A stretch of 64,000 bases of DNA, taken from the NCBI RefSeq assembly GCF_013415845.1, contig NZ_CP058907.1, positions 4,526,001-4,590,000 of the forward strand, in the 5' to 3' direction. The position numbers and the translations under genes are program-made. The notes beneath the pieces are model-generated. The model saw only the letters and a list, made by a program, of their open reading frames with translations. It had not been told where the DNA came from and did no database searches. The first letter of the stretch is position 1; the number at the start of each line of letters is the position of its first letter. Source of the DNA: Rhodopseudomonas palustris (lineage in GTDB: Bacteria > Pseudomonadota > Alphaproteobacteria > Rhizobiales > Xanthobacteraceae). Shown in pieces: positions 1 through 64,000 of the stretch.

Positions 1-321
1 TGAAGCGCGCATGAGCTGTCCTCGCGAGGTTGAGGTTGAGGCCGTTAGCCTGACCGTTGCGCTCAAGATACGAGGCTCGCGCCTAGCTGTTACGGAGGCG
101 CGGACACGAGTTCGTGACTGCGACCTCGCATTGGAGAGAGGCCGCAGCATCACGGGCGCGAGACAATTCGGTAATTTTGCACCGGGCCGGCCGCCTGCAA
201 CCGCCCGAGGCCGCTCGGCCGGATCCCAATCCTAAATGACCGGAGGCCGAAGGCCGCATTGCATTAAGGATAGCCGCTCTCGGGGCTGGATCACCCCTTC
301 GTGAAGTGCCAAGATGCGCTC

Positions 322-396
322 GGCCCGGTGGCGGAAGATTAACGCGGGGGCGGTGCAACGCTCTTTTTCCTGGTTCAAGTCCAGGCTGGGCCTCCA
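322..396 (+). ncRNA. tRNA-like element ending in CCA, anticodon arm degenerate
   Basis: The 75 bases fold like a tRNA. The 7-bp acceptor stem is 322-328 with 386-392 (one G-U pair), followed by a discriminator T and an encoded CCA (394-396). The 5-bp T stem is 369-373 with 381-385 and has loop TTCAAGT. A 3-bp D stem is 331-333 with 343-345. In standard numbering the anticodon triplet would be TGC at 354-356, but base 33 is G rather than the invariant T and the canonical anticodon stem has two mismatches. A shifted 5-7 bp stem with a 6-base loop fits better. I read it as a pseudo-tRNA or tRNA-mimic inside a longer RNA, not a decoding tRNA. Confidence 0.5.
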
Positions 397-508
397 GATC
401 TTGCCGAAATTGCCGGTTGACGGGCGACTGGAAGGCCTTTCGCCGCCCGGGAAACTGGTCTAAGACACCTCCCGCGCGCCTGGGACGGCCCGGCGCTTGA
501 AGACCTGA

Positions 509-536
509 GGGACGCGCGGCTGCGCGCCCTTTTTTT
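509..536 (+). terminator. Intrinsic terminator upstream of carB, possible attenuator
   Basis: GGG and CGCGC (509-511, 513-517) pair with GCGCG and CCC (522-529), with a bulged A, followed by seven T residues (530-536). It ends 35 bases before the carB ATG, so it terminates either an independent RNA containing the tRNA-like fold or the carB leader. A competing stem is available: CCGCGCG at 472-478 is exactly complementary to CGCGCGG at 513-519, and forming it would disrupt the terminator. Confidence 0.75.
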
Positions 537-571
537 GTGCCCGCGATTTCCGCCCGCGTCAGCGAGATTTG

Positions 572-3500
572 ATGCCCAAACGAACCGACATCTCCACCAT
601 CCTCATCATCGGGGCCGGTCCTATCGTGATCGGCCAGGCCTGCGAATTCGACTATTCCGGCACGCAGGCGGTCAAGGCGCTGAAGCAGGAGGGCTATCGG
701 GTCGTCCTGGTCAATTCCAATCCGGCGACGATCATGACCGATCCGGAGCTGGCGGACGCCACCTATATCGAGCCGATCACCCCGGAGATCGTCGCCAAGA
801 TCATCGAGAAGGAGCGCTACGTCATCCCCGGCGGCTTCGCGCTGCTGCCGACGATGGGCGGCCAGACCGCGCTGAACTGCGCACTTTCCTTGCGCAAGCT
901 CGGCACGCTGGAGAAGTTCGATGTCGAGATGATCGGCGCCACCGCCGACGCGATCGACAAGGCCGAGGACCGCGAGCGGTTCCGCGAGGCGATGACCAAG
1001 ATCGGGCTGGAGACCCCGAACTCGCGCCAGGTCAAGAGCCTGCCGGACGCGCTGCGCGCGCTGGACGAGATCGGCTTCCCTGCGCTGATCCGGCCATCGT
1101 TCACGATGGGCGGCACCGGCGGCGGCATCGCCTACACCAAGGCCGAGTTCATCGAGATCGTCGAGCGCGGCATCGACGCCTCCCCGACCAACGAGGTGCT
1201 GATCGAAGAGTCGATCCTCGGCTGGAAGGAATACGAGATGGAGGTCGTGCGCGATAAGCACGACAACTGCATCATCGTCTGCTCGATCGAGAACCTCGAT
1301 CCGATGGGCGTGCACACCGGCGATTCGATCACGGTGGCGCCGGCGCTGACGCTTACCGACAAGGAATACCAGATCATGCGCGACGCCTCGCTGGCGGTGC
1401 TGCGCGAGATCGGAGTGGAGACCGGCGGCTCCAACGTGCAGTTCGCGGTCAATCCGGACGACGGCCGGCTGGTCGTGATCGAAATGAACCCGCGCGTGTC
1501 GCGCTCGTCGGCGCTGGCGTCGAAGGCCACCGGCTTCCCGATCGCCAAGGTCGCCGCCAAGCTGGCGGTCGGCTATTCGCTCGACGAGATCGCCAACGAC
1601 ATCACCGGCGGCGCGACACCGGCGTCGTTCGAGCCGACGATCGATTACGTCGTCACCAAGATTCCGCGGTTCGCCTTCGAGAAATTCCCCGGCGCTTCGC
1701 CGACGCTGACCACCGCGATGAAATCGGTCGGCGAAGTGATGGCGATCGGCCGTACCTTCCAGGAAAGCCTGCAGAAAGCGCTGCGCGGGCTCGAGAGCGG
1801 CCTCACCGGTCTCGACGAGATCGAGATCGACGGTCTCGGCCGCGGCGACGACAAGAATGCGATTCGTGCGGCGCTCGGCACCCCGACCCCGAGCCGGCTG
1901 CTGCAGGTCGCCCAGGCGATGCGGCTCGGCTGGTCGAATGAGGAGATCTTCAACTCCTGCAAGATCGATCCCTGGTTCCTGGCGCAGCTCCGCGGCATCA
2001 TCGACATGGAAGCCCGGGTCCGCGAGGCAGGCTTGCCGGATCATGCGTTCGGCATGCGCACCCTGAAGGCGATGGGCTTCTCCGACGCCCGCCTTGCCGT
2101 GCTCGCCGACACCACCGAAGCCGAGGTCAAGGCCAAGCGCCGCGCGCTCGGCGTGCGTCCGGTGTTCAAGCGGATCGACACTTGCGCGGCGGAGTTCGCC
2201 TCGCCGACCGCCTACATGTACTCGACCTACGAGTCGCCGTTCGCCGGCCCTGCGTCGGACGAAAGCCAGCCGTCGGACAAGCAGAAGGTGATCATCCTCG
2301 GCGGCGGCCCGAACCGGATCGGCCAAGGCATCGAGTTTGACTACTGCTGCTGCCACGCCTGCTTCGCGCTGCATGACGCGGGCTACGAATCGATCATGGT
2401 CAACTGCAACCCGGAAACGGTGTCGACCGACTACGACACCGCGGACCGGCTGTATTTCGAGCCGCTGACGGGCGAAGACGTGCTCGAGATCATCGACACC
2501 GAACGCTCCAACGGCACGCTGCGCGGCGTGATCGTGCAGTTCGGCGGCCAGACGCCGCTGAAGCTGGCGCGCGCGCTGGAAGCCGCCGATGTGCCGATCC
2601 TCGGCACCTCGCCGGACGCGATCGACCTCGCCGAGGACCGCGACCGCTTCAAGCGCATCCTCGACAAACTGCGGCTGAAGCAGCCGAAGAACGGCATCGC
2701 CTATTCGGTCGAGCAGGCCCGTCTGGTCGCGGCCGAGCTGGGCCTGCCGCTGGTGGTGCGTCCGTCTTACGTGCTCGGCGGCCGCGCGATGCAGATCATC
2801 CGCGAGGACAATCAGCTCAGCGATTATCTGCTCGGCACCCTGCCCGAGCTGGTGCCGGGCGACGTCAAAGCGCGCTATCCGAACGACAAAACCGGGCAGA
2901 TCAACACCGTGCTCGGTACCAATCCGCTGCTGTTCGACCGCTATCTGTCGGACGCGACGGAAGTGGACGTCGACTGCCTGTCGGACGGCAAGGACACCTT
3001 CATCGTCGGCATCATGGAGCACATCGAAGAGGCCGGCATTCATTCGGGCGACTCGGCCTGCTCGCTGCCGCCGCATTCGCTCAGCGCGGAGACCATCGCC
3101 GAGCTGGAACGCCAGACCCGCGAACTGGCGCTCGGCCTCGACGTCGTCGGCCTGATGAACGTGCAGTACGCCATCAAGGACGGCGAGATCTACGTGCTCG
3201 AAGTCAATCCGCGCGCGTCACGTACCGTGCCGTTCGTCGCCAAGGTGATCGGCATGCCGGTCGCCAAGCTCGCGGCCCGAATCATGGCCGGCGAGAAGAT
3301 CGCCGATCTCGGCCTGAAGAAGCGCAACCTCGATCACGTCGGCGTCAAGGAATCGGTATTCCCGTTCGCCCGCTTCCCGGGCGTCGACACCGTGCTCGGC
3401 CCGGAGATGCGCTCCACCGGCGAAGTGATGGGCATCGACCGCTCGTTCGAGATCGCCTTCGCCAAGAGCCAGCTCGGCGGCGGCACCCGCGTGCCGCGCA

Positions 3501-3901
3501 AGGGCACCGTGTTCGTGTCGGTCCGCGAAAGCGACAAGGCGCGGATCGTGGACGCCGTGAAGCTGCTGCATTCGGTGGGCTTCAAGGTGATCGCGACCTC
3601 CGGCACCCAGCGCTATCTGTCGGACCACGGCGTGCCGGCAGAGAAGGTCAACAAGGTGCTGGAAGGCCGTCCGCATATCGTCGACGCCATCATGAACGGC
3701 GAAGTGCAACTGGTGTTCAACACCACCGAGGGACCACAGGCGCTGGCCGACAGCCGGTCGCTGCGGCGCGCTGCCCTCTTGCATAAAGTTCCCTATTACA
3801 CCACTCTTTCGGGAGCGGTGGCCGCCGCAAAGGGCATCCGGGCCTATTTGGATGGGGACCTTGAGGTCCGGACTCTGCAGAGCTACTTTTCCGAAAGCTG
3901 A
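572..3901 (+). CDS. carB: Carbamoyl-phosphate synthase large subunit
   Basis: This 1109-residue protein makes carbamoyl phosphate from bicarbonate, ATP and ammonia supplied by the CarA glutaminase, for arginine and pyrimidine synthesis. It has the classical duplicated ATP-grasp layout. The first half starts with a GAGP nucleotide motif near residue 15 and the EFDYSG sequence. The second half starts near residue 574 with [10 protein letters not shown] and EFDYCCCHA. An MGS-type allosteric domain occupies roughly residues 975-1109. The length is slightly above the E. coli 1073. I chose ATG 572 over an in-frame TTG three bases earlier; AGCGAG at 561-566 is a plausible ribosome site. carA is not in the window. 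greA follows in the same direction after about 220 bases. Confidence 0.97.
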
Positions 3902-4124
3902 TCGTCGCCCGGCCTGAGCGGCCGGCTATCGACTGACAGGCCGTCAGGCCGGGGAACCCGCCCGCATTGGAATTGTTCTCTCCGGCGTTTGCCGGAAAGC
4001 TCTGGTGCCGTTTTGAACCGACTTCGGACGCCGCACAGGCGCGGCGCCGCCGTAAACAGCCGACGACGTTGCGGGCGAGCAGGGTTCGGCGATCCGCAAC
4101 GTATTCTTGAAGGATGAAGAGACG

Positions 4125-4601
4125 ATGGTCGAAAAGATACCGATGACTGCGAGCGGTTACGCCGCACTTTCGGACGAGTTGAAGCATCGCCAGTCGGTGG
4201 ACCGTCCGCGCATCATCGAGCACATCGCCGAAGCACGCTCCCATGGCGACCTCTCGGAAAACGCCGAATATCACGCGGCCAAGGAAGAGCAGTCCCACAA
4301 CGAAGGCCGGATCAACGAACTCGAGGACAAGCTGGCGCGCGCGGACATCATCGACGTCAGCAAGCTGTCGGGCGACACCGTCAAGTTCGGCGCGACCGTC
4401 ACCCTGATCGACGAGGACACCGAGAAGAAGGCGGTCTGGCAGATCGTCGGCGAGGCGGAAGCCGACGCCAAGAAGGGCAAGATCTCGATCACTTCGCCGC
4501 TGGCGCGAGCGCTGATCGGCAAGAAAGCGGGCTCCTCGGTCGAAGTCGTCGCCCCCGGCGGCGCCAAGGCCTATGAGATCGCCAAGGTCGAGTGGCGCTG
4601 A
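4125..4601 (+). CDS. greA: Transcription elongation factor GreA
   Basis: This 158-residue protein rescues backtracked RNA polymerase by stimulating transcript cleavage. The N-terminal coiled coil (about residues 10-75) carries the acidic tip [10 protein letters not shown], with D42 and E45 as the expected catalytic-tip acids. The C-terminal FKBP-like domain covers about residues 82-158. An upstream in-frame ATG at 4107 exists, but the family begins with MVEKIPMT, so ATG 4125 is preferred. Length is exactly that of E. coli GreA. A strong terminator follows at once, so greA closes the unit begun by carB or is monocistronic. Confidence 0.96.
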
Positions 4602-4622
4602 CAGCGCCTCCTCGACGGGACG

Positions 4623-4651
4623 AAAAAGCCGCGCTTCGCCGCGGCTTTTTT
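4623..4651 (+). terminator. Terminator after greA
   Basis: AAGCCGCG pairs with CGCGGCTT around a short CTTCGC loop and is followed by a run of T. It lies about 20 bases after the greA stop codon. Confidence 0.85.
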
Positions 4652-4779
4652 GTTGCCCGAAACCAAGCGCCTCACGGCGAATTCAGTCGCTGGTGCAATG
4701 GTGTTGCGGCAATGTTCCGTACGGTCGGCGGCAGTTCTGCTCGGCCGCGACTGCCCCCACCTCGAGATTAGGATCGTCC

Positions 4780-5190
4780 ATGAATCAGTCGTTCGCGCGC
4801 TGGCAGCCGTTCGCCCTGAGCCTGCTCCGCTTCATCACCGGCCTGCTGCTGCTTCAATACGGCGTGGCCAAGCTGTTCAAATACCCGCCGGTGCCGACGT
4901 TCGCCAAAGTCGAGCTGTTCTCGCTGTACGGCGCGGCGGGCAGCCTGGAGCTGATCCTCGGCGCGCTGCTGATGCTGGGCCTGTTCACCCGCCCGGTGGC
5001 GTTCATCCTGTCTGGCGAGATGGCGTTCGCTTATTTCCTCGGCCACGTCTTCAAAGGCGCGACACCGGTCTGGCTGCCTCTGCTGAACGGCGGCACCCTG
5101 GCGATCGCGATGTGCTTCACTTGCTTGTACTTGGCCACGTCGGGCGGCGGACCGATCAGTCTCGATCGCGTGCTGCGGCGCGATCGCTGA
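4780..5190 (+). CDS. DoxX-family inner-membrane protein
   Basis: This 136-residue protein has four hydrophobic segments, at about residues 10-30, 45-67, 70-92 and 98-120. The first has the DoxX-like pattern SLLRFITGLLLLQYGVAKLF, and the second the GxxELxxGxLLxLGLF pattern. DoxX proteins are small membrane proteins of loosely defined role, in some bacteria linked to thiol or redox stress. The start at ATG 4780 is supported by AGGAT at 4770-4774. It stands alone, convergent with the Lrp-type gene and separated from greA by a terminator. Confidence 0.85.
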   Translation: MNQSFARWQPFALSLLRFITGLLLLQYGVAKLFKYPPVPTFAKVELFSLYGAAGSLELILGALLMLGLFTRPVAFILSGEMAFAYFLGHVFKGATPVWLPLLNGGTLAIAMCFTCLYLATSGGGPISLDRVLRRDR

Positions 5191-5226
5191 CACCGCACCA
5201 GCACTGAAAAGATTGCAGCGGCGGCC

Positions 5227-5709
5227 TCAGGTCGTCGCGGCTTTCAACTCCAGCGGCACCGCGGCGGCATATTTCGAATTGCGCAGCACCAGCGAGGTGC
5301 GGACGTTGCGCACGTGCGGCGCGGCCGTGAGGTGGGCGACGAAATTCTGGAACGTCGCCATGTCGGGCGCGACGCATTTCAGGATGAAGTCGACTTCGCC
5401 CGACAGCATCCAGCACTCGCGGACCAGCGGCTCGTTGCGGACGAATTCCTCGAACCCGCGCAGGTCGGCCTCGGCCTGGCTCGACAGGTGCACCGAGGCG
5501 AACACGGTGACGTCGAAGCCGAGATGCGCCGGATCGAGCAGCCCGCGATAGCCGAGGATGTAACCTTCCTCCTCCAGCGTCCGCACCCGGCGCAGACACG
5601 GCGGCGGCGAGATTCCCACCCGTTTGGCCAGTTCGACATTGGTGATTCGGCCGTCGTCCTGGATTTCCTGCAGGATCTTGAGGTCGATCTGGTCGAGGCT
5701 CTTGGTCAC
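5227..5709 (-). CDS. Lrp/AsnC-family transcriptional regulator
   Basis: This 160-residue protein has the family's N-terminal helix-turn-helix (about residues 6-50, starting SLDQIDLKILQEIQDDGRIT) and a C-terminal ligand-binding RAM/AsnC domain (about residues 68-150). Such regulators form octamers or hexadecamers that sense amino acids. It is divergent from trxB with 256 bases between them. That gap contains an AT-centred inverted repeat (5768-5795) that could be its own operator. The target genes cannot be named from sequence. Confidence 0.93.
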   Translation of the reverse strand: MTKSLDQIDLKILQEIQDDGRITNVELAKRVGISPPPCLRRVRTLEEEGYILGYRGLLDPAHLGFDVTVFASVHLSSQAEADLRGFEEFVRNEPLVRECWMLSGEVDFILKCVAPDMATFQNFVAHLTAAPHVRNVRTSLVLRNSKYAAAVPLELKAATT

Positions 5710-5767
5710 GCTGGTGCTATTCCCGCAAGGCGGATTCGGCTTAGAAACAGCCTCTCTTAGCGCAACC

Positions 5768-5795
5768 CGCGAAATTTGGGTAATTTTATTTCGCG
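5768..5795. promoter_or_regulatory. Inverted repeat between lrp-type gene and trxB, candidate operator
   Basis: CGCGAAAT at 5768-5775 is mirrored perfectly by ATTTCGCG at 5788-5795 around a 12-base AT-rich spacer. It sits 59 bases upstream of the regulator start and about 170 bases upstream of trxB. An AT-rich centre flanked by short arms suits Lrp-type binding and autoregulation, but no consensus was tested. Confidence 0.45.
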
Positions 5796-5965
5796 ATGCT
5801 CACAGCTCGTTTTCCAATCTTGGTGGGAAATCCTGCACGGAGGTATTGCAAATCTTGCATAGCTCACCAAATCACATAGACTTCTGTCTGATCTTCCGCC
5901 CATTGGCGATGCCCCAGCCAGGCCTTTCCCTGCGTCGCGCCGCCCTCAGTTTCGGGGACTGATTC

Positions 5966-6931
5966 ATGCCGAGTCCGGTTCAAGCCAAGGTCGTGATCAT
6001 TGGATCCGGGCCCGCCGGTTATACCGCCGCAATCTATGCCTCTCGCGCGATGCTGGAGCCGATCTTGATCCAGGGCATGCAGCCGGGCGGCCAGCTCACC
6101 ATCACCACCGACGTCGAAAACTACCCCGGCTTCGCCGATGTGATCCAAGGCCCCTGGCTGATGGAGCAGATGGAGAAGCAGGCGCTGCACGTCGGCACCC
6201 GGATCAAGACCGACCTCGTGGTCGATCTCGACCTCAGCCAGCAGCCTTTCCGGCTCACCTGTGACAGCGGAGACGTCTATCTGGCCGACACGCTGATTCT
6301 GGCCACCGGCGCCCAGGCGCGCTGGCTCGGTATCCCGTCCGAACAGACCTACAAGGGCTTCGGCGTCTCGGCCTGCGCCACCTGCGACGGCTTTTTCTAT
6401 CGAGGCAAGGATGTCGTGGTGGTCGGCGGCGGCAACACCGCGGTCGAGGAGGCGCTGTTCCTGACCAATTTTGCCGCCAGCGTGACCATCGTGCACCGAC
6501 GCGACCACTTCCGTGCCGAACGCATCCTGCAGGACCGGCTGTTCAAGCATCCGAAGATCAAGGTGATCTGGGACGTCGCGGTCGATGAGATCTGCGGCGC
6601 CGAGAACCCGACCAAGGTCACCCATGTCCGTCTGAAGAACGTCAAGAGCGGCACGACCAGCGAGGTCAAAGCCGACGGCGTGTTCATCGCGATCGGCCAT
6701 GCGCCGGCGACCGAGCTGTTCAAAGACCAGATCAAGCTCAAACCGTCGGGCTATGTCGAGGTTGCGGCAAATTCGACCGCAACCTCGGTACCTGGCGTGT
6801 TCGCCGCCGGCGACGTCGCCGACGAGACCTACCGCCAAGCCGTCACCGCAGCTGGAATGGGCTGCATGGCGGCTCTCGAAGCCGAACGCTTCCTGGCGCT
6901 GCGCGCCGGCGACCGCCAAGCGGCCGAATAA
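5966..6931 (+). CDS. trxB: Thioredoxin-disulfide reductase
   Basis: This 321-residue FAD/NADPH enzyme reduces thioredoxin. The FAD-binding GSGPAG motif is at residues 12-17, the redox-active CATC motif lies around residues 137-140, and the NADPH-binding GGGNTAVEEA motif follows at about residue 153. The C-terminal FAD segment GVFAAGDVADE is intact. Length is typical of low-molecular-weight bacterial TrxB. ATG 5966 is the natural start. A LysR-type gene follows 38 bases downstream on the same strand and may be co-transcribed. Confidence 0.97.
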   Translation: MPSPVQAKVVIIGSGPAGYTAAIYASRAMLEPILIQGMQPGGQLTITTDVENYPGFADVIQGPWLMEQMEKQALHVGTRIKTDLVVDLDLSQQPFRLTCDSGDVYLADTLILATGAQARWLGIPSEQTYKGFGVSACATCDGFFYRGKDVVVVGGGNTAVEEALFLTNFAASVTIVHRRDHFRAERILQDRLFKHPKIKVIWDVAVDEICGAENPTKVTHVRLKNVKSGTTSEVKADGVFIAIGHAPATELFKDQIKLKPSGYVEVAANSTATSVPGVFAAGDVADETYRQAVTAAGMGCMAALEAERFLALRAGDRQAAE

Positions 6932-6969
6932 CTCTCTGGATGGCGCGACACCGCGACGGGTTCACCGAT

Positions 6970-7863
6970 ATGGACTGGGATAAGCTGAAGGTCTTTCACG
7001 CCGCTGCCGAAGCGGGGAGTTTCACCCATGCCGGCGAGCAGCTCGGGCTGTCGCAGTCGGCGGTGTCGCGGCAGGTCAGCGCACTCGAGCAAGAGCTCTC
7101 GGTGTCGCTGTTTCACCGCCACGCCCGCGGGCTGATCCTCACCGAACAGGGCGATCTGCTGTTCCGCACTGCGCATGACGTGTTCATGCAGCTGCAGGCG
7201 GCACGCGCCAAGCTCACCGACAGCCGCGAGCGGCCGAGCGGCGACCTCAAGGTCACCACGACGCCGGGGCTCGGCATTCACTGGCTGGTGCCGCGGCTCG
7301 GCGAATTCACCGCGCTGTATCCGGAGATCCGGATCTCGCTGATCGTCACTGACGAAGAGCTCGATCTGTCGATGCGCGAGGCGGACGTCGCGATCCGTAC
7401 CCGCAAGCCGACCCAGCCGGACCTGATCCAGCGCAAGCTGTTCTCGATCGGCTTTCACGCCTATTGCTCGCCGGAGTACATCAAGAACTTCGGTACGCCG
7501 CGGACGCTGGAGGATCTCGACAATCACCGGCTGATCATGCTGAGCGACAGCCAGGTGCCGCCGCATCTGCAGAACCGGAGCTGGCTGATCGAAGCCGGGC
7601 GCAGCGGCATGGGACCGCGCGAGCCCTACTTCAAGGTCAACAACATCCTCGGCCTGGTGCGCGCTTGCCAGCAGGGCCTCGGCATCGCAGCGCTGCCGGA
7701 TTACCTGATCGAGGACACCAACCGTCTGGTGCAGTTGTTTGGCGAGGAAGACTCGATCCAGCTCGACACGTACTTCGTCTATCCGGAGGAGTTGAAGACG
7801 GTGGCGCGGGTGCAGGTGTTCCGCGACTTCGTCGTCAACAAGGCGCAACGCTGGCCGGGCTGA
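6970..7863 (+). CDS. LysR-family transcriptional regulator
   Basis: This 297-residue protein has an N-terminal winged HTH (about residues 3-62, with SFTHAGEQLGLSQSAVSRQV) and a LysR substrate-binding domain (about residues 90-290). I take ATG 6970, giving MDWDKLKVFH, over an in-frame ATG at 6940 that adds ten residues without similarity to the family. It lies directly downstream of trxB, which hints at, but does not prove, a role in redox control. No divergent target gene is present, so its regulon cannot be inferred. Confidence 0.93.
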   Translation: MDWDKLKVFHAAAEAGSFTHAGEQLGLSQSAVSRQVSALEQELSVSLFHRHARGLILTEQGDLLFRTAHDVFMQLQAARAKLTDSRERPSGDLKVTTTPGLGIHWLVPRLGEFTALYPEIRISLIVTDEELDLSMREADVAIRTRKPTQPDLIQRKLFSIGFHAYCSPEYIKNFGTPRTLEDLDNHRLIMLSDSQVPPHLQNRSWLIEAGRSGMGPREPYFKVNNILGLVRACQQGLGIAALPDYLIEDTNRLVQLFGEEDSIQLDTYFVYPEELKTVARVQVFRDFVVNKAQRWPG

Positions 7864-7929
7864 TTTGTCGCTCCCGGGGCTCCGCATGTCTGACATGCGG
7901 GGGGCCCGCTTGCCGGGCCGCCGGATCGC

Positions 7930-8081
7930 GGATCAAATCATTCTCACGTTGAGGGGTCGCGCTGCATCAAGTCCCCCTCCTCCAGTAGCGCGGCGGCTCA
8001 GCTATCCCTCTTGGAAGGTGATTGTGTCGGCCTATCAGGCCAAAGACCTTAAGCCGGGCTCTTCGTGGGCCCGGTTTTTTT
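7930..8081 (+). ncRNA. Candidate sRNA with anti-Shine-Dalgarno motif and own terminator
   Basis: A stretch of about 150 bases ends in an intrinsic terminator and contains CCCCCTCCTCC near 7971-7981. CCUCCUCC-type loops are characteristic of several alphaproteobacterial sRNA families that bind ribosome binding sites. The 5' end is a guess, as no confident promoter was identified. The alternative is a long 3' UTR of the LysR gene. Confidence 0.35.
8054..8081 (+). terminator. Intrinsic terminator
   Basis: CCGGGC pairs with GCCCGG across a short loop and is followed by seven T residues. It ends either the LysR transcript or the candidate sRNA. Confidence 0.8.
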
Positions 8082-8178
8082 CTGCGCAATCGTCTGTCCG
8101 AGCGCACGCGGCGATCGGTCGCAACAGCTCATGAAAAACGCGCGGGTGGCCGCGCGCTGCAGTGGTGTTGGGTCGCGG

Positions 8179-8853
8179 TCAGGCCGCCTGCTTGTGCATG
8201 CCGGAATTTCCGGCCCCGCGGATCGCCTTGACAGAGCGTTCGATCGCCGCCCACAGCCGGCTGATCTCGTAAGCGGCGCGGCCTTCGGCGGCATATTCGC
8301 GCGCGCCCTGGCCTTCACCGAGCGCCATCAGAAGATCGGCGCGGTTGGTGATCTGCCCGCCCCAGACCGGCGCCTTGAACTTGGCGAGCGCATCACGCGC
8401 GATGGTGACGATGCGGCTTTCGACGTCATCACGCAGCGCCGGGGCACCGTTGAGCACCACCGCGTAGGGTTTGCGGTGCGATCGGCAGGTCTGGATCGTA
8501 TCCTGCACCGCGTTGACGTCGAACACGCCGGGACGCGCCGGGATGATCACCATCGTGGCGTTGCGGATCGCGTCGTCGACCACGGCGGAGAGGTTCGGCG
8601 GCGTATCGACGAACACCCATTCGATGCCGTCGCGCTTTGCGGCGGCGACGATGTCGCTGATCGACCGCGTTGCGGTGCGCAACGGCGGCTCATTGGTACC
8701 GCGAAGTTTGTGCCACAGCGTCAGCGAGCCTTGCGGATCGGCATCGATCAGCAGGCACGGACGCGATGCCTTATGGACCTGTGCAGCCAAGTGAGCAGCC
8801 AGGGTACTTTTTCCCGAGCCGCCTTTACGCGAAGCAAAAACGATGACGTTCAT
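8179..8853 (-). CDS. Orphan ParA/MinD-type ATPase
   Basis: This 224-residue P-loop ATPase has a deviant Walker A motif, KGGSGKST, at about residues 9-16, followed by LLIDADPQGS and a Walker B-like FVDTPP. Such proteins position DNA, chemotaxis arrays or other cargo. There is no parB-like partner or parS cluster beside it, so it is not the chromosomal partition ATPase. I chose the ATG at 8853 because the family begins right before the P-loop; a longer frame to 8928 has no similarity. The C-terminus is basic and short. Confidence 0.88.
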   Translation of the reverse strand: MNVIVFASRKGGSGKSTLAAHLAAQVHKASRPCLLIDADPQGSLTLWHKLRGTNEPPLRTATRSISDIVAAAKRDGIEWVFVDTPPNLSAVVDDAIRNATMVIIPARPGVFDVNAVQDTIQTCRSHRKPYAVVLNGAPALRDDVESRIVTIARDALAKFKAPVWGGQITNRADLLMALGEGQGAREYAAEGRAAYEISRLWAAIERSVKAIRGAGNSGMHKQAA

Positions 8854-9064
8854 ACCCTGGCCTCCCGATTGACCTTGGCGGCAAGGTGAATCAGCTCGTT
8901 GATTCGTGAAAGACAAAATTGCAAGCAATCATCATTGCCTCGCCAGATTGTAGCGATCCGCTGGTTTTTGAGTCACACCGGTTCCGCATTCGGTGCGACG
9001 CACAGGCTCTCATTGAGTCCCGAAGACGGTTTTTGAATAGCAGATTGATGACAGCGCCTGCTGA

Positions 9065-9442
9065 TCAGGCCGCCGTCTTGGTGGATGAATCGGAGCGCTC
9101 CACCTGCTGATCAGCATCGAAAGGCTTAGTATCCGTACCGCGGCCGCGTTGCCGCTCCAGCCATTTGCGCTCGATCCAGTTCAGCGTCCGTGCGGTCGGC
9201 TTCTCGAGCGCTGGCACGTCCTGAGCGATCAGCACCATGCCGAGGGGTAGCATCCACAGGCCCAGGACCGGCAGGAAGCTAAGCATGCCGCCACCAACCA
9301 GGGCGACTCCGAGGGGCAGCCGAACATACTTAGATGACGGCCGCCGCAGCCAGCCGACGAAATGCGCCGGCCGGGGTGGTAGCTTGGACTCGAACCACTG
9401 CAGATGGCGGTCGAGTTCGGCGCGGTGATCGATCTCTGTCAC
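9065..9442 (-). CDS. Small membrane protein, PGPGW-like
   Basis: This 125-residue protein of unknown function has an N-terminal acidic/amphipathic part (ELDRHLQWFESKLP) and two closely spaced hydrophobic segments at about residues 40-80, including GVALVGGGMLSFLPVLGLWM and LPLGMVLIAQDVP. A charged C-terminal tail follows. I chose GTG 9442 because GAGGAGA precedes it by about eight bases; the frame continues upstream without family support. Similar short proteins are common in this bacterial family. Confidence 0.7.
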   Translation of the reverse strand: MTEIDHRAELDRHLQWFESKLPPRPAHFVGWLRRPSSKYVRLPLGVALVGGGMLSFLPVLGLWMLPLGMVLIAQDVPALEKPTARTLNWIERKWLERQRGRGTDTKPFDADQQVERSDSSTKTAA

Positions 9443-9535
9443 AAAGCTCTCCTCAGGCGCGAGATATGCGCGTCGATTTCGACACCAACGCGGCAAGCTG
9501 TCGCGCAGATCCCGGAACCTGGGAGGCTTTGTCAG

Positions 9536-9871
9536 TTACTGCCGCTCGCGCTTGAGAGGTTTGCGGGGCTTGAGGCTCGTCGGTTTGCGCCGCACGGCCT
9601 CGTTGGAACGCATCGCCACCGGCGTCGGTCCGAACTGAGCGCGGCAGGCGGGCGTAAGCTGCGCTTTGTTCTGCATCATGCAGACGGTGATCCGGTCGAC
9701 ATCCGGGACAAACGCACCGCACAACCGCATCGCATCGCCCGTACACGCCTGCTGCTGCTCGGCGGTGTACGCCAACGCCGCACCGGCAATCAGTGACAGA
9801 CCGAAGCTGGCAGCCAGAACAAGACCATGACGACGAACGACGCGCGGCGAGATCGAATGGGTCGAGATCAT
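9536..9871 (-). CDS. Secreted Cys-rich small protein
   Basis: This 111-residue protein has an N-terminal signal peptide (about residues 1-34, cleavage near ALAYT). A single short domain contains four cysteines at residues 43, 51, 64 and 76, in a spacing like one Cys-rich GLG1/FGFR-type repeat (C..D..RLC ... C-x11-C). The tail is strongly basic (about residues 88-111). It is probably periplasmic with two disulfides. The function is unknown, and it is divergent from no obvious partner. Confidence 0.72.
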   Translation of the reverse strand: MISTHSISPRVVRRHGLVLAASFGLSLIAGAALAYTAEQQQACTGDAMRLCGAFVPDVDRITVCMMQNKAQLTPACRAQFGPTPVAMRSNEAVRRKPTSLKPRKPLKRERQ

Positions 9872-10010
9872 GGATGGCCCCCCTGCTGTGCTGACGTTTC
9901 CCCGCAGGCGTTCGGCCGCCTTGTTGTTAGTTGGCTGATTGGCGGAGTGTGCGTGAGACGCGAGAAATTCGCAAGCAGCGCGAGCGGGCCTTGCGCGACA
10001 AGCTTGGCGG

Positions 10011-10241
10011 CTAAGCTTCGTTGGCGCCGACGCCGCGCTGGTCCAAGGCGGTTTGCCCCGCCACGGTGAGACGATAATGACGCTGCCCGGCCGGATCGCC
10101 GGAGGTGCTGACCGCGACCAGGCCATCCGAAACCAGCCGGTCGAGCTCGAGCCGCTGCCCCGCGTTGAGGTCGCGCCCGGCCGTCCGGGCCACATCCACC
10201 AACACGGCGATCGCCTGATCGCTCAATTCCCGGTCGGTCAT
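10011..10241 (-). CDS. Small conserved protein, possible winged-helix fold
   Basis: This 76-residue protein has no recognisable family motif. The pattern of helices around residues 5-45 followed by GQRHYRLTVAGQTAL looks like the wing of a small winged-helix protein. GGGGGAG lies seven bases upstream of ATG 10241, which supports this start over the longer frame to 10292. No partner gene is adjacent. Confidence 0.5.
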   Translation of the reverse strand: MTDRELSDQAIAVLVDVARTAGRDLNAGQRLELDRLVSDGLVAVSTSGDPAGQRHYRLTVAGQTALDQRGVGANEA

Positions 10242-10462
10242 GCCGGCTCCCCCGCGCTTTGTTTCGCTTGAAGCAACGTGACGGTCCGGCATTCCGTTCC
10301 GGACATGTGCCGCAACGCAAGCGCGGTCACCCGCTCAGCAAGCGGCCGGCTGGGACCATCTCAGAAAGGGCGTGGTGACCTCACGCAGTCGCTGCGTAGC
10401 GCCGGCAAGGCGTGGTAGCCCACCTTGTAGGCTCGCCGCCTCTCGCGGGGGTGCTTCAAGGC

Positions 10463-11275
10463 TTACCTGCGTTCGCAGAGGGGCGCGCAGCTGTAGAGCT
10501 CTTTGTCCGTGCCTCTGTACACGGTGATCTGCTTGTCGCCTTGGTCCGATGCCTCGGCCACGATCCGGGCGTCCGCGATGCTGCGCAACGCAAGCGACAA
10601 CGTGCCGGACTGGCGGGCACGCGTCAGCACTTCGGCTTGATCGCCTGTGAGCTCGAGGGTCGCGGTCTTTCCGACCACGACGTTCTGCCCTTCCCGTTCC
10701 TTCGGCAACTGGTCGATCGCGAGCACGCGCACGTTGGTCAGGATCGTCGTCGACGTCACCGTGTCCTTGGCGCCGGGAATATCGGAGCTCTTGTCCCGCT
10801 TGGTCAGGATCACGTCGACCTTGTCGTTGGGAAGAATGAAGCCGCCGGCGCTGGTCTCAGGCGAAATCTCGGTCGAGACAGCGCGCATGCCGGTCGGCAG
10901 GATCGCCGCCATGAAGCCGGAGCCGTTGGGCTTCACCAGTTTGACTTCGCGGATCGGCTCGCCGGCAACGAAGGGCGAGCGCGCGATTGTCCCGGCGAGA
11001 AAGGCTTCGGTGTTCGGCATCTTGTCGCGGCGGAGGAAGTGCTCGCTGGCGCTATCGGCAGGCCAGCTTTGCCACCGGACATCCGACGGGGTGACGAGCT
11101 GTCCAAGCGCGATATTCGATTTCGCGACGAGAACATCGACGGTCTGGAGCTGGGGAGCAGGCTCCGCAACCTGGCGGGGTCGCTCCGAGTCCGAGCTGCT
11201 CGCCAGGAACGCGGCAGCAGCGCCGGCGGCGAGAGCAATGCCCAAAACGACAATGCGCGGCTTACTCAGGCGCAT
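10463..11275 (-). CDS. cpaB: Flp pilus assembly protein CpaB (RcpC)
   Basis: This 270-residue protein has an N-terminal membrane anchor (about residues 7-28), then a SAF domain (VDVLVAKSNIALGQLVTPSDV) and an RcpC-like domain with GFILPNDKVDVILT. CpaB works in the periplasm in assembly of tight-adherence pili. It is alone: no cpaA, C, D, E, F or pilin gene lies near. ATG 11275 has CGGAG seven bases upstream; a TTG six bases earlier is less likely. It could be a second copy or a relocated member of the main cpa locus. Confidence 0.85.
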   Translation of the reverse strand: MRLSKPRIVVLGIALAAGAAAAFLASSSDSERPRQVAEPAPQLQTVDVLVAKSNIALGQLVTPSDVRWQSWPADSASEHFLRRDKMPNTEAFLAGTIARSPFVAGEPIREVKLVKPNGSGFMAAILPTGMRAVSTEISPETSAGGFILPNDKVDVILTKRDKSSDIPGAKDTVTSTTILTNVRVLAIDQLPKEREGQNVVVGKTATLELTGDQAEVLTRARQSGTLSLALRSIADARIVAEASDQGDKQITVYRGTDKELYSCAPLCERR

Positions 11276-11507
11276 CCGCAAACTCCGGTTACTAAACTCA
11301 ACGCAACTTGTCGCAATCTTAGGTCGAGGCGCATCAAGATAGAGTTAAGGTGAATACGAAGAATCTCCCCGAAACGGTATTATGGGAGTGCCGCATAGCC
11401 ACGGGTCCGTACACGCGATCTCGGGCGCGTGGGGCAGGCCAAGCGCGTCGGTCCGCTCGATTTCGGCGGCTGGCGGCTGATCGATCTGAAAAGAGAGATT
11501 TTAGGAG

Positions 11508-11584
11508 TGGTACAGTTGGGTGGGCTCGAACCACCGACCTCCTGTTCCACAGACAGGCGCTCTAACCAACTGAGCTACAACTGC
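11508..11584 (-). tRNA. tRNA-His (GTG), lacking G-1
   Basis: This is a full cloverleaf on the minus strand. The acceptor stem is GCAGTTG with CAACTGT, the D stem is GCTC with GAGC, and the anticodon stem CCTGT/ACAGG holds loop CTGTGGA with anticodon GTG (complement at 11548-11550). The T stem is GGTGG/CCACC, and CCA is encoded. The base before the acceptor stem is T and the discriminator is A. It therefore lacks the G-1:C73 pair normal for tRNA-His, which matches the unusual histidine tRNA known from a group of alphaproteobacteria. Confidence 0.95.
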
Positions 11585-11706
11585 ATCCGGCGCGGCCGAG
11601 GTGGCCCGCGAACGGGCGGAAACTAGGTGCAACGCCGCGCTTTGGCAAGACCGTGATCGGCTGCAAAACCAATGTCGGGGGTGCTGTCGACAACAACCTT
11701 CCGACG

Positions 11707-11732
11707 AAAAAGCCCGGGCGGATGGCCCGGGC
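11707..11732 (-). terminator. Terminator of first phasin gene
   Basis: On the minus strand GCCCGGG and CCCGGGC form a seven-base-pair stem (11712-11718 with 11726-11732), followed by a T run. It lies about 28 bases after the phasin stop codon. Confidence 0.85.
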
Positions 11733-11759
11733 CCTGAAAACGTTGAAAACCGGGCCTGA

Positions 11760-12191
11760 TCAGGCGGCCGGCTTGAAGATCTTCGAAGCGTTGGCCTTGA
11801 TCGGCTCGACCGTCTCGGCGGCGACCTTCTGGGTCAGCTCGGTCAGTTCTTTGGTCTGCGCGGTCAGCGTCTCGATCTGCTTCTTGGCGTGGGAGGTCCA
11901 CAATTCCATCACGTCCGGCAGGGTCTTGGCACCGATCAGGCTCTGCGCGAAGTCGAAGCTGGCGCTGGTGTTGGTCTTCACGAAGTCGAACACCTTGGTC
12001 GAATAGTCGGTCGCGCCTTTGCTGGCCGAGGTGAACACCGCCTCGATCGTGCCGTTCTGGGTCTCGGCGACGTCCTTCAGCTTGGCGTAGCTTTCGCGGG
12101 CCTGCGACACGCCCTTTTCGGCGAAGGCGCGGACCTGCTCCGGAAGCTGGAACGGCAGCACGGTGGAAAACGGATCGCTCGAGTCGGCCAT
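11760..12191 (-). CDS. Phasin family protein
   Basis: This 143-residue helical protein coats polyhydroxyalkanoate granules. It shows the phasin pattern of long amphipathic helices, for example VRAFAEKGVSQARESYAKLKD and a central segment with FDFAQSLIGAKTLPDVMELW. The C-terminus is Lys/Ala-rich. I chose ATG 12191 because GAAGGA precedes it and MADSSDPF is a natural phasin start. An 11-bp inverted repeat 125 bases upstream (12316-12344) is a candidate PhaR-type operator. A second phasin lies upstream on the same strand. Confidence 0.9.
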   Translation of the reverse strand: MADSSDPFSTVLPFQLPEQVRAFAEKGVSQARESYAKLKDVAETQNGTIEAVFTSASKGATDYSTKVFDFVKTNTSASFDFAQSLIGAKTLPDVMELWTSHAKKQIETLTAQTKELTELTQKVAAETVEPIKANASKIFKPAA

Positions 12192-12315
12192 TGGGGCATC
12201 CTTCGCTGGTGGGGCTATCGAAGTGACCCGCGCGAGCGGCCTGCGCAATGTTCAGGCTGTACGCCGAGCCGGGACGACAAAAGCCGTCCATTCGTCACAA
12301 AATACCACAGAAATT

Positions 12316-12344
12316 GTGCAATGCAACATAAAATTGCATTGCAC
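12316..12344. promoter_or_regulatory. 11-bp perfect inverted repeat upstream of phasin
   Basis: GTGCAATGCAA at 12316-12326 is the exact reverse complement of TTGCATTGCAC at 12334-12344, with the seven-base AT-rich spacer CATAAAA. Repeated TGC/GCA elements recall DNA sites of PhaR, the repressor of phasin genes in alphaproteobacteria. The surrounding region is AT-rich for this genome, as expected of a promoter. Confidence 0.6.
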
Positions 12345-12413
12345 TGCCGCATTACGCGCCATGGGCGTGGTGGGCGGTGGTGGGGCTCGTGGCCCGCCGG
12401 CCTTTGAGGAGGC

Positions 12414-12797
12414 TCAGCTCTTCGGCTTGGTCACGTCCTGCGCCGCCTTGCTGACGACCTGACCGATCTCGCTCGCCTGCTCGGCAAACGCCTTCATCTG
12501 TGACTGGACGTATTCGCTGTGGACCCGCATCACGTCGCCGAGATCCTTGGCGTGGACGAGCTGCTGGGCGTAATCGAGCGCGGCGTGAACGTTGCGCTCG
12601 GCGAAGCTGACGGCGCGGCCGGTGATCTCCTTGGCGTTGGCCCGGGCGGCGGCGCCGCGATCCTCGATGGTGGCGGCCGTCTGCTGGGCGCTGGACAGCA
12701 TGTGCTCGAACGCCTTGCGGGCCTGATCGAACCCGGCCTCGGCCATCGAGCGCACTTCCTTGGGAATCTCGAACCGATCACGCTCTTCCTGATCCAT
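12414..12797 (-). CDS. Second phasin-like protein
   Basis: This 127-residue helical protein has a typical phasin core: VRSMAEAGFDQARKAFEHML, then ERNVHAALDYAQQLVHAKDLGDVM and a segment ending in VSKAAQDVTKPKS. AAGGAG lies six to eight bases before ATG 12797. It shares the FDQAR/DYAQ..HAKDL pattern with the neighbouring phasin, suggesting an old tandem duplication. It is divergent from the large histidine kinase gene. Confidence 0.88.
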   Translation of the reverse strand: MDQEERDRFEIPKEVRSMAEAGFDQARKAFEHMLSSAQQTAATIEDRGAAARANAKEITGRAVSFAERNVHAALDYAQQLVHAKDLGDVMRVHSEYVQSQMKAFAEQASEIGQVVSKAAQDVTKPKS

Positions 12798-13120
12798 CGT
12801 CAGCTCCTTCCGCCTGTTGCGCCGCTGCTCGACCCGGCGCCGAAGACCTTACCGACCTATCGCATCGCCGGTGTGACCGGCGGATGTCGACTAGCGCATC
12901 GTGACCGATCGTCATGGTTTTGCAACCTTCCAACGCGATCAGGGCTTTCGAGGTCCTCAGGCGTGGCCAAATTAAGGTTATCGGCGCTTAAGACGGGATA
13001 GCCTCATCGCAAACGTGGACCTAACGGGAGCCGCTGGCGATAATGAATTGTTAAGGTTCTCAGGCCCCGCGCTCTGTCGGCCACAGGCGCACCACTGGCG
13101 AGCCGGGCGTACGAGTAGCG
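12798..13120. other. Intergenic region between phasin and kinase genes
   Basis: These 323 bases separate divergent genes and must hold both promoters. I found no confident operator, terminator or RNA gene in them. Confidence 0.5.
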
Positions 13121-16100
13121 ATGACGAACTGGGACTTTCAATTGCGAGGGGTCGACGATCCCCGGCTCGCGGTGCACGCGACCCGGACGTTGCCGGCGTG
13201 GCTGTGGTCGACCGACGGCAGCCGCGTGCTGTGGGCGAACCCAGTCGCCGCCCGGCTGTTCGACGCCGCAAACGCCACCGAGCTCGCCGGCCGCAACTTT
13301 CGTCCCGCCGATCCGCACCGCCGCCAGGTCGCCCAGCTCGCCGCAAAGCTGCCGCCGAACGGCGCGACGCGGCTGGAGCGGCTGCGCGGCTTCGGCGCCC
13401 CGCTCGGCGCGCTGGTGACCTGCGCCTGCACAAAGCTCGGCTTCGCCGATGGCAGCGCCGGAATCCTGATCGCCGCCGCAGAATCGATCGGCCGCCCGAT
13501 GCCGCTGATCGACCGGCTGCGCGGCCTTGTCGAAGGCGTCGACACCCCGATCGCAGCTTTCGCCAGCGACGGCCTGTTCGTCGGCTCGAGCGCCGCCGCG
13601 CGCACGCTGCTCGGCTTCCGCAATCTGAGCGAAGCGGGTCTCGACCAGGCCCGTGCCGACGCGCTGCGGCTCGGCCGCGCCGAGACGCCGATCGGACTTG
13701 GCCATTTGGTGCTGCAGCGGGTCGGCAGTGGTGCCGACGTCGGCCTGATCGCACTGCTGGCGCCGGGGACGACGACCGAGCCCGGTCAGCAACCAACAGC
13801 CAGGTCTCCAGAGCCGCAGCATCAGGCCGATTCAGATCCGCAGCCTGAAACCGAGCACCCGGCTGCCGTTGCGGCGCCGGTCGAGCCGGCTGCGCAAGCC
13901 GAGCCGACTGTCGAAGCTCTGGGGGCCGCTGAGGAAGCTCCAGAGCCGATCGCGGTCGCCCCGGATGCAAAAGACGAGTCCAGCGAACCGCAGGCGCCCG
14001 TCGAGTCGGAGAGCATTCTAGAACCCGCAACGGATCAGCAGCCGGCCGAAACCGAGGCGGCAGCGACTGAGCCCGACTACGAGACCTTCGCAATCCTGAG
14101 CGAAGAGCCCGCCGAATTCACGCTGCTCGACGACGTCGCCCCCGCTGTCGAGGCGCAGCCTGCATCGACCGAGCCGCAGGCGGACACAGTCGATACCAAC
14201 GCACCGCAATCGCAACCGGTTGCTCCTGTCGAAGAACCGGCCGCCGAGGTGGTGCTAATCGATGAGCCTGCCGCGCCAGAGCCGACCGGTGAACCTTCGC
14301 CATATATCGAGGCCGTCGCCGACGAGCCTGCAGCACCGGAAGCGGCCGAGATTGAAGTCCAGCCGGCCTTAGTCGAACAATCCGCGGCCCCCGAGCCGGC
14401 CGCTCCCGAGCAGGCGGCAACCGACGCTGCACCGGCCGTCGAAACGGCGCCCGAACCACCTGCACCGCGGCGGCATCCACTCCGCTTCGTCTGGCAGATC
14501 GATTTGGCCGGCCGGCTGGCGATCGCCTCGGATGAATTCCTCCGCCTGATCGGCCCGCACACCGCTGCTAATCTCGGCGAACGCTGGACCGAGGTCGCCG
14601 ACCGGCTCGGGCTCGATCCGCAAGGTCTCGTCGCGGCCGCACTTGCCACGCGCCACACCTGGAGCGGCATCACGCTGCAATGGCCGGCGGACGGCGCCGC
14701 GCTGCGGCTGCCGATCGAAATGTCCGGCCTGCCCGTGCAGGATCAGGGCGGTGCATTTGCCGGCTATCGCGGCTTCGGTGTCTGCCGCGATCTCGCCGCG
14801 CTCGATTATCTCGCCGCGCTACGCCGGCACGGCCCGAACGAACCGCTGCGGCCGCAGCCGCTGTCGGCCGATCGCGCGCCGAACTCCCCCGCTTCAGACC
14901 AGGCCGCTGCTCTGGACCCGCTCCTGAACCCCTTGGACACGCCCGTGGATACCCCGAAAAACGTCCTGCCGTTCCGCGCCGCCAACGACGCGCGTGCGCC
15001 GTCGCTGACTCCGGGCGAGAACAGTGCCTTCCACGAACTGGCGCAGCAATTGGCAGCCCGGCTCGCGAGCGAGACGCCGACGACCGCGGATGCTCCATCA
15101 ATTGCCGACGACGAAGTTGCGCCAGAGCAGGACGCGGCACCGACCGATGCGCCGGAAGCACCGCGCGCCGATTGGCTCGCGCCGACGCCAACGCCGGCGA
15201 GCGGCGCCAGCGCGCGCGACCGCCTGCTGCTCGATCTGATGCCCGTCGGCGTGCTGATCTATCGGCTCGACCGGCTGCTCTATGCCAATCCGGCGTTCCT
15301 GGCACGGATGGGCTTTGCGAGCGTCGCTGCGCTGGAAGACGCCGGCGGCCTCGATGCGCTGTACGTCGATTCCGGCGTCGGCGATTCCAGCAGTAGTTCG
15401 GAGACCGGCACGCCGATCACCATCACCGCCGCGCAAGGCGGCGACGCGGCTCCGACCGAGGCGCGGCTGTTCACGATCGCCTGGGATGGCGATCAGGCGC
15501 TGGCGTTGATCTGCTCGCCCGCCCCTGCACCGACTGCCGTGCCCGAGCTGCCGTTTGCGCCGACGACTGCGATCGAGGATGCGCCCGCCGTGGTCGGCGC
15601 CGCGAACGCCGAGGAGCTCGGCGCAATTCTCGACACGACCGCCGAAGGCGTGCTGATGTTCGACGAAGCCGGCGAGATCAGCGCCGCCAACCGCAGCGCC
15701 GAAGCACTGTTCGGCTACGACGGCGACGCGCTGGTGCAGCACAATCTGATCGAGCTGTTCGCGCCGGAAAGCCGCGAAGCCGTGGTCGATTACTTGGACA
15801 GTATCAAGAGCGGCCGCGCCCAGAGCGTGCTCGACCACGGTCTCGAAGCGCTCGGCCAGGTGCGCGAAGGCGGGCTGTTTCCGCTGAGCATGACGATCGG
15901 CCGGACCCGCACCGATGGGCCGAATTTCTTCGCCGTGTTCCGCGATCTGTCGCAGCTCCAGCGTACCGAAACAGAACTGAGCCAGGCCAAGCGGCTCGCC
16001 GAACGCGCCACCGGCGCCAAGGCGGACGTGCTGGCGCGGCTCAGCCACGAAATCCGCGCGCCGCTCAACGCCATCATCGGCTTTGCCGAGGTGATGATCG

Positions 16101-16702
16101 AGGAGCGGTTCGGCCCGCTCGGCAACGAGCGCTACGTCGACTACATGAAGGACATCCGTGCCTCCGGGGAGCGCGTCATCGGCATTGTCGACGATCTGCT
16201 CGATCTGTCGCGGATCGAGACCGGCAAGCTTGATCTCGCCTTCGCCAGCATCAACCTCAATGAGCTGGTCGAACAGAGCGTTGCGGTGATGCAGCCGCGG
16301 GCCAATCGCGAGCGCATCATCATCCGCACCTCGCTGGCGCATTCGCTTCCGACGGTGGTGGCCGACGCACAGGCGCTGCGCCAGATCATCATGAATCTGA
16401 TCAGTACGTCGATCCATCTGGCCAATGCCGCCGGACAGGTCATCGTCTCGACCGCGCTCAGCGATGCAGGCGAGGTGGTGCTCCGCGTCCGCGACACCGG
16501 CAGCCGTCTCAACGACGACGAACTCGCCGCCGCGCTGCAGCCGTTCCGCACACCGAGCGACCGTACCGAAGCCGCCGGCGTCAGCCTGTCGCTGACCAAG
16601 GCGCTGGTCGAAGCCAACCGCGCCACCTTCCACATCAAGAGCGCGCCGCAATCCGGCACGCTGATCGAAGTGGTGTTCGCCCACGCGCCGGCAGCGGTTT
16701 GA
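13121..16702 (+). CDS. Large PAS sensor histidine kinase, PdhS-like, with degenerate ATPase domain
   Basis: This 1193-residue cytoplasmic kinase has a PAS-like N-terminus (about 15-210), a Pro/Ala/Glu-rich linker (about 220-460) and a PAS-like block (about 465-570). A second disordered stretch and a PAS domain (about 700-800) follow. Then come a canonical PAS (about 825-950), a HisKA domain with LARLSHEIRAPLNAIIGF (phosphorylatable H976) and a HATPase region. The HisKA resembles the PdhS/DivJ/PleC group controlling DivK in cell-cycle polarity. In the HATPase the second N-box Asn is Thr (NLISTS), the G1 box reads DTGSRL and the G2 box VSLSL, so ATP binding may be impaired. There are no membrane segments. 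Confidence 0.85.
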   Translation: MTNWDFQLRGVDDPRLAVHATRTLPAWLWSTDGSRVLWANPVAARLFDAANATELAGRNFRPADPHRRQVAQLAAKLPPNGATRLERLRGFGAPLGALVTCACTKLGFADGSAGILIAAAESIGRPMPLIDRLRGLVEGVDTPIAAFASDGLFVGSSAAARTLLGFRNLSEAGLDQARADALRLGRAETPIGLGHLVLQRVGSGADVGLIALLAPGTTTEPGQQPTARSPEPQHQADSDPQPETEHPAAVAAPVEPAAQAEPTVEALGAAEEAPEPIAVAPDAKDESSEPQAPVESESILEPATDQQPAETEAAATEPDYETFAILSEEPAEFTLLDDVAPAVEAQPASTEPQADTVDTNAPQSQPVAPVEEPAAEVVLIDEPAAPEPTGEPSPYIEAVADEPAAPEAAEIEVQPALVEQSAAPEPAAPEQAATDAAPAVETAPEPPAPRRHPLRFVWQIDLAGRLAIASDEFLRLIGPHTAANLGERWTEVADRLGLDPQGLVAAALATRHTWSGITLQWPADGAALRLPIEMSGLPVQDQGGAFAGYRGFGVCRDLAALDYLAALRRHGPNEPLRPQPLSADRAPNSPASDQAAALDPLLNPLDTPVDTPKNVLPFRAANDARAPSLTPGENSAFHELAQQLAARLASETPTTADAPSIADDEVAPEQDAAPTDAPEAPRADWLAPTPTPASGASARDRLLLDLMPVGVLIYRLDRLLYANPAFLARMGFASVAALEDAGGLDALYVDSGVGDSSSSSETGTPITITAAQGGDAAPTEARLFTIAWDGDQALALICSPAPAPTAVPELPFAPTTAIEDAPAVVGAANAEELGAILDTTAEGVLMFDEAGEISAANRSAEALFGYDGDALVQHNLIELFAPESREAVVDYLDSIKSGRAQSVLDHGLEALGQVREGGLFPLSMTIGRTRTDGPNFFAVFRDLSQLQRTETELSQAKRLAERATGAKADVLARLSHEIRAPLNAIIGFAEVMIEERFGPLGNERYVDYMKDIRASGERVIGIVDDLLDLSRIETGKLDLAFASINLNELVEQSVAVMQPRANRERIIIRTSLAHSLPTVVADAQALRQIIMNLISTSIHLANAAGQVIVSTALSDAGEVVLRVRDTGSRLNDDELAAALQPFRTPSDRTEAAGVSLSLTKALVEANRATFHIKSAPQSGTLIEVVFAHAPAAV

Positions 16703-16858
16703 GGAAGGGATGCGGGCCGTCATCTCCCCGCGGGACCATGTTACCCGCAGACTGGCGCATTAGGACGGCCTGACGCCGAATCTGCCCGAGCGATGAACGA
16801 TCTGCCAAGCTAGCGGCTCGGGCTTTCTAAAACCTCGAATGCCGGCTAACATTTATAA

Positions 16859-17086
16859 ATGACCAAGCTCTTCGAACAGGCGATCGAGACCGTCCGCGGC
16901 CTTCCTGCCGAGCAGCAGGACGCATTGGCTAGACTGCTTATGCAATTTGCGGCAGTGGACCAGCCGGCACTCGAGCTGTCTCCACACGAGGCAGCCTCCT
17001 TCGATGAATCATTAGCGCAGGCGGAACGCGGCGAGTTCGCCACGGAGGAGCAAGTTCGCGCCATCTGGGCCAAGCACGGGCTGTGA
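16859..17086 (+). CDS. Putative antitoxin of a ParE/RelE module
   Basis: This 75-residue acidic protein overlaps the following toxin gene by four bases. The N-terminal part (LFEQAIETVRGLPAEQQDALARLLMQF) is predicted helical, and the acidic C-terminal half would wrap the toxin. This pattern is typical of a type II antitoxin although I do not recognise a named DNA-binding family. An AT-rich stretch immediately before the ATG (AACATTTATAAATG) may be the promoter and autoregulatory site. Confidence 0.75.
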   Translation: MTKLFEQAIETVRGLPAEQQDALARLLMQFAAVDQPALELSPHEAASFDESLAQAERGEFATEEQVRAIWAKHGL

Positions 17087-17364
17087 AGCTACGCTATACG
17101 ATCCGTGCTGCCGCCGAGCTCGACAAAATCCTCAACTTCATCGACCAACGTTCACCGCGGGGTGCGAGCCACGTCAAAGCGCGCGTCCGCGCCGTGATTG
17201 AGCTACTCCTCGAATATCCGGAGGCTGGGAGGGAAACTACGAGGGGTCTACGTCGTGTAGTTGCCTATCCTTATCCCTACGTGATTTTCTATCGGGCAAC
17301 ACCATCAGAGATCATCATACACGGCGTGCGTCACAGCGCTCGGAAGCCGACGACACAATCCTGA
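17083..17364 (+). CDS. RelE/ParE-family toxin
   Basis: This 93-residue basic protein has the ParE/RelE fold signature: N-terminal YTIRAAAELDKILNFI, central LLLEYPEAGRETTRGLRRV and C-terminal strands YPYVIFYRATPSEIIIHGVRHSAR. ParE proteins poison gyrase, while RelE proteins cleave ribosomal mRNA; the sequence looks more ParE-like. The start is GTG 17083, overlapping the antitoxin stop as GTGA, which indicates translational coupling. Confidence 0.85.
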   Translation: MKLRYTIRAAAELDKILNFIDQRSPRGASHVKARVRAVIELLLEYPEAGRETTRGLRRVVAYPYPYVIFYRATPSEIIIHGVRHSARKPTTQS

Positions 17365-17481
17365 GTTCGACTTTCGAGCGGCGCAGGCTCCGCTGACCAG
17401 GACGCCAGCCAATATCCCCTTGCTCCCCGCCGGCAATCGCGATTTAGCTGGCGCGGACCGAACCCTGGCGCGAGAGCCTCG

Positions 17482-18192
17482 ATGGCGACGATCGACACTT
17501 CCATGGTTGCGAAACTGCCGCTGTTTGCCGGGCTGAGCCGGGCAGAGCTCGACGCCGTGCTGAAGGAAGCGCAGTCGATCCGGGTTCCCAAGAACGGCCA
17601 TGTGTTCGAACAGGGAGAGGACGCCCATTCGTTCTTCGTGCTGTTGCACGGCCACGTTCGCGCCAGCAAAGTGACGCCGGCCGGCGAGCAGATCGTGGTG
17701 CGCTACGTCGCGCCCGGCGAGACGCTCGGCGTGGCGATGGCGATCGGTCTCAACCGCTATCCGGCGACCGCCACCGCGGTCGACGATTCGATCGTGCTGG
17801 CGTGGCCGACCGCGGCCTGGCCACGGCTGGTCGAGCAGTATCTGGCGCTTGCCACCAACACGCTGCGCACCGTCGGCGGTCGGCTGCAGGAGACGCATTC
17901 CCGGGTGGTCGAGATGTCGACCCAGCAGGTCGAGCAGCGCGTCGCCCATGCGCTGCTGCGGCTCGCCAAGCAGAGCGGCCGCAAGGTCGAGAACGGCGTG
18001 CAGATCGATTTCCCGATCAGCCGGCAGGACATCGCGCAGATGACCGGCACCACCCTGCACACCGTCAGCCGGCTGTTGTCGGGCTGGGAGCAGAAGGGCC
18101 TGATCGAAAGCGGCCGGCAGAAGATCGTACTGCGCGAGCCGCATCAGCTCGTGGTGCTGGCCGATCAGGCGCCCGACGACAAGACCTCCTGA
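17482..18192 (+). CDS. nnrR: Crp/Fnr-family regulator, NnrR-like
   Basis: This 236-residue protein has a cyclic-nucleotide-type sensor domain (about 12-125), a long dimer helix and a winged HTH (about 165-225) with recognition segment TGTTLHTVSRLLSGWEQ. It has no cysteine at all, so it cannot bind an FNR-type iron-sulfur cluster. That fits NnrR/DNR proteins, which control denitrification genes in response to nitric oxide. The nirK gene 430 bases downstream and a TTG-N8-CAA box between them support the call. Its 3' end overlaps the convergent DUF1858 gene by 28 bases. Confidence 0.85.
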   Translation: MATIDTSMVAKLPLFAGLSRAELDAVLKEAQSIRVPKNGHVFEQGEDAHSFFVLLHGHVRASKVTPAGEQIVVRYVAPGETLGVAMAIGLNRYPATATAVDDSIVLAWPTAAWPRLVEQYLALATNTLRTVGGRLQETHSRVVEMSTQQVEQRVAHALLRLAKQSGRKVENGVQIDFPISRQDIAQMTGTTLHTVSRLLSGWEQKGLIESGRQKIVLREPHQLVVLADQAPDDKTS

Positions 18193-18389
18193 GACTTCGC
18201 CACCGCTTTACGCAGCGCCGCGAGAAACGGCGCCTCGGCGATGCCATGCTCGTGGCAGGAATCCTCGATCGTGTGAAACGTCGCGATCGGGCAGCCAACG
18301 CAGGCGAGCTTGAAATCCAGGAACACCCGGATCGTCGCCGGCCATCGGCGCATCACGTCTTCGACTACGAGGGTGCGGTCAATCGACAT
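18165..18389 (-). CDS. DUF1858 small redox-disulfide protein
   Basis: This 74-residue protein carries a CVGC motif (C30, C33) in the context LDFKLACVGCPIATFHT, the mark of DUF1858 proteins that occur beside hybrid cluster proteins and denitrification genes. A single-domain protein of this sort may act as a thiol switch or metal chaperone. I chose ATG 18389 (MSIDRTLVVEDVM) over a longer frame. It is divergent from nirK, and both could use the FNR/NnrR-type box at 18439-18452. Confidence 0.85.
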   Translation of the reverse strand: MSIDRTLVVEDVMRRWPATIRVFLDFKLACVGCPIATFHTIEDSCHEHGIAEAPFLAALRKAVAKSQEVLSSGA

Positions 18390-18438
18390 TGTCGTCTCCG
18401 TTGACCCGCCACGCTGACGCCCGGGGCGACTGCGTTCT

Positions 18439-18452
18439 TTGTCGCGCAACAA
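18439..18452. promoter_or_regulatory. FNR/NnrR-type box between DUF1858 gene and nirK
   Basis: The sequence TTG-TCGCGCAA-CAA fits the TTG-N8-CAA core of Crp/Fnr sites. It lies 50 bases upstream of the DUF1858 start codon and 175 bases upstream of nirK, and could serve the divergent genes. The 14-bp half-site spacing is right, but the inner bases of the consensus are absent. Confidence 0.45.
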
Positions 18453-18626
18453 CGTTTCGGTGGGTTCCTACACCTCGTAGTTGTCACATCCAACGAATGG
18501 CGGATGCGGGTGCCCCCGTAGTTGAAAGGTATTCATCTCCGAGCTTGTGCTGGGACAAACAGCGGCGGCGCGGCAGGAGCATGGTTGCGCCAGCCGAGTT
18601 TCAATCCAGCCGCAAGGACCTCTACT

Positions 18627-19739
18627 ATGATGACCCGCCGAGATACTCTGCTGAGCGCCGCCGTCACCGCACTGTTACTCAGCGCGCCGACCGTGGCAGC
18701 AGCAGCCGCTGAAGACGATGTCTCGAAGCTGCCGCGCCAGAAGATCGAACTGGTCGCACCTCCGTTCGTGCACGCGCATCAGCAGGCCACCAAGGACGGC
18801 CCCAAGGTCGTCGAATTCAAGATGGTGGTGCAGGAAAAGGAAGTGGTGATCGACGAAGACGGCACCAAATTCCAGGCGATGACCTTCAACGGCTCGATGC
18901 CCGGACCGCTGATGGTGGTGCACGAGGGCGACTACGTCGAACTGACGTTGGTCAATCCCGCCAGCAACACCATGCCGCACAACATCGACTTCCACGCCTC
19001 GACCGGCGCACTGGGCGGTGGCGCGCTGACGCTGATCAATCCCGGCGAACAGGTTGTGCTGCGCTTCAAGGCAGATCGCTCCGGCGTGTTCGTGTATCAC
19101 TGCGCCCCGGGCGGCAACATGATCCCGTGGCACGTCGTCTCCGGCATGAACGGCGCCATCATGGTGCTGCCGCGTGACGGCCTAAAGGATCGGAGCGGCA
19201 AGCCCCTACGGTACGACCGGGTCTATTACATCGGCGAGCAGGACATGTACGTGCCGAAGGATCCGAACGGCAAATACAAGGCCTATGCGTCGCCGGCCGA
19301 ATCCTACGTCGACACGGCCGAGGTGATGCGCAAGCTGATCCCGACCCATGTCGTATTCAACGGCAAGGTCGGAGCGCTAACCGGCAAGAACGCGATGCCC
19401 GCCAAGGTCGGCGAGACCGTGCTGATCGTGCATTCGCAGGCCAACCGCGACACCCGCCCGCACCTGATCGGCGGTCACGGCGACTACGTCTGGGAGACCG
19501 GCAAGTTCGCCAATCCGCCGGAGACCAATCTGGAGACCTGGTTCATTCGCGGCGGTTCGGCCGGTGCTGCGCTCTACACTTTCAAGCAGCCCGGCGTTTA
19601 CGCCTACCTCAACCACAATCTGATCGAAGCGATCGAGCTCGGCGCCACCGCGCACTTCAAGGTCGACGGCAAGTGGAACGACGATCTGATGAAGCAGGTC
19701 AGCGCACCCGGCCCGATCCCGGGCGGTCCGACCAACTAA
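18627..19739 (+). CDS. nirK: Copper-containing nitrite reductase
   Basis: This 370-residue periplasmic enzyme reduces nitrite to nitric oxide. A Tat-type signal ([11 protein letters not shown]) precedes the first cupredoxin domain. The copper ligand pattern is complete: MPHNIDFH supplies type 1 and type 2 histidines, VYHC gives the type 2 His and type 1 Cys, PWHVVSGM supplies the remaining type 1 His and Met, and the second domain has [13 protein letters not shown] at 18614-18618 supports ATG 18627. nirV follows after a short repeat-containing gap. Confidence 0.97.
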
Positions 19740-19771
19740 GACGCCACGTTTCCGAGGCTCACGTTTGTGAG

Positions 19772-19782
19772 CCCCCCCCCCC
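19772..19782 (+). repeat. 11-base C homopolymer between nirK and nirV
   Basis: Eleven consecutive C residues lie 33-43 bases after the nirK stop codon and directly before a palindromic repeat. Tracts of this length are prone to slippage and to sequencing error. It is not inside a coding region. Confidence 0.9.
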
Positions 19783-19789
19783 TCTTCTC

Positions 19790-19870
19790 CGTCATTGCAA
19801 GGAGCGAAGCGACGAAGCAGTCCAGTCCAGTGCTCGGAGCTGGATTGCTTCGCTTCGCTCGCGATGACGG
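19790..19870. repeat. Palindromic intergenic repeat, family A, copy 1
   Basis: An imperfect palindrome of about 80 bases begins CGTCATTGC and ends GCGATGACGG, with arms containing GGAGCGAAGCGACGAAGCA and TGGATTGCTTCGCTTCGCTC. It separates nirK from nirV. Related copies lie at 34241-34331 and 55544-55630. Confidence 0.85.
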
Positions 19871-19919
19871 GGTGAGATCATCCACGAATGAGCAACAACC
19901 CCAACCCCACCGAACTCCC

Positions 19920-20801
19920 ATGCTGCTCGCCTTCAAAGCCAAGATCGCTCTCGCTGCCCTCGCCGGCTTCGCCACGCCGTTGGTGGTGACGCCGCTGGTG
20001 ATCGGCCATGGCGACGCCGCGCTCGACGGCCAGCAGGCGATGGTCGAGATCGCGCCGGGTGCGATGGACTACCGGCTGCCCGGCGAATTCACCCGCGATG
20101 GCCGGCAGATCGAGGCCCCGCGAACCAAACTGCAGTTCGACCGCCCGCTGTCGATCATGCTGCATCAAGTCAGTGCGGCGGACTATCAACTCTGCGTCGA
20201 TGATGGCGCCTGTCATCCGATGCTGGCCGATACCGCGGTTCGCGCCGACCGGCCCGCCGTGCAGGTCTCATGGCAGGACGCCACCACCTACGCCGACTGG
20301 CTGTCGCGCAAGACCGGCGCACACTACCGCCTGCCGACCGACGCCGAATGGGCATTTGCGGCGGGCAGCAAGTTCAAGGATGACGGGCTCGCCTTGGACA
20401 GCGACGATCCGTCGGTGCGCTGGATCGCGCGCTATGAGCGCGAATCCGATCGCGACAATCTGTCGGCCGCGCTACGTAGCTTCGGCGGCTTCGGCGCCAA
20501 CGAGCGCGGGCTGCTCGATCTGTCCGGCAACGTCTGGGAATGGACCACCACCTGCTTCGACCGCAGCGCGATCGACGCGGCCGGCCGGCCACAGGCTCAG
20601 ACCGCCAATTGCGGCGTGCGGGTCGCCGAGGGGCTGCACCGCGCCTACGTCTCCGATTTCATCCGCGACGCCAAAGCTGGCGGCTGCTCGGCCGGCCTGC
20701 CGCCGATCCACCTCGGTTTTCGCCTGGTGCGCGAGCCGGCGGCGCCGCTCGCCCGGTTGCGGGGGCAACTGGACCGCGTGGTGACGGCGGCGGGGATTTG
20801 A
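19920..20801 (+). CDS. nirV: NirV, formylglycine-generating-enzyme-like protein
   Basis: This 293-residue protein has an N-terminal signal/anchor (about residues 5-30) and an FGE-sulfatase domain with RLPTDAEWAFAAG and LLDLSGNVWEWTTTCF. The nirV gene commonly follows nirK, and its product is thought to help mature or support nitrite reductase, although its reaction is unproven. The start at ATG 19920 gives MLLAFKAK. The gene is separated from nirK by a C tract and a palindromic repeat, so the two may be unequally expressed. Confidence 0.9.
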   Translation: MLLAFKAKIALAALAGFATPLVVTPLVIGHGDAALDGQQAMVEIAPGAMDYRLPGEFTRDGRQIEAPRTKLQFDRPLSIMLHQVSAADYQLCVDDGACHPMLADTAVRADRPAVQVSWQDATTYADWLSRKTGAHYRLPTDAEWAFAAGSKFKDDGLALDSDDPSVRWIARYERESDRDNLSAALRSFGGFGANERGLLDLSGNVWEWTTTCFDRSAIDAAGRPQAQTANCGVRVAEGLHRAYVSDFIRDAKAGGCSAGLPPIHLGFRLVREPAAPLARLRGQLDRVVTAAGI

Positions 20802-20827
20802 ACCGCGACCCAAGGCCGCGCAGGACA

Positions 20828-20841
20828 TTGACGCGCATCAA
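20828..20841. promoter_or_regulatory. FNR/FixK-like box before the nucleotide-salvage operon
   Basis: TTGAC-GCGC-ATCAA differs at one position from the FNR/FixK consensus TTGAT-N4-ATCAA. It is centred about 116 bases before the TTG start of the AMP-phosphorylase-like gene, so a class II promoter would begin near 20876. It suggests activation at low oxygen. Confidence 0.6.
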
Positions 20842-20950
20842 ATGGACCCGCGGGCCGAGCTTCTAGCCTCGGCCATCGCGTGTCCCGGCCCCCTCCGCTT
20901 CGCCACGCGCTCCTGAAGGCCGCCCGGCCGATGCGCGGAGTTGCGCTATT

Positions 20951-22495
20951 TTGAATGCTCCCGATCTCACCCGCCCGCCGCTGACGATCCGGCGGATCAG
21001 CCTCGACACCGGCCGCGAAAACGTCGCGGTGATTTCCCGCCGCTCGCGCGCCCTGCGCCCCGAGGTGTTTCGCGGCTTCAGCCGCGTCGAACTGCGCATC
21101 AACTCCAAGGTGCTGCTGGCGACGCTGATGATCACCGACGACGACGCGATGATCGGCCCCGACGAAGTCGGCCTGTCCGAGCCGGCGTTCCGCCGCTTCA
21201 ATGAGCCGGTCGGCAGTGCCGTGTCGGTGACGCCGGCGCGGTCGCCCGCAAGCCTCGACGCGGTACGCGCCAAAATCCAGGGCCACACCCTGTCGGCTGC
21301 GGAGATCACCGCGATCGTCGATGACCTCGCGCACTTCCGTTACTCCGACATGGAAATCGCCGCGTTCCTGATCAGCGCCGCGCGCTTCACCACGACCGAC
21401 GAACTGCTGGCGCTGGTCGGCGCGATGGCCTCGGTCGGTACCAAACTGACATGGGACACGCCGATCGTCGTCGACAAGCACTGCATCGGCGGCATTCCGG
21501 GCAACCGCACCACCATGATCGTGGTGCCGATCGTCGCCGCGCACGGACTGATGATTCCGAAGACCTCGTCGCGCGCCATCACCTCGCCGGCCGGCACCGC
21601 CGACACCATGGAACTGCTGGCGCGGGTCGATCTCGACGTCGAGCAGATGAAACAGGTGGTGCACGCCTGCGGCGGCTGTTTGGTGTGGGGCGGCCACGTC
21701 AACCTGTCGCCTGCCGACGACATCCTGATCTCGGTCGAGCGACCGCTCAGCCTCGACACGCCGGAGCAGATGGTCGCCTCGATCATGTCGAAGAAGCTCG
21801 CCGCCGGCTCGACCCGGCTGCTGATCGACTTCCCGGTCGGCCCGTCCGCCAAAGTCACCAACGCCAACGAGGCGATGCGGCTGCGCAAGCTGTTCGAGTT
21901 CGTCGGCGATCATTTCGGGATCAGCGTCGAGGTAGTCACCACCGACGGCCGTCAGCCGATCGGCCGCGGCATCGGCCCGGTGCTGGAAGCCCGCGACGTG
22001 ATGGCGGTTCTGGGCAACGAGCCGGGCGCGCCCGCTGACTTGCGCGAAAAATCGCTGCGGCTCGCTGCGCATCTGCTTGAATACGACCCTAAACTCCGCG
22101 GCGGCACCGGTTATGCCCGCGCCAAGGAGCTGCTCGACAGCGGGGCCGCGCTGAAGAAGATGCAGCAGATCATCGACGCGCAGGGGCCTTCGCCGTGTCC
22201 GGCCGAACTCGGCAGCTACGCCGCCGATGTGCTGGCTGCCGCCGATGGCGTGGTCAACGGCATCGACTGTCTGCGCATCAACCGGCTCGCCCGCAGCGCC
22301 GGCGCGCCGGTCGCCAAGGGCGCCGGCATCGATCTGTTCAAGAAGATCGGCGACCGCGTCGAAAAGGGCGAGCCACTGTATCGGGTGTATGCGTCCGACC
22401 GCTCCGAATTCGATCTGGCGCTGGCAGCCGCACAGGCGGAGTCCGGCTTCGCGATCAATCATCACACGCCCGCCGACGTGGATCTGGTGTCGTGA
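20951..22495 (+). CDS. AMP/thymidine phosphorylase-family protein (archaeal AMP phosphorylase type)
   Basis: This 514-residue protein belongs to the thymidine phosphorylase superfamily but has the N-terminal extension (about 1-90) seen in archaeal AMP phosphorylases. The catalytic core has [15 protein letters not shown] near residue 176, then [20 protein letters not shown] and [15 protein letters not shown]. Archaeal homologues phosphorolyse AMP, CMP and UMP to base plus ribose 1,5-bisphosphate. Activity on NMPs rather than thymidine is inferred. The start is TTG 20951 with GGAG about ten bases upstream. Its stop overlaps the GTG of the next gene. Confidence 0.85.
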
Positions 22496-23403
22496 GTGTC
22501 GCCCTCCGCTATCTGGACTCGGCTGCGGACGATGCAATCCGGCTCGCGGCACGGCTCGGCGTGCCTTCGCACCTGATCACGCAGCACCGCTTTCCGGACG
22601 GCGAGATCGCCGTCAATGTCGGGCCCAGCGCAGAAACCACGATCCTGTATCTGCCGCTCGACCAGCCCAACGACAAGCTGGTGACCATCCTGTTCGCCGC
22701 CGAAGCGCTGCGCCGCGAAGGCTGCAACCGGTTGGTGCTGCTGGCGCCGTATCTCTGCTACATGCGCCAGGACGTGGCATTTCATCCTGGCGACGCGATC
22801 AGCCAGAAGGCGATGGGCCGGTTGCTCGCTGGGCTGGTCGACCGCGTCATCACGGTCGATCCGCATCTGCATCGCACGCCGCGGCTCGGCGATGTGTTCC
22901 CAGGTATCGCGGCGGATGAGCTGTCGGCGATGCCGGCGATCGCCGCGGCGCTGCGCGGTACGCTCGATCCAGACACCGTCGTGATCGGGCCCGACTCTGA
23001 ATCCCAGCAATGGGTCGATGCGCTGGCCAAACTGATCGGCACGCGATCGGCGGTGGCGCAGAAGATCCGCCATGGCGATCGGTCGGTCGAAATCGCGTTT
23101 GGCGATGCGAGCGCAATCGCGGGACGGCCGGCACTGCTGGTCGACGATATCGTTTCCTCTGGCGGCACGCTGATCGCCTGCACCCGTGCGCTGCTCGGCG
23201 CCGGCGCAACGTCAGTCGATGCGGTGATCACTCACGCGCTTTTCCCGCCTGCGATGCTGCGCGACTTCGCCGCCGCCGGCATCCGCAGCATCCGCTCCAC
23301 CCACACCGTGCAGCACCCGACCAACGCGATCACGCTCGACGATCTGTTCGTCGAGGCGCTGCGGGGCGAGATCGGCACGACCTTCAAGGAGACCCGCGCA
23401 TGA
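22492..23403 (+). CDS. Ribose-phosphate pyrophosphokinase-like protein
   Basis: This 303-residue protein is homologous to PRPP synthase. It has a phosphoribosyltransferase PRPP loop [11 protein letters not shown] near residues 217-227, the substrate loop [15 protein letters not shown] and DPHLHRTP. It is shorter than E. coli Prs (315) and its RQD loop resembles archaeal forms, so it may differ in substrate from the housekeeping enzyme. GTG 22492 overlaps the upstream stop, and its own stop overlaps the next ATG (ATGA). It probably supplies or consumes PRPP together with the phosphorylase. Confidence 0.87.
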
Positions 23404-25028
23404 GCGTCACCATCCGATTCTGCGGCGCTGCGCGCACCGTCACCGGCTCCTGCTATCTGTTCGAGACCAAGGGCAAGCGCTTCCTGGTCGATTGCGGCCT
23501 GTTCCAGGGCCACAAGACGCTGAAGGAACTGAACTACGGCGCATTTCCGTTCCGCCCCTCCGAGATCGACGCGGTGCTGCTGACGCACGCGCATATCGAT
23601 CATTGCGGCCTGCTGCCGAAGCTGGTGCGCGAGGGCTTCAAGGGACGAATCCTGGCGACGCGGGGCACCATTGATCTGTGCTCCTACATGCTGCCCGACG
23701 CCGGCAGCATCCAGGAGTCCGAAGTAATGATGCTTAACCGTCGCAACGCCGCGCGCGGCAAGCCCGAGGTCAGTCCGATCTACACCCAGGCCGACGCGAT
23801 CGCGACGCTGTCGTCGTTCTATCCGGTCGATTACCAGAGCTGGGTCAACGTGCTTCCCGGCGTGCGCGCAAGGTTCTGGAACGCCGGCCATCTGCTCGGA
23901 TCGGCCTCGATCGAAATCGAGATCGACGGCGAAGGCCGCTCGTCGTCGGCGCTGCGCCTGCTCGCCTCCGGCGATATCGGCCCCGACGGCAAGCTGCTGC
24001 AGCCCGATCCGGAAGCGCCGGCGCATTTCGACTACGTGATCTGCGAGTCGACCTATGGCGACCGCGTGCGCGAGCCGACGTCGCCGAAGCTCCGCCACGA
24101 GCGGCTCGCCGCCGAAGTCAACGCCGCGGCGGCGGCGCGCGGCGCACTGGTGATTCCGGCATTCGCTGTCGAGCGCACCCAGGAACTGATCGTCGACCTG
24201 ATCGACCTGATGGAAAAGGGCACGATCCCGAGCGCGCCGATCTTCCTGGATTCGCCGCTGGCGATCCGCGCCACCGAAGTGTTCCGCCGCCACGCCGCCG
24301 ATCTCGATGAAGATGTCGATGTCGAGCGGCTGCTGGCCTCGCCGCATCTGCGCTTCACCGAGACGGTGGAAGAGAGCAAAGCGATCGCCAAGCTGAATGG
24401 CTTTCACATCATCATCGCCGCCAGCGGCATGTGCGATGCCGGCCGCATCCGCCATCATCTCAAGCGCTGGCTGTGCCGCTCCACCGGCACCGTGCTGCTG
24501 GTCGGGTATCAGGCCAACGGCACGCTCGGCCGCTTCCTCGAAGAAGGCGCCAAGGCGGTGCGGATCATGGGGGAGGAAGTCCGCGTCAAAGCCAAGATCC
24601 GCCGCATCGACGATTACTCCGGCCATGCCGACGCCGGCGAACTGACACGCTGGATCACCGAACGCCGGCCAATCGATCGCGGGCTGTTTCTCGCGCATGG
24701 TGAGGAAACGGCGATCGCCGCATTGGCCGAGCGGCTCGGCGGCGGCGTGCTGCCGGCAGCGAAGATCTTTCAGCCGTTGCTCGACGACGTGTACGAGCTC
24801 GCCGCACCGGTTCCGACCGCGCTCGACGGCAAGCATCGCCGGCGGCTCGAGCCCGAATCGGTGGTCAAGCTCGACTGGCACAACGAGATGTCGAAGCTGC
24901 TGCTCGATATCAACGCCAGCGTCGAAGCGGCGGCCGACGAGCGCGCGCGCAGCGTGATCATTCGCCGCCTGCGCCGCGCGCTTGATGAGAACGGCAATGG
25001 CAACGGCGCGCATGCGGCGCGGCGCTAG
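23400..25028 (+). CDS. Beta-CASP metallo-beta-lactamase-fold hydrolase (RNase-type)
   Basis: This 542-residue protein has the HTHAHIDHCGLLP metal-binding motif (H63, H65, D67, H68), a later NAGHLLGSAS motif, and the beta-CASP insert with IPAFAVERTQELI and IIIAASGMCDAGRI. It ends with the DDYSGHADAGEL histidine motif. Such enzymes are usually RNA endonucleases/exonucleases of the CPSF/RNase J superfamily. It is the last gene of the three-gene overlapping operon. A Gly/Asn-rich tail closes it. The role in this operon (releasing nucleotides from RNA) is inferred. Confidence 0.9.
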   Translation: MSVTIRFCGAARTVTGSCYLFETKGKRFLVDCGLFQGHKTLKELNYGAFPFRPSEIDAVLLTHAHIDHCGLLPKLVREGFKGRILATRGTIDLCSYMLPDAGSIQESEVMMLNRRNAARGKPEVSPIYTQADAIATLSSFYPVDYQSWVNVLPGVRARFWNAGHLLGSASIEIEIDGEGRSSSALRLLASGDIGPDGKLLQPDPEAPAHFDYVICESTYGDRVREPTSPKLRHERLAAEVNAAAAARGALVIPAFAVERTQELIVDLIDLMEKGTIPSAPIFLDSPLAIRATEVFRRHAADLDEDVDVERLLASPHLRFTETVEESKAIAKLNGFHIIIAASGMCDAGRIRHHLKRWLCRSTGTVLLVGYQANGTLGRFLEEGAKAVRIMGEEVRVKAKIRRIDDYSGHADAGELTRWITERRPIDRGLFLAHGEETAIAALAERLGGGVLPAAKIFQPLLDDVYELAAPVPTALDGKHRRRLEPESVVKLDWHNEMSKLLLDINASVEAAADERARSVIIRRLRRALDENGNGNGAHAARR

Positions 25029-25207
25029 CCCCGCTATGAATCGAACCTCATGGTCTGAATACCATTAGAGCAAGGTTTGATTCACTCTCGGCATTAGAAC
25101 ACCGCCGCGCCGGCGGATCGCGCGATTCGCTTGCAGCTATTCGAATTGCATTCCCCCGAGGGCTGTGTGCTAGACTATCTCGCATGTGCACAATCCGGGG
25201 GACGCTC

Positions 25208-25417
25208 GTGAGTGCGAACTATCATGTCGCCGAAGGCGACCAGAACGCGCTTGGTCAGTATCTGGTCGCCCGGGCGACCAGCTGCAGTGCCGATCGACGT
25301 CCGCACCTGAAGATCGCCTGCATCCATTGTGGCGCCGAATACGTCGCCGCCGAAGTCAATTTTCATGCGTGTAAATGCCCGTCCTGCCAGAACGGTGCCG
25401 GCAACCTGCTGCTCTGA
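25208..25417 (+). CDS. Small zinc-ribbon protein
   Basis: This 69-residue protein has two cysteine knuckles: CIHC near residues 38-41 and a later CKCPSC, in the arrangement of a zinc ribbon. I chose GTG 25208 because GGGGGA lies seven bases upstream; an in-frame ATG at 25184 would add eight residues. The upstream TAGACTAT near 25171 may be a -10 element. It could bind nucleic acid or another protein, but no family is recognised. Confidence 0.6.
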   Translation: MSANYHVAEGDQNALGQYLVARATSCSADRRPHLKIACIHCGAEYVAAEVNFHACKCPSCQNGAGNLLL

Positions 25418-25440
25418 AGCCGTTGCCGCGCCGGCCGCTG

Positions 25441-25839
25441 TCAGCCCGGCGCGCGATACGCATACGCCTCCTGCGTGACCCCGCCATAGCCATAGGCTGC
25501 CGCCCGGCAGTCGATGATGTGGATGTTCGAGTGCGGATGCAGGTCGCCGATCAGCTCTGACAGCAGTGCGAACGCCTCGCGGTGATACGCCGCCTTCTCC
25601 ACCTTGGTATTGGTCTCGTCGGTGATGGTAACCTCGAGCTTGAACGCATTCTTGCGCCAGGCGCTGAGCGCACGGCCGGCGATGAACCACTGATCGGCCG
25701 GATGATGGCGGATGAACACCGCCGTCCGATCGAGCTCCTTGCGCAGCACGCGGCAGGTGAGTTCGGCGACCGCGGCGGCGAGCCGTCCGGTCAACGCCGG
25801 GTCGAGGGGGATTGAAACCGTCAGTGTGATGCCGGGCAT
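25441..25839 (-). CDS. Tautomerase-family protein (4-oxalocrotonate tautomerase-like)
   Basis: This 132-residue protein begins MPGITLTV, so removal of Met would expose the catalytic N-terminal proline of this superfamily. Two beta-alpha-beta halves are visible, with FIRHHPADQWFIAGRAL and NIHIIDCRAAAYGYGG. ATG 25839 is therefore chosen although the frame stays open far upstream across the LysR gene. It is divergent from that LysR gene and is its likely target. The substrate is unknown. Confidence 0.8.
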   Translation of the reverse strand: MPGITLTVSIPLDPALTGRLAAAVAELTCRVLRKELDRTAVFIRHHPADQWFIAGRALSAWRKNAFKLEVTITDETNTKVEKAAYHREAFALLSELIGDLHPHSNIHIIDCRAAAYGYGGVTQEAYAYRAPG

Positions 25840-25941
25840 GTCCGCTGCTTTCCGGTGGTGGATGTCGATGCCGATCATGCCGTGGCTCTTCCCTCCTGAA
25901 AAACGGGAAGATACGATACGATCCATCTGGTTTTCGGGTGG

Positions 25942-26814
25942 ATGATGAGCCGGCTGTTCGACCTCGATCTGCTCAACGCGCTGGTGGCGGTGGCCGAGAC
26001 CGGCAGCCTGTCGGCGGCGGCGCCGCGCCTGTGCCGGTCGCAATCGGCGGTCAGCGAGCAGATCCGCAAGCTCGAGGAGATGTGCGGGCAACCGCTGTTT
26101 CGGCGCGGCAAGAGCGGCGCCAGCCTGACACAGGCCGGCGAGCGCCTGATCGGACACGCCCGTCAGCTGCTGGCGCTGAGCGACGCAGCCTATCGGGACA
26201 TGCACGCCGCGCAGCTCGCCGGCGAACTGCGGCTGGCGATTACCGATTACTTTCGGCCGGGCGCGCTGCCGGGCATCCTGCGCCGCGTGCGCGACCAGTT
26301 TCCGCGGCTGCGGCTGCACGTCTCGATCCGCAAGAGCGCGCTGATCGAAGAAACCGCCGATTCCGGCGAGTTCGACATCGGGCTGTCGATGGCGATTCTC
26401 GACCGTCCGTCGCGGCGGAACGCGGCGAAGCGCATCAAGCTTCGGCGCGAGCCGCTGCTGTGGGTCGCCGACCGCTCGTTCGTGATGCCGGACGACGGTG
26501 TCCTGCCGCTCGTCGTGCTGCCCGACACCTGCTCGCTGCAGCGCTTCATCGCGCGCACACTGGCGGCGCACCAGGTGCCGCACACAGTGATGCACTCGGC
26601 CTCGGGCGTCGGCGGACTGCACTTGGCGCTGGCCGCCGGGCTCGGGCTGACCTGCCTCAACGCTTCGGCCGTGCCCGCGGACGCCGTGGTGCTGGCCTCG
26701 GGCAACCGGCTGCCGCCGCTGCCCGAAGTCGAATTCAGCCTGGTGCCGCCGCGCCGCGACGAACCGGCGCTGGTCGGCAAGGTGCGCGACATGCTGGCCG
26801 AGCAGCTGCGCTGA
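25942..26814 (+). CDS. LysR-family transcriptional regulator
   Basis: This 290-residue protein has an N-terminal HTH (SLSAAAPRLCRSQSAVSEQI, about residues 22-41) and a LysR effector domain (about 90-285). Two adjacent ATG codons (25942, 25945) both fit. It is divergent from the tautomerase gene with a 102-base gap that contains the direct repeat GATACGATACGAT near 25911, the sort of place where LysR proteins bind. It probably controls the tautomerase gene. Confidence 0.92.
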   Translation: MMSRLFDLDLLNALVAVAETGSLSAAAPRLCRSQSAVSEQIRKLEEMCGQPLFRRGKSGASLTQAGERLIGHARQLLALSDAAYRDMHAAQLAGELRLAITDYFRPGALPGILRRVRDQFPRLRLHVSIRKSALIEETADSGEFDIGLSMAILDRPSRRNAAKRIKLRREPLLWVADRSFVMPDDGVLPLVVLPDTCSLQRFIARTLAAHQVPHTVMHSASGVGGLHLALAAGLGLTCLNASAVPADAVVLASGNRLPPLPEVEFSLVPPRRDEPALVGKVRDMLAEQLR

Positions 26815-26931
26815 CGGGCGCCGCCCGCTCCCGTGGCTGGAATAGTTCTAATCGCGACATTGCGCCGCTGCACTGCCCTGATGGCCTGAGCTACTGACAA
26901 GCGTTCTCGATTTTCGCCAGGAGCCCGCCGT

Positions 26932-27942
26932 ATGAGCCGTTTCCGTGCCGCTGCCCTCGCACTTGCCGCCGTTTTCGTGCCGTTCGCCGCCGGGGCCGCC
27001 GAGCAGGTCAACGTCTACACCTACCGCGAGACCAAGCTGGTGCAGCCGCTGTTCGATGCCTTCACCAAGGACACCGGGATCGCCGTGAACGTCATTTCGG
27101 CGAGTTCGGGTCTGGAACAGCGGATCAAGGCCGAGGGCGCTGACAGCCCGGCCGACGTGCTGCTGACGGTCGACATCGGCCGGATCGACGACGCGGTCGC
27201 GGCCGGCATCAGCCAGCCGATCAACTCGGCCGTGATCGACGAAATCGTGCCGGCACAGTTCCGCGATCCCAACGGCCAGTGGGCCGGCATCTCGATGCGG
27301 GCGCGGGTGATCTACGCCTCGAAAGATCGCGTCAAGCAGGAAGCGATCACCTATGAGGAACTGGCCGACCCGAAGTGGAAGGGCAAGATCTGCATCCGTT
27401 CCGGCCAGCACATCTACAACAACGCGCTATTCGCCGCTTACATCGCCAAGCACGGCGAGGCCAAGGCCGAGGAATGGCTGCGCGGCCTGAAGGCCAATCT
27501 GGCGCAGAAGCCGTCGGGCGGCGACCGCGAGACCGCGCGCGACGTCGCGGCGGGCAAATGCGACCTCGGCATCGGCAACACCTACTACTGGGCGCTGATG
27601 CTGAACGATCCCGACAAGAAGGCCTGGGCGGACGCGACCCGCGTGGTGCTCCCGACCTTCGAAGGCGGCGGCACCCACGTCAACCTGTCGGGCGTGGTGC
27701 TCGCCAAGCACGCGCCCAACAAGGCCAATGCGGTGAAGCTGATCGAATGGCTCGTCGGTGAGAAGGCGCAGCAGATCTACGCCGACGCCAACTACGAATA
27801 TCCGATCCGCGCCGGCGTGCCGCTCAATCCGATCATCGCCGGCTACGGCAAGCTGAAGCCGGATCCGCTGCCGATCGCCAAGATCGCCGCCAACCGCAAG
27901 GCCGCCTCGACGCTGGTCGACAAGGTCGGATTCGACAACTGA
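26932..27942 (+). CDS. ABC transporter periplasmic Fe(III)-binding protein, FbpA/FutA-like
   Basis: This 336-residue protein has a Sec signal peptide (about 1-22, cleavage after AGAA) and a ferric-type binding-protein fold: VNVYTYRETKLVQPLFDAF, the GNTYYWALM segment whose tyrosines bind iron in this family, and NANYEYPI near the C-terminus. It delivers Fe(III) to the permease that follows 143 bases downstream. CAGGAG precedes ATG 26932. No ATPase gene is present nearby. Confidence 0.93.
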   Translation: MSRFRAAALALAAVFVPFAAGAAEQVNVYTYRETKLVQPLFDAFTKDTGIAVNVISASSGLEQRIKAEGADSPADVLLTVDIGRIDDAVAAGISQPINSAVIDEIVPAQFRDPNGQWAGISMRARVIYASKDRVKQEAITYEELADPKWKGKICIRSGQHIYNNALFAAYIAKHGEAKAEEWLRGLKANLAQKPSGGDRETARDVAAGKCDLGIGNTYYWALMLNDPDKKAWADATRVVLPTFEGGGTHVNLSGVVLAKHAPNKANAVKLIEWLVGEKAQQIYADANYEYPIRAGVPLNPIIAGYGKLKPDPLPIAKIAANRKAASTLVDKVGFDN

Positions 27943-27974
27943 ACGTCATCTCACCTCCACCCCCGGCACACTTC

Positions 27975-28032
27975 CCTCATCCCGAGGAGCCCGGCAAAGC
28001 CCTGAGGGCGAAGCCGGGCGTCGCGACGGATG
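27975..28032. repeat. Palindromic intergenic repeat, family B
   Basis: A short imperfect palindrome CTCATCCCGAGGAGCCCGGC ... GCCGGGCGTCGCGACGGATGA lies between the binding-protein and permease genes. It looks like the REP-type elements common in Bradyrhizobiaceae intergenic regions. Confidence 0.6.
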
Positions 28033-28085
28033 AAACCACAGATCACGTCCTCATGGGTCGAGACGGCGCAACGCGCCGCCTCGCC

Positions 28086-29732
28086 ATGAGGACGGCGCCT
28101 GGTGCATCCGACACCGAGCTCGTCGTCCTCTTCCTCGCCCTCCTCACCGCCCTCCTCGTCGCCGCGCCGGTGATCAGCCTGATGCTGATTGCGCTGCAGC
28201 CGGCACCGGAGGTGTGGTCGCATCTGATCGCCTATGTGCTGCCGCGCGCGGTGAGTGACACCGCGCTGCTGATCGCCGGCGTCGGCACGCTGACGCTGCT
28301 GATCGGGACCAGCACTGCCTGGCTGGTGTCGTCGCACGATTTTCCCGGCCGTACGGCCCTGATCTGGCTGCTACCTCTGCCGCTGTCGGTCCCGACCTAT
28401 CTGTCGGCCTATGTCTATGTCGACCTGTTCGAGCCGCTCGGACTGGTGCATCGCACGCTCAGCCTGATGATGCCGGCCGCGCAGGCGGTGCACTGGTTGC
28501 CGCCGATGCGCTCGCTGCCCGGCGCGATGCTGCTGCTCGCCGCAGTGTTGTATCCTTACGTGTATCTGTCGGCCCGCGCGGTGTTTCAGGCGCAGGGGAC
28601 CGATGCGATCGAGGCCGCGCGCACGCTCGGCGCCGGCCGCTTCACCATCCTGCACCGGGTGGTGCTGCCGATGGCGCGGCCGGCGCTCGCGGTCGGCGTC
28701 GCGCTCGCCGCGCTGGAGACGCTGAACGACATCGGCGCCTCGGAATATCTCGGCGTCCGCACCCTCACCGTCTCGGTATTCAACACCTGGCTGAATCGCG
28801 GCAGCCTCGCAGGCGCCGCGCAGCTGTCGCTGGTGCTGCTCGGCTTTGCCGCGCTCTTGATCGTGATCGAGCGCTTCGGCCGCCGCAGCGCCAGCGTCGA
28901 ACTGTCGGCGGAAAGCCCGCGGCTCCGGTCGCGAACGCGGCTGCATGGCCTCAAGGGCGGCCTCGCAACCGCAGCTTGCCTGCTGCCGCCGCTGTTCGGC
29001 TTCGTGCTGCCGGCCGCCTACCTGCTCGGCGAAAGCCTGCGCCGCAGCCTGTCGATCGGGATCGACCCGGCGTTGTGGCGGGACGCCCTGCACACCGTGA
29101 CGCTCGCGGCGCTGGCGACCCTGATCGCGCTCGGGCTCGGGCTGATCGTGGTGCTGGCCGCGCGCTGGCGCGAGGCCCGCACGACGCGCGCCGCCATGGC
29201 GGTCGCCCAGCTCGGCTACACGCTGCCCGGCCTGGTGCTGGCGCTCGGGCTGCTGACACCGGTCTTGGTGATCGACGGCACGATCGCCAACATCTTCCGC
29301 TCCTTCGGCTACTCGTCGCCCGGCCTGATCCTGATGAGCACCGGTGGTGCGGTGGTGGCCGCCTATGTGATCCGCTTCCTGGCCGTGCCGACCGGGCTGT
29401 TGAAGGCCGGGTTCGATCGCATCCCCCGCGATTACGACGACTCGGCCCGGGCCGCCGGTGCCGGTCGCTTGACCACGCTATGGAAGATCGACCTGCCGCT
29501 GCTGCGCCCGGCGCTGGTCGGCGCCGCGATCCTGGTATTCGTCGACTGTCTCAAGGAGCTGCCCGCGACACTGCTGCTACGGCCGCTCAACGTCGAGACG
29601 CTGTCGACCTCGATCTACCAATATGCCAGCCGCGGCAGCTTCGAGGATGGCGCGCTGGCGGCCCTGATCATCGTCGCCGCCAGCATTCCGCCGGTGATCT
29701 GGCTGACCCGGTTCTCCGACCTGCCGGAATGA
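28086..29732 (+). CDS. ABC transporter permease, FbpB-like two-domain Fe(III) permease
   Basis: This protein of about 548 residues has about twelve transmembrane segments in two homologous halves, each with an EAA-type loop (EAARTLGAGRFTILHRVVLPMARPA and DDSARAAGAGRLTTLWKIDLPLLRPA). This is the fused architecture of FbpB/SfuB permeases. I prefer ATG 28086, closer to the first hydrophobic segment; ATG 28053 is also possible, and neither has a strong ribosome site. The ATPase partner must be encoded elsewhere. Confidence 0.9.
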   Translation: MRTAPGASDTELVVLFLALLTALLVAAPVISLMLIALQPAPEVWSHLIAYVLPRAVSDTALLIAGVGTLTLLIGTSTAWLVSSHDFPGRTALIWLLPLPLSVPTYLSAYVYVDLFEPLGLVHRTLSLMMPAAQAVHWLPPMRSLPGAMLLLAAVLYPYVYLSARAVFQAQGTDAIEAARTLGAGRFTILHRVVLPMARPALAVGVALAALETLNDIGASEYLGVRTLTVSVFNTWLNRGSLAGAAQLSLVLLGFAALLIVIERFGRRSASVELSAESPRLRSRTRLHGLKGGLATAACLLPPLFGFVLPAAYLLGESLRRSLSIGIDPALWRDALHTVTLAALATLIALGLGLIVVLAARWREARTTRAAMAVAQLGYTLPGLVLALGLLTPVLVIDGTIANIFRSFGYSSPGLILMSTGGAVVAAYVIRFLAVPTGLLKAGFDRIPRDYDDSARAAGAGRLTTLWKIDLPLLRPALVGAAILVFVDCLKELPATLLLRPLNVETLSTSIYQYASRGSFEDGALAALIIVAASIPPVIWLTRFSDLPE

Positions 29733-29847
29733 GCCGGTCGCCACGCTGCCGCCCTCATCTCGTGGCTGATTAGGTTCGGAACTTGGCGCTGCGGCGATCC
29801 GCAGCACCGGCTGGCCTCGACCCGTCCACGACCGTATAATTCGCCCG

Positions 29848-30486
29848 ATGAAGCAGATCCGGATCTCTCCTGTCGCCGCCTGGTGCGGCCTCGTCCTCGC
29901 CGCGATGCTGTTCGCCGGAGCATCCGCACAGGCGCAGGTGGCACCGATCCGCTATTGGGTACCCGGCGGGCCGTTCGGCTTCGGCGGCGGCGCGACCGAG
30001 AGCTGGCAGGCGCTGAGCTGGAGCGACGTCCCTGGCTTCACCGCAGAGACCGACGAGAATGGCGAGCTGCGCAGCGGCTTCGTCGCCCGCAGCTACAGCG
30101 CTCCGGTCACACCGCTGGCCGGCGGCTTGGGTTGGAACAGCCCGGGCGGGGCCGGCGCATTCGGCAATTTCGGCTCGCTCGCGACCGAAGGCTCGCAGTA
30201 CGGCTACCGCTTCAAAGGCGTCGGCGACATGCCGGTGACGCTGTTCGGCGGCGTCGACAGCCTGAAGTACAGACCCGACGTTTTCACCTCGCTGACCTCG
30301 CCGGGCTTCGCCAGCAGCAACACGGCAGCCACCACCGTCAATGCCGGCATCGAGATCAAGCCGACCTCGAATGTCAGCCTGTCGTTCTCGGCCGGCTACA
30401 CCCAGTACAACGGCACCACCGACAGCGACATCCGTTCCAATCTGCTGCCGGGCGAGTCGCCGATGTTCTCGGGCGGCCGGCGGTAG
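29848..30486 (+). CDS. Exported protein of unknown function
   Basis: This 212-residue protein has a signal peptide (about 1-29, cleavage near AQAQ) and a mature part rich in Gly, Ser and aromatic residues with alternating patterns (YGYRFKGVGDMPVTLFGGVD, NVSLSFSAGYTQY) that suggest beta strands of an outer-membrane or surface protein. It lacks a C-terminal aromatic residue, so it is not a standard porin. The function is unknown and the gene stands alone. Confidence 0.7.
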   Translation: MKQIRISPVAAWCGLVLAAMLFAGASAQAQVAPIRYWVPGGPFGFGGGATESWQALSWSDVPGFTAETDENGELRSGFVARSYSAPVTPLAGGLGWNSPGGAGAFGNFGSLATEGSQYGYRFKGVGDMPVTLFGGVDSLKYRPDVFTSLTSPGFASSNTAATTVNAGIEIKPTSNVSLSFSAGYTQYNGTTDSDIRSNLLPGESPMFSGGRR

Positions 30487-30528
30487 AAGCCCTCCACACG
30501 CGAGTCCATCCTCGTGTCCGCTTCCTTC

Positions 30529-30550
30529 GAGGTGCGCAAGAGCGCACCTC
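30529..30550. repeat. Hairpin repeat after exported-protein gene
   Basis: GAGGTGCGC and GCGCACCTC form a perfect nine-base-pair stem around a four-base loop, within a CCATCCT...AGGATAA frame. It resembles alphaproteobacterial REP elements. It may act as a transcript end for the upstream gene but has no T run. Confidence 0.6.
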
Positions 30551-30650
30551 AGGATAACGGCGTCGTGCAGGTTTGGCAGGTGGTCGCGCTGATTGGTACG
30601 ACGTGGGCACGGCGCTGCACGCCTTTGCCCACCTTGCGTTGCTACATCAA

Positions 30651-31301
30651 CTAAGCGTTCTTCAGCGCGACGCGGAATTCGGCTTCGGTCTTGGCCTTGA
30701 CCTCGTCGAGGGTGACGCCATCGGCGAGTTCGATCAGCGCCATGCCGTCATTGCCGTGCTTGTCGATGGTGAACACCGCAAGATCGGTCACCACCATGTC
30801 GACGACGCGTTCGCCGGTGAGCGGCAGATTGCACGTCTTCAACAGCTTCGGGCCGTCCTTGGCGGAATGCTCCATCACCACGACGACGCGCTTCACGCCG
30901 GCGACGAGATCCATCGCGCCGCCCATGCCCTTCACCATCTTGCCCGGAATCATCCAGTTGGCGAGGTCGCCGTTCTGGGCAACCTGCATGGCGCCGAGAA
31001 TGGACAGATCGATGTGGCCGCCGCGAACCATCGCGAAGGAATCGGCCGACGAGAAGTAACTGGTCGACGGCAGCTCGGTGACGGTCTGCTTGCCGGCGTT
31101 GATCAGGTCGGGGTCTTCTTCACCCTCGTAGGGGAACGGACCCATGCCGAGCATGCCGTTCTCGCTCTGCAGCACCACGTCGACGCCGTCCGGGATGTAG
31201 TTGGAGACCAGCGTCGGAATGCCGATGCCGAGGTTGACGTAGAAGCCGTCGCGCAATTCTTTGGCGGCGCGCGCGGCCATCTGTTCGCGGGTCCAAGCCA
31301 T
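30651..31301 (-). CDS. scoB: 3-oxoacid CoA-transferase subunit B
   Basis: This 216-residue beta subunit transfers CoA from succinyl-CoA to 3-oxo acids such as acetoacetate. The catalytic glutamate lies in the [11 protein letters not shown] motif (E47), and the GIGIPT segment near residue 25 is typical. TGAGGAG precedes ATG 31301. It follows scoA by 11 bases, so the two are one operon. Together with the nearby phasins it fits storage-polymer and ketone-body metabolism. Confidence 0.95.
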
Positions 31302-31312
31302 CAGGGTTCTCC

Positions 31313-32029
31313 TCAGCTCGCCGCCGATTCGGCACGCTTGCGGGTGGTACGCTGCTCGATGTGTTTCTTCGCGTTCGGCACGTGGACGATGCGCTGCACG
31401 AAGATGCCCGGGGTGTGGATATGATCCGGGTCGATCTCGCCCGCCGGCACCAGATGCTCGACCTCGGCGATGGTGATCTTCGCCGCGGTGGCCATCATCG
31501 GATTGAAGTTGCGCGCGGTCTTTCGGTACACGAGGTTGCCGGCGGTATCGCCCTTCCAGGCGTGGACGATCGCGATATCGCCGAACAGGCCGCGCTCCAT
31601 CACGTATTTCTCGCCGTCGAACTCGCGGATTTCCTTGCCTTCCGCCACCAGCGTGCCGACGCCGGTCTTGGTGAAGAACGCCGGAATGCCGGCGCCGCCG
31701 GCGCGGATCCGCTCGGCCAGGGTGCCCTGCGGGGCGAATTCCAATTCCAGCTCGCCGGCCAGAAACTGCTGCGCGAACAGCTTGTTCTCGCCCACATAGG
31801 ACGAGATCATCTTCTTGATCTGCCGGGTTTCAAGCAGCCGGCTGAGGCCGATGCCGTCGACGCCTGCATTGTTGGAAACGAAGGTGAGATCCTTGACGCC
31901 CGCGTCGCGGATCGCGTCGGACAGGGTCTCGGGAATGCCGCAAAGGCCGAAGCCACCGGACATGATCATCATGCCGTCACGCAAGATGCCGTCGAGTGCC
32001 GCCTTGGCGTCGGGGTAGACCTTGTTCAT
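31313..32029 (-). CDS. scoA: 3-oxoacid CoA-transferase subunit A
   Basis: This 238-residue alpha subunit forms the CoA-transferase with ScoB. It shows the [12 protein letters not shown] glycine-rich segment near residue 20 and the [20 protein letters not shown] region near the C-terminus. Lengths of both subunits match the bacterial two-subunit enzyme. The gene leads the scoAB operon; no regulator is adjacent. Confidence 0.95.
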
Positions 32030-32236
32030 GGTGCAGGGACCTTTGAGCGGGCTTTGCTGCGATTAGGTCTATTAGGCAAAAACCCCGCAACCCGTCAATT
32101 GCACCAGGACCCGTAGCACCCGGAAAGCCTTGAAAGCGCCAAGAAAACCGAGCAAGTTGCGACCCAAGGTCAGGCCCTGTCGGGAGCCGCCTCTCACACA
32201 CCTCATTCACGCTCACGTTCCGGAAACTGGTTGGCG

Positions 32237-34183
32237 ATGGCCCAAGGAATTAAGCGCCTCGGGATCTCGGTCGCGGTGCTGATCGCCGCCGCCGTGACGG
32301 GGGCGTTCGCGCTGTCGCTGACGATCGACCGCGGTGCCCTGCGCCAGGCTGTGGAGCAGCAGCTTCGCGCCGCCACCGGCCTGCAGCTGGTGGTCGACGG
32401 CGATATCGACGTCACCATCTTCCCGCGCAGCACTGTGACGTTCAGCAACGTACGCTTGAAGAGCGACGAGGATGGCGGCACCGACGCGGCGCTGAGCGTC
32501 AAGACGCTGATCACCAATTTGCGGCTGCTGCCGCTGCTGCTGCGCCGGTTCGAGATCGCCGACGTGATGCTCAACCAGCCGTCGATCCACGTCGTGCGCG
32601 ATGCCGGCGGCCGCAGCAACTGGACGCCGTTCATCGACAGCCTGACCCGGACGATGAAGCCAGGCCTCGACGATCAGGTGTCGTTCTCCGAGATCCGGCT
32701 GCAGGACGGCGAGCTCAGCTATCGCGATGAAACCGCCGGCGTTCAGGAACACATCGACGATATCGACCTGTCGCTGGCGTGGCCGTCGATCTCGCGCACC
32801 TTTGCAGCAACCGGTCAGTTCGACTTCCGCGGCGAACGTCTCGACGGCTCGATCACCGTAGCCGACTTCATCGCGGCGCTGCGCGGCGACACGTCGGGCA
32901 TCAAGCTGCGCCTCGCCGGCGCGCCGATGAAGATCGCGTTCGACGGCACGATCGCCAACAAAACCAGCCTGTCGCTGATCGGCACGGTGAGTGCCGACAG
33001 CGCGTCGCTGCGCAACGCGCTGCGCTGGGCCGGCCAGGAGCCTCCCGGCACGGGCGGCTTCGGCCGCTTCGCGCTGAAGGCCCGCGCCAACCTGATCGGT
33101 GCGTCGATCGCGCTCACCAACGTCAATGTCGAGCTCGACAAGAACGTCGCCGAAGGCGTGATGACCTACACGCTCGCCGGCGGCCATCAGGGCCTGCAGG
33201 CGACGCTCGCCGCCGGCAGCATCGACGTCACGCCGTATCTGTCGACGATCCGCCTGCTCGCCAGCGGCGCGCGCGACTGGAACCGGCAGCTGTTCGATCT
33301 GTCATCCGCCGATCCGGTCGATCTCGATATGCGGCTGTCGGCCGCGAAAGTGACGATCGGCAGCACCACGCTCGGCCGCACCGCGATCAGCGCCAATTTG
33401 CGCGGCGGCGCGCTGGCACTCAGCGTCGGCGAAGCCCAGGTGTACGGCGGCATCGCGCAGGGAACGTTCGGCGTCTCGCGCTCCGACAAGGCCGCCAGCA
33501 TCAAGGCGCAATTCCAATTCAACGACGTCGAACTGCAGACCTGCGCGGCCGACCTGCTCGGCGTGCGCAACCTGTCCGGGCGCGGCAACCTCAGCGTGTC
33601 GCTGGAAGCCGAGGGCGCGAGCCCGTTCGGGCTGGCGCAGTCACTCGACGGCTCGGCGCTGCTCACCGGCCATGACGGCGCGATCAGCGGATTCAACGTC
33701 GAACAGCTTCTGAAGCGGCTGGAGCGCCGGCCGCTCTCCGGCGGCGGCAATTTCCGCAGCGGCAGCACGCCTTTCGATAAGCTCACCGTTTCGGTGCGGT
33801 TCGCCGACGGCATCGCCACTGCAGACGAAGTGCGGATCGACGGCCCGACCGCGCGGATTTCGCTGAGCGGCACCGCTTCGGTGCCGGCGCGCGAATACGA
33901 CCTGAAGGGCGTCGCCAGCCTCGCCGGCGGCTCCGCCGCCAAGCCCGGCTTCGACCTGCCGTTCATCGTGCAGGGGCCGTGGGACGATCCGCTGATCTTC
34001 CCCGATCCGGAAAGCCTGATCCGCCGCTCGCCGGCCTCCGCGCCGCTGCTCGACGCCGTCAAGGATCGCAAGACCCGCGACACCGTCCGCTCGGTGCTCG
34101 AACGCATCACCGGCAAGAAGCAGGACGCCGAACCGCCGGCGGATGCGCCTGCAACCGCCCAGCCCGAGCCGAAGGCGAACTGA
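32237..34183 (+). CDS. AsmA-family inner-membrane/periplasmic protein
   Basis: This 648-residue protein has one N-terminal membrane anchor (about residues 8-30) and a large periplasmic region. It starts with AsmA features (TGLQLVVDGDIDVTIFPRSTVTFSNVRL) and has a C-terminal AsmA_2-like part (SLDGSALLTGHDGAISGFNVEQLLKRLE). AsmA-like proteins are thought to move lipids between membranes. ATG 32237 is preferred over the TTG two codons upstream. The C-terminal 40 residues are Lys/Pro/Ala-rich and poorly conserved. Confidence 0.88.
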   Translation: MAQGIKRLGISVAVLIAAAVTGAFALSLTIDRGALRQAVEQQLRAATGLQLVVDGDIDVTIFPRSTVTFSNVRLKSDEDGGTDAALSVKTLITNLRLLPLLLRRFEIADVMLNQPSIHVVRDAGGRSNWTPFIDSLTRTMKPGLDDQVSFSEIRLQDGELSYRDETAGVQEHIDDIDLSLAWPSISRTFAATGQFDFRGERLDGSITVADFIAALRGDTSGIKLRLAGAPMKIAFDGTIANKTSLSLIGTVSADSASLRNALRWAGQEPPGTGGFGRFALKARANLIGASIALTNVNVELDKNVAEGVMTYTLAGGHQGLQATLAAGSIDVTPYLSTIRLLASGARDWNRQLFDLSSADPVDLDMRLSAAKVTIGSTTLGRTAISANLRGGALALSVGEAQVYGGIAQGTFGVSRSDKAASIKAQFQFNDVELQTCAADLLGVRNLSGRGNLSVSLEAEGASPFGLAQSLDGSALLTGHDGAISGFNVEQLLKRLERRPLSGGGNFRSGSTPFDKLTVSVRFADGIATADEVRIDGPTARISLSGTASVPAREYDLKGVASLAGGSAAKPGFDLPFIVQGPWDDPLIFPDPESLIRRSPASAPLLDAVKDRKTRDTVRSVLERITGKKQDAEPPADAPATAQPEPKAN

Positions 34184-34240
34184 TCAAGTTCAGCGCGATC
34201 TGCGTGGCTGCCGGTTGCGCACTGCTGGGCGCGGCCCTCT

Positions 34241-34331
34241 CCGTCACTGCGAGCGAAGCGAAGCAATCCAGCCCACTCAATTATCGAGCGGCTGGATCGC
34301 TTCGTCGCTTAGCTCCTCGCGAGGGCGAGGA
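34241..34331. repeat. Palindromic intergenic repeat, family A, copy 2
   Basis: It starts CCGTCACTGCGAGCGAAGCG and carries the paired segments AAGCAATCCA and GCTGGATCGCTTCGTCGC. The right end has diverged from copies 1 and 3. It lies between the convergent AsmA-like and permease genes. Confidence 0.8.
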
Positions 34332-34342
34332 GTGATGATGCG

Positions 34343-35143
34343 TCACATCGGCGCGGCGTTGTCGGCCTGGGTCTTCGACAGCTTCGAGGCAAGCGACGCG
34401 ACCACGATCAGCACCGTTACGGCGGCAATGATCAACGTGCAGATCGCGTTGATCTCCGGCTTCACCCCGAGCCGCACTTCCGAATAGATCCGGATCGGCA
34501 GCGTGGTCGAGCCGGGACCGGTCGTGAAGCTGGCGATCACCAAGTCGTCGAGCGACAGCGCGAACGCCAGCATCCAACCCGCCGCGATCGCCGGCCAGAT
34601 CAGCGGCACGGTGGCACGCAGGAACGCTTCCACCGGCGCGCAGCCGAGATCCATCGCCGCCTCTTCGATGCTGCGGTCGAGCGCATGCAGCCGCGACTGC
34701 ACCACCACCGCGACGAAGCACATCGTCAGCGTGGTGTGGGCGATCACCACCGTCCAGAACCCGCGTTCGGCGCTGATCGCGACGAACAGCAGCAGCAGCG
34801 AGAGGCCAGTGATCACTTCCGGCATCACCAGCGGCGCATACAGCATCCCGGAGAACAGCGTGCGGCCTTTGAAATGGCCGGCGCGCGACAGCGCCACCGC
34901 CGCCAGCGTGCCGAGCACAGCCGCCGCGGTGGCCGACGTCAGCGCCACGCGCAGGCTCATCCAGGCGGCATCCAGCATCGGCTGATCCTGGAAGAACTCG
35001 CGATACCAGCGCAGCGACCAGCCGCCCCACACCGTGACCAGGCGGGAGTCGTTGAACGAATAGACCACCAGGATCACGATCGGCAGATACAGAAACGCCA
35101 GCCCCAGCGTCAGCGACACGAGGTTGAAACGGGAGAGCTTCAT
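34343..35143 (-). CDS. potI: Polyamine-type ABC transporter permease, PotI/PotC-like
   Basis: This 266-residue protein has about six membrane segments and the permease loop EEAAMDLGCAPVEAFLRATVPLIWPA. It resembles PotC/PotI subunits of spermidine/putrescine importers. It pairs with the PotH-like permease upstream, but the two genes are parted by about 300 bases containing a large inverted repeat. The substrate is assumed from family resemblance only. Confidence 0.9.
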   Translation of the reverse strand: MKLSRFNLVSLTLGLAFLYLPIVILVVYSFNDSRLVTVWGGWSLRWYREFFQDQPMLDAAWMSLRVALTSATAAAVLGTLAAVALSRAGHFKGRTLFSGMLYAPLVMPEVITGLSLLLLFVAISAERGFWTVVIAHTTLTMCFVAVVVQSRLHALDRSIEEAAMDLGCAPVEAFLRATVPLIWPAIAAGWMLAFALSLDDLVIASFTTGPGSTTLPIRIYSEVRLGVKPEINAICTLIIAAVTVLIVVASLASKLSKTQADNAAPM

Positions 35144-35450
35144 GGCATGCGCCCTTCCGCGCTAGGCAAGGCAGCCACATACGAATTCTCGCAGGCCGAT
35201 GAGGCGGCGCTCTCTTCACCCTCCCCTGGAGGGGGAGGGTCGGCACGCAGGCCGCGAAGCGGATTGCGTGACGGGGTGGGGTGAGCCGCGGGCACGGCGG
35301 ATGAACTCTTCGCCACCCCACCCCGCTCGCTACGCGAGCGACCCTCCCCCTCCAGGGGAGGGTGCCCCCCGCACCAGCGAGAAACGCCTATCCGCGATGG
35401 TACTCCCACAAAGGACAACGCAGCGACTCCAGCCGAGTCCGCCAACACCA
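35144..35450. other. Intergenic stretch inside the potGHI-like operon
   Basis: These 307 bases interrupt the operon and contain no gene. Most of the stretch is the nested inverted repeat at 35219-35362. Confidence 0.8.
35219..35362. repeat. Large nested inverted-repeat element
   Basis: A 24-bp perfect inverted repeat (35219-35242 with 35339-35362) contains CCTCCCCCT-type runs. Within it a second repeat pairs CGGGGTGGGGTG (from 35272) with CACCCCACCCCG (from 35314), and a third pairs CGCTCGC with GCGAGCG around TAC. The element is 144 bases long and would fold into a branched cruciform. It has no coding capacity and looks like a small non-autonomous palindromic element. Confidence 0.85.
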
Positions 35451-36365
35451 TCACGACCTCCCTTCGAGCTGACGGCGCTGCGCCCGCTCGTAGATCAGCA
35501 GCGGCAGCAGCAACACGCCGAGCAGCAGCACCGCCAGCGCCGAGGCGACCGGCCAGTCGCGGTTGGTGAAGAACTCCAGCCACAGCGTCTGGCCGATCAT
35601 CGGCGAGGTCGAGCCGCCGAGTAGATCGGGGATGACGAACTCGCCGACGATCGGGATGAAGCACAGCAGCACGCCGGCGCCGATGCCGGGCAACGACAGC
35701 GGGAACGTCACCAGCCAGAATGCCTGCCGCGGCGAGGCGCCGAGATCGGCGGCGGCTTCCGACAGCGAATGCGGCAGCTTCGCCAGCGTCGCATACAGCG
35801 GCAGCACCATGAAAGGCAGATACGAATAGACGATGCCGACATACATCGCGGTGTCGGTCGACAGCCACACTACCGGCTTCGACACGATGTGCAGCGCCAG
35901 CAGCAGCTGATTGAGCAGGCCGTCGTGCTGCAGAATGTTGATCCAGGCGTAGATGCGGATCAGGAACGAGGTCCAGAACGGCACGATCACCAGCATCATC
36001 GCCAGCGGCTGCCAGCGGCGCGGCAGCCGCGCCATCGCATAGGCGATCGGATAGCCGATCAGCAGCAGGGTCGCGGTCGACACCGCCGCGACGGTGAGGC
36101 TGCGCAAATACGAGACGACGTAGAGGTGGTCGCCGAGGATCAGCTTGAAATTATCGGCCGACAGCGCGTCGAACGCCGCGCGCAGCGCCGTCCAGCCGGC
36201 GGCGAGATCGAACACCGGCGTATAAGGGGGCTGCGCGATCGCGGTCTGCGACAGGCTGATCTTTACCACGAAGCCGAACGGCACCAGGAAGAACAGCAGC
36301 ATCCAGACATAAGGCGCGACGGCTGCGAGCCGCGCCGGCTTGGTGAAAATCCGGCGGCCGCTCAT
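35451..36365 (-). CDS. potH: Polyamine-type ABC transporter permease, PotH/PotB-like
   Basis: This 304-residue protein has about six membrane segments, with permease loop SEAAADLGASPRQAFWLVTFPLSLPG. I chose ATG 36365, which overlaps the potG-like stop codon as ATGA and indicates translational coupling; the longer frame to 36401 would overlap potG substantially. It forms the permease heterodimer with the PotI-like protein. Confidence 0.9.
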   Translation of the reverse strand: MSGRRIFTKPARLAAVAPYVWMLLFFLVPFGFVVKISLSQTAIAQPPYTPVFDLAAGWTALRAAFDALSADNFKLILGDHLYVVSYLRSLTVAAVSTATLLLIGYPIAYAMARLPRRWQPLAMMLVIVPFWTSFLIRIYAWINILQHDGLLNQLLLALHIVSKPVVWLSTDTAMYVGIVYSYLPFMVLPLYATLAKLPHSLSEAAADLGASPRQAFWLVTFPLSLPGIGAGVLLCFIPIVGEFVIPDLLGGSTSPMIGQTLWLEFFTNRDWPVASALAVLLLGVLLLPLLIYERAQRRQLEGRS

Positions 36366-37504
36366 CGGGTCAGCACCACGCAATCGTCGGGTGAGAACCA
36401 CGCCACCACGTGCTGGCCGGCGTGATACGCATCGACGTCAAGCCGCGTCGTATTGGCCATCGCGGCCAGCAAGGTGGCACCGTGATTGAGCCGAACCTTG
36501 TAGCTGGTCATGCCGCCGGCATAGCCGATGTCGGTGATGGTGCCGTCGAGCCGGTTGATCGCATCGGCATGACCGGCATCGGCGGCAGGGCCGCGCAGCG
36601 ACAGCTTGATCTTCTCCGGCCGGATCGCGACCGAAATCGCCTCAGTCTGCAGCGCCTCGCGCGGTTCGGCCACCACGACCTCGCCGGCCCCGCCGGTCGC
36701 GACGGTGATGCGTCCGTTGTCGCGGCCGGCGACGCTGCCTTCCAGCATGTTGACGTCACCGACGAACTCCGCGACCCAGCGCGACGCTGGCGCCTCATAG
36801 AGCTGCCGCGGCACTGCGACCTGGTCGAGCTTGCCGGCGCGCATCACGCCGATGCGGTCCGCCACCGTCATCGCCTCCTGCTGATCGTGGGTGACGATCA
36901 CGAAGGTCATTCCGAGCCGCTTCTGCAGCGCCATCAGTTCGAGTTGAGTGCTTTCGCGCAGCTTCTTGTCCAGCGCCGCCATCGGCTCGTCGAGCAACAG
37001 CAGCTTCGGCCGCAGCGCCAGCGCCCGCGCCAGCGCGACGCGCTGCTGCTGGCCGCCGGAGAGCTGATCCGGCTTGCGCTTACCCAGTCCTTCGAGCCTC
37101 ACCAGCGCCAGCATTTCGGCGACACGCGCCTTGATCTCCTTGCGCGGCAGCCGGGCCCGCTTCAGCCCGAACGCGATGTTGGCCGCGACCGTGAGGTGCG
37201 GAAACAGGGCGTAGTTCTGGAACATCATGTTGACCGGGCGCTCGTGCGGCAGCACCGCGGCGATATCCACGCCGTTCAGCAGGATGCGCCCGGCATCCGG
37301 CGTCTCGAAGCCCGCCAGCATCCGCAGCAGCGTCGTCTTGCCGCAACCGCTGGGACCCAGCAGCGCGAAGAACTCGCCCGCCTTGATGTCGAGCGACAGC
37401 CGGTCGACGGCAACGAACCCGCCGAACCGTTTCTCCACGGCTTCGATACGCAACAGCGGTTCACCGGCAACCTCGGCCGGCGCGGGATCAGCGTGCTCCG
37501 TCAT
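36362..37504 (-). CDS. potG: Polyamine-type ABC transporter ATP-binding protein, PotG/PotA-like
   Basis: This 380-residue ATPase has Walker A GPSGCGKTT (residues 50-58), signature LSGGQQQR, Walker B LLLLDEPMAALDK and a C-terminal TOBE regulatory domain (about 285-380). It energises the PotH/PotI-like permeases. It is first in the operon. No periplasmic binding protein gene (potF/potD) is found here, so the transporter is incomplete locally. Confidence 0.93.
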   Translation of the reverse strand: MTEHADPAPAEVAGEPLLRIEAVEKRFGGFVAVDRLSLDIKAGEFFALLGPSGCGKTTLLRMLAGFETPDAGRILLNGVDIAAVLPHERPVNMMFQNYALFPHLTVAANIAFGLKRARLPRKEIKARVAEMLALVRLEGLGKRKPDQLSGGQQQRVALARALALRPKLLLLDEPMAALDKKLRESTQLELMALQKRLGMTFVIVTHDQQEAMTVADRIGVMRAGKLDQVAVPRQLYEAPASRWVAEFVGDVNMLEGSVAGRDNGRITVATGGAGEVVVAEPREALQTEAISVAIRPEKIKLSLRGPAADAGHADAINRLDGTITDIGYAGGMTSYKVRLNHGATLLAAMANTTRLDVDAYHAGQHVVAWFSPDDCVVLTR

Positions 37505-37604
37505 TTCCTCAGCGTCTCTACAGCTCCAGGCCCGTTCGATCAGAACCGCAAGCTGTAGCGGCCTATCGCACGCTACTCAACCGCCGCGAACGCCGGTACT
37601 TCGC

Positions 37605-38411
37605 TCATCCCTCGCCGTCGGGCGTCAGGATCGCCGGCTCGGTGTCCGGTGTACTGAGATTCCACATCGCATCGAACATCGAAGCCTGGAACGCGGCGAA
37701 TTCGGCGCTGTCGATGATCAGCCCGTAGCTCTCCCGCGCCGACGAGATCAGGCAGACTTTGTTGCCGTAGATGAAGCAAGTCATCGACAGCGTGTGCGCG
37801 TGCGGCGCGTAGCGCAGCTCGCGGCACAATTCCTGGCTGGACGGCCAGATCGGCGCGATGTCGCGCTCGACGGAGCGGATCACCCGCAACCAAATGCCGC
37901 GGCGCGCGCGCTCCTGCAGATAGCGCTCCATCTCCTCCAGCCCCGGCTCGGCCATCAGTTCGCGCATCGACAGCGTGGCGCGCAGCACCTTGTCGCCACC
38001 GGACAGCGTATCCCACAGCGTGGTGCGGATGCCTTCGGGGCCCGGATGGAAGCGCACGTTCGGCTGGCCGCTCTCGTGGTGGTACATCGAGCGCAGCACC
38101 GGCATGACGTCTTCCAGCATCTGCCGGCGCGCTTCCAGCCGCTCCAACAGGATGCCGGGCTCCTGGGCGACGACGAACCGCCGCTTGCCGTGGTCGACGA
38201 ACCGGACCAGCCCCTCAGCCTCCAGCTTGGCGAGCGCATCATGGGCGGTGGTGCGCGGCAAGCCGGCCTTGGCCGCAACCGCCGTCACCGAGGCGCCGCC
38301 GAGGCCCACGGCGGTCAGATACAGCTTGTAGAGCGAACCGGTGATGCCGATCCGGGCCAATTTTCCTTCGATATCCAACGTCGTCCCCCACCGCCGAAGC
38401 GCGCCGACCAT
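37605..38411 (-). CDS. TrmB-like HTH transcriptional regulator
   Basis: This 268-residue protein starts with a TrmB-type winged helix (LYLTAVGLGGASVTAVAAKA and AHDALAKLEAEGLVRFVDHGKRRF, about residues 28-85). A helical linker and a C-terminal domain of unknown ligand specificity follow (about 110-255). ATG 38411 is chosen; the frame runs to a TTG at 38429. It lies between two ABC operons and is divergent from the SsuC-like gene, which it may control through the inverted repeat at 38453-38471. Confidence 0.75.
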   Translation of the reverse strand: MVGALRRWGTTLDIEGKLARIGITGSLYKLYLTAVGLGGASVTAVAAKAGLPRTTAHDALAKLEAEGLVRFVDHGKRRFVVAQEPGILLERLEARRQMLEDVMPVLRSMYHHESGQPNVRFHPGPEGIRTTLWDTLSGGDKVLRATLSMRELMAEPGLEEMERYLQERARRGIWLRVIRSVERDIAPIWPSSQELCRELRYAPHAHTLSMTCFIYGNKVCLISSARESYGLIIDSAEFAAFQASMFDAMWNLSTPDTEPAILTPDGEG

Positions 38412-38452
38412 GTCTGATCTCGGCCGCAACGTCTATTGTCGGATTTTCCCGA

Positions 38453-38471
38453 CGATTTCTTGTCGAAATCG
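38453..38471. promoter_or_regulatory. Inverted repeat between TrmB-like regulator and ABC operon
   Basis: CGATTTC and GAAATCG flank the five-base spacer TTGTC. It is 42 bases upstream of the regulator start and about 170 bases before the permease gene, in an AT-rich region. GTCGG..CCGAC lies next to it at about 38448. It is a candidate operator for the adjacent regulator. Confidence 0.4.
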
Positions 38472-38641
38472 ACCGCAATGCACAATGCGCCGGCAAATGA
38501 CGTCAAGTTAAGCGGATATTTTGCGGTTTTGCTCGATTTATATTCCGCCAACCCCTCGATTCCGGATTGACGGATTTATCCGACATATCCCAAAGTTAGA
38601 CGGTCACGCGAGCACACAGCGCGACCAAAGGAGGATTGCAG

Positions 38642-39475
38642 ATGGAAGCGGAAGCCGATGCGGGCCGCCTGCCGGTTGAAACCATGAGGCCGCGGTTCGC
38701 GATGATTCAGAACGCCTTTGCGGGGCGACCGATGCGGGCGGCGGTGGGTCTCACCGCGTTCTTCGCGATCTGGCAGGCGATCACGCAGCTCAATCTGGTC
38801 GACGGCTTCTTGCTGCCCTCGCCGGTCGCGATCGCCGAAGCGCTGTGGGAGCTCGCGCTCGACGGCTCGCTGTGGGTGCATCTCGGCGCCAGCCTGCAGC
38901 GCGTTGCGGTCGGCTTCCTGCTCGCCTGCGTCGTCGGGCTGACGCTCGGCCTGATCTGCGGCTGGTGGCGGACGGTGTCCGACTACGTGCGGCCGGTGAT
39001 CGAAGCGCTGCGGCCGATCCCGCCGCTGGCCTGGATCCCGATTACCATCCTGTGGTTCGGGCTCGGCGACGCCGCCTCCTACTTCCTGGTTTTCCTCGGC
39101 GCGGTGTTTCCGGTTTTCATCGCCACCTACACGGCGATCCGCGGCCTCGACCGCAACCAGATGAACGCCGCGCTGTGCCTCGGCGCCAAGCCCTGGCAGC
39201 TGTTTACCGACGTGCTGATCCCGGCCTCGCTGCCGATCATCCTGCCCGGCCTGCGCATCGCGCTCGGCGTCGGTTGGATGTGCGTGGTCACCGCCGAGCT
39301 GATCGCCGCCCAGACCGGCCTCGGCTACCTGATCCAGCAGTCGCGCATGCTCTTCCAGATCAACAATGTCGTCGCCGGCATGGTGACGATCGGTCTGATC
39401 GGCTTCGCGATGTCCGCCATCCTTGAACGTATCGAGCGGCGCGTGAACGCGTGGGCTCCTTCCGAGCGCAGCTGA
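38642..39475 (+). CDS. ABC transporter permease, SsuC/TauC-like
   Basis: This 277-residue protein has about six membrane segments and the family loop RGLDRNQMNAALCLGAKPWQLFTDVLIPASLP. It belongs to the nitrate/sulfonate/taurine permease group, which also serves pyrimidine precursors and nitriles. AAAGGAGGA ends seven bases before ATG 38642, one of the best ribosome sites in the window. It begins a five-gene unit ending with a nitrilase. Confidence 0.9.
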   Translation: MEAEADAGRLPVETMRPRFAMIQNAFAGRPMRAAVGLTAFFAIWQAITQLNLVDGFLLPSPVAIAEALWELALDGSLWVHLGASLQRVAVGFLLACVVGLTLGLICGWWRTVSDYVRPVIEALRPIPPLAWIPITILWFGLGDAASYFLVFLGAVFPVFIATYTAIRGLDRNQMNAALCLGAKPWQLFTDVLIPASLPIILPGLRIALGVGWMCVVTAELIAAQTGLGYLIQQSRMLFQINNVVAGMVTIGLIGFAMSAILERIERRVNAWAPSERS

Positions 39476-39486
39476 GGGTCCTCACC

Positions 39487-40341
39487 ATGAACGCAAATCT
39501 TGCATTGGCAACTTCAGCGATCCCCACTGCCGCGCCGGCGCTCGCCGCCCGCGCCGCTGCCGCAGAGGTCCAGATCGACATCCGCAACGTCGGTAAGGTC
39601 TACGACTCAAAGACGACACACCAGGCGGTGATCGCGCTCGACGGCGTGTCGCTGCGCATCAAGAAAGGCGAGTTCATCTCGCTGCTCGGCCCGTCCGGCT
39701 GCGGAAAGTCGACGCTGCTCAGCATCATCGCCGGCTTCCAGTCGGCCTCGAGCGGCCAGATCCTGCAGAACGGCCGGCCGATCTCCAAGCCGGATGCCTC
39801 GCGCACCGTGGTGTTCCAGGACTACGCGCTGTTCGGCTGGATGACGGTGCAGCAGAACGTCGAGTTCGGCCTCAAGGCCAAGGGCATGCCCAAGGCTCAG
39901 CGCGCCGAGATCGCGCGTGAGCTGATCAAGACCGTCCACCTCGCCGGCTTCGAGGACAAGTATCCGCACCAGATGTCCGGCGGCATGAAACAGCGCGCCG
40001 CGATCGCGCGCGCTTTGGCGCCCGATCCCGACATCCTCTTGATGGACGAGCCGTTCGGCGCGCTCGACGCCCAGACCCGCGTGCTGCTGCAGGAAGAAAT
40101 CGCCCGCATCTCCACCGAAGCCGGCAAGACGGTGATCTTCGTCACCCACGGCATCGACGAGGCGGTGTTCCTCGCCGACCGTGTCGTAGTGATGAGCCCG
40201 CGGCCAGGCCGGGTGCGCGACGAAGTGCTGGTGCCGCTGCCGCGGCCGCGCACCGCCGAAATGCGTTCCGATCCATGGTTCGTCTCCACGGTCAAAGACC
40301 TCTGGGAGACGCTGAAGCCTGAATGGCAAAAAGGGGAATAA
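39487..40341 (+). CDS. ABC transporter ATP-binding protein, SsuB/TauB-like
   Basis: This 284-residue ATPase has Walker A GPSGCGKST (68-76), signature MSGGMKQR and Walker B ILLMDEPFGALD. An unusually long Ala-rich N-terminus (about 25 residues) precedes the core. I chose ATG 39487 (MNANLALA), which lies after the permease stop at 39475. It drives the SsuC-like permease. Confidence 0.92.
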   Translation: MNANLALATSAIPTAAPALAARAAAAEVQIDIRNVGKVYDSKTTHQAVIALDGVSLRIKKGEFISLLGPSGCGKSTLLSIIAGFQSASSGQILQNGRPISKPDASRTVVFQDYALFGWMTVQQNVEFGLKAKGMPKAQRAEIARELIKTVHLAGFEDKYPHQMSGGMKQRAAIARALAPDPDILLMDEPFGALDAQTRVLLQEEIARISTEAGKTVIFVTHGIDEAVFLADRVVVMSPRPGRVRDEVLVPLPRPRTAEMRSDPWFVSTVKDLWETLKPEWQKGE

Positions 40342-40344
40342 GCC

Positions 40345-41400
40345 GTGACAATTACGCTATCGCGCCGCCGCTTCGGTCAGCTCGCCGCCGGCTTTGCCGC
40401 CACCATGCCGCTCGCCTCCCCGTCGATCCTGCGCGCGCAGGCAGGCGATGTGGTCAAGATGTGCTGGTTCAACACCACCACGGTCTCTGCCCAGATCGCC
40501 CATGTGCTGATGCGCACCGACATCGCCGAGCGCAACGGCCTGAAGATGGAGATGATCCAGCTCGCCGCCTCGCCCGCGATCACCGAGGCGCTGGTCTCCG
40601 GCGCCGGCGACATCGGCACGCTGTCCGATTTTGCCGCCGTCACCACGATGGCGATCGGCGCACCGGTCACCACGGTGTCGTCGCAGGCGATCTTCCGTTC
40701 GGCCGTGCTCACCACCAAGAAGTCCGGCATCAATGATCTCGCCGGCCTCAAGGGCAAGCAGATCTACGGCACCTTCGGCATCACCGCGTTCCAGAACGCG
40801 CAGGAAGCCGTGCTGAAGGCCGGGCTGACGCCGGGCAAGGACGTCACCTTCGTCAATGTCGGTCCCGCAGAGCTGGCCGACGCGGTCGGCGCGCAGCGGA
40901 TCGATGCGTTCTTCACCTACGATCCGTTCGTGTCGTTCTTCGAGAACTCCGGCCACGCCAAGGTGGTGTCGCAGAACGTCACCCCGGTGATCGTGCTCGC
41001 CGCCAACAACCGCTTCTTCAAGGACCGCCCGGAAGTGCTGAAGCGGATGCTGAAGGCGAACTCCGAAGCGCTGTTCTTCGCCAGCCAGAACCACGATCTG
41101 GTCAACGGCTGGTTCCGCACGCTGGAGCCCGCCAAGAACATCCCGGTCGAAGTGCTCGAGAAGGCGTCGAGCTACGATCCGGCGTGGAGCGCCAAGTCGT
41201 TCACCGACATCAAGGCGACGCTGACGCCGGCGCAGATCGCCAAGATGGACACCCTCGCCAAATGGGGCGTGGAAACTAAGCTGCTGCCGCGGGTGCCCGA
41301 CGTCACCAAGTTCGTCGACACCACGATCGCCAGCGCCGTCGACAAGGAAGCCGCGGCCAAGGGCTTCGACCCGAAGAGCGTGAAGATCACCCGCGCCTGA
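40345..41400 (+). CDS. ABC transporter periplasmic binding protein, SsuA/NrtA-like
   Basis: This 351-residue protein has a twin-arginine signal (SRRRFGQLAAGFAATMPLA), suggesting export in folded form. An NMT1/SsuA-like fold follows, with GDIGTLSDFAAVTTMAIGAPV and the domain hinge DAFFTYDPFVSFFE. GTG 40345 begins three bases after the ATPase stop. The ligand is unknown; the following nitrilase suggests a nitrile or related organic nitrogen compound. Confidence 0.9.
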   Translation: MTITLSRRRFGQLAAGFAATMPLASPSILRAQAGDVVKMCWFNTTTVSAQIAHVLMRTDIAERNGLKMEMIQLAASPAITEALVSGAGDIGTLSDFAAVTTMAIGAPVTTVSSQAIFRSAVLTTKKSGINDLAGLKGKQIYGTFGITAFQNAQEAVLKAGLTPGKDVTFVNVGPAELADAVGAQRIDAFFTYDPFVSFFENSGHAKVVSQNVTPVIVLAANNRFFKDRPEVLKRMLKANSEALFFASQNHDLVNGWFRTLEPAKNIPVEVLEKASSYDPAWSAKSFTDIKATLTPAQIAKMDTLAKWGVETKLLPRVPDVTKFVDTTIASAVDKEAAAKGFDPKSVKITRA

Positions 41401-41456
41401 TCGGACTGATTAGGGACTTTCGGCTGTCTCCTCATGGCCGGGGCTTCGCCCCGGCC

Positions 41457-42152
41457 ATGACAGAACTGCGAGTGAGAGACTTGCACGACTTGGTACCAAA
41501 GCCGCAGCGTCACTTCGATTTCGCCCAAATGTCCGGCGCGGATCGCTATCGCCTGATGGCCTCGACCATCATGCCGCGTCCGATCGCATGGGTCGTCACG
41601 CGTTCGCCCGACGGCTGCATCAACGCGGCACCCTATTCGTTCTTCAACATGTTCGGTTCCGATCGCCCGGTGGTCGCGCTCGGCATTCTGGCGCGGCCCG
41701 ACGCGCCGAAGGATACAGCCGCGAACATCCGCGCCACCGGCGAATTCGTCATCAACCTCGTGCCGTTCGGCCTGGTCGAGGCGATGAATGCAACCTGTGT
41801 CGAAGCGCCGCCGGAGGTCGACGAACTCGACCTCGCGGGGCTGGAGACGCTGCCGAGCGTCGCCATTGCGCCGCCGCGCATCGCCGCCTCCCCGGTCGCG
41901 TTCGAATGCCGCCGCACCCATTGGCTCGACACCGGTCCCGGACAGGTGATGGTGGTCGGCGAGGTGCTGCACGCGCACTACGCCCAAGACGTGCTGACCG
42001 GCGATCCGGAGCGCCCGCGCGTCGACCACGCCGCGCTCGATCTCGTCGGCCGGATGCACGGCGCCTCCGCCTACACCCGCACGCGTGACCTGTTCGATCT
42101 CGACCGTCCGCTCTGGAAGGACGCGCAGATCATCACCACCACCGCATCATAA
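41457..42152 (+). CDS. Flavin reductase-like (FMN-binding split barrel) protein
   Basis: This 231-residue protein has the flavin-reductase-like fold: MPRPIAWVVTRSPDGCINAAPYSFFNMFGSDRPVVALGI (about 38-77) and a later GEVLHAHY strand. Such proteins bind FMN and often supply reduced flavin to a monooxygenase or act directly on a substrate. No monooxygenase lies beside it. The position between transporter and nitrilase suggests a catabolic step on the imported compound. Confidence 0.85.
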   Translation: MTELRVRDLHDLVPKPQRHFDFAQMSGADRYRLMASTIMPRPIAWVVTRSPDGCINAAPYSFFNMFGSDRPVVALGILARPDAPKDTAANIRATGEFVINLVPFGLVEAMNATCVEAPPEVDELDLAGLETLPSVAIAPPRIAASPVAFECRRTHWLDTGPGQVMVVGEVLHAHYAQDVLTGDPERPRVDHAALDLVGRMHGASAYTRTRDLFDLDRPLWKDAQIITTTAS

Positions 42153-42163
42153 GGACTCATCAG

Positions 42164-43117
42164 ATGGCTAAGTTGAAAGTCGCGGCAGTTCAGGCGACGA
42201 CCGTTCCGTTCGACGCCGCGGCAGCGACCGCCCGCACCGTCGCATTGATCGGCGAAGCCGCCGCCAAGGGCGCGAAGATCGCGGTGTTTCCGGAGGCGTT
42301 CATCGGCGGCTATCCGAAGGGTCTCGACTTCGGCTGCGCCATCGGTCGGCGCACGCCGGAAGGCCGCGAGGATTTCGCCCGCTATGTCCGCGGCGCCATC
42401 ACCGTGCCGGGCCCGGAGGTCGACCAGCTCGTCGCCGCCTGCGCGGAGCACGACCTCCACGCCACGGTCGGCGTGATCGAGCGCGACGGCGGCACGCTGT
42501 ACTGCACCGCGCTGTATCTGGCCCCGACCGGCCTGCTCGGCATCCATCGCAAGATCATGCCGACCGGCTCGGAACGGCTGGTGTGGGGCTTCGGCGACGG
42601 CTCGACCCTGACGGTGGTCGACACGCCCTATGGCCGGCTCGGCGGCGCGATCTGCTGGGAGCACTACATGCCGCTGATGCGCGCCGCCTACTACGCCAAG
42701 GGCGTGCAGATCTGGGCGGCGCCGACCGCCGACGATCGCGAGAGCTGGATCGCCACCATGCGCCACATCGCGCTGGAAGGCCGCTGCTTCGTGATCGGCG
42801 CCTGCCAGGTGATGCGTCGCTCCGACTTCCCGGCGGACTATGCCAGCCGGATCGAGGCCGGCCCGGACGAGTGGATGATGCATGGCCGCTCGGTGATCGT
42901 CGGACCGCTCGGCGAAATCCTCGCCGGTCCGCTGCTCGACGAAGAGGGCATCCTCACCGCAGATATCGACACCGACGACATTCTCGGATCGAAGCTCGAC
43001 TTCGACGCGGTCGGGCACTATTCGCGGCCGGACCTGTTCACGCTGCAGGTCGATGAGCGGCCGCAGACGCCGGTGGCGTTCAGCGCCAAAACCGGTGCAG
43101 GCGACACCGGAGCCTGA
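42164..43117 (+). CDS. Nitrilase
   Basis: This 317-residue enzyme of the carbon-nitrogen hydrolase superfamily hydrolyses nitriles to acids and ammonia. The catalytic triad is intact: E44 in VFPEAFIGGYPKG, K130 in HRKIMPT and C164 in GGAICWEHYMPL. The CWEHYMP sequence is typical of true nitrilases rather than amidases. It starts 11 bases after the flavin reductase gene. The substrate cannot be read from sequence. Confidence 0.92.
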   Translation: MAKLKVAAVQATTVPFDAAAATARTVALIGEAAAKGAKIAVFPEAFIGGYPKGLDFGCAIGRRTPEGREDFARYVRGAITVPGPEVDQLVAACAEHDLHATVGVIERDGGTLYCTALYLAPTGLLGIHRKIMPTGSERLVWGFGDGSTLTVVDTPYGRLGGAICWEHYMPLMRAAYYAKGVQIWAAPTADDRESWIATMRHIALEGRCFVIGACQVMRRSDFPADYASRIEAGPDEWMMHGRSVIVGPLGEILAGPLLDEEGILTADIDTDDILGSKLDFDAVGHYSRPDLFTLQVDERPQTPVAFSAKTGAGDTGA

Positions 43118-43159
43118 CCGGCTCCAAACTAAGCGCGGCGCGCTGCGCGGAGTAGGTGA

Positions 43160-45838
43160 TCAGCCTGCTTCGCGTGCGCGCGCCGGGGCGCGGTCTTCCA
43201 GCGCATCGAGCCCGACCAGCCAGCGATACTGATCGATCGGTGCCGGCTTGCCGATCAGATAGCCTTGCACCGCGTCGCAGGACTCGTCGACCAGGAAGTC
43301 GAGCTGATCCTGGGTCTCGACGCCTTCGGCCACCAGCGTGACGCCGAGGCCGTGGCCGAGCCCGATCACGGCGCGAACGATCGCCGCCGATTGCGGGTTG
43401 CGGCCGAGATTCATGATGAAGGCGCGGTCGATCTTGATCTTGTCGAACGGGAACGCCTGCAGATAGGTCAGCGAGGAATAGCCGCTGCCGAAATCGTCCA
43501 TCGACACCCGGACGCCGAGCGCCTTCAGCCGGCGCAGCAGCGACAGGCCGCGATCGAAATCTTCGATCAGCACGCCCTCGGTGATTTCGAGTTCCAGCCG
43601 GCCCGGCTCCAGCCCGGTCTGCAACAGCACCTCGTGGACGAACGCGACCAGATCGGTGTTGAGGAATTGCGCCGGCGACAGGTTGACGGCGACCTGCAGC
43701 GGCCGGGCCCACGAGGCGGCCTGGCGGCAGGCTTCACGCAGGATCCACTCGCCGAGCTCGACGATCAGCCCGCTCTCTTCGGCGAGTGGAATGAATTCGC
43801 TCGGCGGCACGAAGCCGCGGGTCGGATGGCGCCAGCGCGTCAGCGCTTCGAAGCCGACGATGTCGTTGTTGCCGACCCGCTTGGTGCTCGACGCCTGCGG
43901 CTGGTAGTACAGCGACATCTCGCCGTTGCGGATCGCATTCGACAGATCCTGATGCAGCACCCGCCGGTCGCGGATCTGCATGTCCATTTCGGGCTCGAAC
44001 ACCGTGACCGAGCCACGCGCCTTGGCCTTGGCACGGAACAGGGCGGCGCCGGCGTTGGCGAGCAGCGAGGCCGCGTCGGTGCCGTTGGCGGGGAACAGCG
44101 CGACGCCGGTGGTGACGCCGATCCGCACCGTCTTGCCGTCGATCACGAAGCCCGGTGCCAGCGCCTTGGCCACCATGCTGGCGAGGTCGCGCGCCGCAGC
44201 CGGCTGCGGGCCATCGATGATCAGGCCGAACTCGTCGCCGGACAGCCGCGCCACTACGCCGCCGCGGGACGCCCATTCGATCCGCCGTGCCACCTCGATC
44301 AGCAGCTTGTCGCCGATCGCGTGGCCGAACACGTCGTTGATCTCCTTCAGACCATCGAGGTCGACGGAAAGCACGGCGAATTCATCGACCGCGTTGTCAC
44401 ACGCCTCGATCATCTGGGTCAGCGACTTCAGGAACGCATCACGGTTAGGCAGGTCGGTGAGGCCGTCGTGATACGCCATGTGCGCCATCCGCGCCTCGGT
44501 CTGGCGGCGATCGGTGACGTCGACATGGGTCTTGATCAGGTAGTGCGCCTGGTCGGCCTCGTCGGTGACGGTCATCCGCCGGGTGACGAACAGGCGCAAG
44601 CCGCCGGCGGTCGAGATCGGATGCTCTTCGACCACAAGGCCGCCCTTGCGGATCGCCAGTTCGTCGCGCTCGGCGATCAGCCGGGCTTCCTTGGCATTGA
44701 AGATCTCGCCGGTGGTCAGCCCGGTGGCATCCTCGCGGCGGCGGTTGAGGATGATCTCGGCGCCGCGGTTGGCGAGCATGTAGCGGCCGTCCGCGGTGTT
44801 CTGCACCGTCAGCGCCACCGGAATGTTGTCGATCACCAGTTCGAGGAAGCGCTTGGTCTTTTCCAGCTCGACCGACAATGCGCGGCGATTGGTGACGTCC
44901 TCGAACAGCGCGATCAGGAATTCAGGCTCGCCGTGTTCGTTGCGAGCGACCACGCGGTTGCTGGCGAGAATGCGATCGCCCCGCCCCAGCTCGACCGTCA
45001 ACTCGGATTGGAAGGCGCCGGTGATCGATTGCAGTGCGCTCTGGTCCGCCTCGCGGATGCTCGCCGCGGACCGCGCGGGATACAACTGATCGGCGGTGGC
45101 GCCGATGATCTTGTCGCGGCTCAGCCCTGACAGAGTCTCGAACGCCCGGTTGGCCAGGATGTAGCGACCGTCTTCGATGCTCTTGGCGGCGACGCAGACC
45201 GGGATGTTGTCGATCACCGACTCCAGGAACTGCTTGGTGGTCGACAGCTCCTTCGACATCCGGCGCAGTTCGCTGCAATCGTCGTGGGTCGCGATCGTGC
45301 CGCCATTGGCGAGCCGCGAGAACTTGACCTGGATGCAGCGACCGTCCGGCAGCTCGGCCACGTAGCCCTGCGGCAGACCGGCGTTGCGATAGAACTCGTC
45401 ATTGGTCAGATCGAGCATGCCGCGCGCGCGTCGCAGAGCCAGCAGATCGCGCCCGGGCATTCCCGGCGTGACCTCTGCGCGCGTCAGGTCGTACATCGCC
45501 AGATAGCGATCGTTGCAGAACACGATGCGGCCGGACGCGTCGGCGATCACGACGCCCTGCTGCAGCTTGTTCAGCACGGAGTCGACCAGAATGTTCTTGC
45601 GGCGATGGGCGCGGCGCTGCTTGCGCAGCATTGAGGTCGCCCACAGTGCGGTCGCGCACGTGAAGGCCGCGACGACGAAGCCACCGATCAGCAATTCCCA
45701 GAGGATCTCAGGTTCGATGCTGCCGATGTAGCTGGCGGGCACGAAGCCGGGCGCGGCGTTAGCCGCCGCCGAAAACAGACAGGTGCTCAATGCAGCACAT
45801 GCTGCCCCCCTGCCCGCTTTCCTGATCCGCGCCGTCAT
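43160..45838 (-). CDS. Membrane PAS-GGDEF-EAL cyclic-di-GMP protein
   Basis: This 892-residue protein starts with a signal-like segment and a membrane helix (about residues 35-65), followed by three PAS-like domains (about 75-190, 195-320, 325-440). A GGDEF domain (about 450-620) and an EAL domain (about 635-880) close it. The GGDEF signature reads SGDEF and has no upstream RxxD inhibitory site. The EAL domain keeps EALTRW, LEITEG, DDFGSGYSS, KIDRAF and AEGVET. It is therefore a likely phosphodiesterase with doubtful cyclase activity. ATG 45838 is chosen over a longer frame. Confidence 0.9.
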   Translation of the reverse strand: MTARIRKAGRGAACAALSTCLFSAAANAAPGFVPASYIGSIEPEILWELLIGGFVVAAFTCATALWATSMLRKQRRAHRRKNILVDSVLNKLQQGVVIADASGRIVFCNDRYLAMYDLTRAEVTPGMPGRDLLALRRARGMLDLTNDEFYRNAGLPQGYVAELPDGRCIQVKFSRLANGGTIATHDDCSELRRMSKELSTTKQFLESVIDNIPVCVAAKSIEDGRYILANRAFETLSGLSRDKIIGATADQLYPARSAASIREADQSALQSITGAFQSELTVELGRGDRILASNRVVARNEHGEPEFLIALFEDVTNRRALSVELEKTKRFLELVIDNIPVALTVQNTADGRYMLANRGAEIILNRRREDATGLTTGEIFNAKEARLIAERDELAIRKGGLVVEEHPISTAGGLRLFVTRRMTVTDEADQAHYLIKTHVDVTDRRQTEARMAHMAYHDGLTDLPNRDAFLKSLTQMIEACDNAVDEFAVLSVDLDGLKEINDVFGHAIGDKLLIEVARRIEWASRGGVVARLSGDEFGLIIDGPQPAAARDLASMVAKALAPGFVIDGKTVRIGVTTGVALFPANGTDAASLLANAGAALFRAKAKARGSVTVFEPEMDMQIRDRRVLHQDLSNAIRNGEMSLYYQPQASSTKRVGNNDIVGFEALTRWRHPTRGFVPPSEFIPLAEESGLIVELGEWILREACRQAASWARPLQVAVNLSPAQFLNTDLVAFVHEVLLQTGLEPGRLELEITEGVLIEDFDRGLSLLRRLKALGVRVSMDDFGSGYSSLTYLQAFPFDKIKIDRAFIMNLGRNPQSAAIVRAVIGLGHGLGVTLVAEGVETQDQLDFLVDESCDAVQGYLIGKPAPIDQYRWLVGLDALEDRAPARAREAG

Positions 45839-46007
45839 ACAACACCCAGAGATTGCAATCGGAGTCTGGTGCAAGAGATGTTTGGAACATGTAAACACCG
45901 CTGGCCCGGCAGGCAGTGATTGCGCGAATTTTCATCAATTGACCCGAGATGGTTAACCCGATCATAAACGCCGCCGGACGAGTGAATCGCAACATGAGCG
46001 CGGATCG

Positions 46008-47108
46008 ATGGATGAAGTTGAGTGCGTCGTAGTCGGCGCGGGTGTGGTCGGGTTGGCGATCGCGCGAAAGCTGGCGCAGCAGGGCCGCGAAGTGATCGTG
46101 GTCGAACAAGCCGAGGCGATCGGGACCGGCACCTCGTCGCGCAACAGCGAAGTGATCCACGCCGGCATCTATTATCGGGCCGGCAGCCTGATGGCGCAGC
46201 TCTGTGTCGCGGGCCGGCAGGCGCTGTATGCGTATTGCGCCGATCACGGCATTCCGCATCGGAAATGCGGCAAGCTGATCGTCGCCACCACCGCCGCGGA
46301 AGCCGACAAGCTGGAGTCGATCCGCGCCCACGCCGCCGCCAACGGCGTCGATGACCTGCGCGCGATCGACGGCGCGGAGGCACAGCGGATGGAGCCGGCG
46401 CTCTCTTGCGTGGCAGCGCTCGTTTCACCCTCGACCGGAATCGTCGACAGCCACGCCTACATGCTGGCGCTGCGCGGTGATGCCGAAGCGGCCGGCGCGG
46501 CGTTCGCATTTCACGCGCCGCTGCTGTCGGCACGCCGTGAGGGCGAAGTGCTTGCGCTCGAGATCGGCGGCGAGATGCCGATGACGCTCGGCTGCCGGCT
46601 GTTGATCAATGCCGCCGGCCTCGGCGCAACTGCAGTGGCGCGTTCGATCGCGGCCATGCCATCCGAGCTGGTGCCGACGCCTTATCTCGCCAAGGGCAAT
46701 TACTTCACCTGCAGCGCGCGCGCCCCCTTCTCCCACCTGATCTATCCGGTGCCGGAGCCAGGTGGTCTCGGCGTGCATCTGACGCTGGATCTCGGCGGCC
46801 AGGCCAAGTTCGGCCCCGACGTCGAATGGATCGACGAGCTCGACTACGTGGTCGATCCGGCGCGCGCGGCGCGGTTCTATCCGGCGATCCGCAAATACTG
46901 GCCCGGCCTGCCGGATGGCGCGCTGTCGCCGGGCTATTCCGGCATCCGGCCGAAGATCGTGCCACCGTCCATCGCAGTGCAGGATTTCGTGGTTCAGAGC
47001 CCGCGTGAGCATGGCGTGCCGGGCCTGATCAACCTGTTCGGGATCGAGTCCCCGGGATTGACGGCGGCGCTGGCGATTGCCGACCACGTCGCCGCGCTGG
47101 CCGGCTGA
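46008..47108 (+). CDS. lhgO: FAD-dependent oxidoreductase, L-2-hydroxyglutarate oxidase-like
   Basis: This 366-residue flavoprotein has an N-terminal [17 protein letters not shown] dinucleotide motif and [15 protein letters not shown], a signature of LhgO/L-2-hydroxyglutarate dehydrogenase-type enzymes in the DAO family. The C-terminus ([25 protein letters not shown]) closes the FAD site. A degenerate copy of this C-terminal sequence occurs 2.5 kb downstream. The neighbouring GntR regulator may control it, but its operator lies after the gene. Confidence 0.85.
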
Positions 47109-47133
47109 TCGAACTCACGTCGCAACCGGCTGC

Positions 47134-47168
47134 GTCAACAAAATATCGAAAATCGATTTTTTGTTGAC
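47134..47168. promoter_or_regulatory. 10-bp inverted repeat, candidate GntR operator
   Basis: GTCAACAAAA (47134-47143) is exactly mirrored by TTTTGTTGAC (47159-47168). The 15-base centre itself contains ATCGAAAATCGAT. It lies 31 bases before the chosen GntR start codon and is AT-rich, so it likely overlaps the promoter. TTGTTGAC-type sites are common for FCD-class GntR regulators. Confidence 0.6.
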
Positions 47169-47198
47169 GGGCGGCATCTCTTGCGATTTGCTCGCAGC

Positions 47199-47930
47199 AT
47201 GAGCAGCGTAAGCCCGATCCTGCACTATGCGTTGGATGGCGACGGCCCGCGGAGCCTGACTTCCGCGGTACAGGAGCGGATACGCGCGGACATTCTGGCG
47301 ACCCGTCTGCTACCCGGACAAAAGCTGCACATCGCAGGCCTTGCCAAGCAGTTCTCGGTCAGTCTCGCGGCCGTCCGCGAAGCGCTGTCCCGCCTCGTCG
47401 CCGACGGGCTGGTGCAGGCCGCCGACCAGCGCGGCTTCCGCGTCAGCCCGGTGTCACTGCAGGATCTCGCCGACGTCACCCGATCGCGTATCGAGATCGA
47501 AGGCTTGATGCTGCGGCGATCGATCGAACTCGGTGACGAGGCCTGGTTGAACGCGGTCGAAGCCGCCTGGAGCGCCCTGAAGGCGTTTCCGCACCGTTTT
47601 CCGGGCGACGATCCCCTGCAGTACGACGAATGGGCCAAGCGCCATAACGCCTTTCATCTGGTGCTGGTGAGCGGCTGTGACTCGCCCTGGCTACTGCGCT
47701 TCCGCAAACTTCTGCACGAACAAAGCGAACGCTACCGAAGGCTGTCGATCCGCCGCGACTCCGGACGCGATCCGGCCGATGTCGAGGTTGAGCACGCGGC
47801 CATCGTCGAGGCGGTGATCAGACGCGACGCCGAGGCGGCGGTCGCGGCTTTGGCCAAGCATTTTACGGCGACCAAAGACAGCGTCGCGATCTCTTCCGGC
47901 GAAATTCTCGAGGTCGATCGGGCGGTTTGA
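47199..47930 (+). CDS. GntR-family (FCD) transcriptional regulator
   Basis: This 243-residue protein has an N-terminal winged HTH (about 20-85, with LHIAGLAKQFSVSLAAVREALSRL) and an all-helical FCD effector domain (about 95-230) with histidines in the expected metal-binding pattern (EWAKRHNAFH, EHAAIVEAV). ATG 47199 is chosen over a TTG 18 bases earlier. The operator-like repeat directly upstream suggests autoregulation. Likely targets are the downstream binding-protein gene or the lhgO-like gene. Confidence 0.9.
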   Translation: MSSVSPILHYALDGDGPRSLTSAVQERIRADILATRLLPGQKLHIAGLAKQFSVSLAAVREALSRLVADGLVQAADQRGFRVSPVSLQDLADVTRSRIEIEGLMLRRSIELGDEAWLNAVEAAWSALKAFPHRFPGDDPLQYDEWAKRHNAFHLVLVSGCDSPWLLRFRKLLHEQSERYRRLSIRRDSGRDPADVEVEHAAIVEAVIRRDAEAAVAALAKHFTATKDSVAISSGEILEVDRAV

Positions 47931-48205
47931 CCGTCCGCGTCTCGTCGTTATTCGCGACGCAGCCCGCGTCGCTCGAATGATCAAAACGATGGCCGAGGGC
48001 GTCCCAGGGACGCCCCGAGCGCCGCAACAGCGGCTTTGCGCGATGGAGAGCAGCTCGCGCGAAGAGAACACCTCAAGCCAACGGAGAACTCCAGTCCCCT
48101 GCGGCTGATCGCCAACCACCGATCCCACAGCAACCATTCGACCCAAACGGCGACCGGCATTCAACGACCGGCACCTAACAAAAACAACCAAACGGAGGAA
48201 ACAAG

Positions 48206-49408
48206 ATGCGCATGACGACCGCGCGGGCATTGCTCGCCGTATCACTCGGTCTGATCGGCACGGCCGCATCGGCCGAGGATCAACCTGGGATTACCGAGAC
48301 CGAAATCCGCATCGGGCAGACCATGCCCTATAGCGGGCCGGTTTCGGCATTCGGGATTCTCGGCAAGGGCGAGCTCGCTTACTTCAAGATGGTCAATGAT
48401 CGCGGCGGCATCAACGGCCGCAAGATCAACCTGATCTCGCTCGACGACGGCTACGTGCCGCCGAAGACCGTGGAGCAGACCAGACGACTGGTGGAAAGCG
48501 ACGAAGTCTCGTTCATCTTCTCCACCATGGGCACCGCGCACAACACCGCGATCGCCAAATATCTGCAAAACAAGAAGGTGCCGCAGCTGTTCGTCGCTTC
48601 CGGCGCCTCCAAATTCGGCGACATCTCGCAGTACCCGCTCGCCATCATGGGCATCATGGCGCCGTTCCGCAACGAAGCAAGAATGTACGCCCGCTACGCC
48701 CTGGAGAAGAAGCCGGACGCCACCTTCGCGGTGATCGCACAGAACGACGATTTCGGCCGCGACTATCTTGCCGGGCTGCGCGACGTGCTCGGCGAGCGCT
48801 ACGACAAGGCGGTGACCGCAAGCATGTACGAAGTCACCGACCCGACCATCGACTCGCAGATCGTCAGCCTGAAGGCCAGCGGCGCCGATGCGCTGATCAT
48901 CGCCGCGACACCAAAGTTCGCCGCACAGGCGATCCGCAAGACGTTCGAGATCGGCTGGAAGCCGATGAGATTCCTGTCCAACGTCTCGGTGTGGATGTCG
49001 TCGGTGATGGAGCCGGCCGGCGTCGATGCCGGCGTCGGCATCATCTCGACTGCGTACGTCAAAGATCCGCTCGATCCCGCCTGGGCGAACGATCCCGGCG
49101 TGAAGGATTGGCGAGCCTACATGCAGAAGTACATCCCGGACGGAGACTTGCGCGATTCCAACTACGTCAACGGCTACAACAACGGCATGGTTGTCGAACA
49201 CGTGTTGAAGGCGGCCGGCAACGATCTCAGCCGCGACAACATCATGAAGCAGGCGCTCTCGATCAAAGAGCTGGAGCTGCCGATGCTGCTGCCGGGCATC
49301 AAGGTTCAGACTGCGGCCGACGACCACCTTCCGATCGAGCAGGTCCAATTCATGCGCTTCACCGGCAAGCAATGGGAACGGTTCGGAGAGGTGCGCTCGA
49401 CCAAGTAA
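48206..49408 (+). CDS. ABC transporter branched-chain amino-acid-type binding protein
   Basis: This 400-residue protein has a signal peptide (about 1-23) and a LivJ-type periplasmic binding fold: IRIGQTMPYSGPVSAFGI, FIFSTMGTAHNTAIAKYL and DDFGRDYLAGLRDVL. Members bind branched-chain amino acids, ureas or aromatic acids. CGGAGG precedes ATG 48206. No permease or ATPase genes are adjacent, so it is an orphan that must share a membrane complex encoded elsewhere. Confidence 0.92.
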   Translation: MRMTTARALLAVSLGLIGTAASAEDQPGITETEIRIGQTMPYSGPVSAFGILGKGELAYFKMVNDRGGINGRKINLISLDDGYVPPKTVEQTRRLVESDEVSFIFSTMGTAHNTAIAKYLQNKKVPQLFVASGASKFGDISQYPLAIMGIMAPFRNEARMYARYALEKKPDATFAVIAQNDDFGRDYLAGLRDVLGERYDKAVTASMYEVTDPTIDSQIVSLKASGADALIIAATPKFAAQAIRKTFEIGWKPMRFLSNVSVWMSSVMEPAGVDAGVGIISTAYVKDPLDPAWANDPGVKDWRAYMQKYIPDGDLRDSNYVNGYNNGMVVEHVLKAAGNDLSRDNIMKQALSIKELELPMLLPGIKVQTAADDHLPIEQVQFMRFTGKQWERFGEVRSTK

Positions 49409-49840
49409 CCCTCGCTACTCGGCGGCAGCGCGAGTCTTGCATCGAGCCTGATGCAAGCATCGCGTGGCCGCCGTGCGCGGCGGCGCGAGCGCGGTCAATC
49501 ATCGGATTGGAATCGGCGCCGGTCGCGAAACGCGAAATAGGATCAAGCGCGCAACGCTCACGCGAACATCGCGCGGACAGACTGATCAACGTGGTTGGGA
49601 TGGGTCGCCAAGATTGACGGCGGCTACGGCGATTGCCGATCACGTCGCCAACCTTGCGGCGGTGTGACCGGCGTCAATCACCTGAAGATCGGGACTTCCA
49701 GTCCCCTCTGGCGCCGCCCGGAAGGCTCTTCGGCGTCAGAGGTGGACGATGTCCCGAAGCTGTTGCGATCGCATCACCACCATCAGATGTGGATGGACGC
49801 GAAGGTCAGCTTTGCTGCAGTGCAGTGCAGTGAGAGGAAG
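49409..49840. other. Intergenic region with a gene remnant
   Basis: These 432 bases hold no intact gene. The only recognisable content is the fragment of an FAD-oxidoreductase gene at about 49578-49667. The remainder shows no terminator or repeat that I could support. Confidence 0.6.
49578..49667 (+). pseudogene. Remnant of an LhgO-like oxidoreductase 3' end
   Basis: The DNA aligns with the last 90 bases of the lhgO-like gene at 46008-47108. One frame reads LINVVG, where the intact gene has LINLFG. After a one-base deletion another frame reads LTAATAIADHVANLAAV, where the intact gene has [16 protein letters not shown]. The frameshift and lack of upstream coding sequence show a decayed fragment, probably from a second copy once located here. 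Confidence 0.7.
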
Positions 49841-50023
49841 TCAGTGGAGGCTGGTCTTGGTTTGCTTCAGTTTCGCGATTTGATCCCGCACCATGAGCTT
49901 GCGACGTTTCAGCTCGGCAATACGCGCGTCGTCCGTAGAAGGATGGGCGAGAGCGTCGTGCAATGCCGTCTCCAGAACTTTGTGCTTGCGTTCCAGTTCG
50001 ACGAGATGCGCCTGAATTGCCAT
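49841..50023 (-). CDS. DUF465/YdcH-family small protein
   Basis: This 60-residue helical protein has the DUF465 pattern HLVELERKHKVLETALHDAL...DARIAELKRRKLMVRDQIAKLK. The strong GAGGAGG ribosome site before ATG 50023 fixes the start and rejects a longer frame to 50155. The function of the family is unknown. A second DUF465 gene is 360 bases away, divergently arranged. Confidence 0.9.
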   Translation of the reverse strand: MAIQAHLVELERKHKVLETALHDALAHPSTDDARIAELKRRKLMVRDQIAKLKQTKTSLH

Positions 50024-50381
50024 ACGAAACCTCCTCTTTTGGTGAGACTGAGTTTCCATCCGGACGAGGAAGTGTACATCTCTGGTGGCGTCTGTCGATA
50101 GGTCTTGAAATATCCGCGTCATAATTTCGCGCCCCACGAAACGATTCGAGAGCACGATCAGTTCATCCCCGCAAACGCCCGAGGATGCGGTCTTTCCTCA
50201 AAAGCATCGAATGTCAGAATGCGAGTTCTCGAATTATTCACCTGACGAAGGTCGTACGCCGCACGATGCGCGGACGCACCGCTTGCTCGCAACGCCGCAA
50301 AGGCGATAATGACGCCGAACTGATCGACATTCCTCCGCAACCGGCCCGCCGTTCGCGACCCGGTTCAAGCCGACACTGATC
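50024..50381. other. Intergenic region between the two DUF465 genes
   Basis: These 358 bases separate divergent genes. It is locally AT-rich near 50110-50250 and must contain both promoters, but I see no supported RNA gene, repeat or operator. Confidence 0.5.
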
Positions 50382-50588
50382 ATGACCGACGAAGACGAGG
50401 GCGACCTCGGTGCCGAGCTGGCTAAGCTGCAACAAGAGCACCGCGATCTCGACGCCGCGATCGATGCGCTGCATCATTCGCCCGCGCCGGACCTGTTGCG
50501 GCTGCAACGACTGAAGAAGCGGAAGCTGGCGCTGCGCGATCGCATCGCCTTCATCGAAGATCAGATCACGCCCGACATCATCGCCTGA
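50382..50588 (+). CDS. DUF465/YdcH-family small protein
   Basis: This 68-residue protein shares with its neighbour the paired-helix pattern LAKLQQEHRDLDAAIDAL...LLRLQRLKKRKLALRDRIAFIED. It has a more acidic N-terminus (MTDEDEGD). Its 3' end overlaps the convergent diguanylate cyclase gene by 11 bases. The role is unknown. Confidence 0.88.
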   Translation: MTDEDEGDLGAELAKLQQEHRDLDAAIDALHHSPAPDLLRLQRLKKRKLALRDRIAFIEDQITPDIIA

Positions 50589-51306
50589 TCGTTGCGCCCG
50601 ACGCGGCGCGGCGCTCCGCCTTGCGGGCGTACATCGCCCGATCGGCAAGGGCGAACGCTTCGGCCGCGTCCATCTCCGGCGTCAGCATTGCAACGCCGGC
50701 GGAGATTCCGACCTCGATCGTTTGATCGCCATAGCGGATCGCAAGCTCGTCGACCGCGGCCTCCAAACCCAACGCTTTGGCGCGCGCGTCGGTTTCGTCG
50801 AGATTCCACAACAGCAAGGCGAACTCGTCGCCGCCGAGCCGGCCGATCAGATCGGACGCGCGGACATGGCGCAGCAGCGCTTCGGTCACGTTCTTCAGCA
50901 CCACGTCGCCGGCTGCATGGCCCAGCGTGTCGTTGACCGGCTTCAGCCGATCGACGTCCAGCATGATCAGCGCACCGCCGGCGCCGTAGCGCTTGATATA
51001 GGCCAGCGCCCGGCCAAGCTCGCGCTCGAAGCCGCGGCGGTTGGCGATGCCGAGCAGGAAGTCGGTTTCGGCGCAAGCGCGCAACACGTCTATCTGGGCC
51101 AGCGCCGCCGCAAGCTGAGCCTTCAACCGGCGGATCTTGAGCTGCGGATCGGCCGGCAGCCGCCCCCCGGCAACACGCGCCCGCGGCGTCGCCGGAGCCG
51201 GGCGCGGCCCAGCGGGCGGTAATTTGCGCTTCTTGGCGGCAGGCTTTGGGGGCCCTCGGTCGACTGACCGGCGGGAGGACGAGGGGCGGATGGGCTTCTT
51301 TTTCAT
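50578..51306 (-). CDS. Diguanylate cyclase (GGDEF)
   Basis: This 242-residue soluble protein has a basic, Pro-rich N-terminus (about 1-60, rich in Lys/Arg), a helix (about 60-85) and a complete GGDEF domain. RLGGDEF is intact, and an RASD sequence sits in the position of the RxxD inhibitory site, so cyclase activity with product feedback is likely. DFLLGIANRRGFERELGRAL marks the domain start. ATG 51306 (MKKKPIRP) is preferred to the longer frame. Confidence 0.88.
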   Translation of the reverse strand: MKKKPIRPSSSRRSVDRGPPKPAAKKRKLPPAGPRPAPATPRARVAGGRLPADPQLKIRRLKAQLAAALAQIDVLRACAETDFLLGIANRRGFERELGRALAYIKRYGAGGALIMLDVDRLKPVNDTLGHAAGDVVLKNVTEALLRHVRASDLIGRLGGDEFALLLWNLDETDARAKALGLEAAVDELAIRYGDQTIEVGISAGVAMLTPEMDAAEAFALADRAMYARKAERRAASGATIRR

Positions 51307-51458
51307 GAGAATCAGCCGGATAACCGCCACAACACTTGCCGCTCTTCACCAAGAAAGGATAGTGCATTCCGGGCGCCTTGGCCGGAGCGGCCGGCATCCC
51401 TATAATCTCCCCCTATGTTTCTGGATTTACAACAGAATCGCTCGAAAGAATCGTTTGA

Positions 51459-51947
51459 ATGACAGCTCCCGTCGCGATCATCATGGGCAGCCAGTCGGAC
51501 TGGGAAACGATGCGGCACGCCGCCGACACCCTGACCGCCCTCGGCGTCGCCCATGACACCCAGATCGTTTCCGCGCACCGCACCCCCGACCGCCTTTATG
51601 CTTTCGCCAAAGGCGCAAAGGCAGCCGGCCACCGCATCGTCATTGCCGGCGCCGGCGGGGCCGCGCATCTGCCGGGGATGACCGCGGCGCTGACGGAGTT
51701 GCCAGTGTTCGGCGTGCCGGTCGAATCCAAGACCATGTCGGGCCTGGATTCGCTGTATTCGATCGTGCAGATGCCGGCCGGCATCCCGGTCGGCACGCTG
51801 GCAATCGGCAAGGCCGGCGCGGTCAACGCCGCCCTGCTGGCCGCGAGCGTGCTGGCGCTGACCGATTCTGATCTGGCGACCCGGCTGGCGGCGTGGCGCA
51901 AGGCGCAGACCGATTCGGTTGCGGCCCGGCCGGAGGGCGCGGCGTGA
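51459..51947 (+). CDS. purE: N5-carboxyaminoimidazole ribonucleotide mutase
   Basis: This 162-residue enzyme converts N5-CAIR to CAIR in purine synthesis. GSQSDWETM (residues 10-18) binds the phosphate, and H40 in SAHRTP is the catalytic histidine. The [11 protein letters not shown] loop follows. Its stop overlaps the purK GTG start, so PurK product is passed on by coupled expression. Confidence 0.96.
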
Positions 51948-53044
51948 GCGCACCCCGTCGTGAACCGCTGAAGCCTGGCGACACTATCGGAATTCTCGGC
52001 GGCGGCCAGCTCGGCAGGATGCTGGCGCTCGCCGCGGCCAGACTCGGCCTGAAGTGCCAGGTGTTCTCGCCGGACCCGGATTCGCCGGCCTTCGACGTGG
52101 TGCAGAACGCCACCTGCGCCGAATATGCCGACGTCGAGGCGCTGGAACTGTTCGCCTCCGAGGTCGACGTCATCACCTACGAATTCGAGAACGTTCCGGC
52201 CTCAGCCGCGATGGTGCTGGCGGCGCGCAGGCCTGTGATGCCGAGCCAAACCATCCTGGAGACCACCCAGGACCGGCTGGCCGAGAAGGACTTCGTCACC
52301 AAGCTCGGCATCGTGACTGCGGCGTATGCCGACGTGACTTCGCCGCAAGCGCTGCGCGACGCCGTCGCCCGCCTCGGCCTGCCGGCGGTGCTGAAGACCC
52401 GGCGGTTCGGCTATGACGGCAAGGGACAGGTGATGCTGCGCCCGGGCGACGATCCGGAAGTGGCGTGGGCCACCCTTGAAACCCGCGCTGCGATTCTCGA
52501 AGCCTTCGTGCCTTTCGAGCGCGAAGTCTCGGTGATCGCCGCTCGCGGCGCCGATGGCCAGGTGGTGAGTTACGACGTTACCGAAAACGAGCATCGCGAC
52601 CACATTCTGAAGGTGTCCAAGGCGCCGGCGGCGATCCCTGACGCGGTCGCCAATGAGGCTCGCCGGATCGCCAAGACGATCGCTGATGCGCTCGGTTATG
52701 TCGGCGTGCTCGGGGTCGAGATGTTCGTGGTGCCCGGTTCAGACGGACCGAAGGTGCTGGTCAACGAGATCGCCCCCCGGGTGCACAATTCCGGACACTG
52801 GACGCTGGACGGCGCCTCGGTGTCGCAGTTCGAGCAGCACATCCGCGCGATCGCCGGCTGGCCGCTGGCCGAGCCGGTGCGGCACGGGGTGGTGACCATG
52901 ACCAACCTGATCGGTGCCGACGTTCACGACTATACCCGCTGGCTGACCGTTCCCGGTGCGACCGTACATCTCTACGGCAAGCGCCACGCCCTGCCCGGCC
53001 GCAAGATGGGTCATGTCACCGTGGTTGAGCCGGAGAAGCGCTGA
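51944..53044 (+). CDS. purK: N5-carboxyaminoimidazole ribonucleotide synthase
   Basis: This 366-residue ATP-grasp enzyme forms N5-CAIR from AIR, bicarbonate and ATP. It starts [21 protein letters not shown], has the ATP-grasp core with [12 protein letters not shown], and ends with the [14 protein letters not shown] signature. GTG 51944 overlaps the purE stop as GTGA, and GGAGGG lies about ten bases upstream. An overlapping longer frame from 51893 is rejected. Confidence 0.96.
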
Positions 53045-53200
53045 CGGAGCCGACAAACGTCGCACAACTTAATTGTCGCGTCAGGTGGACATTGTCGGGC
53101 CGATCTGGTACATGGGCGCCCTCTAGGTGGAGGGCCTGGCCGTTGTCGGCCCCGCCTAATCCGAAACATTCCGATCTGGTCACTCTGAAGAGGATGCCGC

Positions 53201-53464
53201 GTGCAGGTTCTCGTTCGCGATAACAACGTCGATCAAGCCCTCAAGGCGCTGAAGAAGAAGATGCAGCGCGAGGGTATTTTCCGCGAGATGAAGCTGCGCG
53301 GACATTACGAGAAGCCGTCCGAGAAGAAGGCGCGCGAGAAGGCGGAAGCCGTACGCCGCGCCCGTAAGCTCGCCCGCAAGAAGCTGCAGCGCGAAGGCCT
53401 GCTGCCGAGCAAGCCGAAGCCGGCTTTCGGCGCGGATCGCCGTCCGAGCGCGGCGGCGCGCTGA
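53201..53464 (+). CDS. rpsU: Small ribosomal subunit protein bS21
   Basis: This 87-residue basic protein starts [24 protein letters not shown], the bS21 signature, with a C-terminal alphaproteobacterial extension ending in Lys/Arg/Ala-rich sequence. It uses a GTG start at 53201. The 156-base leader contains a short hairpin (CCCTC..GAGGG near 53119). A terminator follows at once. Confidence 0.96.
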
Positions 53465-53501
53465 TCGCGCCTTTCGGCGACGAAACGAACTGAGTTTGAA
53501 G

Positions 53502-53528
53502 AACGCGGGCCCCGGGCTCGCGTTTTTC
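53502..53528 (+). terminator. Terminator after rpsU
   Basis: ACGCG and CGCGT close a GC-rich hairpin with GGCC/GGCT inside, followed by a run of five T residues. It lies about 38 bases after the rpsU stop. Confidence 0.8.
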
Positions 53529-53585
53529 GTTGTTGCTTATTTCGTTGTTGCTTGGCGCCCTCAATCGGCGACCTGCCCCACACAA

Positions 53586-53615
53586 CAAAATGCCCGGGTT
53601 CGAAGCCCGGGCATT
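53586..53615 (-). terminator. Terminator of the Pro-rich protein gene
   Basis: On the minus strand AATGCCCGGG and CCCGGGCATT form a ten-base-pair stem with a TTCGAAG-like loop and a T run beyond it. It faces the rpsU terminator across a short gap. Confidence 0.85.
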
Positions 53616-53641
53616 CATGACTGCGGATATCGCTGTCGGTG

Positions 53642-54517
53642 TTAACGCGGCAGTACCGAGTGGATCACCGACTTGGCGGTGAACAGCACATCCTCCGCGA
53701 CCGACGGCTTGCGGGCGGCATTGCCGTCGCTCGACGCATCCGCGCGCGCCCCCGGAATATCGGCCGGCGGCGTCGGCGGGTGCTGATCGCTGTCGCGCAG
53801 GTCGATCGAATCGGCAGGGCGGCTGCTGGCCGGCACCGAAGCGGTCGTCGCCGGCGGATTGGCATAGGGCGCAATCGACACGTTGGTCGGCGCGACGTTG
53901 ACGGCCGGCGGCAGCGCCGGGGCGACGACGCGCGCGGCTTCCTGCTGCCGCGGCGGCTCCGGGGCGCGCGGCGGCTCGGGCACTTTCAGCGGCTCGGGCG
54001 CACGGCCTAGCGTTTCGGTGGCGCGCGGCGCTTCTGCCGGTGCCGCCGCGCGGAGGCGTTCCACGGCGGCCCTGACGAGCTCGTTGGGATCGCGCGCGGG
54101 CTCGCTGCGCTCCTCCGGCACCTTGACCGGCTCCGGCGTCGCGGACGCGGTGCTGACCGGCTTGGACGGGGCGGCCGGCTTCTCATGCACGGTGATCTGG
54201 TGCCGCCCCACTGGGCGGTCGGCGGGCTTGTCGGCAGCGGCCTTCTCGGTGGAGATCTTGTCGGCGCCGAGCTTGACCTTGAGCGGCTCGCTCCGGGTCG
54301 GCTCGGACCGAGCGGCCTCCGCCGGCATCACAACGGCAACGGGCTCGGCCGGTTTAGAGGCCTTGGCAGTATCGAGCTGCTGCGTCGCGGGAGCGGCCGG
54401 GGGCGGCGCGTCGGGCCTAGCGACGATGTATTGATTCACGACGTAGGCGGCGATCACGGTTGCGACGACCGACGGCAGAATCTGCCCGAGCAGTTTTTCG
54501 GTGATGAATTTCAGCAT
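53642..54517 (-). CDS. Membrane-anchored Pro/Ala-rich protein of unknown function
   Basis: This 291-residue protein has one N-terminal membrane helix (about residues 12-32, SVVATVIAAYVVNQYIVA). A long disordered region follows, rich in Pro, Ala, Glu and Lys with repeated (A/S)EP-like units (about 36-235). A short conserved-looking C-terminus (SVAEDVLFTAKSVIHSVLPR) closes it. The layout resembles periplasm-spanning linkers, but it has no TonB or LysM domain that I can see. The role is unknown. Confidence 0.7.
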   Translation of the reverse strand: MLKFITEKLLGQILPSVVATVIAAYVVNQYIVARPDAPPPAAPATQQLDTAKASKPAEPVAVVMPAEAARSEPTRSEPLKVKLGADKISTEKAAADKPADRPVGRHQITVHEKPAAPSKPVSTASATPEPVKVPEERSEPARDPNELVRAAVERLRAAAPAEAPRATETLGRAPEPLKVPEPPRAPEPPRQQEAARVVAPALPPAVNVAPTNVSIAPYANPPATTASVPASSRPADSIDLRDSDQHPPTPPADIPGARADASSDGNAARKPSVAEDVLFTAKSVIHSVLPR

Positions 54518-54666
54518 GGCCGGCCTCTTCCCCGCACGTGTGATGCTGGAAGTTTGAGGCTGATTGAGGGATCAACTGCGACCGATCGGTGGCATCGGAA
54601 CGAGGTGTTCGGTGCGCCACCGAGCGGGTCGCGAGGCGAAGCTGGGCCCTGCCGATTAACGAGAGG

Positions 54667-54954
54667 TTAAGCTTTCAATTCAATCTCGAGAAACACGATT
54701 TCGGCTGTGGATTCATTGCGGACATCGTGTTGGACGCCTGCCTTGCGGGCGTAGGAGCGGCCGGTCTTGAGCTGGGCCAGCGAGCGCGTACCGTCCGGCG
54801 CCACGATGGTCATCTCGCCGTCGGCCATCGGCACCACGACGTAGTCCATGCCGTGGGTGTGGTGGCCGGTCGCCGAGCCCGGCGGCAACCGCCACTCGGT
54901 GACCCGCACTTCGTCGTTGTCGATCTGAATCTCGGATTTTGCCGCAACCGTCAT
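54667..54954 (-). CDS. Cupin-domain protein
   Basis: This 95-residue single-domain cupin has the metal motif GHHTHGMDYVVVPMADGEMTI, with histidines and an aspartate where many relatives have a glutamate. The second motif (VQHDVRNESTAEIVFLEIE) keeps a histidine and a terminal glutamate. It may bind a metal and a small acid. It is divergent from the VOC gene, 203 bases apart. Confidence 0.85.
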   Translation of the reverse strand: MTVAAKSEIQIDNDEVRVTEWRLPPGSATGHHTHGMDYVVVPMADGEMTIVAPDGTRSLAQLKTGRSYARKAGVQHDVRNESTAEIVFLEIELKA

Positions 54955-55157
54955 GACGTCCCTTCTCCGGGCAGAACGCTGCCAACTAAGACACGGATAC
55001 CACCAATCACCCTGCCCGACATCCGATGATCACGGACGAGCACCATGCGTGCAATCGGCGCACCCGATGCTCGGACGGTATCGCCAGGTGGGATCGGATC
55101 GGTATAGTTGGCGGGCACCCTCAGGGTGAAAACACCAAGGAGCACACGGGAAACGCC

Positions 55158-55532
55158 ATGTTTTCACACGTCATGATCGGCACCAACAATCTCGAAGCGG
55201 CGAAGGACTTTTACGACAAACTGCTCGGTACCCTCGGCGTGCCACCTGCGATGGTCGATCGTCATCGCATCTTCTACCGCACCAAGACCGGCACCTTCGC
55301 GGTCAGCAAGCCGATCAATGGCGAACCGGCGACCGCCGCCAATGGCGGCACGATCGGCTTCGTGGCGAAGTCCCAGGAAGAAGCCGACGCCTGGCACGCG
55401 ACCGGCGTCGCCAATGGCGGCACCACTTGCGAGGATCCGCCCGGTGTCCGTGCGATGGGCGACATGAAAATGTACCTCGCCTACTTGCGCGATCCGGACG
55501 GCAACAAGCTCTGCGTGATGCACCGGATGTAA
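55158..55532 (+). CDS. VOC/glyoxalase-family protein
   Basis: This 124-residue protein starts MFSHVMIGTNNLEAAKDFYDKLL, the VOC fold start with a metal-ligand histidine at residue 4. It ends YLRDPDGNKLCVMHRM, where D-P-D-G-N-K-L is the family signature. Members act as glyoxalases, dioxygenases or resistance proteins. I chose ATG 55158 because the longer frame from 55026 lacks similarity. Confidence 0.88.
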   Translation: MFSHVMIGTNNLEAAKDFYDKLLGTLGVPPAMVDRHRIFYRTKTGTFAVSKPINGEPATAANGGTIGFVAKSQEEADAWHATGVANGGTTCEDPPGVRAMGDMKMYLAYLRDPDGNKLCVMHRM

Positions 55533-55543
55533 GGCTCGCGCTC

Positions 55544-55630
55544 CCGTCATTCCGAGGAGCGAAGCGACGAAGCAATCCAGAAGCACAGTGGACTGAGCTG
55601 TGGATTGCTTTGCTTCGCTCGCAATGACGG
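55544..55630. repeat. Palindromic intergenic repeat, family A, copy 3
   Basis: It begins CCGTCATTCC and ends CGCAATGACGG, with arms GGAGCGAAGCGACGAAGCAA and TGGATTGCTTTGCTTCGCTC. Of the three copies this one has the best-paired arms. It lies between the convergent VOC and pntB genes. Confidence 0.88.
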
Positions 55631-55655
55631 ATGTGGTGACCGCCTCCGCCCAAAA

Positions 55656-55684
55656 CAAAAACGCCCGGCCTTGCGGCCGGGCGT
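55656..55684 (-). terminator. Terminator after pntB
   Basis: On the minus strand ACGCCCGGCC pairs with GGCCGGGCGT around a four-base loop, followed by a T run. It ends the pnt operon. Confidence 0.88.
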
Positions 55685-55709
55685 TTCGTTTCTGGCAGGG
55701 CGTCGGCGC

Positions 55710-57113
55710 TTAGTGTGCCATCGCCTTGACGATGTTCTCGGTCATCTTCTTGGCGTCGCCGAGCAGCATCATGGTGTTGTCGCGATAGAACAGCGGGTTG
55801 TCGATGCCGGCGTAACCGGAGGCGAGCGACCGCTTGATGAACATCACGGTGCCGGCCTTCCACACCTGCAGCACCGGCATGCCGTAGATCGGCGAGGACG
55901 GATCCTCTTCGGCCGCCGGGTTGGTGACGTCGTTGGCGCCGATCACGAACGCGACGTCGGCCTGCGCGAACTCCGAGTTGATGTCCTCGAGTTCGAACAC
56001 CTCGTCGTACGGCACGTTGGCTTCGGCGAGCAGCACGTTCATGTGGCCCGGCATACGGCCGGCGACCGGGTGAATCGCGTACTTCACCTCGACGCCTTCC
56101 TTCTTCAGCGAGTCGGCCATTTCACGCAGCGCGTGCTGAGCCTGGGCAACCGCCATGCCGTAACCCGGCACGATGATGACCTTCGAGGCGTTCTTCATGA
56201 TGAAGGCCGCGTCGTCCGCCGAGCCGAGCTTGGCCGGGCGCTGTTCGCCGCCACCACCGCCGGCCGCCGCGGTTTCACCGCCGAAGCCGCCGAGGATCAC
56301 CGAGATGAACGAGCGGTTCATGCCCTTACACATGATGTAGGACAGAATCGCACCCGAGGAGCCGACCAGCGCGCCGGTGATGATCAGCGCCGAGTTACCG
56401 AGCGTGAAGCCGATGCCGGCCGCGGCCCACCCCGAGTAGGAGTTGAGCATCGAGATCACCACCGGCATGTCGGCGCCGCCGATCGGGACGATGATCAGGA
56501 TGCCGAGCAGCAGCGCGACGCCGGTGATCACCCAGAAGGCGACTTCGCTCTGCGTGATCACCATGTAGATGATCGCCGCGAACATGATGACGCCGAGCGC
56601 GATGTTCACCACGTGCCGAGCCGGCAGCAGGATCGGCGCGCCGCTCATGCGGCCCGACAGCTTGAGGAACGCGATCACCGAACCGGTGAAGGTCAGCGCA
56701 CCAATGGCGACGCCGAGCGACATTTCAACGAGGCTCTGGGCGTGGATGTTGCCCGGCTCGCCGATGTCGAACGCACCCGGCGCATAGAACGCACCGGCGG
56801 CGACCAGCACCGCGGCCATACCGACCAGCGAGTGGAAGGCGGCGACCAGCTCCGGCATCGAGGTCATCGGCACCTTCTTGGCGATGACTGCGCCGATGGA
56901 GCCGCCGATCGCGATGCCCGCGATCACCAGCACCCAGCCGAGCAGATCGGCCGGCGGATGGCCGGCGAGCGTGGTGGCAATAGCGATCGCCATGCCGCTC
57001 ATGCCCATCAGGTTACCCTGACGGCTGGTGGCCGGAGACGACAGACCGCGCAGCGCCAGAATGAACAGGACGCCTGCGATCAGATACAGAAATGCGGAAA
57101 GATTGGCGCTCAT
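55710..57113 (-). CDS. pntB: NAD(P) transhydrogenase subunit beta
   Basis: This 467-residue protein contains about nine membrane helices (about 1-270) and the soluble NADPH-binding domain III (about 285-467, with IIVPGYGMAVAQAQHAL and VIGANDVTNPAA). With PntAA and PntAB it forms the proton-translocating transhydrogenase that makes NADPH from NADH. The gene begins 13 bases after pntAB. Confidence 0.97.
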   Translation of the reverse strand: MSANLSAFLYLIAGVLFILALRGLSSPATSRQGNLMGMSGMAIAIATTLAGHPPADLLGWVLVIAGIAIGGSIGAVIAKKVPMTSMPELVAAFHSLVGMAAVLVAAGAFYAPGAFDIGEPGNIHAQSLVEMSLGVAIGALTFTGSVIAFLKLSGRMSGAPILLPARHVVNIALGVIMFAAIIYMVITQSEVAFWVITGVALLLGILIIVPIGGADMPVVISMLNSYSGWAAAGIGFTLGNSALIITGALVGSSGAILSYIMCKGMNRSFISVILGGFGGETAAAGGGGGEQRPAKLGSADDAAFIMKNASKVIIVPGYGMAVAQAQHALREMADSLKKEGVEVKYAIHPVAGRMPGHMNVLLAEANVPYDEVFELEDINSEFAQADVAFVIGANDVTNPAAEEDPSSPIYGMPVLQVWKAGTVMFIKRSLASGYAGIDNPLFYRDNTMMLLGDAKKMTENIVKAMAH

Positions 57114-57126
57114 CGACGGCCCCTAA

Positions 57127-57450
57127 TCACTTCTGCTTCTTCTTGTACATCGCCAGCATGCGCTGGGTGACAAGGAAGCCGCCGAAGATGTTGATACATG
57201 CGAAGATCAGCGCGACGAAGCCGAAGCCACGCGCCCACAGCGGACCGTTGTCGTTGCCGACCAGCGACACGCCGACGGCAAGCAGCGCACCGACCACGAT
57301 CACCGAGGAGATCGCGTTGGTCACCGACATCAGCGGCGTGTGCAGCGCGGGGGTCACCGACCACACCACGAAATAGCCGACGAACACGGCAAGGACGAAA
57401 ATCGACAGCCGAAACACGAACGGATCGACCGCTTGAACCATATGCTCCAT
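57127..57450 (-). CDS. pntAB: NAD(P) transhydrogenase subunit alpha part 2
   Basis: This 107-residue membrane protein has three to four helices ([51 protein letters not shown]). In E. coli this part is fused to the NAD-binding alpha domain. Here it is a separate gene, as usual in alphaproteobacteria. It lies 25 bases after pntAA and before pntB. Confidence 0.95.
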
Positions 57451-57475
57451 AGCAACTCTCCTTAAGCGGTCGCGC

Positions 57476-58603
57476 TCACGCCGACTTGGGCTGGAAGTTC
57501 GGGTGAACGACGGCGCCGTCGCGGGTCAGCGCGGTGGCCTTCACCAGCTCGTCGTCCCAGTTGACCGCCAGAGCCTTCTCCTTGTTGACCATGGTCTCGA
57601 AGAAGCTCAGCAGATTGCGCGCATAGAGGGCCGAGGCCGACGCCGCGACGCGACCGGCGACGTTGGTGTAGCCGACGATCTTGACGCCATCGATCTCGAC
57701 GATCTGACCGGGCTGCGCGCCTTCGACGTTACCGCCGCGCTCGACCGCGAGGTCGACCAGCACCGAGCCGGGCTTCATCGACTTCACCATCTCGGCGGTG
57801 ACGAGGCGCGGCGCGGGCCGACCCGGAATCAGCGCCGTGGTGATGACGATGTCCTGCTTCTTGATGTGTTCGGCAGTCAGAGCGGCCTGCTTGGCCTGAT
57901 ACTCTTTCGACATCTCCTTGGCGTAGCCGCCGGCCGTCTGGGCGTTCTTGAACTCCTCGTCCTCGACGGCGAGGAACTTGGCGCCCAGCGATTCGACCTG
58001 CTCCTTGGTGGCGGGACGCACGTCGGTCGCGGTGACGATGGCGCCGAGACGGCGCGCGGTGGCGATCGCCTGCAGACCAGCGACGCCGACGCCCATGATG
58101 AAGACCTTCGCCGCCGGCACGGTGCCGGCCGCGGTCATCATCATCGGCATGGCACGGCCGAACGTTTCGGCACCGTCGATCACGGCGCGATAGCCGGCGA
58201 GGTTGGCCTGGCTCGACAACACGTCCATCACCTGGGCGCGGGTGATGCGCGGCATCAGCTCCATCGCGAAGGCGGCGATGCCGGCATCGGCCATGCTCTT
58301 CAGCGCGGCTTCATGGCCGTACGGGTCCATGATCGCCAGCACCAGCGCACCGCGCTTGTAGCTGGCGAGTTCGGACGCCTCCGGACGCTTCACTTTGAAG
58401 ACGACATCGGCGTCCTTCAGAGCGTCGGCGGACACAGTGGCCCCGGCGGCGGTGAAATCGGCATCCGGCAAGCCGGACTTGAGGCCCGCGCCCGGCTCGA
58501 CCGCGACTTCGGCGCCGAGAGCTTTCAGCTTCTTGACCGTGTCGGGCGTCGCCGCGACGCGCGGCTCGGCGGGATCTTGTTCTTTGGCAACAGCAATCTT
58601 CAT
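57476..58603 (-). CDS. pntAA: NAD(P) transhydrogenase subunit alpha part 1
   Basis: This 375-residue soluble NAD(H)-binding domain I of the transhydrogenase resembles alanine dehydrogenase: N-terminal [26 protein letters not shown], and the Rossmann motif [18 protein letters not shown] (about 168-185). ATG 58603 is preferred to a longer frame starting at 58663. It leads the three-gene pnt operon. Confidence 0.96.
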
Positions 58604-58648
58604 GGAGCCTCCGGCGGCGCGAAGCACGCGCGTGAGCGAGCGAGATAT

Positions 58649-58696
58649 GCGCGCATCCCGCAAAAGTGGGACCGGTTTTGCGACCGGGATGCGCGC
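58649..58696. repeat. Palindromic repeat upstream of pntAA
   Basis: GCGCGCATCCCG and CGGGATGCGCGC form a perfect 12-bp inverted repeat around a centre containing CAAAAGTGGGACCGGTTTTG. The centre is a sequence often met in Rhizobiales intergenic repeats. It lies 46 bases before the pntAA start codon. Confidence 0.75.
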
Positions 58697-58710
58697 TTAC
58701 TTATTTGTTT

Positions 58711-58760
58711 GGAGAACGTCCAGGCGGCAAACCGGCCTCCACTTTGCCGGAACGTTCTCC
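58711..58760. repeat. Inverted repeat between pntAA and the small oxidase-subunit gene
   Basis: GGAGAACGT and ACGTTCTCC are nine-base arms 32 bases apart, with further pairing of CGGCAAA and TTTGCCG inside. There is no T run. It may be part of the same repeat cluster as the element at 58649 or a weak transcript end. Confidence 0.55.
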
Positions 58761-58798
58761 GAGAGAGCGCCGCGTGTAACGGCGCACTCCAGGACAGA

Positions 58799-58951
58799 TC
58801 AAGTCAGGAAAATGCCCATGAGAGCGACGATCACGATGACGGCGGCGGTGCCGTACTTCACCAGCTTGATAAACCCTTCATAGGTCTGCTCATGCGCGGC
58901 GTAGTCGTTGCCATCGGCAGTCGTGTAGGCAAACTCGTGGTGCTCTGCCAT
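58799..58951 (-). CDS. aa3-type cytochrome c oxidase subunit IV-like small protein
   Basis: This protein has 50 residues only. A polar N-terminus with AEHHEF, an HEQTYEGFIKLVKYG segment and a single C-terminal membrane helix (AAVIVIVALMGIFL) match the tiny bacterial aa3 oxidase subunit IV family. No other oxidase subunits are near. Location directly upstream of pntAA in the same direction is a common arrangement in alphaproteobacteria. Confidence 0.82.
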   Translation of the reverse strand: MAEHHEFAYTTADGNDYAAHEQTYEGFIKLVKYGTAAVIVIVALMGIFLT

Positions 58952-59237
58952 TCGTCTCTCCGACATCTTCGAGAAGTGGGGGATGCAATTAGCGCAATCT
59001 TATTGCGAGGGCAACGGCACTGCAGCAATTGTTAGCCTAGCCAGTTTGGGTTCATTCCAAAGTCTAGGCTGCCGTCTCCGTTCACTGCCGCAGTGTGATC
59101 GCAACAGACGATTAGAACAAGCTGTTACGAAGCGATTGCAAGAAGCAAAGGCTGATTATTCCGCGCAGCGGTGCAGCCGCAGCCTTGCGACGAGGTGATC
59201 GCACGCTCGAAGCGACGACGCGACCGTCGACCGCGCG

Positions 59238-59417
59238 TCAGGCCGGCCAGCTGTCCCTGATCCAGCGTGTCAGGCTGGCCTCGCTGACTTCGCCGGCAGC
59301 GAGGGCAAGGATGATCTTGGTCGCATGGGCGGGAGCTGGTTCGAAGGCGATGCCGTTCTTGGCCAGAAAGACGACCATCGCCACGAAGGCGATCTTGCCG
59401 TTCCGTTCAACAAATGT
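59238..59417 (-). pseudogene. Remnant of a Doc/Fic death-on-curing toxin
   Basis: The last 59 codons read TFVERNGKIAFVAMVVFLAKNG, where Doc toxins have an F-x-x-x-N-K-R-x-A-F pattern. They continue in frame to a normal-looking end, SLTRWIRDSWPA. The HxFxxGN part is corrupted, the N-terminal half is missing, and an in-frame stop lies 18 bases upstream. No antitoxin gene is visible. The remnant abuts the 3' end of pepF. Confidence 0.7.
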
Positions 59418-59435
59418 TTTACGCCGCCGAGCCGC

Positions 59436-61352
59436 CTACCCCATCGCCTCCAGCTCGTCGATCATGCCGGCGATCACTGAGAGGCCGCCGTCCCAGAAGC
59501 TCGGGTTCTTGGCGTCGAGGCCGAACGGCGCCAGCAGTTCCGAATAATGCTTGGTCCCGCCGGCCGCCAGCATCGCCAGATAACGCTCGGCGAAGCCTTC
59601 CTGGGCGTGCTCGTAGACCGCATAGAGCGAGTTCACCAAGCAGTCGCCGAACGCGTAGGCGTAAACGTAGAACGGCGAATGGATGAAGTGCGGGATATAC
59701 ATCCAGAAGCTCTCGTAGCCCGGCTTGATCTCGATCGCCGGGCCGAGGCTCTCGCCCTGCACCGACAGCCAGATCTCACCGATCCGCTGCGCGGTGAGCT
59801 CGCCGCTGCGGCGCTCGGTGTGGACCGCGCGCTCGAAGGAATAGAAAGCGATCTGCCGGACCACGGTGTTGATCATGTCCTCGACCTTGCCGGCGAGCAG
59901 CGCCTGGCGCTGCTTGCGGTCCTTGGTCTGGGTCAGCAGACGGCGGAAGGTGAGCATTTCGCCGAACACGCTGGCAGTCTCCGCCAGCGTCAGCGGCGTC
60001 GGCGCCATCAGCGCGCCGTTCTTGGCGGCGAGCACCTGGTGAACGCCGTGGCCGAGCTCGTGGGCGAGCGTCATTACGTCCCGCGGCTTGCCCTGATAGT
60101 TCATCAGCACATAGGGATGCGCCGACGGCGTGGTCGGATGCGAAAACGCGCCGGGCGCCTTACCCGGCCGGACCGGGGCATCGATCCAACGATCGGTGAA
60201 GAACCGCTCGGCGATCTGCGCCATTTCCGGCGAGAACGCCTTGTAGGCGGTCAGCACCATATTGCGCGCGTCCGGCCAGGCGATCGAGCCGGTCGCCGCG
60301 AACGGCAGCGGCGCATTGCGATCCCAATACGGCAGCTTCTTCTTTTTGAACCAACCGGCCTTGAGCTTGTAGTAGCGGTGCGACAGCTTCGGATACGCCG
60401 CACGCACCGAGGCGACCAGCGCGTCGACCACTTCGCGCTCGACCCGGTTGGCGAGGTGGCGGCTGTCGGCGACGTCTTCAAAGCCGCGCCAACGGTCGGA
60501 GATTTCCTTGTCTTTGGCGAGCGTGTTGGTGATCAGCGCGAAGGTGCGCTCATTCGCCTTGAAGGTCTTGGCCAAGGCTTCGGCCGCGGCCTTGCGTTTC
60601 GCAGGCGCACGATCCTGCATCAGGTTCAGCGTCGGCTCGATCGCCAGTTCCTTGCCGCCAACCTTGAACCGGAGCGACGAAATGGTCTGGTCGAACAGGC
60701 GATTGAACGCACCGTAACCTGTCTGGGACTTCTCGTGGAACAGCTGCTCGATGCGGTCTTCGAGCTGATACGGCTTGTCCTTGCGCAGATCCTCGATCCA
60801 CGGCCGGTAGTGGCCGAGCTCCGGCGTCTGCATCGCGGTCTCGAGCACCGCATCGTCGACGCGGTTGAGTTCGAGGGTGAAGAACAGCAGATGTACCGAG
60901 GCGGCGGTCAGGCGCTCGGAAACGTCGCCATAGAATTTCGACTTCACCGGATCGACGCTGTCGCCGGCGTGCACCAGCCCTGCATAGGAACCGAGCCGGC
61001 CAGCCAGATCCTCGATCGCTTCATAGCGCTTGACCGCGCCGGCAAGCCACAGCGCGCCACCGTCCTTCGCGGTCTCTTCGGCCAACCGCCCCTTGAAGTC
61101 GGCTTCGAACGAGGCGCATTCGGCATCAAGCCGGTCGAGATCGGCGGCGACCTCCGGCGAGTCGATCGCCGGATACAGATCCATCAAATTCCACTCAGGA
61201 AGCTTCGCCGGCTTGGCGGCAGCCTTCCGTCCCGCAGCCGCGGTCTTGGCCGCTTTCGCCTTGCTGGGTGCAGCCTTGCGCGGTGCTGGCTTGGCGGGGG
61301 TGGACTTGCGGGAAGAGGTCTTCGCGGTACGTGAGGTCGCAGATTTCGCCAT
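59436..61352 (-). CDS. pepF: Oligoendopeptidase F (M3 metallopeptidase)
   Basis: This 638-residue zinc peptidase cleaves short peptides in the cytoplasm. The HELGHGVHQ motif carries the zinc-binding histidines and catalytic glutamate. The M3 core begins near residue 52 (LPEWNLMDLYPAIDSPEV). Before it lies a Lys/Ala/Pro/Ser-rich extension of about 50 residues, which most homologues lack or have in shorter form. ATG 61352 is preferred to an upstream start at 61406. Confidence 0.93.
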   Translation of the reverse strand: MAKSATSRTAKTSSRKSTPAKPAPRKAAPSKAKAAKTAAAGRKAAAKPAKLPEWNLMDLYPAIDSPEVAADLDRLDAECASFEADFKGRLAEETAKDGGALWLAGAVKRYEAIEDLAGRLGSYAGLVHAGDSVDPVKSKFYGDVSERLTAASVHLLFFTLELNRVDDAVLETAMQTPELGHYRPWIEDLRKDKPYQLEDRIEQLFHEKSQTGYGAFNRLFDQTISSLRFKVGGKELAIEPTLNLMQDRAPAKRKAAAEALAKTFKANERTFALITNTLAKDKEISDRWRGFEDVADSRHLANRVEREVVDALVASVRAAYPKLSHRYYKLKAGWFKKKKLPYWDRNAPLPFAATGSIAWPDARNMVLTAYKAFSPEMAQIAERFFTDRWIDAPVRPGKAPGAFSHPTTPSAHPYVLMNYQGKPRDVMTLAHELGHGVHQVLAAKNGALMAPTPLTLAETASVFGEMLTFRRLLTQTKDRKQRQALLAGKVEDMINTVVRQIAFYSFERAVHTERRSGELTAQRIGEIWLSVQGESLGPAIEIKPGYESFWMYIPHFIHSPFYVYAYAFGDCLVNSLYAVYEHAQEGFAERYLAMLAAGGTKHYSELLAPFGLDAKNPSFWDGGLSVIAGMIDELEAMG

Positions 61353-61717
61353 GGTGCTTTCAGATCGCGTGCGATTTGCCTTGCGAAACGCTACTAGCTC
61401 CGTCACCGGCTTCGCAAGTCACAGTTTCCTTCAAGGGGGACGCCCCTGCGACAAGGCAGCGCGCCTCGAACAGCCCCTCGCCGCCTTGATCGAGCTCGGC
61501 GGCAGGACTACGACACCGCTGCAAAGCGTTCGTTCCCGAACATTCGGCTCCGACTGTGCGGCGATTGACCATCGCGCGGTCTGGTGCTGGTATCGGCACT
61601 GACGCAAGCGATCTGGCGTGGTCTTGGACCACGCAGCTTGCAACCACGTCCTGGACCGGGCCCCTCTGGCAGTTCATCTGAACTGTGATGTCGGACTGGA
61701 CGCTCACGGAGCGCCCG
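61353..61717. other. Intergenic region between pepF and terC-like gene
   Basis: These 365 bases separate divergent genes. They contain the hairpin GCGTGGTC-TTG-GACCACGC at 61616-61634, which may be an operator or leader structure for the terC-like gene. Nothing else is supported. Confidence 0.5.
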
Positions 61718-62353
61718 ATGACCGACTTTCTCGCCATCTTTACTCCCGAAGGCCTCACCGCATTCGCCCAGGTCGTGATGATCGACCTGGTGCTCGCCGG
61801 CGACAACGCCGTCGTCATCGGCCTCGCCGCTGCCGGGCTGCCAAAAGAGCAGCGCGGTAAGGCGATCCTGATCGGCATCGTGGTCGCCACCGCGCTCCGC
61901 ATCGCCTTCGCCAGTGTCACCGTGCAGCTTCTGCAAATCATCGGACTGCTGCTCGCTGGCGGCGTGCTGCTGCTGTGGGTGTGCTGGAAAATGTGGCGCG
62001 AACTGCGCAACCCGCCGGAAGATGTCGATGCACTCGATAGCGACGGCGGCGCGGCGGGCGGCGCTCCGACCAAGACCATGGCGCAGGCGGTGTGGCAGAT
62101 CACGCTGGCGGACGTCTCGATGTCGCTCGACAACGTCCTGGCAGTGGCCGGCGCGGCACGCGAGCATCCGGTGATTCTGGTGTTCGGCCTCGCCCTGTCG
62201 ATCGCGCTGATGGGCCTCGCCGCCAGCTTCATCGCACGGCTGCTGCATAAGCACCGCTGGATCGCCTATATCGGCCTCGCCATCATTCTCTACGTGGCGG
62301 GCGACATGATCTATCGCGGCGCGCTCGAGATCTGGCCGCACGCTTTCGGATAA
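61718..62353 (+). CDS. TerC-family integral membrane protein (YjbE type)
   Basis: This 211-residue protein has about seven membrane helices and the paired acidic signatures QVVMIDLVLAGDNAVVIGLAAAGL (about 15-38) and QITLADVSMSLDNVLAVAGAA (about 123-143). These define TerC-type proteins that export metal such as manganese or are linked to tellurite resistance. GGAG lies seven bases before ATG 61718, which rejects the longer frame from 61685. Confidence 0.9.
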   Translation: MTDFLAIFTPEGLTAFAQVVMIDLVLAGDNAVVIGLAAAGLPKEQRGKAILIGIVVATALRIAFASVTVQLLQIIGLLLAGGVLLLWVCWKMWRELRNPPEDVDALDSDGGAAGGAPTKTMAQAVWQITLADVSMSLDNVLAVAGAAREHPVILVFGLALSIALMGLAASFIARLLHKHRWIAYIGLAIILYVAGDMIYRGALEIWPHAFG

Positions 62354-62448
62354 CAGCGGATAACCGGCTGCATTTTCACCAAGCGTTAACGCATTCGTCG
62401 CAATCCTGCACCAATTCGGGACAGTTCGGGTTGAGGCAGTGGCGAGTA

Positions 62449-63936
62449 ATGGTTGAGCGTATTCTGATCGCCGACGACGATGCAGTACAGCGTCGGCTGG
62501 TCGAGAACATGGTGCAGAAGTGCGGCTATGAGGCGGTTTCGGTCGATAGCGGTGACGCTGCGGTGGAGGCCCTGACCGCGCCCGATGCGCCTGCGATCGA
62601 CGCGGTGGTGCTCGACCTGGTGATGCCCGGACTCGATGGCCTCGGCGTGCTGTCGAAGATTCGCGCCAGCGGACTCGACGTGCCGGTGATCGTGCAGACC
62701 GCACATGGCGGCATCGACAATGTGGTGTCGGCGATGCGTGCCGGTGCGCACGATTTCGTCGTTAAGCCGGTCGGCATCGAGCGCCTGCAGGTGTCCTTGC
62801 GCAACGCACTGAACGCCAGCGCGATGAAGGGCGAGCTGCAGCGCATCCGCCATGCACGCGAAGGCCGGCTGACATTTTCCGACATCATCACCCGCAGCGA
62901 GGCGATGGCGCCGGTGTTGCGCGCCGCCGAGAAGGCTGCAGGCTCTGCGATCCCGGTGCTGATCGAAGGTGAGTCCGGCGTCGGCAAGGAACTGTTCGCG
63001 CGCGCCATCCATGGCTCAAGCGACCGCCGTTCGAAACCATTCGTAGCCGTGAACTGCGGCGCGATTCCTGACAATCTCGTCGAGTCGATTCTGTTCGGCC
63101 ATGAGAAAGGCGCGTTCACCGGCGCCACCGAGCGCCACGACGGCAAGTTCGTCGAAGCCTCCGGCGGCACGCTGTTTCTCGACGAGGTCAGCGAGCTGCC
63201 GCTGGCTGCGCAGGTCAAGCTGCTGCGCGCGCTGCAGGAAGGCGCGGTCGAAGCGGTCGGCGGACGCCGGCCGGTCAAGGTCGATGTCCGCATCATCTCG
63301 GCCACCAACCGCCGGTTGCTCGACCGGGTGAAAGCGGGCCAATTCCGCGAAGATCTGTTCTACCGGCTGCACGTGCTGCCGCTGACGATCCCGCCGCTGC
63401 GCAACCGCCGCGAAGACATTCCGCCGCTGCTGCGGCACTTCCTGATGCGGTTCTGCGCCGAAGAGAAGCGCAGCATCGGCGGCATCACCGGCGAGGCGAT
63501 GGCACGGCTGGCGCAACTCGACTGGCCGGGCAATATCCGCCAGCTCGAAAATGCGGTTTATCGCGCCGTGGTAATGAGCGACGGCGATCAGCTCGGCCTC
63601 GCCGACTTCCCGCTGGCAATCGCGCCGTCGGTCGTCCCTGCAGAAGATACAACCGGCGAGCCGCTGGTAATCGAACGCAGCGAGCCGCAATTTGTCGCCG
63701 CAAGCGAAGTGCCGATCGCGCCGCTGCCGAGCGTCGGCAATCTGTCGATGCTGACCGCGGACGACGAAGTGCGCCCCCTCGACGAAATGGAGCGGGAGAT
63801 CATCCGGTTCGCGATCTCGCATTATCGCGGCCAGATGTCGGAAGTGGCGCGGCGGCTGAAGATCGGCCGCTCGACGCTGTATCGCAAACTCGACGAGATC
63901 GAAGCCGACCGCGCCGCGCAGGCCGAGGCGCGATAA
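62449..63936 (+). CDS. NtrC-family sigma-54 response regulator
   Basis: This 495-residue protein has a receiver domain (about 1-120; acidic pocket ADDD, phosphoacceptor D56 in VVLDLVMPG) and an AAA+ domain (about 145-385; Walker A GESGVGKE and intact GAFTGA loop that contacts sigma-54). A linker follows, then a Fis-type HTH at the C-terminus ([18 protein letters not shown], about 465-482). No sensor kinase is adjacent in the window. ATG 62449 is preferred to a start six codons earlier. Targets would be sigma-54 promoters elsewhere. Confidence 0.93.
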
Positions 63937-64000
63937 CGAGCTACGCGGCGCCGGTAGGCTTTCGGGGTGCCCACACTGATGTGGCTGCGAAACGGCAGCC

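Follow-up and report, generated by a model that had tools for sequence, protein, structure and literature searches.

A candidate low-oxygen operon of Rhodopseudomonas palustris that may recycle ribose from nucleoside monophosphates through ribose 1,5-bisphosphate

Within the 64-kb window (the whole stretch of R. palustris DNA that was analysed), three genes on the forward strand encode, in order, a nucleoside monophosphate (NMP) phosphorylase-type protein (TP), a divergent paralogue of PRPP synthase (PRS-like) and a beta-CASP nuclease (Table 1). The open-frame list and the letters themselves confirm that the genes overlap stop to start, as GTGA at the first junction and ATGA at the second, as had been claimed in an earlier sequence-only reading of the locus. 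A GGAG is located approximately 10 bases upstream of the TTG at 20951 from which TP is read, and no sigma-70-like promoter was detected in the region 20700-25300.

Table 1. Coordinates of the features at the locus, numbered from the first base of the window.
Feature	Position	Strand	Remarks
FNR/FixK-type box TTGACGCGCATCAA	20828..20841	+	123 bases 5' of TP start
TP, NMP phosphorylase-type (TIGR02645/PRK04350), 514 aa	20951..22495	+	TTG start; stop TGA 22493-22495
PRS-like, divergent PRPP-synthase paralogue (PRK07199), 303 aa	22492..23403	+	GTG start in GTGA; stop 23401-23403
beta-CASP metallo-beta-lactamase nuclease, 542 aa	23400..25028	+	ATG start in ATGA; stop TAG 25026-25028

The sequence TTGACGCGCATCAA is the sole exact match to TTGAN6TCAA in the 64-kb window. 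Since 0.34 such matches are expected per window by chance and at least one occurred in 27/100 shuffles, a single exact box is not rare, and weight was therefore put on related genomes. A box with no more than one mismatch within 150 bp upstream of TP is present in 12 of 15 close relatives (missing in three), versus 95/1978 background stretches, and the exact box occurs at only 7 of the 79 loci of a wider set. Bradyrhizobium diazoefficiens contains three genes, bll3117-bll3116-bll3115, whose annotations and order are identical to those of the trio, the likeness being judged by these two features. These genes are reported as induced at 0.5% oxygen (PMC9104804 Table 2; PMC6515984 Table 2), and a predicted FixK2 box and FixK2-dependence of two of them are listed in the former table, although none of the three is a direct FixK2 target in the latter, which applies an older, 2008 definition. 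The relatives' boxes and the induction tabulated for the same gene order agree with the earlier suggestion that the FNR-like box points to use at low oxygen, and it is proposed that in the family of R. palustris the trio forms an operon switched on at low oxygen by a FixK/FNR-type regulator. The portions of PMC9104804 and PMC6515984 available propose no function for bll3117-bll3116-bll3115, a word search of the regulon papers PMC2908626 and PMC4999443 gave no match to the enzyme names of the trio, and no role for it was found in the literature searched, which lay mostly outside subscription journals.

Conservation of the TP/PRS-like gene order is far above chance. PRS-like lies immediately downstream of TP at 68 of the 80 named loci (66 recognized by script, and L115 and L126 from their coordinates), at 27 of the 28 new loci in a phylum sample and at only 15 of the 30 loci in a class sample, the window's locus counted. 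The TP gene order is also found on plasmids, one of which is from a chlamydial relative. The nuclease gene is located within 1.6 kb of TP on the same strand at 44 of the 80 named loci. Its product contains Lactamase_B, Beta-Casp and RMMBL domains, each over the Pfam cut-off, which bears out its first description as an RNase-type metallohydrolase. The nearest solved structure is RNase TTHA0252 (PDB 2dkf, 3iek; 252 bits), which is of the same MBL + beta-CASP + RMMBL type; the putative RNase of the trio is ∼95 residues longer at the C terminus. RNA breakdown, put forward in the sequence-only reading as the source of NMPs, may be envisaged, but the nuclease is not beside TP at 36/80 named loci (seven of them near contig ends), which weakens the proposal. 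An apparent MBL-TP fusion at locus L033, in an open frame of ∼1000 aa, was rejected because the nuclease sits in a different frame.

TP scores well above the cut-offs of both TIGR02645 (698.4 bits versus 434.6, aligned over residues 11-503 of 514) and PRK04350 (708.5 bits versus 434). Profile alignment places an extra N-terminal domain before the thymidine-phosphorylase-like core, and alignments to DeoA models begin only near residue 103 and leave this domain out. The same N-terminal domain and core are found in the archaeal NMP (AMP) phosphorylase of Thermococcus kodakarensis (PDB 4ga4-4ga6; TK0352 in PMC9700705), structure 4ga5 of which is the best solved relative of TP (350 bits, versus 130 for the best pyrimidine phosphorylase). 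The stretches PGN[RK]T, SSRAIT, WGG and PADD occur in both proteins, the first three being absent from E. coli DeoA. TP differs from the T. kodakarensis enzyme in scoring too low for the AMP_phos equivalog TIGR03327 (492.9 versus a cut-off of 535) and is therefore not classed as a true AMP phosphorylase; the architecture first ascribed to it, that of the archaeal AMP phosphorylase type, stands, and the name itself was an overstatement. The partner genes also differ, these being PRS-like and the nuclease here and ribose 1,5-bisphosphate (R15P) isomerase and RuBisCO in the archaeal system. The literature searched yielded no bacterial member with a measured activity.

PRS-like is recognizable as PRPP-synthase sequence along its full length (TIGR01251, 171.7 bits, cut-off 113) and is assigned to PRK07199 (397.6 bits, cut-off 322). 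The housekeeping PRPP synthase is encoded elsewhere in the genome (G000:C1:4769012, 386.9 bits), so the second gene is indeed the divergent protein it had been taken for. In common with class I and III PRPP synthases (E. coli Prs; M. jannaschii 1u9y), PRS-like possesses the adenine site F34/D36/E38/R92/Q93, H125, D168, K191/R193 and the R5P loop DDxxxxGGT (D218, D219, T226), and the catalytic-loop residues K191 and R193 and the catalytic H125 are kept in 97/97 distinct PRS-like sequences, the window's own included. It departs from these enzymes at three places: Glu replaces Gly in the pyrophosphate loop (E170), HLHR is found at the catalytic His (H127, R128), and residue 95 is not conserved as basic. 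E170, H127 and R128 are present in all 97 sequences and in 30/30 later ones, whereas canonical PRPP synthases (11/11 sequences and five solved enzymes) have Gly at the E170 position and lack HLHR. The flag-loop position corresponding to human K99 and E. coli R99 is V95 in the window's protein; it is basic in only 31/97 PRS-like relatives (K in 22, R in 9) and R in 11/11 canonical sequences. Loss of the basic residue was accordingly rejected as an absolute mark of PRS-like, as was D196 as a mark unique to the family, since the solved enzymes 3mbi and 3lpn carry it. PRS-like looks like a specialized enzyme for R15P and not an ordinary housekeeping enzyme, although the retained R5P loop, K191/R193 and H125 would still permit canonical PRPP synthesis.

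The distribution of PRK07199 follows that of TP to differing extents. It was found in none of the 38 TP-negative genomes tested, in 40 of 45 TP-positive genomes in the phylum sample and in only 20 of 42 in the class sample. Of the five exceptions in the phylum sample, four have PhnN fused to TP (PhnN::TP) and the fifth has a truncated TP. The 22 class exceptions comprise one genome with the fusion, one with PhnN adjacent to TP, 15 genomes of 2.5 Mb or less and five larger ones, of which G135, G236 and G280 have PhnN elsewhere and G093 and G231 gave no PhnN match. PhnN, a ribose 1,5-bisphosphate phosphokinase best known from phosphonate degradation, belongs to a different, guanylate-kinase-like family from PRS-like, for which the same substrate is proposed here, and occurs as a fusion partner or neighbor of TP in genomes that gave no PRK07199 match. 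PhnN::TP fusions were detected at seven loci, 7/7 directly after nadC, and a PhnN gene adjoins an unfused TP at L168; PRK07199 is present in 0/5 whole genomes with the fusion. Attachment of this kinase to TP suggests, as the sequence-only reading had supposed, that R15P is the TP product. Taken with the co-occurrence of PRS-like and TP, it points to TP probably splitting NMPs to base and R15P and to the PRS paralogue probably being the outlet for the latter. Genome-wide, PhnN is not tied to TP (7/42 TP-positive genomes versus 4/20), and the PhnN gene sought in the window's genome does exist, at 752171, far from the trio. A tree groups the three fused TPs that it includes into a single clade, suggesting that the fusion may have a single origin, and these three read WNG where other TPs read WGG, so that their base may differ.

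It is proposed, with a probability of roughly one half, that the operon represents a bacterial module for NMP phosphorolysis that operates when oxygen is low, in which PRS-like consumes R15P and ribose is recycled as PRPP or ribose 5-phosphate. The beta-CASP nuclease would degrade RNA to nucleoside 5'-monophosphates, TP would convert NMP and phosphate to base and R15P, as its family, motifs and PhnN fusions suggest, and PRS-like would take R15P instead of ribose 5-phosphate and ATP, filling the role that PhnN has where it is fused or adjacent to TP. Of the two possible exits, PRPP and ribose 5-phosphate, the latter is tentatively favored, via R15P + AMP yielding ribose 5-phosphate + ADP, because such a reaction would use the same adenine site and attack the same phosphorus, with a terminal phosphate excluded by E170. 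A more speculative extension, which we regard as unlikely in its entirety, is that PRK07199 is a new AMP/ADP-coupled R15P phosphotransferase catalyzing this reaction, which together with TP would provide an oxygen-limited route from RNA-derived NMPs to pentose phosphate at no cost in ATP, conserving glycosidic-bond energy and feeding phosphoketolase and acetate kinase.

One competitor, although a doubtful one, is that PRS-like is an ordinary, diverged PRPP synthase and that the operon serves to provide PRPP and to remove or resynthesize NMPs, with TP acting as a phosphorylase or in the synthetic direction. The kept R5P loop, K191/R193 and H125 favor this, as would a 2026 preprint in which universally conserved catalytic residues are described as persisting in the major PRPS classes (PMC13252144), should PRK07199 belong to one of these; however, a canonical enzyme is also encoded in the genome, the pyrophosphate-loop Gly is Glu in 97/97 sequences, PRS-like was not found in the 38 TP-negative genomes, and the K99/R99 phosphate-binding position, at which the human K99A enzyme is reported to have no detectable activity (PMC4363470), is not conserved. 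It is about equally doubtful that PRS-like instead stands in for the non-homologous PhnN, converting R15P and ATP to PRPP and ADP for base salvage or for NAD or amino-acid synthesis. The lack of PRK07199 in whole genomes with the fusion (0/5) and the adjoining gene of a PRPP consumer, NadC, at 7/7 fusions would fit such a kinase, but the catalytic His and the adenine site belong to a reaction that releases AMP from the beta-phosphate. For a sugar 1-phosphate to attack the gamma-phosphate, the nucleotide would have to shift (to judge from contacts given in PMC9232217), and no conserved PRPP consumer is seen in the trio.

That TP is a plain nucleoside-salvage thymidine phosphorylase with functionally unlinked neighbors would agree with its current annotation as thymidine phosphorylase family (NF003338), also given to the B. 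diazoefficiens counterpart in PMC6515984, but this is improbable given a gene order conserved in many genomes and on plasmids, a PhnN fusion that would be hard to explain if the substrate were a nucleoside, and DeoA models that match only without the N-terminal domain. Least probable of all is the archaeal NMP shunt, in which R15P is isomerized to ribulose 1,5-bisphosphate for carboxylation by RuBisCO. A TP of archaeal type and a genome with four RuBisCO-family matches would allow for it, and the sequence-only reading had offered this branch; it found no support, since R15P isomerase over the cut-off was detected in 0/42 TP-positive genomes (the same search passes in 3/14 control genomes), RuBisCO is not associated with TP (5/42 TP-positive genomes versus 4/20), and the isomerase search of the window's genome returned MtnA as the sole IF-2B homologue. 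The branch was therefore rejected for the class sample.

R15P metabolism is known from phosphonate breakdown. It is also known from archaea (PMC9700705), and the evidence for the R15P-consuming module points to a widespread bacterial counterpart with two interchangeable outlets, one of them PRK07199, which is annotated as an ordinary PRPP synthase despite its altered active site. The module offers a testable function for three low-oxygen genes and would correct two family annotations, 'thymidine phosphorylase family' and 'ribose-phosphate diphosphokinase'. Linkage of the trio to nirK-nirV is taken to be local, nirK occurring beside TP (tblastn 1e-8, flanks of up to 10 kb) only at the window's locus and L068 among the 80 named loci.

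The three genes lie where the sequence-only reading had placed them, and their coordinates and overlaps agree with the open reading frames and the sequence. The trio is real and conserved, is regulated by oxygen in a relative, and comprises an NMP phosphorylase-type protein (TP), a divergent PRPP-synthase paralogue (PRS-like; PRK07199) and a beta-CASP metallo-beta-lactamase nuclease, in a genome of 5,322,414 bases assembled as a single contig. Its most interesting part, barely touched by that reading, is the paralogue, which accompanies TP and whose active site is altered. The sequence features, conservation, co-occurrence and gene fusions are direct observations and the induction is published, whereas all the reactions are inferred.

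Features of the trio and its upstream region (window positions)
Feature	Position	Remark
FGE-type (nirV-like) gene	19767-20801	directly before the 20828-20841 box
TTGAN6TCAA, exact	20828-20841	between FGE-type (nirV-like) gene and TP
TP	20951-22495	start TTG, GGAG ~10 bases ahead of start
PRS-like	22492-23403	start within GTGA overlap
Nuclease	23400-25028	start within ATGA overlap

Among NCBIfam profiles, TP matches TIGR02645/PRK04350 at full length and far above cut-off; thymidine/pyrimidine phosphorylase models match only from approximately residue 103, indicating that TP has the archaeal enzyme's N-terminal domain. Among solved structures, the T. kodakarensis enzyme comes closest (350 bits; best pyrimidine phosphorylase, 130). 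Because TP falls below the AMP_phos equivalog cut-off (492.9 vs 535), it is named here as NMP-phosphorylase type rather than AMP phosphorylase. PMC9700705 gives AMP, CMP and UMP as substrates cleaved by the archaeal enzyme and ribose 1,5-bisphosphate (R15P) as its product. The nearest TP in the named set is that of Rhodopseudomonas sp. B29 (91%). In a 48-row tree, the deep forks of which are not settled, the window TP groups with Nitrobacteraceae within the bacterial group, and the two archaeal enzymes fall on the bacterial-TP side, apart from the very long branch of E. coli DeoA.

PRS-like is distinct from the housekeeping PRPP synthase, the canonical enzyme of this genome being encoded separately (G000:C1:4769012; 386.9 bits). 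In an alignment of 113 PRS-like relatives (97 distinct, the window's included) and 11 canonical sequences, F34, D36, E38, R92, Q93, H125, D168, K191, R193, D218, D219 and T226 (numbering of the window's protein) are common to both groups. The canonical Gly is replaced by E170 in 97/97 distinct relatives, all of which also carry LHR after the catalytic His in place of canonical A/S-x-Q, and position 95, the counterpart of K99 in the human enzyme and of R99 in that of E. coli, is V in the window's protein and K or R in only 31/97. E170, H127 and R128 recur in 30/30 further sequences from a phylum sample, and five solved enzymes compared have Gly at the E170 position and lack HLHR. D196, first thought distinctive of PRS-like, was discarded as a mark, being present in two of these five. 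As solved for the E. coli enzyme, the Asp aligned with residue 168 binds the metal that sits on the ribose hydroxyls, and salt bridges link the His to the alpha-phosphate and R99 to the beta-phosphate (PMC9232217); human K99A, K194A and R196A have no detectable activity and H130A yields ADP, not AMP (PMC4363470). Judged by these residues, the PRS-like site appears altered at the pyrophosphate place and kept at the adenine, ribose and attacked-phosphorus places, from which we lean towards an ADP/AMP-coupled reaction.

In a class sample of 289 genomes, TP (called at E 1e-100) was present in 42, 38 of them above cut-off, and PRK07199 was above cut-off in 20/42 of these and in 0/20 TP-negative genomes. 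A phylum sample of 398 genomes, sharing G000 (the window's genome), G145, G183 and G244 with the class sample, contained TP in 45 (43 above cut-off); PRK07199 was present in 40 of these, made up of 36/41 tested here (35 above cut-off) and four from the class-sample search, and in 0/18 TP-negative genomes. PRK07199 was not seen without TP among the genomes tested. TP occurred without PRK07199 in 22 class-sample genomes: one with a fusion of TP to the ribose-1,5-bisphosphate kinase PhnN (PhnN::TP; G065), one with PhnN beside TP (G165), 15 of ≤2.5 Mb and five larger ones (G093, G135, G231, G236 and G280), which are exceptions to the pairing; PhnN lies elsewhere in three of these five and was not found at 1e-15 in two. 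Seven small alphaproteobacterial genomes (G047, G172, G268, G038, G002, G069 and G166; 78-100% complete) retain TP, with a best PRPP-synthase-model match of 1.5e-7 or weaker over a short stretch; in G047 a histidine phosphatase gene lies directly ahead of TP (L170 2422-3084), and the TP of G038 has a degraded motif.

PhnN converts R15P to PRPP (PMC11452294; PMC9700705), so its fusion to TP suggests that R15P is what the TP half yields. Plasmids encode two such proteins with both halves recognised, of 717 aa (Variovorax sp. SRS16) and 708 aa (Pacificitalea; TIGR02645 below and PRK04350 above cut-off); a third is in G065, and four more are in G649, confirmed by profile, and in G572, G639 and G515, detected by tblastn in one frame. 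nadC directly precedes the fusion in 7/7 cases, and PRK07199 is found in 0/5 whole genomes with a fusion. In the three fusions inspected, the PhnN half retains its Walker motif and the TP half carries WNG in place of the WGG of other TPs, so that its base may differ. The three fused TPs placed in the tree form one clade, consistent with a single origin. G165 provides a separate link: its unfused TP shares a supported 26-row group with that of the window and has PhnN next to it, divergently oriented. Genome-wide, PhnN is not enriched (7/42 TP-positive vs 4/20), and only adjacency ties it to TP. Of the pathway put forward in the sequence-only reading, the half from NMPs to R15P is supported by inference; the exit to RuBisCO is not supported, as R15P isomerase was above cut-off in 0/42 TP-positive genomes (3/14 control genomes pass), the sole IF-2B homologue in the window's genome is MtnA, and RuBisCO-family matches occur in 5/42 vs 4/20.

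The nadC-PhnN::TP loci (L148, L149, L167, L209, L210, L211 and L212) suggest that quinolinate is converted to nicotinate with PRPP being recycled: NadC would make NaMN, TP would release nicotinate and R15P, and PhnN would regenerate PRPP; the passage on bug27-nadC-phnN in PMC11452294 says nothing of the phosphorylase half. Transporter genes of TRAP, tripartite or MFS type are close by in all six loci examined (every one but L211), and L210 also has a molybdopterin-hydroxylase-type gene. Two differently classified genomes encode, after the fusion, a protein of ~400 aa that has a SIR2-like match (L167 822-2024; L210 3479-4684).

The genes are also conserved together: PRS-like is directly 3′ of TP in 68/80 named loci and the nuclease lies on the same strand within 1.6 kb of TP in 44/80, in the orders TP-PRS-MBL or MBL-TP-PRS (MBL, the nuclease). 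In the class sample, the window's locus included, PRS-like adjoins TP in 15/30 loci and the nuclease is in the 1.5-kb flanks of 21/30. The nuclease was not found in 23 named TP-PRS loci despite >3 kb downstream, mostly gamma- or betaproteobacterial by title, which points to a TP-PRS core with the nuclease as an accessory. Plasmid records match TP in 115 cases (1e-60) and PRS-like in 102 (1e-25); neighbours viewed include copper or heavy-metal ATPases and universal stress proteins and, on a Criblamydia plasmid, phosphoketolase, glycogen phosphorylase, acetate kinase and an ATP-cone protein (L151 3774-4616; weak Mrr-like nuclease match) between glycogen phosphorylase and the trio's nuclease. L156 and L157, on a Paracoccus plasmid and one deposited as Dysgonomonadaceae, have TP, PRS-like and copper ATPase with lengths that agree between the two, the ATPase being 100% identical, and reflect either recent transfer or a misassigned record.

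Use at low oxygen, proposed from an FNR-like box, is supported by published induction in a relative. Bradyrhizobium bll3117-3116-3115 (B. diazoefficiens), likened to the trio by annotation and order, are elevated at 0.5% oxygen in protein (log2 2.1, 4.4 and 2.9) and transcript (5.1-, 7.7- and 15.4-fold; PMC6515984 Table 2). Without FixK2, bll3117 decreases 6.6-fold and bll3115 30.6-fold, bll3116 being present only as a predicted-operon member, and the predicted box of the operon is ATGATCTGGGTCAA (PMC9104804 Table 2). However, the 2019 table marks 0/3 genes as direct FixK2 targets by a 2008 definition, and the column taken as nodules holds no value for them (PMC6515984 Table 2). L075 and L079 likewise carry the letters ATGATCTGGGTCAA ahead of TP, and such a box with ≤1 mismatch is upstream of TP in 12/15 close relatives; it is mostly missing outside the window's family, an exact box lying within 400 bp in 7/79 loci of the wider set vs 71/3283 background stretches. 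A phosphoketolase-acetate kinase operon is also listed in PMC9104804 Table 2, and phosphoketolase is present in the window's genome. Just upstream of the trio (17482-20801) are genes for a Crp/Fnr regulator, a hybrid-cluster-associated DUF1858 protein and the copper nitrite reductase nirK, followed by the FGE-type gene; among the 80 named loci, nirK is beside TP elsewhere in Rhodopseudomonas sp. B29 (L068) only.
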